DNA of 64,000 nt from Caenorhabditis elegans (Eukaryota > Nematoda > Chromadorea > Rhabditida > Rhabditidae), in assembly GCF_000002985.6 (NCBI RefSeq), contig NC_003283.11:13082001-13146000 (forward strand), read 5' to 3'. The notes below the pieces were generated by a model. It saw only the letters and a list, made by a program, of their open reading frames with translations. It did not search any database and was not told the DNA's origin. Shown here piece after piece: positions 1 to 64,000 of the stretch. Position numbers and translations under genes: made by a program. Numbering within the stretch: the stretch's first letter is position 1; each line of letters opens with the position of its first letter.

Positions 1-1162
1 CAAAAAATTTAATTGGAATCTGAAAATGGTTATAACATGTTTACATCATTTGAATGCATTTTTTAAAGAACAAACCATGCCATTTCTCAATTTGGCAGTG
101 ACCGAACTACCAAACTTTAGCAGATCTTCAGCTTTTGTGCATGTTTCTGGAATGTTTATCAAGCTAAATGTAACAGTAATATTTTAGCAACCGTGGTTGA
201 GAATGATCTTCAAAAAGAACACTAAATATTGGAAATCAACATTTTTATTTAGGAACAACAAATCTAGAAAGTCTTTTTTATTCAAGCTTCAATTTGAATT
301 CCAAGTTCCTCAACCATCACAACCCCCATTATTATTAGCCCGGTGTGGATCTTCTTTGAAAATTGATCTCAATCATCGAATGATCTTTTGGTTTTGATTT
401 CATCTTGTTTACGCTTATTTACACCATTTGTTTCGATGATCTCCTTGGAAAATACACTTTAGGTTGTAGTCCATTATCAAAGAACATTTTATTGTAATTT
501 TGAAAATGCGTTTCTATATTCTCCGCCTCCTTTTAAGATGTTCAACTGATAAGGACACTGTCCTCCGTATTGATAGAATCCTCTCAAAATCCTCTCGATC
601 GACCTCCGCGCTAAGCGTACTTTTGGAAGGATGCCTACGTGCAAACAGAGACCCAAACCGATGTTCTCTCTTCATTTCGTTTTTCTTTTCTTCTACTCTT
701 TCTGCTCTTTTCGTTGGTTGTGACGTCATCACAGGGGCTCGAATTTCCTTCTCTTCAAAAACTATTTGTAAAAGCACACCGGAGGAAGAGGTGGGATTCA
801 GAGTGTGTGCAGCGGCAATCAGTCTGCGGCTCTCCAGAGTCAATTATCTTTCACTCGGCAACTCGGTCACTGATAGTTTCTTGTGTTTGTGTTTCCGAGG
901 AGAAGGAGGAGGTGGCCGCATGGTTTCAAATGTTTCTTCCCGCAAGAAGAACTTTTGTTTCTGTGCGTAATAGCTTGTGTGGCGTAAAAGAGATGCAAAG
1001 AGCGTTCATATAGGGGCGGGCCTCTTGAATTGAAACTCTTTTTGCAGAAATCCCAAAGAAATTGAAAGTGATACGAGTGTGTAAGGTATCACCTCCCTTC
1101 TTTCACTAAGAAGGCGGAATTGACAGTTCGCCACGAGGAATACCTAAATAATTCTAGTGATC
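1..1162. other. No gene recognised; possible promoter region
   Basis: No convincing coding exon was found on either strand. Open frames between 500 and 1013 lack coherent splice sites and recognisable protein features. A good acceptor (TTTTTGCAG) ends near 1047, about 115 bases before the ATG of the small candidate exon at 1163. It could be a trans-splice or 5'UTR splice site for that exon. Confidence 0.4.
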
Positions 1163-1175
1163 ATGACAGCAGCAG
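1163..1175 (+). CDS. Candidate alternative first coding exon of the forkhead gene
   Basis: An ATG followed by four codons (M-T-A-A) and one extra base ends at a strong donor, GTAAGT. The carried base G is in the right phase for the forkhead-gene exon at 5045, which starts with AT and makes an Asp codon. The main first exon (4745-4850) also carries one base, so either could splice onto 5045. A 27-base candidate exon at 4022-4048, flanked by TCACTCAG and GTGAGT, keeps the same phase and could lie between them. This is inferred from splice signals and phase only; it may equally be chance or belong to an unseen transcript. Confidence 0.3.
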
Positions 1176-4100
1176 GTAAGTTATATTTAGTTTGATTAGC
1201 ATAGACTACTACATAGATATCTTGATTTATGATTAACTGGTATGAATAACAAGTGGAAGTTGAGGACAAATACCTTTTTTGTTTAAAATTTCAGAAAAAC
1301 AAATATTATATTTGTTTACCAACACCGTCTAGACAAATCTATATTGAAACCAAACGATATTTTAATCTCAAAATGGAGTCAAATATGCAAGAATGTTCAG
1401 AAAACAATTTATGATATCAACTGAAAATCTATTTTAGTTAGAGCTTTCCATGTGAGCCTACGCCCGCCTTGTGCTAATACGCGTGCCTACTGGGAAAGAA
1501 CACGAAACAATTTATTTTCAAGTTCTAGGTGTGCTGAAAATCACTGACAATTTTCTAGATTTGAGATGATTTGTAGTGTCAACCTGTAGTTTTTCTATCC
1601 ATTACACCATCACCGATTGTAGTTTCATAGTTCCACCACACTTTCAAAATATGAAAAAATATTAGTGCCACTTAGTAGCTGCTGCCACATCTGCAAAAAT
1701 AAAACTGGGTTTTATTCGTGAAAACCCGTCACTCTTTGATCTTTTCACTCTTTCCCTCTCCACCTGCTATCCCATAAATACTCTATTCACTGATCCTTCT
1801 CTCATTCGTCGAGTTCCATGCCGTTCCATACTCCATTAATCTTCGTCTTCCAACTTCTGATATTTTTATCGCTTCGAGTTGTTGTTCAGTACAAACAACT
1901 GAGCCCAATCCGTGTTCCAGTGATATTTTTCTGATTGTCTGCCTGGTCCATCAGTTATCATAGAATGCAGTAAATATATTTTGGAGCCAACGAGGAAGGA
2001 TGAGGAGAACCACACAAACAACTGGGAGCTCATTCTTTTTTTTTTGTAAAACTGCTGTCAATCTCGTCTCTCGTCTCTTCTGGTTCCTCATTTGTTGTTC
2101 TCAAATTCTTCTCTAAAAATTTTGATTCTTCTTTGTTTTTTCTTTTGCAAAATGTGTTGAGATCCTCATTGTTTATTTTATTTCTTCATCCCTACGTGCA
2201 CTTTGTCTTCTTTTTTCCATCTTCTTTTTTTCACCACCTGCAATTTCTTTTTCTTCTTTTTTATAACCCCAACGTTCTTTCGCCTTACAAAAAAAAGAGA
2301 AGCCGAATGAAATCACACGAAGAAAAAATGGGAGGCGCAGAAAAATGTCGGAAGACGAGGAAGACGTGCAAAACTCTTTCTTTCTCTCTTACTCACTTCT
2401 TCCTAAAATCTTTTGGCTTTGCTCTCGAAGCTTATGCCCTCTTTTTTTGGGATCTTCTGCATTCATTTTGGAGTACTCCACTGCTTGTCCCCTTTCCCAC
2501 TCCCCCATGTTTACACATTTATTTTATCAGATCTCTATTCCATTTTTGCAATTATAGAATTATGCCGACTGCAAGAAGTGCTCATTTCTTGATGATTGAT
2601 GATAAGAAAGAAAAGGAAAATTAATAACCACCTTTGTCGGCTTGTACAATGTCGAAGCATATAAGTACAAAACTCAAACAATTAGTTCCTCTATTTCATT
2701 CTACGAATTGAGAAGATATTTATCGTAATATCTAGGGGAGCTAGGAAAATTGTAAATACCTTTTTCGTAGGCCTATTATTTTAATGGAGATCGTAACTCC
2801 CCCGGAAAGACTGATGGAGTCTTGCAGGTGGGTCTCGCCGCGAAAAAGTGTATGGTAATTTTTTTATTTTTTTGTTTGTGAAAAATGTTTTTGGCAGTTT
2901 TCTTTTCCGCCTTACCTAACTATCAGTTATTGTCTTTGAAAATTAAAAAAATATTTACAAAAAATGGTTTTTTTTGCAATTTTTTTCCTGTCGAGACCCA
3001 TCCGGAGAAAACCATGCATCTTCATGAAAATACGATACTAGACTGGTATTTATTGTCGATAAACTTTTCAAACACAAATCAGACTAGCTGTTTTTTTAAC
3101 AGAAGATTTAATAGAACATACTGAAACAATCTCTTTAAAACTTTAAATTTATCCAAACAAAGAGAACAAACAATTTTTTAAATGTAGTTTTCCATTATCT
3201 ATTAGGATCCCCCTCTTCTTTTAATTTAAATTTAAGAATAATTCGATTACTACATCCGGTTGACTTCATTTACCACTGTATTTCAACGTCTTCCTCCCAA
3301 TTGTTTACTCCTTGTTAAATCGACAACTTAATGTTTTTGTTCCTCTCTTCTTTTCACTAATCTCTTCTTGAGGGAAACCTTTTTTTCAAAATAAAGAAGT
3401 GTGACATCTTCTGGAACGCGAACTGTCTTTTTCTTTTTTTCTTCGACATTCGAGACACGGCCAACAAACATTTAGTGATTTTTTGTCTCAATTCACGGTT
3501 TCTTATCATCATCGATAAGGCTGATTATGTCGAGTGGGTGGTGTGTGAACTGTTGCAATTTCAAAGGTTGTTGAAATATCTATGGATTGCTTAAAAAATT
3601 TTCACGCGAAAATGTCAACTAACTGATACGTGAGCTTTTGAGCTGAATTAATTTGTTGGCTCGACACGTGTCTTTTATGTTACTTTTTCGAAATTAACCT
3701 ATTTATTTTTATATTTTATCAGTCAGCTTTCAATAATTTCATCTTAAATAAATACAAAGGTTTTTTTTGTAAAAATTGAAACGAACACTTGCGTTCTTAA
3801 AATGTTTTCTGTCCCGCCGTTCGGTAGAGCGCATTTGCAGTATTTTCATTTTCTTAATTTTTTTCTTGAAAAAATTAATTTAATTGAAGTCTCATCGGAA
3901 TTCTCAGTATTTTCGAGAAATTGTTTTCGCAAGTTTTGCCGGAAACTTCCGACTTTGTCTCCGTAAGCACGATGTGATAGATATCCTATCAATTCCTCAA
4001 AAAAAACGCCTTGTCACTCAGCATGCCCTGCCGGACCCAGAAGCAGCGGTGAGTTGGCGTCTTTTTCCCCACTTTCGGGCGCTGCGTCTCCCACAACGGG

Positions 4101-4744
4101 AGTGCTCCCTTTCTTTCTCTATATCTCTTATCTATTTTTCTTGTTGAGTGTTCTTTGCTCCCTCGGCCTCCTCTCTTTTCCACCTGCCCCATACACACAC
4201 TCTCACCCCCCACTGTCGACGTTTCTTTCCTACGATGTGTGGACCTCCTTCATCTTTGCCAAACCTCTTACTACCTACCTGTTCCGTGAAGTGAGCTGAG
4301 AACTGGGAGAGTGGAGAAATGACGAGCACATCCACCTGTTGAGGCAACCAGGGTCAGTCTCAGGCACTTTTAGAACGCTTTTCGTCTCGCCTCTTATTCC
4401 AAAAATGCACTTTTACACCGTATGCTTGCCGACGCGTTGCTTCTCTCCCCTCTCGCACTACAAATGTTTTGGCGCGAAAAAAAAAATTTCAACAGAAGAC
4501 ATTTCCCACATCCTGCTAAGCTCCCAAGCTCTCAACCACAATTTGTATCCTTAAATTTTTATCGTTTGTGGGAGCCTAATGTCTTTTCGGAGAAAACTTT
4601 CTTATTCCACCCCTACATTCGACGACCTTCGTCGCTTTTGGTTTTTCGTTTTTCGGCCTCCGTCGCCGGCGAAACACGTCATACGCCATCCATTCGATTG
4701 TATTGCAGACGCAGACTACATCGAACAATCTCTGGGCTTTCGAT
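1176..4744. other. Non-coding stretch upstream of the forkhead gene
   Basis: No supported gene was found. It holds long T/A-rich tracts and pieces of dispersed worm repeats, for example a GTGGGTCTCGCC-type sequence near 2827. The T-rich open frame at 2133-2624 has no protein character. A possible small exon at 4022-4048 is noted under the candidate alternative first exon. Otherwise it is probably upstream regulatory DNA or a long first intron. Confidence 0.45.
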
Positions 4745-7700
4745 ATGGATGAGCACGAATCAGGAATGGAAATGATGCTTTCTGCAATGAATTCTCCACT
4801 TGATGATGATCTCCCATGGCAGTTTGATGATCAAATAATCAAGGAAAATGGTTAGTTATTTAAATGTATAGTACGGTAGGAAACGAAAAAAGAAAATTTT
4901 CTCCTTTACAAAGAATCAAAGCAAAAATCTCCATATTTCTACAACATTTTCAATTTTTAATCGAAATCGAAATTTTTAAAAAGTTCTCTTTAATCACATT
5001 GATACATTTCAAGTTAAAACCGAATAAAAATGTTTTAATTTCAGATAGGCTCGACTCTGCAGCACAAAGTCCGTCGTCTAGCCTTTTCTCCGATTTTGAC
5101 GACGCCTGCACATCATCATTTGCATCGTCGCTCTCCTCACCCACTTTTGCAACATCTTCTGAATCAGGAAGTGAGTCGCCTCGAAGATCCACACGTTGTG
5201 TGTACAGTTTGTCCTCTATTGCAGCGAGTTCGCTGTCCTCTTTCGATATGATGATGAGCATGTTCCCTGATCCAACACGTCCGACTGTGAGCGATGATCG
5301 AATGGCTCCTCCGGCGGCTACTGTGCGAAAAAACGTTGTCGGTAAGAAAATCGAAAGCAAATTCCTATAAATTTACAGAAGTTTTCAGTCCGAAGACGTC
5401 CCCGTGAGTGTTCAATGGTTTGCTGGTTGTTCAGAACATTACTGACATCCGAATATCGAGCTTTGCCAGCCAATGCAATTTTTGAAATTTTTGAAGAAAC
5501 TGTAATAAAATATAAATTTTGAGCAAAAACTCTAAACAATTTATTTTCAGATGCAACAATCCACAGCTGGAAGCGCCCGTCATTATCGAGACTCAATTCG
5601 TCACTGTTTAATGACTTCTGCTGTTTTTGTACGCGTTCTGACCCCGAATGTGAGTATTTCTGTCCAACTATCAAATATCATAGGCGCTTTCTCTTGATGT
5701 AAACTTAAAAATCTTCGGATATCGCCGCTCGGCATTCGGAAAAGAAGAGAAAAAAGAACAAGAAATATCGAAAAACGTTCTGCAGAAATTTAAAGCTTCA
5801 ACTGCAACAAACAGTTTGCGCAAGTTTGTCAACTTTTTGTCGAAAAAAAAATTGAAACGTGAAAAAATGTAGTATTTATCAAGTTCCGAGTAATCTTTGC
5901 ACCACCGATCCGCTATATTGTTTCGGAAGCAAAAGCTGTGCGATTTTTTGTGACGAGAACAAATAAGACAAGAAAGTACTCGGAAAATGGGAGCAGTGCA
6001 CGTACTGTGATCGTAAGGTGGCTCTTTTCCGCAACAAATTATGCGAATTTATTTACTGACAAATATGTTATATGAATTGGAAAACTACAACATATAATGT
6101 AGTCCGATAGTTGAGATGTTTCTGCCTGAGATATACTCGATAAAGGCCGCGATAATCTAATATTGGTGTATTCCGACATGTCTATTGACTGTTGTATATC
6201 AATCAATGATCAAAACAAAGTTCAAAGAACATTACAACTTCTCGAATTCAGAAAAAGAAAAGAAATCGAGAAAAATAGTTGGAAAAAAATTCAGCCCGAA
6301 AGTATATGTTATTGCCAGTCCGCCACAAAAATTAAAAAAAAACACCGCAGAAAACAAGTTAAAACCAATTTATTTTTCAGCCACGCAAGGATTTTCTTGT
6401 GATGAATGAACAAGGATCATGGTGGACAGTACATCCAGACTGCGAAATGGCCTGTGCTGAGCATGTGTTTCGAAGTGGATCTGCACATCGTTGTCCTCCA
6501 CAAGCATCGATTCCTGCATATTATGCGAGGTATTTTTTTTGCAATTTCAAAACTAAATTCTTGTCTAGACACCGGGATGTTTATCATATCATTTATCGGG
6601 ATTTGAGAAAAAAACATCCAGTCAGAGGATCGTGCCCTTCGATCTCTTATCAGTGTAATCTCTTTCTCATCGTGCTCCTCCTATCTCTGCCAAGTGTTTC
6701 TAGGGTACATTGAAACAATCCAGAGATCTCTGTGAGAAAATAAGCATTTTACTGTAGGCGAGTAATGAGTTTTTCTAGTTCGTGTCGCTCTTACCCTTCA
6801 ATGCTCAGTTCTACGATAGATTGCAACCAAATATTTGTGTTGCACGCATCTTTTTTTTCTTCAGGGCGCCTCTAAGTTCTTTCTTTTCCCTCATTTCTTT
6901 CAAACCGCGATCATCAATATACTCTTCGACCCGATAGAAAGGGATCTTCGGGACTTACAACACGCACTCAGAATGTGCCATCGGTATTTGATATCATGAG
7001 AAGAAGAGATGAGTGACGACGCGAACCTATGGTGTAAAAATTTGTTTTGTTAGTAGCTTATCTCAATTGATGATAAAACATTATAAGAAAGATATGCGTA
7101 CATACTAGAGATACATTTCTGATATTTCAGAGTTCGAATGGAAGAGACAAAAGCTGCAAGCTCTGGAAATTCAACAGCTGGTCCAATAAGAGCCACATTT
7201 GGATATCAGTCAGCTTCATCGTCGGAATGCTCATCTACATCATCGTCTTCTGCATCGTCACCGGCTCCATCAGTTAATGTTCGAAGATTTGATCCTATTC
7301 GAAAAGTGACTTATGGAACGATGAACGGTGGACAACGAGTATCTTATAAAGCGTTCTCTTCAGGGTTAGTCCAGGGTTAGCTACATTAATAGACTTCTTG
7401 AAAAACTTAAGTATGTTCGAATAATTTTTTAGTTTTTAAAAATCTGAAAATGGTTTCTTTTGGATTTATAAAAATATTAAAAACATATTTGTACCATAAC
7501 GTCCACCTTTTTTCATGTATAAAAAATGAAAACTGTAGAACTTTGTGAGAAAAATCATTTCTTCTTTGAGAAGTGGGAAGGCTCCTAAACAGGGATTTTC
7601 TCACAATAAAATTTAGTGCCCAACCAACAAATATGTTCTCCCCTCATGTATCTCTTAATTCCATATTTTCAGATACCCTCAAAAAGTCACACCTCAACCG

Positions 7701-7766
7701 ACACTTCTGAATCCTCGTTCAATTCTTCTGAATGATATTGCAGTAGATCACGAAGAAGTCGTATGA
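4745..7766 (+). CDS. Divergent forkhead (winged-helix) domain protein
   Basis: Predicted nuclear DNA-binding protein of 363 residues. Exons read by hand with consistent phase: 4745-4850, 5045-5341, 5389-5501, 5551-5649, 6381-6529, 7131-7364 and 7673-7766. The N-terminal ~130 residues are Ser/Asp-rich and acidic, like an activation region. The forkhead domain follows at about residues 148-222: a helix with LPANAIFEIFEE (family: LTLSEIY), recognition helix YRDSIRHCLMTSAVFVRV (family: QNSIRHNLSLNDCFVKV) and wing GSWWTVHPDC (family: GSYWTLDP). SIRH is kept, but the usual Asn after it is Cys, and the N-terminal PPYSY motif is not obvious, so it is a divergent member. The C-terminus is Ser-rich (about 268-285) and ends in ...EEVV. 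The exon 3 donor (GTAATA) was chosen because it restores the frame into the recognition helix; a nearer GTGAGT at 5404 would break it. I cannot assign it to a named fkh gene. Confidence 0.75.
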
Positions 7767-8819
7767 ACTCAATCAAGAAGATTGCCATGCAAATGAAATG
7801 AAACGGGAAATTTAAATGTGCCAAAAAAAGCTTTCCAAGTTATCTCTCCCCTTGCAGCAATGCATTTCTAGTTATCTCTGTAATTTCTTTTTAGACCCCT
7901 CAATAATTTAAAAAAAAATCATTCTCAAACGATGAAAGAAAACTTAAAAAATTCACAATTTCTCAAATCTCATAATACGGTGATCCATGTCTTATCTCTT
8001 CTGTACCAGAAGTTCTCCCCTCTTTAATATTTCTCCCACTCTCAAATTCATGTCCAATAGTTTCATCTTCCATTCTTTTTCTAATGTCCTTAATTACAAC
8101 TATCAGAGTATCGGTTGTGTGTGCGAGTGTTTTTTTTTTCGTAAATTTAGTCCCCCAGTTAAGAATAGATCATTATAATATGCACCCTCTCCAAAAATCC
8201 CCTTACGGTCCAATTTTTTAAATCCAAGTGTTGTTCTACTAATAAAAATCCAGATTTCTTTTTTCAAACAAATGTAATTGTAGACATTAGTTTGAAAACT
8301 CGACCAGCGTCGAGTTTTTAATCATTGTGCCAAAATTAGGTCGTAAATACGCGTAAACTGGCACAATTCACAAGTTGGTAAAGACTTTTATCAGACATTC
8401 AAACGAAAATAACACATGCGGCACAATATTATTTTTATTCTCTGCTTCAGTAATTTAATAAATTTATCGTATTCAGTGAAATGTTATCGAGATAATCGAT
8501 TAGTGCATAATCAGTAAGATTTTTTTTTCGGATTTATCGAGAAATACAAAAATAAGCGTGCACCTTTAAAGGAGTACTGTAGTCTCAACACCACGTTTAC
8601 TTACTGTTTTCTTCAAATATTTTTTAAAAATAAAATACAATCTGGAAAGCCCGATGAAAGCTGCAAAATAGGACCGAGTTGAAACTACAGTAATCCCCAA
8701 AGGCTCACACTATTTTTCGCAGCCTCCATTTTTGAAAGTCGTTTCGAGACCATACACCGTATTCTCTCGTCGTAAACCGCAAAGTTTCGATTATTGTAAG
8801 TAAAATGAATTATATTCAG
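7767..8819. other. Intergenic; missing first exon of the next gene not found
   Basis: No supported coding exon was found. The AT-rich sequence includes dispersed-repeat pieces, such as a short CTCGACCAGCGTCGAG palindrome near 8299 and a GGAGTACTGTAGT-type piece near 8571. The 67-base exon at 8820 needs an upstream exon carrying two bases and, by analogy with the paralogue at 10666, a signal peptide. The GTAAGT at 8796 is only 24 bases from the acceptor, and its frame has an immediate upstream stop, so it does not supply that exon. Confidence 0.4.
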
Positions 8820-10512
8820 AACATGTGAAGGAGATTTCTGTGTTGCTAGACGTTCAGGTGCATATGTTTCGTTGGAAATTGATAGAGTAAGAAATTATGA
8901 TATTCAAAAAAATGTTCTTGAAATTTAAAAATGTTTGAGACAAATTAGAAAATATATTTAGGTATTCTGAAATAATCTTTCTTGCCATTTGGACATTTGA
9001 AAACTGAGAATATTTTGAAATGATAGGATATTCGACAACAATAACAGAAAACAAATTTCAGTTGTGCATCACTGGACCAAAAATGCCAAAATATCCGTGC
9101 ACTTTGCTTTGGGATGATGAACTCACTTGTTACTGCAAGTAATTTTTTATTATTTGAAGTTTGATATATACAATTTTTGAAAGGTTGCACAAAACTTGAA
9201 CTACTTTCAGCACAGACTATTGTAATTCCAATAAACTATTCTACTCAAACTACACCGTTCTACCAGTAATTGAATGCAAACAAGTTCATAATCGAAATTA
9301 TAAACTAGTTACATGTAACAAGTGTCTTCGAATCATCTCTTATGTTAGCTGATATCTATAATAAATTCTGTCACTAATAATTTCAGACAAAGAATCGAAT
9401 TGGCCCGGGACGAGAAGACCACGAGGAAAAGATTCAATGTAGTATATTGGGAGAATCGGCAGATTTTGTGATTGATACAAATTCATTTAGAGATGAAATG
9501 ATTGCTAGAAACTTTTATACAGAAGCATGTTATAATGTTTCAATGCACCAAGAGCATTTTTATGTTTTTTGTAGATGTTCCCAAGTGAGTTTTTATATTG
9601 AAAAACATGTCAAGGAAGTTTGAGAAGACGCAAAGTTGCCAACTGCCAACTATTTTTATTTTTCTCAGACAAACTGTAACTCTCCTGAATCTCCAATTCC
9701 TTATCCCCTATCACCACCAACAGTTTCATGTTTTACCAGTGGATTTGAAGCCTATGTTTTTCCAACAAAATATTCAACGCCTAATACGTGGCACGTTGAT
9801 AACTATAAAAAGATAATGAGCAATGAAAGTTATGTTGATGAGAACAGTAAGTCACTTGAATAATTTTAAAACGAACGCTCATTTGGTTCAGGTACCTGTC
9901 ATGGAGATATGTGTTTCATTGCAAAAGTTGCTGCGGATGCTGGAGAATACGATTTCGATGTTTATTATAAAGGATGTATATCTACGAATGAACATGGAAA
10001 TAATTCCATACAGGTATTCAACCATTATAACGCTTTTTAAAAAAACTGAAAATTTGAGCACAATAGGTTGGAGGTAAGAAAGATAAATATGAAAACGGAT
10101 GAAAATCCCGTGCTACAATTTGAAACGAGATGTACATGGTAATTTAAATCTTCTTTTTAAAATTACATTAGTGATAAAATTTCCGAGTGCTGCATTGCCT
10201 TATAAGTCACACAAGTAAATAGTTTTTTTTTTGCATTTTTCCCGCTTGGAAATTTTAAAATGTCATTTATTTCAAAGTGGTAGTTTTGTGATAAAACCAA
10301 TTTTTCAGCTTGGCTACATGTACCTGAATGAGATTGCTTATCATATATGCAATACAAACTTTTGTAACTTTAACATATCAACTGCTCAACGAGAAGCAAG
10401 AAACGGTACTCTCCGAATTTCTCGTTCAATTGATCGTAATTCCTACTTCTCACACTCTCCATTTTTTGCTTTTTCAATCTTCGTTGTTACCATAATCCAG
10501 ATTTTTATTTGA
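8820..10512 (+). CDS. ET-module-like cysteine-rich protein, paralogue 1 (first exon not found)
   Basis: Paralogue of the gene at 10666. Exons: 8820-8886, 9062-9138, 9211-9343, 9387-9584, 9669-9846, 9892-10013 and 10309-10512. Exons 8820, 9062, 9211 and 9892 have exactly the same lengths and phases as their counterparts in the neighbour. Two repeats of a cysteine pattern are seen: CEGDFC ... YCNTDYCN and CHGDMC ... YICNTNFCN. A middle stretch CNSPESPIPYPLSPPTVSC is shared with the neighbour. The protein ends in a hydrophobic tail (FAFSIFVVTIIQIFI) like a GPI signal or membrane anchor. The pattern resembles the nematode ET module, from memory. No signal-peptide exon was found upstream, so the gene may be 5'-truncated or start further away. 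An AATAAA lies at about 10543. Function unknown; an extracellular role is inferred. Confidence 0.65.
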
Positions 10513-10665
10513 CATTAATAGATTGCTAATATAATATTAACGCAATAAACTTTTAGTTTCTTTTAATATGAATATTTCTTTGATTGAAAAATTGCGAGCG
10601 CAGCAGGTGAAATATAATCTGAATATCAACTCACAATCACATTTATCGAACAATTCTGTTAGCTC

Positions 10666-12446
10666 ATGGCGCTAACTATTTCTATTTTAATTTTAGTGAT
10701 TTTGAACTTAAAAGAAATAAATTCTGTCAAGTGTTATCATGACAATAATGACGTGATCAATGGGTAAATAATTAAAACTGTAGCCAATGGCCAGCAATTT
10801 GAACTTTCAGAACATGTGAGGGTGATTTCTGCACAATCGCAAAATCAACCGATAACTATGCAATTTACAATCAACGAGTGCGACAAAATCTAATAAATTA
10901 AAACAAAAATTTTTTAGGCGTGTTTCATCGGGATCAAAAAGCCTTCTCATACATGCACATTGGATTTTTCAGATAATATGGTGTGTTTCTGCGAGTGAGT
11001 TTTTAAAATTAAATAGATTGATTCAATATTTTTCGAGATTAGACAAGATGCAATCAGAAATATACCTTCTTAAACCAGAAAACACAAACTTTACTTTATT
11101 AAAGATAATTTTACAATTTTTAAAATTTACATTCGATGTTCAACTTTTAGGTTTTAAGCCAAATTAATAAATGCCAAATGAACCATTAATATTATAATTT
11201 CAAATTTACACATCTTACCTTTATTTGTATTGTACCTTTTAGTTTTTAAGTTTCTTCCCTTTATTTTTATCTTGTTTAAACTAAAAAAACTTAAATTTCA
11301 GCACTGATTATTGCAATACCATAAGCCTTCTTCGTGGAAACATTACAATACTTCCGGTAATTCAATGCAAGGCCCTTATACAGACTGTATATACTGCAAT
11401 ACCAAGCAACAAATGCATTCGAATTATTTCTTATGTACGAGTAACTTGAATAATTTTTTCATTCACAAAAAATACATTTTCAGATAAAGCATGATAGATA
11501 TGAACTTGACAAATTCAATAATGATCATGTAAAAGATCTTCAAGAATTTATTTCTGGTGCTGAACGAGGCGATTCAGGAGACTTGGTTATCGATGCTCAT
11601 ATCTATTGGCCAGAAAAAATGCTACGAAACTTTTTTTCCAAAGGATGTTATAATACGACAATGAGCCCAGAGCACTATTATGTTTATTGTAGATGTGAAG
11701 AGGTAATTAGATTACTTCAGAATTTTTTTAAAACGGAATATTTACAGGCCAATTGCAATACCCCTGAAAGTGAAGCACTTCCTTATCCAATATCTCCCCC
11801 GGTGGTCAAATGTCACACAAGTGGATTTGCCTATGAAATGAATTACAGAAAATTCGAGACGCTGGAGTTAACTGGAGATCTAAATTACAAACAAAATTAC
11901 ATGACAAATGAAACTTATGTCGATGAGGGTAGTGAGTCAGAAGCAGTTTTGTAATTTAAAGTTTAAAAAATTTGACGGCGTAGAATACCTTCTGACCTAC
12001 CATTTTTTGTTTTACAAATTCCAAGAAATGCAATGCACAACTCAATTTCAACTTTTTAAAGCCAAAAAAATCTCTATATGTCCAGAACCATTTTCAGTTG
12101 AATGCCAGGGTCATTTCTGTGTCATTGTACCGAATAAGTATATTATAGATGGTGAATATGTAGATATATACTACAAAGGATGTATTTCTGCAAACGAACA
12201 AGGAGAACAAAAATTATCGGTGAAAAATATATTTAATTCACTTTTGAGATATTATCTTTACAGGTGGGACAAAAGTATGTCAATGAGATTACGTACTACA
12301 TATGCAACACAGATTTTTGTAACATTGATATTGAAACTTCTTTGGATGCAGCAGCAAATGCAAGTACAATATCAGACAATGGAGCGGATGGTACAAAGTT
12401 TGACTGCTTTCAAATCGTCATTCTGTTCATTATTTTTTTAATCTGA
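10666..12446 (+). CDS. ET-module-like cysteine-rich secreted or GPI-type protein, paralogue 2
   Basis: Complete 360-residue prediction. Exons: 10666-10763, 10811-10877, 10918-10994, 11302-11434, 11484-11702, 11748-11931, 12098-12219 and 12264-12446, all in phase. The first exon encodes a signal peptide (MALTISILILVILNL), then KCYHD. Two tandem cysteine repeats follow: CEGDFC...FCDTDYCN and CQGHFC...YICNTDFCN, separated by a region with CNTPESEALPYPISPP. The tail QIVILFIIFLI suggests a GPI signal or a C-terminal membrane helix. It lies 154 bases downstream of paralogue 1 on the same strand, so the pair arose by tandem duplication. The family looks like the nematode ET module; no biochemical role can be stated. 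The last intron (GTGAAA donor) is the weakest call. Confidence 0.75.
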
Positions 12447-12600
12447 AAACGTTCGATCTATAAATGAATTATCAAGTCATTTTTCTTCAATTTTGATTTC
12501 TACTTTGTCTTTATCTTGAAAAACTAAATTAACATACTTTGACATGTACGTTAGAAAATCAGTATTTCAGTCATAAGGTTCAGCAGGTGAACTTATAAAT
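12350..12600 (+). repeat. Duplicated segment, copy 1 (ET gene 3' end and flank)
   Basis: This covers the last coding bases of the ET-like gene, its stop region and downstream flank through GGTTCAGCAGGTGAA near 12579. A diverged direct copy, with small gaps, occurs at about 13265-13530, including the end-of-gene text and the same GGTTCAGCAGGTGAA. Confidence 0.7.
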
Positions 12601-12699
12601 TCTACGTATAGTTGATTTCTTGAACATAGCTGTAAAAATAAGTATGATTAAGAGCACGAACAAAAGATATTTGGAGTTTTTCCTAGTTAAGTTATTTGA

Positions 12700-13215
12700 G
12701 CTGCATGTCGCGAAGTCGGTGAATACAAAGATTCACTCGCTCACGACTTATTAATAAATATAAAGATTTATTAACAAGAGAATTAAATGTAAAGATTAAT
12801 TCAATATTATTACGTAACACTTGCTCTTCAACACTCAAAATCATCTCTTCAATCAACGGCAACAACCTGGCGAAAGGACGGCGTCAAAACCCCGATTCAA
12901 ACTACCGCCAAAAGGACGATTCAAGGCGCAGGAGGTCTCGCCACGACACATACAACAACGACTGCGACCGTACTCTTGTCATCTTGGCGCAGCGCACATT
13001 GGCCTATTCGACAGTCGTCACCGGTCGTCTCCACCACAGCACGTGCCCGACGGTGGCACATTAAATTAATGTTATGAGTGTTTGTGATTAAAGGTGTTTC
13101 CCTTGAATCACCCGTAATAAATGAGTTAATTGAATAAGAGTCTTTTGTTAGTCCTTTCAGTACCTCATGGGCCGGAAACCACTCCGAAACACTGCAATCG
13201 TAGTACATATAGTGT
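12700..13215. mobile_element. GC-rich insert, possibly a degenerate solo LTR
   Basis: About 500 bases unlike the AT-rich surroundings: GC-rich from about 12840 to 13060, then an AATAAA-type signal (near 13116) and a T-rich tail. It sits between the two copies of the duplicated ET 3' segment. A length near 500 bases, an internal polyadenylation-like signal and the lack of coding potential fit a retrotransposon LTR. I could not fix TG...CA ends or a target duplication, so this is only a suggestion. Confidence 0.3.
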
Positions 13216-13264
13216 AAAATAATTTTTAAAAAAGTCTGGGGGAGAGAAGGGCGAAATTTTTTTT

Positions 13265-13530
13265 CCTGTGAACAGTTCCAATGAAAATAAAATGCAACTA
13301 CAATATCTGACAATGGAGTGGATGATGTTAAAATTGACTGCTTTAATATCGTCATTCTATTTATTAATTTTTTAATCTGAGAACGTTTGATCTATTTCGA
13401 TCTAATACATTATAAAACATTTTCTCTCTTGAATTTTGAATGTTTCCTTTATCATGGAAAAAAAACTTTAGTGACAGACTTTGAAGATCTGAAAAAAAAA
13501 AGAGTACTCCAGACAGAAGGTTCAGCAGGT
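13265..13530 (+). pseudogene. Duplicated 3' end of the ET-like gene, copy 2
   Basis: A stretch from about 13285 resembles the end of the final exon at 12350-12446, with several substitutions and small gaps, the stop codon context (TTTTTTAATCTGA) and the flank. No upstream ET exons adjoin it, so it is a broken fragment, not a gene. Confidence 0.65.
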
Positions 13531-14040
13531 GAAGTTCTGTAATATGATTCATAGTACTAATTGGTTCCTTATTAAAACATTCGCGGATGGACTTTTGAAT
13601 AGTGAGTGTTAAAAAATCAAAAACCTTATGGTAGAATGAGAGGTGAAATAATTTTTTTTGGGAATAGTTCAAATGAGAAAGTTTTTTATCATTTGCATCG
13701 GTATGTGTCTTTCTTCCGGTTGTTTTCAATTATCCGGAATCTTTGGCCACTCTACCCGTTTAAAGCAATGCTCCCACATAAAAAAGCAACTTGGCAAATA
13801 TCTGTAGGTGATCAATAAGACCAATTGAACTTCCAATTACCTTCCCCATGATCAGTAAATCACCCTTATTCTAACGTCACTTACTCTTAAAAATGCAATA
13901 AGCTGATCACAACTCAGGCTGTTTGATTGAAATAACGCTTTACACGCACACCTCTCCCCATATGCCAAATTATGATTTTCAGCTGTCAAGCTATGCTTAT
14001 ATACTTATTCGACTGCTGACTAGATAGTCTTTCTAAAAAT
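13531..14040. other. Intergenic, nothing recognised
   Basis: No coding exon, RNA gene or clear repeat was identified apart from the end of the duplicated segment. It is probably promoter DNA for the receptor gene starting at 14041. Confidence 0.4.
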
Positions 14041-15457
14041 ATGCCGATTTTATTTTTACAATTTGTATTGATTTCTGGAACCTTTGCCCAGTATAAAGAT
14101 CCGAATACTCCATTTTCTGAGGTAATATTTCGTTTTAGAAATGAGAAAAAATAAAACAAATGTTTAGGTAATTGACACCTTACCAGAATCCGAAAAAAAC
14201 TGGATGTTTTATTTTGTGATATTATTGTTCGTACTATCAACAGTTACCGCAACACTACTAACGGCTTCCTTTTTGATAATGGCCGTTTTCCTCTGGAATC
14301 ACTTGAAACCGGTAAAAAGAATTTCTAACTTGTTTCAGGCGGAGTAGCGTAAATTAAGAGTTAGCTTTGAAATTTGTGTTTTCCAGATGAAATTCTTCTG
14401 GTTTTTACTGCAACTCACAATATCTGCTTTTATACTTTCAACTTTAAATCTTGTGTTCAATGTCCCAGCAACCCTATTTTCAGTGGCTACCGAACAGTTT
14501 GTTCAAACAAGTAAGCTCACTGTTACTCTTTTCTAAAGCAAGTCAGTTTTACAGATCTCTATCTTATAATGTCATATGTCATTGACTTTTGTCTTCATTC
14601 TATCTTATTTTCGAATTTTGTAATGGCAATTCAACGATTTGCGGTTTTCTTTCATTTACACATATCGGATATTATATTTGAATCGTAAATACTTTGCTCG
14701 ATACTTTTCAAATTAAATTAAGCTTACTTTCAGACCATACATTTACATCTGGCTTGTGATGATCTATGTTCTTCCATCCTTAACATTGATATTTCTCGGT
14801 CAAGATAACTGTATGTATCGTTTTGATAATCGGGAACAGAAGTTCACTTTAACCTGTTTCAATACTGTTGGCACGAACAAAGTTAAAATTGAAATTCCAC
14901 GAATTATTCAAATTGTGTGTATTGTTTTCTTCAATTATAGACAATGGTTTAGAAAATAACATTGACGTTTCAGATTGAAGACACAATTCAAATTGTGATA
15001 CCAATTATAATTTTAATATTGTACATTGCTTTAGTTATAAAGATTATAAAGATGAAGAAAACTTCGAGAAATAAAACTGAAATCATTATTTTGAAGCAAG
15101 CATTCTTCATTTTCTTAATGTTTCAAGTAAGGTTTTTAAGAATTTATTTTTAATATTTCAATTCCAACACCAACTTTAGATCTACAACATCATAGTTCTA
15201 TATGGAAAGACACTGAAAATGACGACCGTCACGGCATTTTATCTGAAACGAGCAATTCATACGGTACTTTTTCCTTATAATTGAATTATTGATTTCGGGG
15301 TTTTCAGGCGGAGATATTCGCTGGAGCAACCACGCCATGCTTCGTTTTTTTCACTTCTAAGGAGATCAAAAAGTTGGTTTCGAATAAAATTACAGCTGGC
15401 TCACAAGGGAACTCGGTGTTGAGAAATAGAATAGCAAGTGTTCCAAGAAATTCTTGA
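14041..15457 (+). CDS. Seven-helix serpentine chemoreceptor-like protein
   Basis: Predicted nematode GPCR of chemosensory type. Exons: 14041-14121, 14168-14311, 14387-14510, 14555-14684, 14734-14914, 14974-15126, 15180-15263 and 15308-15457. The protein begins with a probable signal peptide (MPILFLQFVLISGTFAQ). Hydrophobic segments follow: FYFVILLFVLSTVTATLL, FWFLLQLTISAFILSTLN, the segment with FCLHSILFSNFVMAIQRF, YIYIWLVMIYVLPSLTLIFL, IVIPIIILILYIALVIKI and two near the C-terminus. The end (ATTPCFVFFTSKEIKKLVS) has the layout usual for worm sr-class receptors. AIQRF after helix 3 stands where DRY-like motifs lie. The class is uncertain; srxa-like is my best guess. Likely cell-surface, expressed in neurons by analogy only. 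Confidence 0.7.
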
Positions 15458-15636
15458 ATAATGTTTTTGTAATTTTCTGATGATGAAATCTTTTATTGTA
15501 ATAGAGCCATACCATGAACAGAAAAAGGGAAGATTAATTGTTCACTTACTTGATAGAATGAAAATGAGCCCATCCGAATTTTTTTTCAAACTTCTGTTTT
15601 TGTTACTTTTTGTTAGTGAATTGTAGGTAATACTGT

Positions 15637-16012
15637 GTGGTACAATCATTTGTGGTTCTATTCTATCTTTAATTAATACTTATTTCCTTTAATAGCTTTT
15701 CGTTATTATAACAATTTTTTGAAATTTTAATAATAAACTAATTAAGAAAAAAATATTTTTGTATGCACAAAAAACGGAGAATAAAGCTTGGGATGTAAGG
15801 CATCTTTATTAAATAACCTTCAATTTGCTCTCGATTTCCGAATTTCATGTTAAAAATTTCAAAAATCAAACTTTTGCTGTAGCACCCCATTTTCGTTAAT
15901 TTTTAAAACTATTTTAGAAAAAAAAATTGAAACCGAAATAGGCGAGAGACAGCTCTAATGCGCATGCGACATAAAACATTTTTAGGTTGAAATATGAAAA
16001 TAGGAATTTTCG
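15637..16012 (+). repeat. Left arm of a ~370 bp inverted repeat
   Basis: Its reverse complement matches 16650-17024 with few differences, from GGTACAATCATTTGTGG at the outer end to GAAATATGAAAATAGGAATTTTC at the inner end (given here only to locate it). It starts shortly after the receptor gene's stop. The ~640-base spacer contains a broken ET-like gene copy. Confidence 0.85.
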
Positions 16013-16200
16013 AAGAAAATTTGGCATGTGTGCATGTTTTTCAAAGCTGTTCCACATTTTTTTTGCAAACACTCATGAATGGTTTTGTTGAAAATTCAGT
16101 GTAAACAGTTTATAAAATTGAATCTTTTGAAATTAGCCTCGTCTGAAAATGCAAAACTTTGATAAAAAGTAGTATTTTATAAACATTTTCTGAAGGTATT

Positions 16201-16640
16201 TCAAAACTTCAACCATAGAATTATAGGAATAAGAAATAATCCATAAATAACATTTCGATTGTCCAAACCGTTGTCTGCTGTCGTGGTGGCATTTCTGGCC
16301 ATAGTCAATGCAGTTTCAATATCAATGTTGCAAAAGTCAGTATTGCAGATGTAGTATGGGACATCATTAAGAAACATGTGACCCATCTGAAAATATTAAA
16401 CATTCACCTGGAATCAGTTCTCAAGCTCAGCTTTTAAAATAAACACTTTTTTGTGATGAACCCACTGGCATCGTCGAAATAAGTCTCATTTGTCATTAAA
16501 AATTTGTAATTTTGAAACGCTGTTAATTCTGGTGTTTCATATTTTCTGATGTTTCTATCATATCCGATTGTGTAGCATTTAACTTTTGATAAAGATATTG
16601 GAAAATAAAGATCTGGGGTTTCAGGAGTGTTATTTGAAGT
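16201..16640 (-). pseudogene. Truncated ET-like gene copy inside an inverted repeat
   Basis: On the minus strand, an exon-like piece (about 16635-16450) encodes NNTPETPDLYFPISLSKVKC and a region ending MTNETYFDD, matching the middle exon of the ET-like paralogues. A second piece (16386-16201) encodes YYICNTDFCNIDIETAL and a hydrophobic tail, matching their last exon. The intervening exon with the C-G-D-F-C motif and all upstream exons are absent, so it is a fragment, though the two pieces remain open. A third copy of the family, in the opposite orientation. Confidence 0.7.
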
Positions 16641-16649
16641 TTTTTTTCT

Positions 16650-17024
16650 TTGAAAATTCCTATTTTCATATTTCAACCTAAAAATGTTTTATGTCGCATG
16701 CACATTCGAGCTGTCTCTCGCCTATTTCGGCTTCAATTTTTTTTTCTAAAATAGTTTTAAAAATTAACGAAAATGGGGTGCTACAGCAAAAGTTTGATTT
16801 TTGAAATTTTTAACATGAAATTCGGAAATCGAGAGCAAATCGAAGGTTATTTAATAAAGATGCCTTACATCCCAAGCTTTATTCTCCGTTTTTTGTGCAT
16901 ACAAAAATATTTTTTTCTTAAATCGTTTATTATTAAAATTAAAAATTGTTATAATAACGAAAAGCCATTAAATGAAATAAATATTAAATAAAGATAGAAC
17001 AGAACCACAAATGATTGTACCACC
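16650..17024 (-). repeat. Right arm of a ~370 bp inverted repeat
   Basis: Partner of 15637-16012 in opposite orientation. A transcript crossing both arms could form a long hairpin. The right arm ends about 100 bases past the max-1 stop codon on the 3' side of that gene. Confidence 0.85.
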
Positions 17025-17121
17025 GTATCAGGAAAAGAGCACTCAAGAAAAAAGTGAATTTTTGGTTGAAATATAATTTTAAACAACAAAAAAAGAAACA
17101 TTTTTGAAATGTAATAATAAA

Positions 17122-20100
17122 TTATTTAGAAACTTTCCAAACAAGTTTCTGGCATCTGATGTATTCTGCGAGATGAAGTGTCAGTTGTTCGATTTCATTC
17201 TTTTGCATTGAAAATGTGAGCCGTTCTTTTGGAGCTTCATCTGGATGAGATCCTGGTGTTAGAGGCCGTATTATTGTAAGCATGAAGTCTTGTTGAAATT
17301 GACCAAATGTTGAAAGACTACTGTAGGGTATTGTGCGGATGACGTCCTAGAAAGTGGAAAGTTAAAATTTAAGAATAAATGGGCAAAAATACTTACAAAA
17401 TGTCTCCTATCCAAAAGACTGACCGAGTGGTCATTAAGAGCCAAATATATTTTCCTCTCGTTGTCTGTTCTCATTGAAGCTTCGTGAAGATCTGATCCAA
17501 ATAGAGGCCATTTTCCGAGAACTTGAAGAATAACACGGACACATTCATTTTCACTCATTCCGATAAGTTCACTCCAGTTTGAATTGATTTGGAGTCTGAA
17601 AATTATTTGGTTGTCGCTTTAAAGCTGAAGCTGTTTTATTTAATCGTTGTAAATTTATTCTTATGCAGAATAATATTGTTTTTTGGTATTCGTAAAATAA
17701 CGATAATTCATGTTTCTTTGGAGAAGAAAAAAAATTATATTTTTTACAATTATAAGATTGAATCTTGAACATTACAACATCACGTGATGTATTGCGGCTT
17801 AATACATTTGTTTACCGATGGCACGAACCTCAAACTTTTTATACAAGCCACATCCAACATCTTTGAGGGATAAAATCGTTGACTTATGAACTCAAATTGT
17901 TGATCCGATAATGACTGATTTGCATCTCCGAATACCATTTGTGCATATAATGCTGCTAAACTCTCACAAAGTTGATTGCTCAATGGAATTCTTCCATTAA
18001 CAATCTCCTCTGATGCTCTCCATACCAAAAATTGTCGTTCAATTGGAGTTTCTGTCAGTGCCAAATGGCCCCAATAATGTCTCATTCGAAGTGACAATGC
18101 TGCTGCACAATCAGATATAACTCTTCCCCTTTGAGCATCTCTTGATCGTGTTTCCCATGTTGACAATGCATCACATAGCTTTTGTTTTCCTTTGAGAAGT
18201 AATAAGCTATGAGTCATTGGGTCGTTCATATAAAGAGCATATCCAGATAGAAGAGCAGGACGCATTCCAAGTTTCAGGCAAAGTGAAGAAAGACACTGAC
18301 CAATTTCAGTTGAACCATCAAACTCAACAATTTGATATTCGGAATTCGGAAGCTTTACAGAGATTGAATGGGGAAATTTTGTACGGGTCACATCTCTTGT
18401 TAGAACAGATGTAACTTCCAATCGACTGGGACCTTCCTGTCTACCTCCAACACGAAGACATCTGTCCAATGCACTTTCACAGAAAATGGCCATTCGAGTT
18501 TCATCGGATTCGTTTCTGAAAATTATTATTTGTTATTCAATATAAAATTCGAACGATATTTGTAGGTTCCACCATTTTAGTGAAAAAGTGCATCTAAATT
18601 TAAAAATAATTAAAACTAGCTTCCTAAAATTCATCTTATTTCTACCCATAATTTTCAGAATACTTGTTTTGAAGTTTTCAAAATTGAAATAAATTGTAAA
18701 AGTTTGAAATTAGAAGAAAAACTCACGGAAGATCCACCCAGCGAGAAATATGCCTCTTCAGCAACCAAAGTAGAGAGTACTGCTTTGGAAGAAACAATGG
18801 AATCGTCAAAGCCAACAACTTCCATCCTTGAAGTCCAAAAGGCATACTTCCACTTGTCATTTTTATAAGTTGAGAATAAACTTCATTCCTCAGATATTCC
18901 TGTTGAACTGCAGTTGAGAGTATGTTTTGTGCAAGATCAATATGGTATTGGGTGGCTTGTGCTCGCATCAAAACTGACACAAATAGTTGGCAAGCTCTAG
19001 CGATCTCGAGCGTTTTTTTCCGATCACTATGATCTACGGAAGTCATTGTGTCTTTTGGAATTTCTTCGCCGGATGCGAACAAAAGATCTTTCCATAGTGG
19101 GGAATCTGAAATCATTGTTTTGAATAGTCGGTCTTCATTATGAAAAATCATACCGTTTGCCACATTTTCAGCCATCATTCTCTGAACCAAAATCTCAAAT
19201 GGTGTACCACATAGTGCCGCGGTCCCGCTTGCAGATTTCAGGTAGTATAACCACTTTTCCTTATCTTCAGAAGTTCTTAATATCAAATAAACAGGATCTT
19301 CGTTTGCAATTTGAACACATAAACTGTCATTATTTTTTCTTTGATTGGGATGTTCTTTGGTTGTTTCCAGTTGTTCATCGCTACTTCCTGAATATTCTTC
19401 CGTTCCATTGTGTTTCTCACTAATTTGGGCGCCTTGTAGACACAAAAATCCATTTGGAACAAGATCATTTGAGTTTTTGAAGAACATCAGTTTTTGATTA
19501 ACAAGAGCAGCGAACACTTTCTTCGAGAGTCCACATTTGACACGTGTTAACCAGCCACTTATTGAAGCATCTATTGGAGTAACTCGACTTGCCATTTCAC
19601 GTAGGGTTGTTGCTGGAATATTTATATTGAGCAAGCGGTATCTTGGGTTGTGGCTACATTTCAGCATATAAATCAAATTTGAAAATCAAAAAAGTCAATT
19701 AGAAATTGTCTGCTGACAAATAGTTTTTGGAATAATCTTTAGTATTTTTTTCAGATAAATTACCCATTTTTTATAAATTTTGTTTGTTCATGGGATTTTA
19801 TTGCTAAAAAATGTTCCCTTTTCTCTACATACCTTTAATTGCAGCCGAAAGTATCGTGACCCAATCATGAGTAGTTCTTTCACTTTCTGTCATAAAATTC
19901 ATTTTGTCTGTAGAAGTTATCAATTGAAAGGCATAAGCTGCTCCTTGTTGCTCAAGTTTTGTGACAGATCGAATATCTGATATACTGATTTTTGATGCAG
20001 GTTCCTCGTCTCGATTGTTATGTTTCTAAAATGGGAATTGAATTTAGAAGTCATAATTTAAGAACTCACTCTATAAAAACTGATTTGTCCATTTTTAAAT

Positions 20101-23100
20101 ACCACATATCTTCTTTTCAGGGATTTTATTCGACTATCTGTCAGTTGTGTCCAGTATCCAGATTTTTCCATTGTCTCCCTAGACGGTATTAAAGATGTTC
20201 GAGATGTTGGAGTACCACCGGAACATCTTGATGAAGCATCTGGTGGAAGATAATAATCACTTCCTAAACATAAATCTCTGATTGCATATGCAGCTCCATC
20301 TTCATAAGAATGATGTGATGGAACACGCGGGGAAGAGTTTCGAGATAGTTTCGATGATTTTCTAGATCCAGGTGATTCAGTTCGGTTATTTGATGAAATC
20401 CTTGAAACATCCGAAACATGATATGGTGACACAGATGGTCCAGTCGATGTTCCTTCAGAATCTGCACCATCAATTACAGACAGACACTTTTCAGCGGCTT
20501 GTATTAATCGATTCTCCCATTGTCTTGGCTGGTGTGATGGAAGTGCTGGAAGATACTCTTTCTCCGTAGATCTATGCTTCACAATTTCCGAATAGACAAC
20601 TTTATCATCTTTGATAGCAACGAATTCATGAAGATTCACATAGTCCACATATTTTTCATTTTCATTTCTAACTTGTTCTTCATGTCGTTCAAATGAGGAT
20701 TCTTCAATGTCATACTCGTAATCTTCCGCATAGGAGTTTAAGCTATCCCGCTCTGTCTGAAATTTTTATGGCGTTTGTTTTTCAACTTTTTCAACTTTTT
20801 ATTTTTGACTATTTGGCCACATTTCCGATATTTTATGAGAATGTTTAGCGTTTTGTCTAGGTCTTGAAAAAAAATCACTACACACAAAGTCACTAAAAGA
20901 ATAAAAGACTCACTGCAGTTGGATGTATTCTTCTCGGCAACGGCATCGGTTTAGCTTCATCCTCACAAGGCGAAGATTCGGACGTGGAAGACCCTTGAGA
21001 CGTGTTTTTCAACATTGTTCGAGCTGAAATGAAGAAAGCGTTGAAATATGTTCCTGCTTTGTTTTCAGGCAATAATGACGACATACCAGCTTTTCTTTGA
21101 ACTCGTGGAGTACATTCAGATATACTGACACTCATTTGTTTTCGATCTGCGTCGTCTGAAGTCAGTCCACTATCATCTGAAGTTCGATTTTCATCCCGAA
21201 GTACTGGCAAAGTGCCCTGAAAATAGATTTTAAGAAATTAGTCTTGAAATGTATGAAAATCTAATATGAATTTGGTTGAATTAGTGAAACCGATAACATT
21301 TTTACAGTGTTTTTAACTTTTTTATGTGGTAAGTTCAGCAAGAAAACGTCTTCATAAAATTGTAACTGTACAAATGCAAAAATTACAATAAATTCCATAA
21401 GTTAACAATTGAATGTTGATGTTCAAAATAAGGTATCACGAAAATGTAAGCGCCGGAACACAGTTAAATTTTTGATATTTTATTGAAAGTTTGAGAATTT
21501 AAATGACTTTGATTCTTTGTGAAAACCATGTTTGTATGAAAAACTCACTGTGATACTTCTGCTCATCTCCATTTCTGCCTTGATCTTTCTCGACTTTTCC
21601 GTAAAACTACGGAGCATTTGAAGTTGTGTAGTACACCGCAAGTTTTGAGCCCGAAGTCGTTCGTTTTGATCCTCGAGCTGAAAAAACACAATGAGAAGAT
21701 GAATCAAAGTGAATAGGAAATAGTAGAAAAAGAGGTCGCGAGTGGTCAATTAATTATCAAGCAGGTGCGAATGTCTCGTTCTCTTTGATATTTTTTGAAA
21801 CTCTGTTTAGTTGTTGAAGGCTATCCGTGGAATGCCCACACAGAAAAACGGATGATTGACGAAAAATGTGGTAGTGGTGGCTGGGCTCTGGCACAAGGGA
21901 GTCGGAGGTCTTGGGAGCAAGGGGAAAACCATTTGTCAAGATGCCCAAAGTTTAGAGTGAGAGAAGGAATAGGAGAAGTATCGGACACGAAGAGTATTGA
22001 GCTCTCTAGAAACAGCTAACATTCCTTTTCTTTTTTGGTTTTTTTTTTCAATTTTTGACGCCAACCGCAAGATTCAGGGATTATAGTGATGGAAGAACGG
22101 AAAAGAATTTTTGATTTAAGCTTCGAGATTTTTTTTCGAGAAACGAAGAAGAATGAGCATTCGAGGTACTTTGTATAGTAATGGCAATTCTAGAGTACTT
22201 TTAAATATTTTAGTGAAGCAAGCAAACTGGAAAAGATCTTAAACCACAAAAAACATTAATGATGTGATGTCACAACAAGTTTCAAAAATTCTCAAAAAAT
22301 CAGTCATAACCCCATGGAAGAAAGTGAAAAAAGAAAAAAAAATGTTCAAATTCTGAATTAATCGGAATTTTTATTTCAAATTTAGGCTATCGAATTCCAC
22401 CTCACTGTCAGAGAAAAAATTATCACCCGAGCTGTGTCAAGAAAAAATTCACAGTAACGCTTTTAAGACAAGTTACGCCTGCCTGATTGAAGCCTACTGT
22501 TAGGCAGAGTCTTGGTACATTCAGCTTGTTTTAGCTGCTTTCAAAACTTTCAACAGTTATTTTAAATTAATTGACTATGCTGAAAAGTTGGCTATAAAAT
22601 TGACTAAAATTTCCTTCCAGTTTTTCCGAGTAAGCATCACTTCTCGCCTACCAACTCTTATCAAATTTTGTAGAACAAAAGCAAAAGAAAAAGACCAAGT
22701 GAGTAGGTTTCGTTCAAAATCAGACAGGATGGTGGGACAGGAAATGGCGAAAAAATACATAAACACATCTAGAATGGCCGCGACGAAAATTTTTATATCT
22801 TCCTCTTTTCCTTCGTATTTTCCTTTTTTCTCGTCATCTCATCTCCCGACACCATACAAATATTTCGAAAAAGAAGAGATGAAAAATATGAGAAAATGAA
22901 GATGAAACAAGGGGAATCTCCATATTCACAGGGACACATTTACATACCCAAAATGTTGTTTAGCGTGTTTTATCGTAATTAGTAGCAGCAAAAAGTGGGC
23001 GTGCCTGGTAGTAGTCGTTGCGTACGGATGTGATCCCCCGGCAGAAAAAGAAGAGGAGGTCGTTTCCGCAGAAAGAAGCCGCATGGCATGAAAAATGAGG

Positions 23101-26100
23101 GAAGCGGGTTCCGAATTAGAAGAGAGTAGGTCGAGTTAAAAGAAAAAGAACCAACAAAAAAACCGAAGACGCAGAGAACATATAAATTGACAAATTGAAT
23201 TGATGGTGAATTCTGCCTTGAAATGGAAAATTGGAAGAAGTAGTATGAGACAAGAGAGAGGACCACCGTATCGAAAAAAGTCGTAATTAATACTAATTTA
23301 TAATGTTGGAAGACGTTGGGAGAATGGATGTTTCAATTTCTTATGACAGAGTTTTATAGCGGAGGATTGTGAGTACATCGAGGAAATCGTTCAAAAAAGT
23401 TGTAGAACTTGGCTCTAACCGATTTCGGTAGCTGGCACTGTAAACATAACTGTCTGGTACTTTTGTAGTAACTGCTTTTCTAATAAATTTCAAAGATAGT
23501 AGAAATGTAAGCTTCAAGTCTGCACAAGCTATCATGTGGTCAAATTCTTGGTTGGAGGGCTAGGCAGTCTTGTCACACAGTAATAACACCGAATTGAGTT
23601 CCAGTGTCATTCTACCGTATTTTTCTTTGTTCATTAAATATTATATTGATAAACTCCTACTGGCACTGGCACTTCAATTCTTTTCAAACAGGTGGTGCAA
23701 AAAAAAAACAAAATTTTGGCTCACAGATGAACCAAAAAAGCCAGCAATAAACACATTGTTTTGCACTTCTTTGCAATTTTTCACAAAATGACAACTGTAG
23801 TCAAAATTTCTGAAAACCCTAGAAAAATGGTTTATGAGCACTCTACAAATTTGGCTTTTTGCAAAACAAGTTGACCAAAAAAGAAAAGGAAAAAAGCAGT
23901 GCTAGCCGTTTTCGGAACCAATAAAATGTTGCATTTCATCTCTCTAGAGATGTTTGAGACTACGCTACTCTATTTGAAATGCATAAGAAAACGAAAAAGA
24001 GAGCAAAATGATCGGACGTTGCAAACAGAGAGAAGAGCTTCGCCATGGAAGAAGCCTATATTCACAACTGCATAGTAATTGCGAAATTAATGAGAATAAG
24101 AGTATTGAATATGACGGATGAGTGAAGGAAGAAGAAGGAGGAGGAGAACACTTGAAAGTGCGCGAGAAACGAGATTTAGATGAGAAAGTAATTGGATTCA
24201 TAGAGTGGAGACAGAATCACGTCACACCGGAAACAGATGTTATCGCACTTAATTGACAGATTGTCAATGATAAAATAGCATTTGATAAGGTGTTAGAAAG
24301 TTGTGAAAAAGCAAAGAAAACTGAAATAGGAATAGATTGCAACGAAAAATAGTGTGTTAAAACAGTTCTGGAACCTCTCAATGGTATTTTGAAGAAATTG
24401 AGTAGTGCCAGTGGGGAAACTCCTCAAAGTTACTGACCAAAGACTACAGTTAAACAATTCAATTTTATAAAAAAATTTACAGTCAAAAAGTGACAGTTGG
24501 CAACTTTTACACAACTCACTATTTTGGAAGTCGTTCAAAGGAAGTTTCCGCGAATTGTAAAATTTCGTTTTTTCATCTAGAACATCGTGAAGGTTCAAAT
24601 CTACGGAAATTGCAAAAAGAATCTCACTGTGACTGGAAACCACAAAAAACCATTTTAAAATTGTTTTAAATTTAATTTTTAAGCCCATTGGTACTTCATC
24701 TTTTAAACTATCAACTTCGGGGTTATTTCAGATTTTTTAAAATGATTCTACAACATCACAACAGCGTTCTTGATTTTATTTCTGATCAAATGTACAAATA
24801 TGAATTAAAACTTTTTCATAAAGCTTCTACCCTATTTTTTTGAAAAAAATGTTCAAGTGAAATAGGTCTAAAAGCCAACTGCAAATGGAACACGTTTGAA
24901 GAATGAGAAAGAACACCCTTCTAAATCTGAAGTCGTTTTTCGACGTTGTGACGAATGAAACGGCAACAAAAATTTGATTAATGAGGCGGAGACAAATCCG
25001 AATTTCTACGGAATTTTCCCAATTTTTTTTCTTTTTTCCTTATTCCCACCTACTGTACAGTTTCAAAAATAAAATGGAAAAGTGGTGAAAATGAAAGTGA
25101 ACCCGAGTGAAAAAAAGCACCTGTTGTAGACACTTTCTCCCATTTTGTGAAAAGGTGTTCAGCAGATGTGTGCCAGGCTCTCAGACTCCACTACTCACAG
25201 TTTTATGGGCAAGTTGGGTACTTGGAGCTGCGCAACTCGAAGATTCTATTAAATTGGAGTAAAATACGAAAGTAAAGAAAATTGAGGAAAAAGTGATGAA
25301 AATTTTAAAGAAATCTGAGATGATTTCACAGTGAAAACGAACACACTTTTGATTGAAGTGGTTGAGAAGGAGTATATACGACGTCTTCTAGAGTTTCCAA
25401 AACGAGCTGCACTACCGAGGTTTACTGACATGCCATAGGACAGCGTAAAACGGGACGGAAAAGCCCAAAAAAGAGAGATTTGTGGTGGCGTATACTTGTG
25501 AATTTGGGAAGCCTGGCACACAAATGCATGCATTTCGAATAGTAGTTCTAAATTTTTTTTTGCTGATCCGTTTGGTTCCAAATGATAAATTGCGGAAATT
25601 TGTCAATTTTTAAATTTAAAGGTTTTGGAAACAACTTTAAAAAACGATTTTTCAAACAAAAAAACGAAGCGAGAGAGAAAAGGAAAAACATTGAAAAAAA
25701 ATATTTGAACACGTGTAAAAGCTCTCAAGATTCTTTAATACTTCAATAGAAAACCAAGTTCAAAGTTTTGAAACAAATGGAACTGATTTCTGCTGAAGGT
25801 CATAAAATTTGAAACTGTTCAAAAAAAATTCCGACTATTCCTTTAATTTTTAAATCGTTAAGTTTATGAAGAAGACAGCTATTCTCAATTTCAATAAATA
25901 ATAGGTGTGGATATTGAACTGCTTCAGCACAGATGTTATCATATTTGGAAATAAGTCTGGTTAAAAGTGTTTTTAATACCTATAAAACCAAATCGTTTAC
26001 TCTGAAATGACGTGAAACAACAGAAAAATGAACTTCTCATCCTGTATTCAAACACACACAAAATGCCTCACCCACCATAGAAAAATAAATTTCCAAATTG

Positions 26101-28335
26101 AAAATTCAGAATTACAAACGAGTGAGAATGAAGAGAAACAACTATACGAGTGAGTTAAAGATGTACTAGTACTGGACTAAACCAGTTTCTTCCATCATTT
26201 ACAACTGTTTAGCTTCTCATTTAATAACCGTAATCATCTCCGAGTAGCAGCAAAAGCGGATCCAAGGAATTAGTGGATGAATAGAAAATTGTGTAGTACG
26301 AAATATTCATTAGTGATCATGGAACAAGGTGTCAATGAAGATTAATGTGGAATCAGAGTGTAGGTTTTTGGAGGACATTTCACAACGAACAATGATACTT
26401 TGTGGGTGGTATCAAGGCGCCAAAAATTTGAATGTGAAAAACTAAATTAGCAGGTAAATTCTTGAAACTGAGAAAGCAAAATGGATAGATCCTTTTTAAA
26501 CAAAATTATCTAAAATAAATATTAAGCAGTTTCTGAAAATAGTAACTATTCTCAAAATTCTGTTCTCTAAAATTGTTCAATATTCTCAGAATATCTACTC
26601 CATTTGAAAGCAGAAATTCTTAAAAGTAGAAAGACTCAACGCAGTTAACAAATGGGCTTCTTCCCGTTCGAAAACTCAAACTCAAGGGAATTCAGTCAGA
26701 GGTTCAGAGTGCTCTATTCTTCGTTCTAAACTCAAAAATCAACCAGCCGTCACTCATTCATTATGCAAATTTCAAAGCTTTGTCTTCTTCCAAACTCTCG
26801 GAGTCAACTACCCAGAAAAGTAAGAATTTGTAGAAGAAAAAAGGTATTCAGACTGGGTTGGACCACCGGATGAAGAAGAACAAGAAGAAAACGATGTCGG
26901 AAGGGAGACGTCAAGAAATGTTGTCAGGAAGGTAACCTGATATCTTGGGGGAACCAACATGTTGGCATCTACAATGTTTGTGCTCATGCTCATAATTTTT
27001 GGACTCAAAATGTGTTATGTCGTTAGTGCAGATTTGGTGGGAGCAAGTATTGTTTGAAGAAAAAAACAGATTGAATGAAAAAGGGAACACATGGTTAGGA
27101 TGTATACTAGATTTGAAAATAATAAAGATAGTTTTCTAACAAAAGTTTAATTCTATATTTGGCATCTCAGTCGTTTTGAAGTTGTTAGAAAGTTTTAAAG
27201 TCTATCGTAAGTTATCAGGTCTGTAAAATCCCATTTTTAGAAAGGTTAGCTACACTTCCCGCGTTTTCTGTTTTTTCTAGGACGCAAAATATGCTGGGCT
27301 AATCCGGAAATTCAAAATTTTTCTTAACATTTTTTTAAAAACTAAACTAAAAGCACAACTACCAGGAAAATGTTTCCGAATGTTAAATGAACAGGGCGAA
27401 CACACGTATATAGATTATCATTTGAATAGGTGTAGAAGAGGAGAGGAGAGAACACAAAATGAGTTGGCATACACACGGAATAACTAATAAGGACTAATAT
27501 TGTTCATTTAATATGACTACTTGTTGACCACTGCACATCCCTGTTTTTGTACCTTTCCCATTCTAAAAAACAAATGTAACAATGAGAAGTAAGTATTCAA
27601 TGATATTTAGGTATCAATGTTATATTTTTTAATGATTTTGGAAACTATAAAAATCGAATTGAAAGGAATGCTATACCATATTTCTAAGTCTCAAAAGTTT
27701 TAGAGTGGCTGTACTATTCACTAATTTTTTAATGAAATTTTATTATTGTCTGACCTAAACACTAGTAGGCAGTATGTCCTTTTTTGAACTCTAGAAGGCG
27801 TGGTTTTCAGAGTTTGAAATCACAATAATTTTGTAATTTATTTCATGTAGAAAATCTGTCGTCAAATTATCAAAAACACGTTTTACCGCAATTTGCAGAG
27901 GTGGAGTAACCCTTTAAGTGCTGAAAGAGAGCAAAAGATCATAAATAAACAGAGAGTTATAGGGACGAAAATAAAAAAAACCGTGTTGGGCTCAATTTTT
28001 AATTACTTCAAGATCGATTTTTATCAAAAATGAAACGGCAAATATCCAAAAATTTGTTAACAAATATAACACATTTTTGAAACGATTTTCTAAGGATAGA
28101 AACAAGTCCTCATGAGAAGTTTATCTTGAAAAAATAGAGATTGAACTGAACGTTGGTAGTCACTCGATTTTCCTTTTTTTTTCAACTTTATAATCAGATT
28201 AACATACATTTTCCCTACCAAACAATCACTCACCTCTTTCATTCTCTTTGTAACCCATAATCGTATTCTCGATGATTTTGCGAGTAGCTCCTCATCCTCT
28301 GGTGAGCGTAATGGGGATGCGCTTGAGTCGCTCAT
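17122..28335 (-). CDS. max-1: MAX-1: coiled coil, two PH domains, MyTH4 and FERM
   Basis: Cytoplasmic adaptor known in C. elegans for motor axon guidance in the netrin/UNC-5 pathway; vertebrate relatives are PLEKHH proteins. Exons in gene order: 28335-28234, 21677-21549, 21216-21087, 21023-20914, 20756-20070, 20025-19833, 19612-19154, 19105-18727, 18515-17829, 17595-17397 and 17346-17122, giving 1099 residues in phase. Visible parts: a short coiled coil (LEDQNERLRAQNLR, about residues 20-75), a Ser-rich acidic linker, PH1 from about 360 (KSGYWTQLTDSRIKSLKRRY), PH2 from about 470 (ISGWLTRVKCGLSKKVFAAL), MyTH4 about 600-740 (DSPLWKDLLFASG) and FERM to the C-terminus. The 19106-19153 intron is 48 bases and in-frame, so its retention would keep the reading frame. 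The donor before 17829 (GTTCGT) is weak but required by phase. Identification is by domain order and gene neighbourhood. Confidence 0.88.
21678..28233 (-). other. 6.5 kb first intron of max-1
   Basis: It lies between the first coding exon and the coiled-coil exon. No internal coding exon was recognised. An intron this long is unusual for a worm gene and is a natural place for enhancers or alternative promoters. Purine-rich stretches occur, for example 22600-23250 and 24000-24200. The open frame at 27008-26808 (minus) has no usable donor and was not called. Confidence 0.55.
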
Positions 28336-31300
28336 TCCTTCAAAAAATCATAATTTTAACAAAAAAAAGAGTGAGACGAAATAAACAAAATAGAGTTTTT
28401 AGTGGGGGAGAGACCGAGAAAAGAGCAGCGAAATAATTGTTCAAGAGAGATGAAGAAGCCGATTTAGAAAAAAATAACGGAAATAGAAGAAAAAAGAGTT
28501 GTCAAAAATGATGACTCTCTTATGTCAGTTCGAATTTCTTTGTCATTTTTTCTTGTAAAAAGTATAAGAAAAAATAAAGTAAAATGAAAAGAAAGAATGA
28601 GTTGTGAATAGTTGTGGTAATAAAATACGATGTCCATCTCTTGACCAATGTCCTCCGCCCCCACCACCAATTTTCAAAAGCTATGTATTAGCATCAAATT
28701 GCGCGATTTTGGGAGGTCTGGTGGTGCAATCCGGGGGCCTCTCTTTCCCTCTCATGCTCCCCATTTTCTTCAATTCGTCTCTTTCTACAACACAAACCAC
28801 TTGCATAATTTGTGTCTTCTTGTATGTATCTCCTCAACAAATCTATTGCACAATGTTCCATCACTCGAGATTTCAGATGAATGACGATAAGAAAGTTTTG
28901 AGGAAGATTGTTTATACTTGAGATTTTGGGAATATTTAAAAAGTTGGATAGTTCTCAATTTGGAAAAATTCAAAGCGTTTTTTTTCAAAAAAAATAATCT
29001 ACCTATTCTTTATATTTTCAATTTACGATACCCACAAGGAGACCTACGCCTACGTGCCTACACTTTCCTTGGTCATACCTATGGTTTGAATTTTTGGAAA
29101 GTTTTACCCATATTATTTTTATGAAATTCTGAACAAAAAACCACATATAACGCTTTTTTATACCCAGACCAATTGGCAATTAAACAAAGATCCCACTTTT
29201 TTCGAAAATATGGATGGCTGGCTCATCCTTACAATATTTACGGCAATACAAATTGAATGCACATTAAATTGAACGAGAATAAAAACATTTAAAAATATCT
29301 AAATTTGGAATAATTCAAATTCAAATTTATTTTCCCCTAACTTTGATATCTCTTTCTGAATTTAAGACTTTAAGAGATTCAAATAACAGCTTGAGCAGAC
29401 TATGCTTGAAGTCTCAAATACACTTTTGGTTACTTATTTTATGATTTTTCAAACTTAAAAAAACATAGAAATCCATGTTATATTTTCTATTACAAATACA
29501 GTAGGACGTAAATTGTTCATCTAGGTAAGAAATCTATACCAAAAAAGAAAACAGAGGAATCCTCTCGTCAACAAAAAGACCCATTGGACCTCACGGCCTT
29601 TCGATGTTGGTTTTCTTCCTCTTGCAGCCGTAATCAGATAACGAACAAATTTCGCAACATGATTCAAAAACACATCTTTTTTTGGTGTACCCACGCCCCT
29701 CTTCTATCACAAAGTAAAATGAGAAACGGATGGAGAGCTCATGAGCTCTTTGCTACCAGTTTGACGAGTCTTCCAAAGACGGGACGTCAGACGGAAGGAC
29801 GAAGACGGGCGGTGGGAAGAGGACGATGAGCGCAAGAAATTAATTTTGTGAAGCCGGGAGAGGCAATGGAAGAAGACGAAGTAAAGGGAAAAAAGATGGA
29901 GAAAAGGCATTGAAGAGGGCAGTTCTGGAGCTTTGAGGCAACGGAAACAAGAAGAAGATCATTAACGAGAAGAAGGTTGGAAGAGACCACCGGAAGGTTT
30001 TAGAACGAACCAAAGAAAAATGACCGATAGGAGATGGATAAGTGTCATTTGATGAGAAATGGAGTTGTATTAACAATATTCCTAGTCTTCGAGTACTATT
30101 TATAGGAAATTAGTCTAATTTTAGGTTTTATAGTTTTTTCAGTTTTTTCAGTTTTTTTTCATTAAAAAAATAGGAGTGGGTACACAAAAAAGTCCGTTTT
30201 CTTGTCTAGAAAAATTTGCTCAAGTTTGAAATTCTCTAGATATATATTGTAGGAAGAAATTGACTACAAAATGATGACTATATTTTGTCGACACTGTGTG
30301 CAGGAATAACAGTTTTATCATAAACATCAGCTGCCGAAACGTTGATTTGCATATTCTTCGATGCACCGGTTACTTCGAGGCACCGGTTTTTAAACTATGC
30401 TAGAATTCTGTGATCGATTTGAAATTGATGTCACTGTTGAAGTTGCACTACATTATGTATGTACTCAATTTTTTGATAGTGAATATAGGCCACTTTCAGA
30501 CCCTTTTGGCTTTTTAGATTTTGAGCTTTTGCGACTAAACATCATAAGTAGGGAATGGTCAACAGTCAAAAAATGATGGTATTATTTTTTTTCAAGTTTT
30601 TGAAAACCTTTACTTTGCGTATCATGGATCATCAAAAAATGAAAAGATACATATCTGAATTTCAAAAAAAAAACTTTAAAACTATAAAGCCCTGTGAAGC
30701 ATCAAAAAATAGACGAGAAAACTTTTCGGACCACCACAATGTACGTGCACTTCCAACAACAAAGCAACAATTCAATTTGACCTCCGACAACGCATTTTCG
30801 TGTTTTCTTCCGGTGCTTTTCAAAAAACGAAAACACAAAACAACTCAAAGGCATTTTTAAGAAGTGTTGCAATTTTCTGCTCAAAAAATTCGATTTTGTT
30901 TACAATTGATAGAAGGGAATAAATGTGCATTCCGTGTCAAAATGCAATAAAATTGTGGTGAAGAAGGAGAAGTTCGTGTGAGGCAGAGAAGAAGATGTTT
31001 TGTAAAAGTAGAAAAGAGTCAAAGAAGCAACAGAATATTGATGACAGCGTTTTTTGAACTACAAGCAAAGTTCGTTGAAAAAAGGATCCCCTTGACTCTA
31101 AAGTAGACTCTCATCAAAAGATCAAAATGTCATGATTTTCAAGGGATTAGTTTATACATAGTTGTCACTTTCAATAGTACAGTAATCCCTTTATGAGATT
31201 TTACTGGAAGAAATTTTGAAAGAGAAAATGGGAAGGCCACCCAGAAAAGTATTCGAAAAGGCTTCTCCTTTTCTCCCGCGCTAAACGGATTTTCATCTGT

Positions 31301-34300
31301 GGTTGTGCATGGTGCACATTTTGGAAGAGATAGATGGGCGGAAAGGACCGGGAAAATTAGAAAGTGAAAGGAAAATGAGAGAAGGTTCTAGATATACTCA
31401 GTGTTTCCTGCAGATTTCCTAGTCATATTTATCATGTTCAAGTTTTAGGACGAGGGAAGCTGTGAATGAGTAGCACAAAAAATCAAAAATAAGATTTTTG
31501 AATTCAGATTTCAAGCCGAGATGGTACACTCTGACATCACATGAATTTCGTAAGTAGCATGAATCGTAGAAAGATTTTGAATTATGAATCCCATTTGTAG
31601 TTGTTTAGAAAAAACATTTAGTACTGTCCGTACTCTGCAGGGTCACTCAACAAATGGTGAAGAAACTTCAGTGGGGGGTTTTGTCAAAATATGCTCAAAA
31701 GGAGTCAAAAAGTTGAAATACTTACAGAAAACAATATTTTCATTCAAAATACCAATTTTGGCAAATTGCCAATTTTTTAATGAATTCTTTGTAAAAAAAA
31801 ATTGAAAAAATAGGCTGGATGCAAGACTGAAAATTAAAGTACCTCTCAAAACTCAGAAATGACAAAAAAAAACAAATATATAACTAGAAATTCTGCCCAA
31901 TAAATATAGAAGTGAATAAATTAAATGCATTAGTTACGGAAGTATAATATTGGCCTTGGAAATGGCATCTAAACAGTTCCGGAAACTTGATCCGCATATT
32001 TTCATAAGTGTCCTCACAAATCTCGAAAAACAAAACAATAGAAAGGAAAATTGAATGGCAGAAGAGAAGGGAGGGAAAGAATCTCAAACATAAATATTCA
32101 ATCGTGTTAATGTGTCAAAGGATGACCAAATGGCTAGAGATGGTGGAGAAGGAGAAGTGTGTTATTGTAGAAGGGCAATTAGTGCACACAGAAGGAAAAT
32201 GAATTGAGGAGGAGGTGATGGAAAAGAGAACACATGGCGCAAAAAGCAATGAGCATGTGGGATTAGGTGGGAAGAATGCGCGGAAATGTATCGAACACGG
32301 TAAACAATAAGAAAAAAGAAGTGACGTTGAAGGAAATATTTGGAGAAAATGAATACAGAAGTTTTCATAGCAAAAAAGACTTTTTCGAGATTTTTTACTT
32401 GGCAAAATAATACAGTATTGTGCATTCGAGGAAAAACTTGGTACTAGGTAATACGTTCTATTTCCGAGCAACTTAGAATCTTCAATTTAATACATTCCAA
32501 TTTTTTCACAAATTAATTGATGCAATTAACAGATTAGTTAACTTTGCGACAACCCATCACTACGTAAGACAGAAATTTTTACCTTTGCAAAAATTCATGT
32601 AAAATATTTTATCTAAAAATCCTAAAACACACGTTGCCGTAAAGTGTTAAACCTATTCTTTGAATATATGCACAAAAGCGCATCGGTGGTGGGCTTCGGA
32701 TTAGATGAATTAGGTTTAATTTCATTTTCACAGACCTTCCACCCGGAAGCCCTAATTAAATTGGTAGGTTTAGATATTACTTATTTGTATATCAAACCTA
32801 AAATATATGCTAATACATCATAGAAGTTTGAGAGGTCTTGAAGTTAGAAGTACTTTGACTTTCAAGTAAATGGCGTTCGAATAGAGAGCTAGACTTCTTC
32901 TTCTTCTTCTTTAGCTCAAATTACAATGCCTACTTATTCCTCATCTTTAGGACCGCCCGTATGCACATTCACATAGAAATAAATACGTGTGCTCAAGGAC
33001 ATGAGCAAAACAGGAAACTTATGCGAGTAAGTATTCGGAGAGCCCGCGGAGGAGCAAACCAAAACGATTCCGCAACTATGAAATGTTTTGAGGATTAGTG
33101 GATTAGTAAAACAAAAGTTAGAATTGTTTTGTTTCTGTTCTTTTTTGTTTATTCGAAATGAAAATGTGGGAAACAAGTACATGACCCCGGTGACAAGAAA
33201 TTCGTAGTATTGGAACTCCAATTATTATATATCCATTTCGTATTGTACAAGTTATGTATAAAGAGTTTCTCCTCGTTTCGGCTTCGAGACATTACAAAAA
33301 GAAAAGAGGACATATGTCCCTAGACATTGGATTTCTGGAAAGTCTGCAATTTTCAGCAGTATTTCCCCTTTATCGCCCATTCGATAATTAATCCTGGATT
33401 TTTAAACATCAAATTAACAAACTTGTAAAATTTGGCACTTGAAGAAACCACTATGACTGAGATCGTGGCGAGACCCACTAGAAACAGTCAGTTTGCGCCT
33501 TTAAACTGCCTAGCCAAAGTTGCGCGAAATTATGATGTATTTTTGATGCATGTGCGTAAATATTTGGGGTCTAAAATGTATTAGCTAGATGTAGGTTGAT
33601 TTTCAGTTTTTTCAAATTGTAGTTTCACTAAGGGAAGCTTCTTTCAAGCTTCAGAAGGAGACCCGAAGAACTCGGGGGATGTCCAATTGGGGGGATTACC
33701 AACTCGGGGGATTTGCCCCGCCCACAGAACCGTGGCTTGCAATACGCCCATTTCTGCAACTGCCGCACGGTTTTAAAATCATTTTTTCTTGTTAATCCTC
33801 GCTCTATTGATAAAAATACAGTTTTAAAACCGTGCGGCAGTTGCAGAAATGGGCGTATTGCAAGCCACGGTTCTGTGGGCGGGGCCAATCCCCCGAGTTA
33901 GTAATCCCCCCAGTTGGACATCCCCCGAGTTCTTCGGGTCTCTTTAGAAGCTTACTGTATTGGATACCGTAGTTTCTGCAATATGTCGTAATGGTGACTG
34001 CAGAGCCGTCGGAAAATGTTTTAAAACTTTTTTTTTTTTTGAAATTTCAGAATATAGAAAACCTTAAATTAAAACAATCTTCCCTCGAAGCTATTCTATA
34101 GATTTTCTTCTTTATTTATTTAATAATTTCTGAAATCAAGTTTCAAATAATTTCTCAACCGTTTTTTCCCTATTCGGCTTGTCAACAAGTGAAATATATT
34201 GAATTTGAATAAAAATGCAAATGTCAACGCCAGAGAGTGTTCTTTTTCTCTACTTTTTCGATAAATCTTTTTCTCATATGTATAAATTCGGTTTGATCTC

Positions 34301-34484
34301 GATCTCGAGCGCCTCCGCCGCTACAAGGAGCGCACTTTTTCTGTTTTGTAGGCCACCGCGTGTCGTCTTGCATCACAATCCTCCTTTTTTCGAATGATTT
34401 CTATCTGTTTCTCTTCTATTTCATCCGTCTGTTACGCAATATATCCGTGACTTTGCCGGTTTTCCATTAAACACTGTCCATTTT
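28336..34484. other. Large intergenic region between max-1 and acly-2 (divergent promoters)
   Basis: About 6 kb between two divergently transcribed genes, probably holding both promoters. No supported gene was found. It contains AT-rich sequence, a CTACGCCTACGTGCCTACAC-type dispersed repeat near 29047, a CTT microsatellite near 32895, a GAGACCCACTAG-type repeat piece near 33470 and the foldback element at 33647-33945. Confidence 0.5.
33647..33945. repeat. Foldback element with G-run arms
   Basis: Two arms of about 140 bases (33647-33782 and 33821-33945) are near-perfect inverted copies around a ~40-base loop. Each arm carries three G-runs (or C-runs on the other side) of four to six bases near its outer end (CTCGGGGGATG, TTGGGGGGATT, CTCGGGGGATT). 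It has no coding potential. It resembles a non-autonomous DNA transposon; clear terminal motifs and a target duplication were not fixed. Confidence 0.8.
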
Positions 34485-34487
34485 CAG
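34485..34487 (+). promoter_or_regulatory. Probable SL trans-splice acceptor of acly-2
   Basis: TTTTCAG ends at 34487, 20 bases before the ATG at 34508, the usual position for spliced-leader addition in Caenorhabditis. No upstream donor in a coding context was seen. Confidence 0.55.
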
Positions 34488-34507
34488 GTTATTACACCCA
34501 TACTGAT

Positions 34508-37500
34508 ATGTCGGCTAAAGCTGTCAGCGAACTCTCAGGAAAAGAGGTATGAAGCTTTATTTTTTATTCGATTGATTTACAAAAACAATTGCAGGTTTTG
34601 TACAAATATTTCGAGTCGACCGGAATTGTCAGTGCCCCACATGCTTTTCACGTGAAGGCCGGAGATAAGTTTTCTGACGTCGCCGCCAAGTACGAATGGC
34701 TTGCACAAGACAACAAGGGTGTTATCAAGCCGGATCAGCTTATCAAGCGTCGTGGAAAGCTCGGTCTTGTTAAGATTGGGTCTCCTAAAGAGCTGGAAGC
34801 TTGGTTCGGCAAGACGGCAAACAGTTATGTGAAAGTTGGCCAAACGGAGGGAAGATTGCACACGTTTATTGTTGAGCCGTTTTGTGCTCATACTGAAAAT
34901 GAAGAAATGTACATCGCGATCTACAGCGAACGCTGTCGCGATGTTATTATGTTCTATGAGCAGGGAGGAGTTGATATTGGAGACGTCGAGGAAAAGGTTT
35001 GTAGTAGGTAATTATTTCTCAAAAATTTTCATATTTTCAGGCCAGATCAGTCCATGTTCCAGTTCAACTTGATGACAATGCTATGTCAATTTCGGAGAGA
35101 GAACTAGGCGTGCTTCTCGGGCCATGTAGTGATAAGGATGATATCCGAAAGTTCGTTCGCAGCTTATACGAAGCCTACAAAGCTCTTCACTTCACATACT
35201 TGGAGATCAATCCGTTTGTTCTCACCAATGGCAAGATTCATATTTTGGACTTGGCTGCAAAGCTTGACGAGACTGCCAGTTTTCTGTGCTCGGATAAATG
35301 GAGCGGTCGGAATGCTTCTGCACGAATCGCTCCGACTCTGGAGTTCCCGGCACCATTTGGACGTGATTTGACTTCGGAGGAGCAATACATTTCTGATATG
35401 GATGCGAAGACTGGAGCATCTTTGAAGCTGACTATTCTTAACAGAAAGGGACGCGTATGGACCATGGTGGCTGGTGGAGGAGCATCAGTTGTGTTTACCG
35501 ATACTGTTTGTGATCTTGGAGGATCATCTGAACTTGCTAACTACGGAGAATATTCTGGAGATCCATCGGAAGCTCAAACTTACGAGTACGCCAAGACTAT
35601 TTTATCCGTCATGACAGAAGGTGCTCCACGTCCTGATGGTAAGGTTCTCATCATTGGTGGATCCATTGCTAACTTCACAAATGTCGCAAAAACATTCGGA
35701 GGAATCGTTCGTGCGTTCGAAACTTTCATTGATAAGCTCAAGGAACATAATGTTTCCATCTACGTTCGACGTGGTGGTCCGAACTACCAAGAAGGACTGC
35801 GACGTGTCAAGGATGCTGCCACAAAACTAGAAATTCCGATTTATGTATTTGGACCGGAAACTCATATGACTGCAATTGTCGGAGCTGCGCTCGGATTGAA
35901 GCCAATGCCAACAGTCCCGACGGCTCCTCAAACCACCGGACAATTTTTGTTGAGCCCAGAAAGAAACGTATGTTCTAATTATTCATAGGAAATAATTTAG
36001 TTTTTGTTTTCAGACTGCAGGCACGGAACGTCCTCCAGCATCTCCAGCTCCGAACACTTCCACAATCGAACATCCTCTCGCCAAGAGGCACCCTCTTCAT
36101 CAAAGCTTGTTCGAGAACGACACAAAGGCTATCATTTGGGGACAACAACACAAAGCTATTCAAGGAATGCTTGATTTCGATTTTGTTTGCAGAAGACACT
36201 CCCCATCAGTCGTCGCTTCAACCTATCCGTTCACTGGAGACAACAAGCAAAAGTATTATTTCGGACAGAAAGAAATCCTTATTCCTGCTTACAAATCTAT
36301 GGCAAAAGCTTTCGCGAGTCATCCAGATGCCACTGTCATGGTCACGTTCGCGTCGATGCGTTCAGTTTTTGAAACTGTTCTGGAGGCTCTTCAATTTACA
36401 CAAATCAAGGTTATCGCAATTATTGCCGAAGGAGTTCCAGAAAATCAAACAAGAAAATTGCTTAAAATTGCTGAAGATAAGGGTGTTACCTTAATTGGTC
36501 CTGCTACTGTTGGAGGAATCAAGCCAGGATGTTTCAAGATCGGAAATACCGGAGGAATGATGGATAATATTCTTGCTTCGAAACTTTATCGTCCTGGAAG
36601 TGTCGCTTACGTGTCCCGCTCAGGAGGAATGTCGAACGAGCTCAACAACATTATTTCACAGAATACCAACGGAGTTTACGAAGGAATTGCTATCGGAGGG
36701 GATCGCTATCCAGGAAGTACGTACACCGACCACGTTATGAGATATCAACACGATGATCGTGTTAAGATGATTGTCCTCCTTGGAGAAGTTGGAGGTATAG
36801 AAGAATATCGTATTGTCGAGCTATTGAAAGAAAAGAAAATCACGAAGCCTCTCATTGCTTGGTGCATTGGAACATGTGCAGATCACATTACTTCAGAAGT
36901 TCAGTTCGGTCATGCTGGAGCTTCTGCAAATGGACAAGGAGAAACTGCTGCATGCAAAAATACAGCTCTTCGTACTGCTGGTGCTTTGGTTCCAGATTCG
37001 TTTGACGACCTCGGAAACAAGATTCGTCAGACTTATGAAGAATTGCTTCGACTTGAAATCATCGTTCCACAGCCGGAAGTTCCACCACCTGCAGTTCCAA
37101 TGGACTATGCCTGGGCTCGGGAACTCGGGCTTATTCGCAAACCAGCTTCCTTCATGACCTCTATTTGTGACGAACGCGGAGAAGAATTGAACTATGCTGG
37201 CGTCCCAATCACCAAAGTCCTCGAGTCGGATATGGGAATCGGTGGAGTTCTAGGCTTGCTGTGGTTCCAGGTTCAAAAAAAAATCTAATTTGCCTTGTAT
37301 ATTTTCCTTTTTCAGAAACGTCTCCCTCCACATGCCAACAAGTTCATAGAGATCTGTTTGATGCTCACTGCTGATCACGGACCAGCAGTTTCTGGTGCTC
37401 ATAATACTATCGTCTGTGCTCGCGCTGGAAAGGACTTGATATCTTCTCTCACATCTGGACTCCTCACCATCGGTGACCGATTCGGAGGTGCTCTCGATGG

Positions 37501-38040
37501 AGCTGCTCGTCAATTCTCTGAGGCTTTCGATCAAGGGTGGTCTCCAAATCAGTTTGTCGGAGAAATGCGCAAACGTGGAACTCATATTATGGGTATCGGC
37601 CATCGTGTCAAGAGCGTGAGTTTCAAGAAAATACAGTTTTTTGATAATTGATGAAATAATTTCAGATCAATAACCCTGATAAGCGTGTCGAGATTCTCAA
37701 GAGATTTGCTTTGAACAAAAAGGAGTTTGCTCAAGAAACACCACTTCTCGATTATGCTCTGGAAGTTGAGAAGATCACCACTGCCAAGAAGCCAAACCTC
37801 ATTCTAAATGTTGATGGAGCTATTGCCATCATCTTCGTCGACATCTTGCGCAACAGTGGGATGTTCACAACAGCTGAAGCTCAAGAAGTTATCGAGATAG
37901 GTGCTCTGAATGGAATGTTTGTGCTCGGTCGCTCCATCGGATTCATCGGACATTATTTGGACCAATCACGACTCAAACAAGGACTCTACCGTCATCCTTG
38001 GGATGACATTTCATACATCATGCCAGAGAGAAACTTGTGA
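34508..38040 (+). CDS. acly-2: ATP-citrate lyase (ATP-citrate synthase)
   Basis: Cytosolic enzyme that converts citrate, CoA and ATP to acetyl-CoA, oxaloacetate, ADP and phosphate, feeding lipid synthesis and acetylation. Exons: 34508-34546, 34595-34996, 35041-35967, 36014-37270, 37316-37615 and 37666-38040, totalling 1099 residues, the normal family length (~1100). The N-terminal half holds the ATP-grasp/citrate-binding part (YLEINPFV near 35201; [11 protein letters not shown] near 35464). The central CoA-ligase part has [12 protein letters not shown] and [11 protein letters not shown]; its His, about residue 756, is the phospho-histidine equivalent of human His760. The C-terminal citrate-synthase-like part contains [13 protein letters not shown] and MGIGHRVKS. 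Worms have two such genes; acly-2 is chosen over acly-1 because eat-6 lies next to it. All key motifs look intact. Confidence 0.9.
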
Positions 38041-38675
38041 ATTTGATTATCACTTCCCCCACTTCACCCTATTCACTTACCTTTTTAATGCATCCCAAAA
38101 TTGCCAAAAGTAGGAATAAACTGTACATTGATTTATTGAGTTTCAAATTTCAAAATCATCAGAAAATAAATTTAGAATTTGCGGGAAAAAATGATAGAAA
38201 ACGCTTAGCTTTGTGGAGTGGCAGATGTTGTGCAACAATAACGATAGGAAGCAGAGGGCAGTCAGACAGTCAGTGAGACAAAGAAAGCTTCTAAAATGGT
38301 GTGTGACATCTGTCAAGCCATTTTATTGCCAACCCTCTAATTAACGGATTTTTGACGGAATCGTGCAGATGGGAAACGATTCGGCTTGATGGCTGCGTAA
38401 GTAAATCAGCAGAAAATATGATGGATGAATCACTCAAAATGTTTCAAAGTTTTATAATAAAGGACATTTTGAAATGTTTCAGAAAAAAGGGGGCTTTTCT
38501 TTATCACCCAACAATTCGAATTGAGAAATATGAAGCCGTTGGTCCTTCATTCTGCATCTTCATGTTCCCTTCGTTCACATCTCCATGGTAACCCGCTTAT
38601 AAATTCTGGAGACGTACGTATCCAGTCGACTTGAGAATATTTTATTGGTTGCACTTTTAAATACAATTATCAATG
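38041..38675. other. Convergent 3' region of acly-2 and the str gene
   Basis: The acly-2 3'UTR lies here, with an AATAAA at 38115-38120 about 75 bases after the stop codon, a likely polyadenylation signal. The rest, up to the stop of the minus-strand receptor gene, has no recognised gene. Confidence 0.55.
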
Positions 38676-41421
38676 TTAGTTGCGAGATGAAGTTGATTTC
38701 ACAAGCATTCTAGAGCTACGAGATTTACAAAGTATGGTCATTCGAAAATCTTTGATACAAAGAATAGCAATACATGGCTCAATTGCAGGATATATTGCAA
38801 CCAATACTCCGCCGAAATTCGAAAACTTTCCAATTCCAATTTCGAAGAAAGGAACGGTCATGACCTTGCTTACAGGTATATACATTAATACTGCTGGAAA
38901 TATTGTCTGAAAGATTTAAATTCAAATATTAAATTTTAACATGAAAATAATTTACTTGAATTAAGAGAGTCCTGAATAATTGCCTGTTTAGTGACCTTGT
39001 CTTGGCACTCATTGAAGATCGAGAATTGTTCAATTTAGTTCGCATTTTTAGAGCACAAATAGTGATTGTTATGAAGCATATTCCCTAAAATGTTATATAT
39101 AATTGGAAAACCTTTAGAATTTGGATTTATCAAATAATTTCCAATCTTGTTCTTATTGCCACGTAGTGATGATACCGTAACCTACCGTAGTTTTCATGTA
39201 GATTACGGTACACTCCCGTGTCAAGATGTACCATCGCGGTATATTCTTAAATAAATGCAGAAATTTTTCGTCCAGAAAATGTGACGTAACACACTTTTAA
39301 CCGTGTTACATCAGTTTTTTAGATAATGGAATTCGGGTCAAAATATTGCAATTGTGGAATTCCACTAATTCCAAATAACAATTTATTGAAAATTGACACG
39401 AATCTTTTACAGAAACTTTGGTCGTATAGAAACCTAAATATATTGGAAGAAGTTTGACATTTTCTAAATACGAGGTTCTGAGTTCCTATTAAAAAAAGCA
39501 ACCTACACTAATGAAGGAACATCCCAAATAACTGATAATATCTGGAAATTTCCACTGTCTTTCTCCATCTGGTCCGATTGTAAAATATAATGGGCCCATG
39601 AATGTAGTGTTTCTCAAATCAATATCATAGTTTCCCAGCATTACTGATCTAAAAACATGGGACACTTGAATATTAGTTTTTTTTAATGATTAAACCATTT
39701 TTTAAGTTCTGATTTACGACTACAGTAATCTTCAAATATGTTTTCACTATATTTCAAATATAAATTAAGTTATTACATACCTCATATATTCCTGTTTCTC
39801 AGTAGTGTTTTACATTCCGAATTCAGCAAGTCCAAACCAAGCAAAGAAACAAATTAAACAAGGAATAAATATTAATGTCAACATGAAACCTTTCAAATTT
39901 GACAATAATGTTGGCCTGCAAAGTATTTTCTTATTCAATTCTCTCAAAATCCCAGTTATGAATATGTGTGATTTTACACCAAAAATAAAGATACCGGGTC
40001 TTGACGCCAGCCAAAATTTGCATCTACTGTACCCATAAACATTTTCGAATTTCCTTTTTTTTTTTATAATCTGCGGGTTTTACATAATTTTCCAAGAAAA
40101 AGTTTAAGTTTTCGCTGTATAAATTTTGAAAAAATCTGCCATTTAATACCTTCCATTCAAATTTGAAAGTTATCTTGCTATGAATAAATCATTATAGAAA
40201 TTGAGACTAGTGGGTACGGTAGCTGAAACGTTTCAGCCGTGTCGAGTCCGGACAATGTAGTTTCAGGACCAAACCAAATCAACGATAGGTTTTCACAATT
40301 TTCTATGCGCATTACTTCTTTGCACAAATTACTAGAAACCAGATTTTTAACTCGGAAAACGATCTTCAAATCAGGTTTGCAAGGATAATTCTAGATACTT
40401 ACTTGCAAATCGCTAGAAATTTATAATAAAATTGGGCGGCCAACAAGGAAATGATCAGAGCAAATGAAGCACAAAAGAGACATGCAACGTCATTCCCAAT
40501 CCATGTTTCATGTTTTATGGGGCTATCTACCATCAGAATAACCATAGATCCATATGTCTGAACAATCTGAAAATTGTTTTTTGTTTCATTGAATTTTGGT
40601 ATCTGCCTGCTTGATGTGCGATCTGTTTGGTGTCTTTTGTATTGGGGAAAACATTCCAAATTAATTAAAATTTCAGTGTCAACAAAAAAAGTTACATGTC
40701 TAGATTCGAATCAGACATCGAGTCTGTTTATTCAGTTCCGGCGAGACTAGAAATTCGGAGCCAGTGGGGAGGAAATTGGCTCACAGAATTTTAGAATCAG
40801 AGAACAAATATATATGATATTTGTTTTTACAAATTACCTAGTACTGTAGGGAGAATGTTATAAAAAGAAACATATTTAAAGAATTTTCTATGAATATTTG
40901 GAATCTAATTGTAAGCATATGCTTTATGTATCAAGTAAGAGTATGAATCGAAGAATAAGATTATTTTGAAGCTTTGAAAATTCATGGAACTACATATGAA
41001 TACGAATTTTAGATAAAAATTTAAAAGTGGAGAAGTTGAACTTTGCCACCTAAATTTCTGTTGTGGCATACCTTAAAAAAAATTCATTGCAAAGTCTGGT
41101 AGTCTTTTCTTTTCTCTATCACGGAACGTATGATGGACCCATACAGAGTTGCAATTACTTTTCTTTTTTTGATTGCTTGCCACTCAAATTTAGCCGAATT
41201 GAAAATCTCTCTTCCTATAAACTCACTGGTTGTGTAAGAATTTCAATCCATGTATAAACCAGAGAGTACGCTGCAAAAACTGCCATAACATGACGAAAAC
41301 TTCCGAGAAGTTTTGTAGTTGCCGTGAATATTAGATAAAGAAGAATTGAGTTGGTGATTTGAGCTGTTGTAAAACCAACATATTGTACAGTATGAATGCA
41401 CAACTCAACAGAATCTTGCAT
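38676..41421 (-). CDS. str-type seven-helix chemoreceptor with an in-frame TAA
   Basis: Nematode serpentine receptor of the str class. Exons in gene order: 41421-41227, 40566-40402, 39915-39781 (or to 39814), 39648-39507, 39084-38956 and 38906-38676. Family hallmarks: NSILLYLIFTATTKLLGSFR in helix 1, YGSMVILMVDSPIKHETWIG, AAQFYYKFLAICKP after helix 3, TTFMGPLYFTIGPDGERQW, SRSSMSAKTRSLNRQLFRTL before the last helices, and IYPAIEPCIAILCIKDFR at the end. The third exon, ending at its strong donor (GTATGT), contains a TAA at 39812-39810. An upstream donor, GTAAAA at 39813, removes the stop and keeps frame (AEFG-ISVMLGNYD) at the cost of about 11 residues usual in the family. It is therefore either a re-spliced gene or a young pseudogene. 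Confidence 0.75.
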
Positions 41422-41949
41422 TTCTGAAATTAATTAGATTTCCAAAAAGAGGGTTTTGTGTGTTACACCAAAAGAAATACAAATTCAAATTTCGGTCTTC
41501 AAATGTTTTTTCTACAAAAAAGTTGTTTTAAAAGGAATAAATCTCGCCTTTTCAAAAAAAGTTTTATCATAGATCCTATATAAATATTTACCAAATATTC
41601 CTTACCAACTGGAAAATATATTTTGCTCAAAAGGAATAAAGGATGTCAATTGATGAATATAGGAATTTTATTTATTCAAACATGAGCTTCTCCTCTTCAG
41701 ACGTCATAAAACTTTTAGTTCCCAGAAGGAAGTTGTCTTCCTCTTATCCTTTTCTCAATTATAATGCGCCCCACCCAATAAAAACTTAAAAATCAAATAA
41801 GAAATGAAAATTTGCCACGAATTTGAGACAAATAAGGATATGCCTACGCCTTACCTACGTGCACATGTGCTACGTGCCTACCTGCTCATGTGCCTGCTTA
41901 CCTAGTGAATTTTCAGTAAAAATCGGCTGAAAAATACATTTTAAAAACT
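41422..41949. other. Intergenic, repeat-rich
   Basis: No gene was recognised. Between 41840 and 41910 there is a dispersed worm repeat built of GCCTACCTGC/CTACGTGCC units, also seen in other intergenic parts (near 1457 and 29047). The RTE remnant begins after it. Confidence 0.5.
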
Positions 41950-44260
41950 AGTTGAGAAAGGTTGTCCCCATTGATCCGAAAGATTGAAATTACAGTAATT
42001 TTTAAAGGCGCACACTTTTTCTGCATTCACCAAAAATTGCCGTCGCGAGATCGAGTATCGTACTACAAACTTGCAACATTTGGCTCGTTTAATTTTCGAA
42101 GTGTTGAAGACGTCTTCAGAGAGTGCCGAAGCAAGTATAAACTTGTTATCGGCGACTTCAACGCTCGAATGGGATGCAGACAAAACAACGAAAGGTACAT
42201 TGGCCCCCATGCCATGGAACCAAGAAATGATACTGGAGAGCTTCTCGCAACATTTTGTGAAACCAACCGTCTGTGGCACACGAACTCTATGTTCAAAAAG
42301 CCTATACACAAACGGTGGACTTTCGTCAGTCCCGACGGGAATCACAGACACGAAATTGACCACATTTTGGCCAATGGAAAGTTTGTCACAGATACCACTG
42401 TACTCCCCTCTTTCACAAATGGTAGCGACCATAGGTTACTCCGCTGTAACCTCCACTTCAACAATTGCCTAGCAAAGTTGGAGCAGGTCAGACGGAGAAA
42501 ACCTCCGAAAAGAGTGTTGGACCCGACGATTGCTTATGCAATCTCAGCGACAGTCACAGTTCAGAGTGATCCTGATTTAGATATCGACTATGATAATCTG
42601 ATTCAGTCACTAAAAGAACTCCAAGACCAAGCTATCGTTCGACCGGCCAACCACTCATCCAACAGACTTTCGGAGGAAACCCGAAAACTGCTGAACAAAA
42701 GACGTTTTATGGATAGAAATGATCCCCAATTCAAATCTATTTCAGATAAATGTCGTGAAGCAGTTCAGAAAGACCATGAAGCTTTTGCCAGTACTCGCCT
42801 TCTATCTGCTGCGAACCAGAAAAAGAGTTTGAAAAGAGTTGCTAGGGACATCAACGAATATAAGTCAGTTATCCCATGCCTCAAATCAACCTCTACTGGT
42901 GAAAGAATCACTTCCAGGGTGAAAATGGAGCAGGAGATTGAGAAGTTCTACACGGAGCTCTTCAAAAGCGCTGTGAGCAACTCTCAAACATCTTCAATAC
43001 CCACCACGGCAACTCCACCGCCGTTTCTCCCGGAAGAAATTCGTTATGCTCTCCGTTCCTTCCCGAATGGTAAAGCTGCAGGCCAAGACAAAATCAGTGC
43101 AGATTTCTTGAAATCTTGCCACGATAACGTCATTGACCTGATAACGGATCGATTCAACAGGTACCTCCACAGCAGAAATGTACCGAAACCCTGGAAAACC
43201 TCCAAAACCATCTCTCTTTTACCCCATTCCACAGGCCAGTCGCAGTACCTGTGACCAAAGGAGTTCGACAAGGAGACCCCATCTCTCCGAATCTCTTCTC
43301 CGCTTGCCTCGAACACGTTTTCCGAAAGCTTTCCTGGATTGAATTGAAAGGAGAAGCTGAGGATTACGATACGATCCCTGGAATGAGAGTGAATGGCAGA
43401 AATCTAACAAACCTTAGATTTGCTGACGATATTGTGCTCATCGCCAATCATCCGAATACTGCCAGCAAAATGCTCCAAGAACTCGTACAAAAATGCTCTG
43501 AAGTAGGTCTCGAGATCAATACTGGGAAGACGAAAGTCTTGCGAAACCGATTCGCTGACCCCAGTAAAGTCTACTTCGGTAGCCCTTCCCCCACCACCCA
43601 GCTCGACGACGTCGACGAGTACATCTACCTCGGTCGTCAAATCAACGCCCAAAACAACTTGATGCCGGAAATCCACCGAAGACGTAGAGCAGCCTGGGCT
43701 GCATTCAATGGAATCAAGAACACCACCGACTTCATCACCGACAAGAAGATTCGTGCGAATCTGTTCGACTCAATTGTCCTTCCAGCGCTCACCTACGGTT
43801 CAGAAGCCTGGACATTCACCAAAGCTCTATCCGAACGAGTACGAATCACACATGCCTCCCTAGAAAGACGGCTTGTGGTAATCACACTCACTCAACAACG
43901 AGAACGAGATCTTCAACGAGAAGACATCCGAGTGATGTCTCAAGTAAGAGATCCGCTCAACTTCGTGAAAAAGAGGAAGCTAGGATGGGCTGGACATGTT
44001 GCGAGAAGAAAAGACGGAAGATGGACCACGTTGATGACAGAATGGCGCCCATGTGGATGGAAAAGGCCTGTTGGAAGGCCGCCGATGCGATGGACTGATT
44101 CGCTGCGAAAGGAGATCACCACTCGTGACGCAGACGGAGAAGTCATCACCCCCTGGCCCACTATAGCCAAGGACCGAAAAGAATGGCTTGCTGTGATCCG
44201 CAGGAATACCACGAATTCCTGAAGAACGGATCGTCTAAGTATCCTAAGTAAGTAAGTGGT
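41950..44260 (+). mobile_element. RTE-type non-LTR retrotransposon, truncated and internally deleted
   Basis: Remnant of an autonomous LINE of the RTE clade. The first open part (41962-43254) carries the second half of an apurinic endonuclease domain ([12 protein letters not shown]; later [12 protein letters not shown] and GSDHRLLRC) and the start of the reverse transcriptase ([13 protein letters not shown]). The second part (to 44222, in another frame) begins [19 protein letters not shown] and includes the catalytic FADDIVLIAN and the C-terminal region (KRKLGWAGHVAR). About 150 residues of polymerase, including the first catalytic Asp block, are missing at the junction near 43225-43245, with a frame change. 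The 5' end is lost inside the endonuclease, and the 3' end has a short AAGT repeat tail. It is much more GC-rich than its flanks and is not functional. Confidence 0.9.
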
Positions 44261-44645
44261 TCTTAATATCTAAGTTAAACGGTTTTGACAAAAAAATATA
44301 AATAAAACTGCAGCTTTCTATTTTTAACAATGCACTGGCCTTCGAACTTTAAATACTTTTTTTCTTTTTAATTCCAAACCGCACTTTTAAATTGAAATCA
44401 GTTCCCAGAATATCTCGAGCATGATTTATTAGTTCTACTTGACATACGAAAAACGAGAAAAAAAATGGTATAGGACGGGACTTTCTGTCGACTTGAATTT
44501 TCGAGAATGCAATACAAAGTTCACAAAACGACGACAGAAAGTAGCATCACTAAATGAAAGAAATTATTAGATCGGAATGAGATGGGAAACAATAAAAAAC
44601 TAAGATAAAAAATAGAAAATTCTACAAAGATTCACAAGCTGTTCT
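44261..44645. other. 3' flank of eat-6
   Basis: No gene was seen. It probably contains the eat-6 3'UTR on the minus strand; a TTTATT (AATAAA on the minus strand) near 44425 is a possible polyadenylation signal. Confidence 0.4.
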
Positions 44646-47600
44646 TTAGTAGTAGGTCTCACGCTCGACCCATCCTCCTGGATATCTGCGAATCAAGAAA
44701 CGACGGATCTCGTCGTAGACGAAGATGAGGATTGAGAATGGAAGGGCACAGAACCACCAGGAGAATCTGAAAAATGTGGAATATAATAATCAAATTTATA
44801 ATGAGATTTAATTGTCTTCTTACCTGAGTCCGTACATACGAAGTCCATTGTCAAGTCCTGGGCAATAGCACATGAACCAGGCAAGGGCGGTTTCGAAGAC
44901 AAGTCCAAAGTTGAGGGTCCAGTTGGACATTCCCTGTTGGACAAGGGAGTTACGTCTGGTCTTGGAGATGATCAAATCAGCCCATTGTACAACAACAATG
45001 GACACGAAGTAGGCGGTTTGGCAGGTGTATTCGAGGATCTTTCTGTTGGCATAGGTCTGAAATATATTTGGAGTTAGTTGATCACAAACTGACAATTAAA
45101 TAACTTGCCCATTCTTGTCCGTAGGAATCGAGAACGTTGTTGTAGGCACGAGAATCCCATTGAGCACGGAGCTGGTAGAGATCCCATGGCATGAATCCGT
45201 TATCAGCCATGATCCAGAAATAGGTGAAGAATCCAGCAGAAGCTTGAATCATACCAATTTGCCCATAAGCAAGGGAGATCAAACGTTCGTTTACAAGCTT
45301 GTCACGGATTGGGTCACGTGGCTGACGCTTCATGATGTCGGATTCGGCTTCTTCGTAGGCAAGGGAGATAGCTGGCACCATGTCAGTTCCGAGATCGATA
45401 CAAAGGATGGTAACGGTTCCGAGTGGAAGTGGGATTCCGAACAGGATGTAGGTCAAGAATGGAGAGATTTCTGGAATATTTGAGGTGAGTGTGTAGGCGA
45501 TGGATTTCTTCAAGTTATCGAAAATAAGACGTCCTTCTTCAACACCAACGACGATGGAAGCGAAGTTATCATCAAGCAAGATCATGTCAGCAGCTTGTTT
45601 TGACACATCAGATCCAGCAATACCCATAGCAACTCCGATGTCGGCCTTCTTTAAAGCTGGAGAATCGTTGACTCCGTCTCCGGTTACAGCGACGATTTGA
45701 CCTTGCTTCTGGAATCCTTCGACGATCATCAGCTTTTGCTGCGGTGAAGTACGAGCGAATACGATTTCAGAGTGGTACTTGATGATCTCGGCAAGCTGAT
45801 CCTCGCTCATCTCACGGAGATCGGATCCGTGAATAACAGCGGCCTTGGCTTCACGTGGGTTGACTTCTTCGACTGGAATTCCACGACGGATAGCAATATC
45901 TTCAACGGTTTCAGTTCCATCAGAGATGATTCCGACAGACTTGGCAATGGCCTTGGCTGTGATTGGGTGATCTCCGGTGACCATGACGACTTTGATTCCT
46001 GCGGAACGGCACTTGGCGACGGCATCTGGGACAGCAGCACGTGGTGGATCGATCATAGACATGAGTCCGACGAATCTCAAATTTTTCAATGGGAAGTTAA
46101 CCTCTTCAACATCGAATTTGAATCCTTTCGGGAACTTGTCGGCTGGAAGTACGAAGTCACAGAATCCGAGAACACGTTCTCCCATTCCTCCCAACTCAAG
46201 ATAGGCAGTGTTGAAATCTTCGCGAAGTTTGTCAGTAAGTTCAGATTCTTTTCCGTTCAAGAAGATGGTCGAGCAAACATCCAAAATTCTTTCTGGAGCA
46301 CCCTTCATAACAAGCAAGTAATGATCTCCATTGTCGTGAATCGAAACTTGGTATTTGTTGGTGGAGTTGAATGGAATTTCAGCAATCTTCTTGTTCTTTT
46401 CACGGACAGCGATGACATTTCCTTGAGTAAGCTCAGTGAACTTAAGAAGAGCAATCTCAGAAGCATCTCCTGTGCAGTCACGACGAAGAATTGGAGTGTC
46501 TTGTTGTCCAGCCTTGAACTCGGCACGGTTACAGAGAGAAGCAATACGGACGAGAGCCTGAAAAATTGATAAAATATTTTGCAAAATGAAATTTGAATTA
46601 TTATCTTACTTCGAAGCTGGCTCCAGTTCTCTTTTCCTGGCTGGTTTGAGTTTCGGTGGTATCACACTCATGGATGGTTTCATCGTACCACATGTGAGCG
46701 ACAGTCATTCTGTTTTGGGTGAGAGTTCCTGTCTTATCAGAGCAAATGGTAGATGTAGATCCAAGGGTCTCGACAGCTTCAAGATTCTTGACAAGGCAGT
46801 TCTTGCTAGCCATTCTCTTGGCGGTAAGAGTAAGGCACACAGTGACGGTAGCGATCAATCCTTCTGGGACGTTGGCGACGATGATACCGATGAGGAAAAC
46901 AACAGCGGTAAGCCAATGGTATCCGAGGATGAAGGCGATGATGAAGAAGGAGATTCCAAGGAAGACGGCGACTCCAGTAATAAGATGGATGAAATGCTCA
47001 ATTTCACGAGCAATTGGGGTCATTCCGGTGTCAAGTCCTGAAGCCAAATGGGCAATTCTTCCCATGACGGTGTTATCTCCAGTGTAAATGACGATTCCTT
47101 TAGCGGTTCCTTCAACAGCGTTGGTAGAGAAGAAAGCGATGTTACGGGTCTCGAGTGGATTTTCGTTGGTGCAGTCTGGGGAACGGGATTGTGGCTCAGA
47201 CTCTCCGGTGAGAGAAGAGTTGTCAACCTTGAATCCGAAAGCAGAGACAACACGAAGATCAGCTGGAACACGATCTCCTCCTTTGACTTCAACAATGTCT
47301 CCGACGACAAGTTCTTCAGTCTTCACTTGTTGCTTTTGGCCATCACGGTGAACAAGAGCAAAGGTTGGAACCATGTTCTTAAAGGAATCCATAATCTTCG
47401 ACGACTTGCTTTCCTGATAGTATTGGAAAACTCCGGTGATGACGACGACAGTCATAAGTACAATTCCGAGGTACAAGTTATCCTTAGATGGGTACTCCAT
47501 GGTGAAATAATCCACAGAGTAGGCGATGTAACAAAGGATAGCTCCAACCCAAAGAAGCATGGCAAATCCTCCGAACAAGTTCTTACAGAACTTGATCCAT

Positions 47601-47987
47601 TCTGGGGTAGTTTCAGGGGGTGACAAAGCATTTGGTCCGTTCTTGGCGAGAACTTCTTGAGCCTTCTGGCGGGTCAATCCCTGAAAAATTCAATTTTAGA
47701 TTACAGAAAACCAGATTTATTCGAATCAAAAATTATTTCTTCTCTCATCAGAATCAAAGACCGGAAATTGAGAGATGTGATAACAAAACACTCATTGATA
47801 CAAATCAACCTTCGAAATCAAAAGATACGCAATCGGAAATGACTATTTTTAGATTTAATGATACACCTACCGTTTCGAGATTGGTTCCGAGTCTGGCAAC
47901 AAGCTCCTCAATCGGAACGATATGCTCGTCCATTTTGACCTCCTGCTTGAGGTCATGTAACTCCTGTTTCTTGTCTTTTTTACCCAT
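44646..47987 (-). CDS. eat-6: Na+/K+-ATPase alpha subunit (P-type ATPase)
   Basis: Plasma-membrane pump exchanging three Na+ for two K+ per ATP; in C. elegans eat-6 is needed for pharyngeal muscle and neuronal excitability. Exons in gene order: 47987-47871, 47680-46610, 46557-45109, 45056-44824 and 44766-44646, totalling 996 residues, the normal length. Motifs: [15 protein letters not shown], the phosphorylation site [12 protein letters not shown] (Asp at about 354), [28 protein letters not shown], the hinge [21 protein letters not shown], and ending VERETYY. It starts [10 protein letters not shown], with a basic N-terminus and a trans-splice-like acceptor just upstream. The fourth junction uses a GC donor, seen directly. 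No defect was seen in any catalytic motif. Chosen as eat-6 by identity and by acly-2 next to it. Confidence 0.96.
45057..45108 (-). other. GC-AG intron in eat-6
   Basis: The exon ending GAATGG is followed by GCAAGTTA instead of GT, and the intron ends TATTTCAG. The join gives [21 protein letters not shown], which matches the conserved alpha-subunit sequence. A nearby GT would not preserve this, so the rare GC donor is well supported. Confidence 0.85.
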
Positions 47988-47995
47988 CGTGGCCC

Positions 47996-47998
47996 CTG
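47996..47998 (-). promoter_or_regulatory. Probable SL trans-splice acceptor of eat-6
   Basis: On the minus strand TTTTTACAG is followed by GGGCCACG and then the start codon at 47987, only 8 bases in. A close acceptor with no upstream coding exon fits spliced-leader addition. Confidence 0.55.
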
Positions 47999-50018
47999 TA
48001 AAAATGAAAATTTAAAATATAATAGAAATCTCAAGAAACATTGAAGAGAGAAACGAATTGTAAAGATACATGCACAGCGGAAGGAAAAAGTAGAGAATGG
48101 AAACATGTAGAGATTGAAAAAAGACGAAAAAATACCAAAAGATTGTTCGTGTTGCCTGCCAAAAATATCGACGGGCGCAGTGAAATGAAAGGGGGACAGA
48201 CACAACAACTACCCCCAACCCAACCAACAAGTATCGAAATTGACGAGGCTAGTTTCAAGGACACGATCGGTGACAATCTTTCAAAGTATGCGTTGACCCA
48301 GCGAGAGGAAATTTGAGGGTTGCAATGCATCAAAAACTAGAAAGAACTTCAGGTCAATTTCAGTATCAAATAGTCATATTAGAGAAGCCAATCGAATAAC
48401 CGTATCATTTTGCAGAGGACAGATTCCGTGCCTATTAACACAGATCGCAAACTACGTCAATGAGCACCAACTGATAACAGGGAGAGTCGGAAACTATTTT
48501 GATGGTCGGTCTCTGCTTGTGGTTGCGCACAAAGAATGAGCCTATTTCGGGGGAGGCGGAGAGAAGAAACGCAGTTACGAGCTGGCTGCCAACTACACAT
48601 CGATTGACTGCTGGAGCCAGCCGTCAGCATAGGAAGAAGATGCTTTCCACAGACATTGTGTGCTTGCACACTCTCGCTTCTTCATAGCTGTGTGCGTCTC
48701 GTTGTACATAGCCTAAAGAGAGAGAGAGGTGAGATGGGATGAAGCCGGAGGGGAGCGGGACAGCAGGCAGACTGAGGGACATCGACGAGTACGGCGGGGA
48801 AAGGAGGTGGGAAAGCTGGGAGGAGAATGGAGAGCCTATGACGTTGATGGACCAAGTAAGAGCGTTATAAAAGGAAACGAAAATAGGGATGAATCGTTTT
48901 TTTGTATATTGTGAAACTTTGTAGGAATGACATCATTTGAACTGATATCCTGTAATAAAACAGTGAAATAACGAAAATACGGATAAAAAACTATTCTAAA
49001 GTCTTGTAATTTATATCACTTCCATCTTAAATTACTCTTTAAAGTTAAACTGCAATCCTCAAACTGTAAGAATGGAAGCAAAGTGAGTAAATATGAGGAT
49101 GCTAAAATGAAAGTCGGTGACCTAAAATAAAGGAGGAGCCTTCTCTCTTTGTTTATTCAAAGCAAACACACATTCATCAGCTACGAAAATTTCTACCGAA
49201 ATTTGAAATCATCGTCAGAGAAGTCTTTTGCAAATTTAAAAATGACGAATTTCTAAAATGAATAATACAATCATTTTGACGGTAGAGGAGGGTCGAGTGT
49301 AGAGATGAATAGAGAATTTAATAGCGCATTAGCGACTGATCGTAAAAATGATCGATCATTTCCGACGGTCGATAACTAAAAAAAAAATCAAATGTATTAT
49401 TACTGAGGGGCTCTCCATTTTTTTCTAATATTTAAAAACGCTAGAATATTGATAAATATAAAATTAACTGGGAAATCGCAGGCAAAATCATCTTAAGCTT
49501 ATTTTCAAGTTCCAAGAATTCAAGTTTGTTGGCGGAACATTTACTTTGATTATTTTTCTGAAAATTAAATCGAAACATTTGAAAACTAAAAAACAGCGGA
49601 GAAACGGGAGAATAGGAAGACTTTTCTCTCGAAAATGAAAAAGAAAAATAAAAAGAAAGTGGCGCGCTCGTCTCAAGGTACGGTAGTTTTCCACTTGGGA
49701 CCTCAGTGTTTTATTCAACACAGCGCCCTTTAAATTTACAGTATCAATTGTTTATTTTTGAAGTTTTCTTTCTGAAAAGAAAAATGTTTTTTTAATTAAT
49801 AATAATGAAAAGCCTTCAAAAATAAAAACAATTTTTGTATAAAAAGCTTTGTAATAAAATACATTATTTAAAAAACACATATTTGAAAAAGTGAACATTG
49901 AATATGTCATGTCAATGTCAATGTCAAGTACTGTAGAAACTTTATTAGAAAATTTAAATTTATCTGTTCTAGAATTAAAAAAGGCCCGTAAATATTTATA
50001 CTTTTCAAATAAAAGTTT
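47999..50018. other. Intergenic region upstream of eat-6
   Basis: No gene was found. The part near 48400-48900 is less AT-rich, with a GA-rich run near 48715, and probably belongs to the eat-6 promoter. A CGATCATTT/AAATGATCG palindrome lies near 49348. The remainder is AT-rich and unremarkable. Confidence 0.45.
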
Positions 50019-51479
50019 TCAAGCAGTGATAACAGGTTGTTGTTCTGTCTCCATTTCCGACGGAGTATGATCCATAAGAAGTGAACTGCTCGAGGCAAGT
50101 AGTTTCGAACGCATATATTCTGTGTTGTGAATGTTCTGGCATTCTGGAAGCATCTTTTCCATTGTAATTGGATGAACTGCAGAAGCCATTGAATGAACTT
50201 GTCCAACATTGATTTTCTGTGGAGATTTCAGTCACTCTTGGAATTAATTCGGAGAGAATTCCAACTTACCAAAAGAACATTTCTAGCTTCTGGACAGCTT
50301 TCAGCAAGTTCATCAAAATAGCATAGTGTCGAACATTCCAATGTCAAACATTCTTTCTTCATTTTTGTTTCCTTGCTTGCAGTTTTCTCCACTTTATGGG
50401 CTTGCTTACATTTGTCTTTACACACCAAATCAGCATCTTCAGCGGCTTTTGCAATGCATGTCAAATGCTCTTGAATATCTGTAATTCGAGTTTTAAATGA
50501 ATAGATGTTCAAAATCCCAACAACCTTCTTCATAGTCAATGCAATGAATTCGATAAAAAGTAGTGTACTGGTAGAACTTCGTTTGGTCCTCTTGAGTGCA
50601 CTTTCTTGCACAAAATGCTCCGTCTTCGAGCAAGTCGCAAACTTTTTCAAAGTTGTTAAACACATAGGAGAAACTTCTTTGCAGTTTGGCTAGAGGAGTA
50701 AGACATTTTGAAAGGCATTCACTTGGGGCATTTGGGTCCGTTTCAGCAGATACTGACAGTGCTGAAAAGTGTAAAATTTGTTAATTCAGTGTTATGAAAA
50801 TGTCAAATAATTGCTGGTTCTTTATACAGTTTTCAACGATAAGTAACTTTTTTGTTTTTTTTTTCAATCTTTATCTATTATACAATTGTAGGTAATTGAA
50901 AATTTGCCCAGAAAACTTTATATTAGGATTCCAGGAAGCTTGACATTGTAAAAAAACACGGAAAAGTTGTGAGTTCAAAAAGCTTTACTTAAGGCATAAC
51001 TTGGAAGCTGCATATGAAAAAAGATAGGAAAATTTCAGTGCTGATCAAAAAAAAACTTTTCTCTAGTTTTTTGTTCGTTTTGATAATAAAATTAAAAGGT
51101 GATAAAATTATGGTGAGAAATGTGGCTTCAGAAATTTTACATAAAAAAAAAAAAAAAAAAAAAACTTTCTTACCAGCTTTGTTGATTATCCATAATTATT
51201 AGTGAACTACAGCTATTTTAGCTTTTTTCCAAACCACCTACGGAATATATCTTTTCCTATTTATCACGTTTTTGGAAAGTTGTCAAGCATGTCAGAAAAA
51301 CTGACACATAAGAAAAATATTCAACATTTCTCGTTATATAAATATTACCGAGAGAGTTTCTAAATTTGAAACATGTCAAACCTAGATAATAAAATTCCAG
51401 ATTAATCTATTGTTTTACTAAAAATATATGTTCCAAACAAAAACTTACCAAACAAACAAAAAACAGCAACAATCAGCAT
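50019..51479 (-). CDS. Secreted cysteine-rich protein, DUF19/T20D4.11-like
   Basis: Predicted secreted protein of unknown function. Exons in gene order: 51479-51449, 50761-50525, 50478-50270 and 50216-50019, in phase, ~224 residues. The signal peptide MLIVAVFCLFALSVSA is split by the first intron. The mature part has regularly spaced cysteines (ECLSKCLTPLAKLQ, KVCDLLEDGAFCARKC, HCIDYEEG, LTCIAKAAEDADLVCKDKC, ECLTLECSTLCYFDELAESC), the pattern of the nematode DUF19 family. The C-terminal ~65 residues are acidic and Met/Ser-rich with no cysteines after PECQ. The 46-base intron at 50479-50524 is very short, but skipping it would introduce a stop. The gene lies between eat-6 and a lectin gene, all on the minus strand. 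Confidence 0.7.
51143..51164 (+). repeat. Poly(A) tract of 22 bases
   Basis: Uninterrupted A run inside the first intron of the DUF19-type gene (T run on its coding strand). Confidence 0.9.
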
Positions 51480-51758
51480 TTCCAAGTAAAAAGATAAATC
51501 TGCTTTCAAATGATTGAACCGCAAATTGTCGAATTAGTCCATTTCGAAGGTGAACGGAACGATAAGAAGCGAGACGCAGGTTAATATCCCTTTTTCTTCG
51601 AAGATATTCAGGTCATCCTGACTTTCTCTTCAACACATTGTCTTTTCATTCAATTAGTCTAATCAGTTCAGGTTAAATTTTAGGATTTGGTTTAATTAAA
51701 TCAAGAATTTTGTTTTAAATAAAACAAAACAACTTATACTAATAAACTACATAAAACA

Positions 51759-52862
51759 TTATTTATTTACTTCACAAATAGCATGATACTCTGCCAAATC
51801 ACACGTGGCACTGATCCATCTTCCTTTCAAGGGCTGGTTAGGTGAATCTAAATAGACACAAGTACCGATGTTAGTTACTGGATACCCTGAAAGTTTTATA
51901 GTTGAAATATTTGGTAATGTCTATCGATATTTACACCAAAACCATTTACTTTCGACTTTTCAACAGTTGTGTGACCCTAAAATGTCACAACTTTGTAAAT
52001 TCAATTTTCTTTTTTAAAAAGTAAAAATATATCCAAACCTGGCAAAAAGTTACTGTAACTCAAATAAGATCCATCATCCCACATGCATTTTGTTGGTTCT
52101 TCGCTGACTTTGCAGGTGGCACCAATCCACATGGGAGAAGTAATATTTGATGCGTAATTCAATACGGCGGTGTTGTCCTAAGATTGGAATTTATAGTTTT
52201 GAATTTATATTTCAATATGTATATACAATTGCTGTCTGGATAAATATCAAATGGGCATTCATATCCTTGCATGTTGTTTCAGCTTTGTGTTGAGACAATA
52301 AATGACTGGTGATCTGAAATTTTAAACTTTGAATCATTTATTTCTGCCAGACTATAAATGAAAAATTGTCCCTGCAATGTTTTTTCAATTAGAAATTAGT
52401 GACGGAACGCAGAAAAAGGTTTGATTGATCTGATCTGATCAAATATAATTTCGATAATTTTTGGCAAGTTTCAGAAAAAATTTTTTGTCCATTTGTCTAG
52501 TCATTTCCAGCAAAATGAATTTTTTTCAAGTAAATCAATAATTATTTTATACATCTAACTATAAGCTAAGTTTTGATTTACAAAAATATTGGAACAACAA
52601 GCCATTGTAGGTAATTTTGTTAATAGTTAATAATTTACTGCACAAAACACACTAGAACACCTATGTATTCAAAACTTCAATTGATAAAATAATTCCAACG
52701 ATTTTCCAATTTTAAAACACTCACCGCAATACATTTCAGATTAACAAGATCAAAGCCGACAGGGCAAGCAGACTCGGCTAAAAACACCCCAATAACAGAA
52801 AAAGCCCAAAAGAAATTTGCTTTTCGCAGCGAGTTCATTTCTGAAGAATCACACTGAGGCAT
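51759..52862 (-). CDS. Small secreted C-type lectin domain protein
   Basis: Single C-type-lectin-like domain with a signal peptide. Exons in gene order: 52862-52725, 52313-52227, 52177-52039 and 51886-51759. The ATG could be at 52862 (MPQCDSSE) or 52838 (MNSLRKANFFWAF); the second gives a cleaner signal peptide (ending VFLAESA). The domain reads CPVGFDLVNLKC, KAETTCKDMNAHL, MWIGATCKVSEEPTKCMWDDG, then GTCVYL and GRWISATCDLAEYHAICEV. The canonical Ca2+/sugar motifs EPN and WND are absent (WDDG occurs instead), so sugar binding is uncertain. It lies head-to-tail with clec-41, suggesting local duplication. Many worm clec genes act in the gut or in immunity; that role here is inferred. Confidence 0.75.
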
Positions 52863-53006
52863 CCTTTTTATCAGTAAATGTTTCTTACAAGCATATAACT
52901 TTAGATTCTTTTATGGTAGAGAGGACAGGTCTACACATTGTTAATGCGAAGTATTTATTTATTTATGACCAGTAATTCAAGAATTAGACACCACGAAAAA
53001 TAATTA

Positions 53007-53928
53007 CAGTGCTGGCCAAAAAGATATCCACTTTCAGTTTTTTGACGATTTCGATATTTTTTCCAATGGGCATAACTTCAAAACTAGGAAAGGTACCAAA
53101 AAATTTTCAACTGGTAAAATGTAGCTCGTGATCAGGCCTATGTATTTTTACATGTTGCAATTATTCATCCATCACATGGCAAGTAATAAAGCGGCGGGCA
53201 TCTCGTGAGTCCGTTTTTGACGATGATTACTAAAACGACTGTAACTCAAGAAACATATTTTTAATGAAAGGTTTGAGAAAGTAACAAAATGTTTATTTAA
53301 TTTTTCATTGTTTGAACATATCAACTTTGTCCTAAAACCTCCATTTAAAAAAATGTGTGCGCTGAAACTAGTGTCTCATTAGACACTGTTTAGAGGCTTT
53401 GTTCAAAAATCAGGTTTCTTGGATTGAAAATCTTTTTCCGACAATTTTTGTGAAGAACTGATGTTGTTATTATATTTGAACTACATATTAACCAATAAAC
53501 AGAATTCAGAAAAAAAAATCTACTATTTTTGAGACATGAGCTCGAGATTACTCTACACTTCTCTTCTTTAAACTCTCTTGTCTTTTTCAATGGAGGTTTC
53601 AGGACGAAGTTAGTATGTTCAAACAATAAAAAATTATATAAACATCGTGTTACTTTCTAAAAACCTTCCATTAAAAATATGTTTCTCGAGTTACAGTCGT
53701 TTTAGTAATCATCATCAAAAGCGGACTCACGAGATGTCGGCCGCTTTATCACTTGCCATGTTTTGGGTGAATAATTTAATCATGTAAAAATACATAGGCC
53801 TGATCACGAGCTACATTTTACCAGTTGAAACTTTTTTGATAGCTTTCCTAGTTTTGGAGTTATGCTCAATGGAAAAAATATCGAAATCATCAAAAAACAG
53901 AAAGTGGATATCTTTTTGGCCAGCACTG
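53007..53928. mobile_element. Tc1-ended palindromic foldback element, 922 bp
   Basis: Both ends read CAGTGCTGGCCAAAAAGATA inward and are flanked by TA, the hallmark of Tc1-family insertion. The outer ~350 bases on each side (53007-53355 and 53580-53928) are inverted copies; the central ~220 bases are unrelated. There is no transposase open frame. It is therefore a non-autonomous element mobilised by Tc1-like ends, located between two lectin genes. The arms differ at several positions, so it is not very recent. Confidence 0.9.
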
Positions 53929-53944
53929 TAGATTCAAAGGAAAT

Positions 53945-56059
53945 TTAGAGCGCCCAAAAATTTGCACTGAATCCTGAACCTTGGCCAGATGAATCTGTTG
54001 AGAAAGTGACAAGCATTGAATTGGAGGACGACTGATAGGTTTTCGCATGTGCTGGCCATGTACCACTAACTATTCCAAGTTTTGGACTTCCGAGTAATGG
54101 ACCATCATGAACTTCAATAATATCACAACATTGTTCAGTGTCAATTGCTCCAAAATCTAGATTAATTCTGTATCCTCCAGTTGTAGAGAGATGATACATG
54201 CATAACAAAAAGTTTGGATAATAGTTTGGATAATTAGGTGTGCTTATAGATCCTGGAGCTACCAAAATGGTTGAGTTACATCCTGATGGATTATTTGGAT
54301 TTGGGGTTACTGTAACTGGTGGCTGAGTAACATCAGTGGATGGTTTGAAATCAGCTTCCCATCTATAGTTGACACCATCATTCGGACAATTTGCAATACA
54401 TGGGCGGAACACTACTTTCATTGTATTTGTTGTTGAAGTGTACCATTGATTGCTTGCAGAATTTCCTTGAAGAACAACCAAAGGTGTAGTGTCTTCAATT
54501 CGACTGTAAATGGAAATTGATGCCTGACTATCCAGATTCATTACTGGGAATCGAATTTGGACAAGTGAGCCGACGGGAGTGTCAAGAATGTAGTTGCATG
54601 GATTCTGCTCGCCAATGTAGCTGTACGGCCAGCTTGGGGAATAGAACTGAAAAAAAATTAAATTTGGAAATAATTGCAATATTTGACAAAATAGCAGACA
54701 TAATCATTTTTGGAGTTCAAGGTAGTATCATTGGTAAAATTGATTATATGAATATAAAAATTGAATTAATGTTTGATGTCTTTTAGAAAATAAAATTCAA
54801 AATCTTAAAACCTACTCTTCCAGAGTTATCCATAAACATTGGAGAAGTGCACTGTCCTGGTGTTTGAGTTGGTCCAGAAGTTGTTCCACACTGTGTTCCA
54901 ACTTTTCTCTTACAAACAAATGGTAGAGAAGTATCACAATAGCTACTAATCCATTTTCCAGTTGAAACAATATCATTTGAAAGAGCCATACTCCAACACA
55001 TTCCAAGATTTATATTTGAGTATCCAATGTTGTCATAATTCCAGCTTGTTCCATCAATCCAACTATTAGAATTTTGATTATTAGCTACTGCTCCAATTCG
55101 AATATATGTTGGTGCATTTGTTGTGAATAAAGATTGAACATAATTATTTTCTTCAATCGAGTGAATTGATACAAGATTTCCACATGCTTGTTGGCAAGAA
55201 AATTGAGCATCTTGTTTGGGAAGGGCAGAAAGAGACGGATAATAGCAATTTCCATTATATTGGAATGAACAGGTATCGGTGATTGGGCTTGTTGGTGCTG
55301 TTTCACAGATAAAGTTCAGGCTCATTGTGTTACAGTCTCCGCTGAGCCATTTTCCCGCAAATGAGCCACTTGTTGGCACGTAGACGCAGTTTCCAACTTC
55401 AACAAGAGGGTATCCTGAAAATAAATATTGATCTTAAGAAACATTTAAGATTCTAAGAATTCTAACAAAATCGCAACTTCCCTTTTAAAAATTTCACACG
55501 ATCCTTCAACTTGGTAGAAAAATAAATGAATAAAAGATAGCTCGAAAGCTGGTGGTTCAGGCTTAAGTCTTTAATAAGTCGGAAATTTTTGTTTCTCAGA
55601 ATTTAGTTCTGATTTCAGTAAAACATCTTGGGATCAATTCAGATATAGTTCGAATTATAAACGTTATTCAGCCCCAAGTTAGTACCTTTAAGAAAATGAT
55701 GACTTTGATATACAAATCTTACCCGGAGCAAATCCATTATAGCCTCCCGCATTTCCACTTTGATCATCCCATTGACAAGATGCTGGGTTTCCAGACAAAG
55801 AACATTTGATCCCAAGCCAATATGGAGTTACTGAAACAGCAGCCAATTGTAGATATGCATTATTGTCGATAGCATTTTGAACAGAAATCAAGTGTCCTCC
55901 ATATGAACTACAATTAGCTGTAGCATCTGAGTGCTTCGCGACGTCTGTGATAAGCTTCACACATTTTTTGCTTGTACTCAAAGCAGTGAATCCTGCAGGA
56001 CAAGTGTCTGCCGAGACTGCTACAAGAATGGCGAGAAGTAAAGTAGAGTGAAACCACAT
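53945..56059 (-). CDS. clec-41: C-type lectin with two CTLDs and CUB region
   Basis: Secreted lectin-like protein of 545 residues. Exons in gene order: 56059-55723, 55414-54816 and 54646-53945. The signal peptide (MWFHSTLLLAILVAVSA) is followed by CTLD1 (CPAGFTALSTSKKC ... YWLGIKCSLSG ... CQWDDQSG ... GKWLSGDCNTMSLNFICE). CTLD2 (CSFQYNGNCYYPS ... YIRIGAVANNQNSNSWIDG ... GKWISSYCDTSLPFVCK) comes next. The C-terminal third has two CUB-like parts (SPSWPYSYIGEQNPCNYIL; ISTPNYPNYYPNFLLCMYHL ... CCDIIEVHDG). No EPN/WND sugar motif was seen. The CTLD-CTLD-CUB order and chromosomal neighbours match clec-41 as I remember it. The start at 56059 was chosen over an upstream in-frame ATG because it begins a good signal peptide. 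Confidence 0.8.
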
Positions 56060-56324
56060 ATCGCATCGTCGGAAATGATTACTTTTGCAATCATTTAAAT
56101 AGAATGTGCGACGCCCACTGAAATATGGATTATTTGACACTCTTATCTTAATAATTGGAAAAAAAAGTGTTATCAGTAATTGATGATGATACGACTTAAA
56201 GATGACGAATGGGAAAATCACACTTTAAGCTGTTTAATATTCAAATAAATATAACATTATTGTGATTAAAACGTGAATTTCCGGAGGTTAAATTTCATAA
56301 GAAGAGACGAATAATATTCAGAGC

Positions 56325-56530
56325 TAGGGCTGTTATAGGGGACGAGGGGGGACGTCCCCCTCGATTATTGAATGCTTTTTCCGGCGTCCCTTTTGTCGGA
56401 AACTGAAGCCCCAAAATCAAATCGAAGTAATATCCATAATATTAATCCAAATTGATTTTGGGGCTCCAGTTTCCGACAAAAGGGACGCGGGAAAAAGCCC
56501 TCAAAAATCCAGGGGGACGACCACCCCCTA
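56325..56530. mobile_element. Small foldback element with hAT-like ends
   Basis: It begins TAGGG and ends CCCTA, and both flanks carry the 8-base direct repeat TTCAGAGC (56317-56324 and 56531-56538), the target duplication size of hAT transposons. Internal arms (about 56372-56425 and 56449-56500) are inverted copies containing the shared GACAAAAGGGACG. It has no open frame, so it is a non-autonomous MITE between clec-41 and dhc-4. Confidence 0.7.
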
Positions 56531-56795
56531 TTCAGAGCACAAGTGTTAAAGCTCCACGGCGACGCCTCATCCCCGCCCAAACTTTGCTGCGTATTTTTGT
56601 GAATTGTCTTTTTAATCTCATTTTTTCAGCTGCGTGTTCCGAGAGAGAGGATAAAATTTTCCTGTGGAATCTCTGCAGAGATTGATACTTTTTAATCGAC
56701 AAAAATGCATCATTTTGCATTTTAAATAAATTTCTTTCCATTTTGCATACATTTGTCTATGTAGAGTTAGAAAAGATTTCTTCAACTTTCAGCCT

Positions 56796-59700
56796 ATGTC
56801 ACTTAACAAGAGTCTATATTTTAAATGTTTAACACACATTGGAAGTTCGACCAAACATTGTTGCACCTCCACATTTTCAGTGGCCCACTATTTCAAATCG
56901 GAAGTGAAACATCATGCTTCACAACACATGCCATCTATGGCACCTATGAACACATTTGATTTCTCGCCCAGCACCATCAGATGTACGAAAATGGATTTGG
57001 TAACATTTATCATTCGAAATGTCATGGAATATCATGTCGTAATGTTCCACGAGATTTGGAGTACAACAATCGAAAATCTATCCATCATAATCATCAGGGA
57101 AAAACAATAAAAAAGAAGAACGGGCGGCTGGTTTTTTGTCGAGGAATCGAGATTGATGGGAAGCAGATCAAGAAGCCTAGAGATCCATCTTCAACAAGAA
57201 AAAAGTAAGCTTTTAGATATTTTTCATTTTGATATTACATTTCAAATAATCTGTCTAAACTATACACACTGGTTCGTCAGAATTTTCTGATCTGCAGGGT
57301 CAAATCAAAAACGTCAAATGTTCAAATGCAAGTTGTTCTCCATGAAGAATGTCTTCCATCATTTCCAGCATGGAAAGGACAAGTGGAAAGTCTTGCCGAG
57401 AAATTAAAAGATGGTGGTTTAGAAACAACTTTAAAAGAAATTAAAGTACTCTGGAAGGACTGGACTAGAGAAGCTGCAAAGAATTATTTAGCAGGTGAAG
57501 AAATCAGGTATGCACACATTATTATAATTTCAATCAAAAATGTTATTTTATCAGTGCCCCACAAATAGGAAGATCTCCATGGAGGAACACAATGGCGGAA
57601 AATACTGAAAAAATAAGCAATCAGCTCCGATTAAATAACAAAATAATCACAATGTTCTTCAAAAAATACCGAGAAAGATGTCTAATTGATTGCTCGTTTC
57701 TTCTAAGTGAAAATGGAAGAACTGTACCAGAACTTGAAAAACAATTGAAAGATTTTGTGACACATACCAAGAAAATTGTATCTTTTGAATGGCCAATGGC
57801 TGTGGCAAACTTGATGTTAGATGAAGGGGCGTCGTGGATTCCATTATTTGTAACTTCCACGTCACATACCGTATTCAATGCTGTCGCTGCTACAATGGCA
57901 AGACTTTTGTATGACGTTGTGATGGAGAACATCAATAGAGTTAAAACCTTCTTCGATTTGGATGATAGAGCGAAATTGATTATTATATTAAAAGAGGATG
58001 AAAAGGAATTCGATTATTGGCAGAAAGTGAATATTCTACTTGGTTTATGTAAAAGTAAGTTTACCTACAAAAATGTGAAGTTTTTGATTTTTGATTTTTT
58101 CAATTGCAAAAAATTGCCAAAAAATTGGAATAGAATCTCTTGCTTTGTGTATATTTTTTAATTGGTAAATTTCTCCCATAATCTAGCAATTTGTGGCAAA
58201 TTCAGTTACTAGGATTGTCTAATCAAATGTTTTTTAAATTACATTTAAGTTGTAGAATTTATGTTTTGGTGTTTTCTGCTTTTACACTTTTTAATTAACT
58301 TTTTTAAAAATTTCAGTACCTCGAGTTGACCATAAAATCTATCCTCGAATGTTTACTGAAGCATGGATTGACGTAACAAATTGGTTTGACTCTCAAAGTA
58401 TCGTGTTCAAACCACTTCCTCAACCTTTCGAAATGCTCAACTCACGAATTTCACAAGTGGAGCAAATGCTCATTTCCTTTGAGAAGGATCCAGATGATGT
58501 CGTATTTTGGGAGAAAATAGCCAAAGAAATATTGGAAATTCGAGAACAAGTTTTAAGGCAAAGTACTCGAATCTTGAAAGGATTTATTATTTATGATAGT
58601 CGTGATATCAAAAAGAGATCTCTTTCGAAGATAACCGAATTGGAAGAAAAAGCAAAATCGCTGATTTTGATTCGATTAATTGGAAAAAATACAGGAATTC
58701 GGGAAGTTTTTACTCAATGTTCTGCTAAACTGTTTCGAAATGATGTTTTGGTGCAATTGCGGAACATTGAGGAAGTTCAAAACGAGCTTCCGAGTATAAA
58801 AGACCGAATAAAAATTGTTGGACAAACTTATAAAGTTTACATGGAATACTTCACGATGCCGGATTACGATATTCGTCAGTTTTATGAAATTTCAAGATTG
58901 GGATTCAAACTTGAACAACTTGTAAATTTTGTATGGGATCGAATTAATCATGAAAGACAATGGATCACGAAACAAGTCTCTGAACAGACATCGAAAAATT
59001 ATTATGAATGTGAAATGATTGAAAAGGAATGGTTGGATTGTTTGAAAAAGTATCGAAGTGCAGTGAGAATTAATGAAGTTCAAAAAGTTCAAATTAAAAT
59101 GGGAAATTTGGAGGAAAGAAGTGCGATTTTGAAAGCGAAAGATGAGGTTAGACATTTGTAGAGGCTTTGAATCTACTTTTCAAAAATTACGCGTACTTAT
59201 AAAATTAAGCTTCCAAAATAAAGCCTCCTAAATCAGAAACTGCTTGCGGAAAACCTCTGGAAATCGGAAACTTGTTATGTTTATTTTTCGACGATAATCA
59301 TTTTAAATTATAAGTTTTCCAGAAGTTCTCAGAAAAAATTCTGGATTGTAGTTCTTGGGAGTTAATAAATTCTTTTTGAAATATTTTATTCATACCTAAA
59401 TAATGTTATTGCCGAGATTGTTCAACAAAAATTCCAGAAATTAATTGGACAACGATCACTTTTGGGATTACTGTCTTCTCCAATTGATTGTGTCAGAATT
59501 GCCAAAGTTTGCGAATTTTTCTCAAAATTATCTACACTTCATTTCAAAACTCTTCTTCATCACGAATCATGTTTAAGAAGTAAGTAAAAAAGTGTTGGGG
59601 TTATTGATCAATGTACCGTTTCAGTGAGAATTTCTGATGTAGATCATAATTCGTTGGTGATTGAAACCGAGCGACTTCAAAGTGAGAAAAACGATCTCAA

Positions 59701-62700
59701 AGAAAAAGCAGCTGTGATTAAAGTGAGATTTTGCTGAATATTATCTTTTAAGTGCTAATTAATGTAGGAACACGAAACAACGTCAAAAGAAGCGCTACTA
59801 AAAATTGAGATAGTGCTTGCTGAATTTGAAAAGCTTCTACCAGTGCTTGGGGCAATATCCTGTCAAGCCATGAAAGATAGACATTGGAAAATGATTCTGC
59901 AAGATTCTGAAACCAGTGTGAAAGTTGAAGGGAATCCGCTTGTCAGTGAACTCTTAGAGATGAATTTCATTGAGAAAGCTGACAAGTTTGAGCAGGTATT
60001 TTTGCATGAATTGGTTTGCAAAATTGGCTCATTATTTTCAGGTTGGCGCTCAAGCAGAGAAAGAGCGAGTTTTGGAAACATCTATCGAAAAAATGAAAAG
60101 TCAATGGGTTACCGCAACGTTTGTCACTCACCAAGGAGGAGAACTCCTGACCACTGAATTAAATGTACAAATGCAGGCTCATTTGGCAAGAAGCCAGACT
60201 ATTTTATCATCCCCTCATGCATTCTCAATTCTCGATCATATTAGACATTGGTTGGATACTCTTTTAAATTTGAATACTTTTGTTCATTTATACAAACAAT
60301 GCGATACAAGATGGAGAAAAATTGAAGGAGTTTTTTCAACTGAAGATATTGCATATCAAATGCCACATGAATTTCGGACGTTTAAAAAGATTTCTTTGCG
60401 ATGGTTGCATATTAACAATCAAATAGTAAGTGAACAATTTTGCTAATTTTTTACCCATTTTTAAAGAAAATCGGATTTTAGCAAGCTTTCTAAACTTGGA
60501 AACAACGGGTCTAAAACATACTGACTGTAATAGAAAAAGCTTATTTTGATTAATTACAATCAATTTTCAGACTGAAGAACGGCCAATTCTGGAACAAATG
60601 GATTTAGTTCAACAATTGAATCTAGAACTTTCTGAATTAGAAGTCTTATTCGGGAGAATGGAAAATGGGTTCCATGCATATCTTCGAAAGAAGAGAGCTG
60701 TATTTCCCCGTCTTTTTGCACTTTCAGACGAGCTTGTTCTATCACTTATCTGTGACAGTCGGGAACCTGCAAATTGTAAATCATATATACCATTACTGTT
60801 TCCATCACTTACTACATTTGATCAAAATACCAAAATGGAAATAATATCAGTTTCTACGAAACTCGAAACTATTTCTCTTGTGAAACCTGTCAATGTGAAC
60901 CTATCCAAGCGGCACGTGGAGAAGTGGATGCATGAACTGGATTCTCAAATAAAATATACACTGAGAACACGAATTCGATTACTAATAGAGAAAATGAACT
61001 ACAAATTGAGTCCTGTGGAGACAATATTGAATGAACCAATACAAGTTGCAGCGGTTTATCTGAAAATTGCATTTACATGGCAGATGGAGAATAGCATGAA
61101 ACAAAATTCATTGACGGTGAGTCCACATCTGGTAAAGTTACATTTGAAACTTTTAGATATTGGCAAGTGAGTTGAAAATTTGTATCAGGGACTGTCAACA
61201 TGCCGTTTTGCATAAACATGATCGATGGGAATTTCTGCCTGTTTTGTACCACATTTATAAATCATGTAAGTTGAATGTTTAATATACACCAGGGGTGTGC
61301 GGCAAATTTGCGGAATTTGCCGAATTTGCCGTTTGCCGAGCTCGGCAAATTTGCCGAATTTGCCGAGTACGGCAAATTTCAAAAAAGTAGATTTGCCGAA
61401 TTTGCCGAGCTCGGCAAATTTCGAAATTTGCCGCACACGTCAAAAATTTTACAGTACAATTTTGACTAAAATTATTGATTTTTTCGCCAAAAATTTAGTA
61501 AAATGACACAAAATTGAGTTAGTTTTATGCTTAAGCAGACACTCTACACGGAACTTATTCAGAAACCAGATGTGTGTTAAGAATTCGGTAGTTTTGGTGT
61601 TCCAAAAAACATCAAAAATTATCAAAATTTTCCGAATTTGTTAAGCACGGCAAATTTGCCGAATTTGCCGAATTTGCCGAGCTCGGCAAATTTTGAGATT
61701 TGCCGCACACCCCTGATATACACATAAGAATTTATTGATTAACGTGTTTTTCGACACCCTAGAGATATTGCCTTGTAAATCAATTTCATTATTTTTAGCG
61801 ACACACCTTGTGAATAAATTAATGAATGAGCAAGTTATATTCATAGATGACTATCGATGGACATCACAAGTAAGTAAACCTTTCACCAAATTGTATACAT
61901 TCGAAATAAAAACTTTTATTATCAGCTCCGCTACTATTGGCATTTGGAAAATGTCTTCATCCGTGTTGGAACAGTCTCTACTCGATATGATTATGAAGTC
62001 CAGGGAGTTGATTGTATGATCGATAACCAGTTGGTTGATGAAGCAGTCAAGTAACTTATCATATTATTTGAAGTAGTAATATTTTTAAAATTCTAGATAT
62101 TTTATATGTATGAATCATTTTGGATTCAATGGATTTGTGAATGGAATGGATGTGAATCTCGCAAGACAAATCGCTGGAGCACTTGGAAAACCATTTGCAA
62201 TTTGTGATACTGAACAAGAAATAGACTGTAAAATGCTCATTGAAGGAGCTCTTCTGTTTGGTGGAACAGTTTTTATTGAAGAGAAAAACTTGGAAGAATT
62301 ATGGAAAAGCACAGAAAAAGATGTGTATACATGTCACAGTTTATCCAATTTGAAATATCATTTCGAATCTGAAATAACATTGAATTCATCATTCATGTTT
62401 TTACTGTAAGTAATACAAAATATTTTATTTCTCGAGTATTTCAATTTTAGATCATCATCATTCCAAACTGCGAGAAGTTTACAATTTGGCAATTCTTCAT
62501 ATAACAAAGTTATCGATGAGAAACTCTCATTGAATAGCATTGCACATCGAGAGAAAAAAGTTCAAAAGTTCCAAATAATCTCAGATTTTGAAAATTATTT
62601 CGGGAGCCGGGGTCTTTGGAAAAACTATCTTGAAGCGATGATCTGTCGAATTTTGGAAAATGAAAACGCGGAACAAGAGTTGGTAATTGAGAACTCGATA

Positions 62701-64000
62701 TTCAAACATTTGAACGTTTCGATGAATAGAAAGGTATATTAGGATCTGATTACGAGACTTAATCCGAGTTTATAAAATTATTTTTCAGAACAAAAACTTA
62801 TTGGAAAAGCTTCTTCAACTTGGACCTCTAAAGATTAAAAAGTCTCCAACTCCATCGAAAACTCCGAAAAGTTCAGAAGCACCGCGAAAGGAAATTGATA
62901 ATGATCCAACTTACATAAAAGTAAAAACTGAAGACCTCATAAACTTGCTTCATAATCATCAAGTTGTCGTTGTCTCTGGTGCAAGTTTAACAGGAAAGTC
63001 CAGGATAATTTCCAAAGCTGCAAAATTAAAATCAGCGGATGTGGAAAACGAATATGGATTATGGGAAGAAATTCAAGGATTTGGAGAGTCTGTAAGTTTC
63101 CATTTTGAAACGTATTTTTTTAGTTCAAATCTCCAATATAAATTCAGTTAAAAAATATGCGACGACCAAATAAATGGATAGTGATTGATGGATGTATGAG
63201 TCGAAAAACAAAGGAATGGTTGCACAGATTGATTAATGAAAACACGGTATTTTACAAATTACTTGAATCGATGATTTTTAGATTTTTACAGATGTTTCCA
63301 TGGAGAGAATTACCTATAATCGCACTATCTGAACGAGTTATCATCGAAACGGATTCTTTGGAATCTGATATTAAATCGCTTCCAATGATACTTCTAGACA
63401 CTTCTGAAGAGGTTTCCAGGGAAACAACCCTGGAAATCACAGAACAACAGAGAATCGATGAAGTTTTAAAATACTATTCAGAGTTCAAATATAGAAAATA
63501 CGAACTTATTCGGAAGATTTCTGGATTAAAGTTAGATTTTTATTTTTGTAAGATTTGTAGCTTTTGATTTCAGAAAGTTAATCACGACAAATAGTGAAAA
63601 AGTTTTCGAACATTTACTAATCACCTCACTTCTTAGTTTTGCCTCTTTGAGACAACTTGGCAGTTTCTTCTTCAAATCGGTAGGTACTTTATTAAAATTA
63701 TGTAAATTCCACATTTTCCAATTTAACCTTTCGGTTGTGCTTTTCAATCCTAAAGAGTAATTAAACATGTATTTTCTTTGAAATATTGGCATATTCCAGG
63801 AATCAAAACTTTTGGATTTCTACAAAGATGTACCCTACTCTGCTGGCTGGTACACCTACAATGAGTCTATGGAAATACCTCCATCTTTGTTTTATATGAT
63901 TCATTTAATTGGTTTACTTCTTAATTCTGACTTTATTCCTCTTCTCGTTTGTCCTCCAAGCCAAGAATTTTACGAATTTCTGTTACGGCTTCAAATTGAA
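56796..64000 (+). CDS. dhc-4: Divergent dynein heavy chain, 5' part (runs off the window)
   Basis: Motor subunit of a dynein; this window covers about 1700 residues of stem, linker, AAA1 and AAA2. Exons: 56796-56903 and 56981-57204 (first part uncertain; start could be 56981), 57298-57507, 57555-58054, 58317-59146, 59438-59579, 59625-59722, 59768-59995, 60042-60425, 60571-61116, 61157-61265, 61799-61869, 61926-62050, 62097-62405, 62451-62733, 62789-63091, 63148-63246, 63292-63530, 63574-63679 and 63800 onward. Landmarks: the linker KDRHWKMI (family RHWKEI), RKKRAVFPRLFALSDEL (family EKKRLFFPRFFFLSNDEL), AAA1 entry DYRWTSQLRYYW, and AAA2 GASLTGKS with KWIVIDG. AAA1's P-loop position (62125-62178) reads GFVNGMDVN, without GKT; its Walker B-like FIEEKN keeps the acidic pair. 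An acceptor 3 bases before 56796 suggests the 5' end. The identity rests on B0365 neighbours and family motifs. Confidence 0.82.
61290..61715. mobile_element. hAT-type MITE built of TTTGCCG units
   Basis: It lies inside a dhc-4 intron (61266-61798). Both ends read CAGGGGTGTGCGGCAAAT inward, and the flanks carry the exact 8-base duplication ATATACAC (61282-61289 and 61716-61723). The outer parts are repeats of AATTTGCCG/CGGCAAATT; the centre is unrelated AT-rich sequence. It has no open frame. The 8-base target duplication and CAGGGG ends point to the hAT superfamily. Confidence 0.88.

Follow-up and report, generated by a model that had tools for sequence, protein, structure and literature searches.

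The gene at the right end of the window, dhc-3, very probably encodes a dynein heavy chain of the inner-arm class that has lost its hydrolytic ring. The window is the whole stretch of DNA analysed, 64,000 nucleotides of Caenorhabditis elegans chromosome V (C5):13,082,001-13,146,000. As judged from the predicted protein, it is well supported that the whole motor ring of DHC-3 has eroded and not AAA1 alone. We tentatively propose, with slightly less than even confidence, that DHC-3 would be a motor-dead inner-arm dynein acting as a passive microtubule tether. The dhc-3 gene itself is already known. The motor-dead inner-arm reading was not found in the literature searched, outside which most subscription papers lay; Kollmar 2016, reportedly a large dynein survey, may already describe nematode DHC-3.

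Gene identity and splice model

57326 to 64000, plus strand: 5' part of dhc-3 (B0365.7), from the splice model; gene name from PMC6237615 and PMC3112216

The ka33 deletion in B0365.7 has been placed at chromosome V 13,150,172-13,150,276 (PMC6237615). In window coordinates this is 68172-68276, outside the window, where it spans the final 15 intron bases before exon 68187-68326 and 90 bases at the start of that exon. Since the published deletion maps inside the gene model, the right-end gene was deduced to be dhc-3. The gene extends beyond the window, and the adjoining 19 kb were therefore added for modelling.

The model, obtained with a splice-site and codon programme, has 36 exons (57326-70466) with 9,576 nt encoding 3,191 amino acids. 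Its start codon at 57326 was chosen manually among the alternatives given by the programme. An earlier model (56 exons, 8,448 nt) was discarded for having too many introns. The coding length in print is 9,828 nt (PMC10917524), so that 84 codons are missing from our model or differently cut. The ka33 deletion is said to disrupt the final eight exons (PMC6237615), in agreement with the last eight modelled exons, which start at 68187.

No stop was present in the 3,191 codons of the 36 exons, under a modelling rule by which exons may not contain one. For the 940 codons from AAA1 to AAA4 there were 0 stops against a mean of 73.9 in base shuffles, and the coding score was highest in frame in six of six regions. 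The broken reading frame of a pseudogene was thus not found in dhc-3; since openness was imposed during modelling, the open frame is taken as support only.

Class of the linker and stalk

59534 to 60978, plus strand: linker, Pfam DHC_N2, residues 537-924, introns inside (hmmscan, 2.2e-54)
59801 to 62121, plus strand: linker stretch aligned to DNAH3, residues 596-1080, introns inside (phmmer; 108/389 identical over the rows copied)
65630 to 67014, plus strand, outside the window: stalk
66387 to 66725, plus strand, outside the window: microtubule-binding domain in the stalk

The assignment to the inner-arm class is supported by the following data. Compared with the PDB by phmmer, the whole DHC-3 protein matched 88 sequences at E <= 0.001, the best being 8j07_g3, which is DNAH3 (3.9e-134). 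This was followed by a 4,069-aa chain labelled malate dehydrogenase, taken for a mislabelled DNAH3 orthologue, and then by DNAH7, an unnamed 8glv chain, DNAH12 and DNAH1; the 8j07 chains are presumably human and 8glv presumably Chlamydomonas. When the linker was searched alone (best 60 of 70 matches), the scores were 189 bits for DNAH3, 146 for DNAH1, 140 for DNAH7 and 131 for DNAH12, with lower values for outer-arm gamma (102), DNAH6 (93), DNAH5 (89), DNAH2 (86) and cytoplasmic dynein-1 (67). The stalk alone (best 60 of 89) gave 267 bits for DNAH3, 254 for DNAH7, 235 for DNAH12 and 191 for DNAH1, followed at a distance by outer-arm gamma (128), DNAH6 (124), DNAH2 (123) and DNAH5 (96). By score ranking, both parts were therefore closest to the single-headed inner-arm dyneins. 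A dynein-2 chain was absent from the best 60 matches of the whole protein (of 88), the linker (of 70) and the stalk (of 89), and among the matches listed neither part was closest to DYNC2H1. The stalk of CHE-3, the one known class checked in this way, ranked DYNC2H1 first with 264 bits.

The stalk of DHC-3 was identical to that of DNAH3 at 137 of 331 positions (41.4%) with one two-residue gap, the first coiled coil, microtubule-binding domain and second coiled coil giving 42.8%, 38.1% and 43.8%, respectively. For the linker, 108 of 389 positions were identical (27.8%). A chimeric origin was considered and dropped, as the linker and stalk are of the same class.

Loss of the AAA ring

62097 to 62405, plus strand: exon at the AAA1 position, from the splice model; no AAA_6 match, AAA1 alignment at chance level
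62131 to 62154, plus strand: GFVNGMDV, the AAA1 P-loop of the first-pass annotation; translation, placed by position only
62272 to 62289, plus strand: FIEEKN, Walker B-like in the alignment of the first-pass annotation; translation
62978 to 63001, plus strand: GASLTGKS, AAA2 P-loop, the sole in-frame GxxxxGK[ST] of the dhc-3 model (motif scan)
63175 to 63192, plus strand: WIVIDG, AAA2 Walker B-like (alignments)
63953 to 63976, plus strand: PPSQEFYE on the AAA3 P-loop position, P-loop absent (MAFFT, weak alignment)
65057 to 65080, plus strand, outside the window: AAA4 P-loop position

At E <= 1, hmmscan of the whole protein returned six families, of which the dynein ones were DHC_N2 and MT only, the latter comprising the coiled-coil stalk and microtubule-binding domain (4.8e-24, residues 2041-2347). 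No family of the six-AAA+ ring or of the C-terminal domain was returned at this threshold. Genome profile searches covered seven contigs (100,286,401 bases) and were run exon by exon, which puts short-exon genes at a disadvantage; the exon-wise matches of dhc-1 and che-3 served as controls for the ring families. PF12774, PF12780, PF12781, PF12775, PF03028 and PF18199 each matched dhc-1 and che-3 and nothing on chromosome V, with PF12775 also matching a third place, on contig C1. The MT profile matched dhc-1 and dhc-3 and missed che-3; DHC_N2 matched all three genes and one place on chromosome III.

The motif GxxxxGK[ST] was counted four times in DHC-1, twice in CHE-3 (AAA1 and AAA2) and once in DHC-3. 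In the three forward frames of 57000-70600, two matches of this type were found, GASLTGKS at 62978 and GAGVFGKT at 62603, the latter out of the coding frame. Dynein AAA2 binds ATP without turnover, and the AAA2 remnant of DHC-3 would be a structural nucleotide site.

The ring was further compared region by region with DHC-1 and CHE-3, using approximate models made by the same method (4,857 and 4,004 aa; we take the annotated lengths to be 4,568 and about 4,170 aa). Against DHC-1 and CHE-3, respectively, the stalk of DHC-3 gave z-scores of 22.9 and 17.2, and weak residual similarity was observed for AAA2 (3.4 and 5.1) and AAA5 (5.9 and 1.6). The values were 2.8 and -0.9 for AAA3, 1.3 and 0.0 for AAA4, and -0.2 and 0.8 for the C terminus. 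Neither part of the ring had a significant match in the PDB: the AAA1-AAA4 piece had three matches at E <= 10, including a single dynein (E 0.21, in the AAA4 region, with the P-loop not kept), and the piece from AAA5 to the C terminus also had three, of which two were dyneins (best 0.067). When DHC-1 and CHE-3 are aligned with each other, the highest identity among eight regions falls in AAA1 (49.6%), against 28.4% for the stalk (MAFFT). The alignment scores of DHC-3 against these two proteins follow the opposite pattern, with the stalk high and AAA1 at chance. In the global MAFFT alignment with DHC-1, AAA1 (21.5%) and the stalk (22.3%) are nearly equal, from which it was deduced that percent identity to the worm's own dyneins hides a contrast that the scores reveal.

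The first-pass annotation had described a heavy chain that lost its AAA1 motor site among otherwise intact dynein motifs. The loss is supported by these data; its restriction to AAA1 was too narrow, since the whole ring is eroded. "Intact" holds for the linker and stalk and fails for the ring, whose families were undetected and which had no significant PDB match. On inspection of the P-loops, the hydrolytic ones were absent and AAA2 kept GASLTGKS.

The exon at the AAA1 position

The exon at 62097-62405 is open and lies directly behind the dynein linker, where AAA1 must lie; it was assigned to AAA1 because of this place and not by residue alignment. Local scores against AAA1 (200 shuffles each) gave z = -0.6 for DHC-1 and 0.0 for CHE-3, and -0.6 and 1.4 when more upstream sequence was included. 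The letters at 62125-62292 do lie in an open exon, with GFVNGMDV and FIEEKN as read earlier. The residue alignment built on them, with Lys replaced by Asp and Thr by Val, did not rise above chance in the shuffles, and MAFFT places a four-residue gap through the P-loop. The P-loop is absent on either alignment, and no GxxGxGKT was found in frame near AAA1. Consequently, "no P-loop" can be quoted for this site and "Lys to Asp" cannot. A single-codon sequencing error was dropped as an explanation, as the majority of P-loop positions differ.

It is extremely unlikely that the model is wrong and that an ordinary AAA1 site lies in some exon or isoform missed by it. The 84 codons by which the model falls below the published 9,828 nt speak for such an exon, but the introns beside the exon are 46 and 45 bases long and the next ones 56 and 55, and no other coding-frame P-loop was found in the three forward frames of dhc-3. 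Furthermore, the loss is ring-wide, and one extra exon would therefore not restore the ring.

The p28 light chain

C6:16,841,105-16,842,918: intact gene for a p28-type axonemal dynein light chain, taken for dyla-1 (profile and protein matches)

A genome search with PF10211 found one gene, at C6:16.842 Mb, with two exons. Its 271-aa model matched p28 at 9.2e-45 and Pfam Ax_dynein_light at 1.2e-62, and it was taken for dyla-1 because no other such gene was found in the genome. The NYD-SP28 profile gave no match here and none in the controls, so that its silence carries no weight. In motile cilia, p28 belongs to single-headed inner arms, and Wickstead and Gull noted the p28 homologue while stating that C. 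elegans has no genes for axonemal heavy chains (PMC2239267). A 2023 paper likewise states that C. elegans "completely lacks axonemal dyneins" (PMC10605206). Wickstead and Gull excluded extremely divergent sequences (PMC2239267), which may be why DHC-3 was missed.

Expression and phenotypes

In the published expression data, a dhc-3 transcriptional reporter was seen in OLQ and also in HSN and three tail neurons, a DYLA-1 translational fusion was expressed in OLQ, and OLQ cilia looked normal without CHE-3 or XBX-1 (PMC3112216). DHC-3, DYLA-1 and DYRB-1 were proposed there to form a second IFT-dynein, and DHC-3 has been treated as a candidate IFT-dynein or IFT component (PMC3112216, PMC6237615, PMC10917524). 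For dhc-3, neither this description nor that of an animal without an axonemal heavy chain would fit the predicted protein. That DHC-3 is a working second IFT motor is very unlikely: its OLQ expression and the CHE-3-independent OLQ cilia favor the proposal, but the AAA1, AAA3 and AAA4 P-loops were not found by motif scan and alignments, the ring families were undetected by hmmscan, and the linker and stalk fall outside the dynein-2 class.

With regard to phenotypes, ka33 and ka201 are reported to be dye-filling negative and macrocyclic lactone resistant (PMC10917524), and ka33 and dhc-3 RNAi to be drug resistant (PMC6237615). Dye filling of the same dhc-3 allele is variable in one paper and negative in the other (PMC6237615, PMC10917524). 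DHC-3 is placed in amphids in PMC6237615, citing a paper that lists OLQ. Gonad lipid droplets were reported normal after dhc-3 RNAi (PMC8208577). With the X-box consensus, 19 matches were found in the window against 14.1 expected; no match fell between 55043 and 63293, and thus none at the dhc-3 start.

The resemblance of the amphid phenotypes to those of che-3 (PMC6237615, PMC10917524) favors a role for DHC-3 in the ciliary transport of amphid and OLQ neurons, as an adaptor or partner without motor activity that would, for example, carry cargo or pair with CHE-3 and restrain it. This reading, close to the "inhibitory partner" of the first-pass annotation, is considered unlikely. The linker and stalk rankings give an inner-arm class rather than dynein-2, the published reporter is in OLQ, HSN and tail neurons, and OLQ cilia are normal without CHE-3 (PMC3112216).

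The same phenotypes (PMC6237615, PMC10917524) argue against dhc-3 being a ghost gene, open and spliced, decaying and of little or no function, as suggested for human DNHD1. Also against it are the 3,191 codons without a stop, albeit in a model built open, and the DHC-3 stalk, which is 41% identical to DNAH3 with its length kept. On the other side, the ring has diverged past recognition, others did not find an H. contortus homologue, in genomes described by them as incomplete (PMC6237615), and DNHD1 offers a precedent (PMC8754002). Such a gene is judged quite improbable here.

Proposed role as a passive tether

The preferred reading is that of the passive tether. DHC-3 very probably descends from a single-headed inner-arm axonemal dynein of the class of DNAH3, 7, 12 and 1. 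Its AAA ring is near unrecognisable as a whole and has no recognisable hydrolytic site, while the linker and a full-length stalk with its microtubule-binding tip are kept. A ring of this kind is not expected to power the linker swing, and DHC-3 should not step. One microtubule doublet would carry the tail and linker, perhaps together with DYLA-1 as p28 light chain, and a neighboring doublet would be held by the stalk tip. DHC-3 would most likely form a static tether in sensory cilia that do not move, chiefly the cilia of the OLQ mechanosensory neurons. A length-preserved spacer with a microtubule-binding tip, a linker and p28 would be the anatomy of a non-stepping cross-bridge. The "scaffold" of the first-pass annotation came near this best explanation; the inner-arm class was not seen there.

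The distal segments of OLQ cilia are described as having a central filament surrounded by a square of four doublets, with thin fibres joining the doublets (PMC3965213). It is possible, though rather doubtful, that DHC-3 and DYLA-1 form these fibres as a p28-bearing strut kept after motility was lost. We infer that DHC-3 would bind DYLA-1, lie in the OLQ fibres and bridge the doublets. In support of the tether are the inner-arm score ranking, the loss of the ring, the kept stalk and the intact p28 gene from this analysis, together with the published dhc-3 and dyla-1 reporters in OLQ (PMC3112216) and the OLQ inter-doublet fibres (PMC3965213). Two published findings concern related structures: EFHC-1, a motile-cilia protein, is static in OLQ cilia, and efhc-1 mutants respond normally via OLQ (PMC6392500); Drosophila mechanosensory chordotonal cilia retain dynein arms and motility (PMC6367277).

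The published amphid phenotypes of dhc-3 are not easily fitted to an OLQ tether and would call for wider expression, second mutations in the strains or a transport-linked role. Also against the tether are the reported absence of a gross OLQ defect in dyla-1(tm3306) (PMC3112216), the reporter in HSN and tail neurons, the placing of AAA1, which is without statistical support, and the percent identities, which show no contrast between stalk and AAA1.

If DHC-3 proves to be an inner-arm dynein with a dead motor, p28 gains a testable partner heavy chain, the second-IFT-motor model needs recasting, and OLQ cilia become a simple setting for the function of a non-stepping dynein arm. If the strut reading is true, C. 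elegans p28, hitherto unexplained, is given a heavy chain, and an engine-less dynein a structural use.

Chromosome III relative and window neighbors

Chromosome III carries a further gene resembling dynein heavy chains (C3:10,970,943-10,991,839, approximate), whose DHC_N2 linker is of the inner-arm type. The first 2,113 of its 2,834 modelled residues match DNAH7 (1.6e-18), DNAH12 and DNAH3. Its P-loop-like stretches appear degenerate by eye, and the gene is possibly another inner-arm remnant, decayed further than dhc-3. Its span also includes, on the opposite strand, three similar collagen-like stretches.

Within the window, at 61266-61798, a repeat element with TTTGCCGA-type units lies in the long intron before the AAA1-position exon. 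With terminal inverted repeats (61285-61307 and 61698-61720) that are 91% complementary, it resembles a small inverted-repeat transposon. By eye, an open frame at 43137-44222 reads in translation like a non-LTR retroelement reverse transcriptase, minus-strand exons at 45082-47689 like a Na+/K+-ATPase alpha subunit, presumably eat-6, and minus-strand frames at 53945-56224 like C-type lectin and CUB domains.

Comparison with known systems

DNHD1, an orphan dynein-like protein called a ghost gene (PMC8754002), resembles DHC-3 in being dynein-derived, in persisting and in that it may be non-motor, a likeness by description. Dynein-2, the IFT-dynein (CHE-3, DYNC2H1), is like DHC-3 a large heavy chain reported in ciliated neurons; CHE-3 keeps the AAA1 and AAA2 P-loops and its stalk ranks DYNC2H1 first, whereas DHC-3 does neither. 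VAB-8 and Vik1 are ATPase-dead kinesins. Like DHC-3 as predicted, they are microtubule-binding motor relatives without ATP turnover that have kept a role, by analogy only, as they belong to a different motor superfamily. The closest system is that of the single-headed inner-arm dyneins (DNAH3, DNAH7, DNAH12 and DNAH1). Unlike these, DHC-3 has no recognisable ring or hydrolytic P-loop, is about 900 aa shorter than the DNAH3 chain (4,116 aa) and belongs to an animal without motile cilia, the cilia of C. elegans being immotile (PMC2239267); with its ring lost, it does not have the features of a working motor of a motile axoneme. It shares with them the nearest linker and stalk in separate searches, a stalk of the same length as in the DNAH3 class, and a p28 homologue, the light chain with which they associate, encoded in the C. 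elegans genome too.
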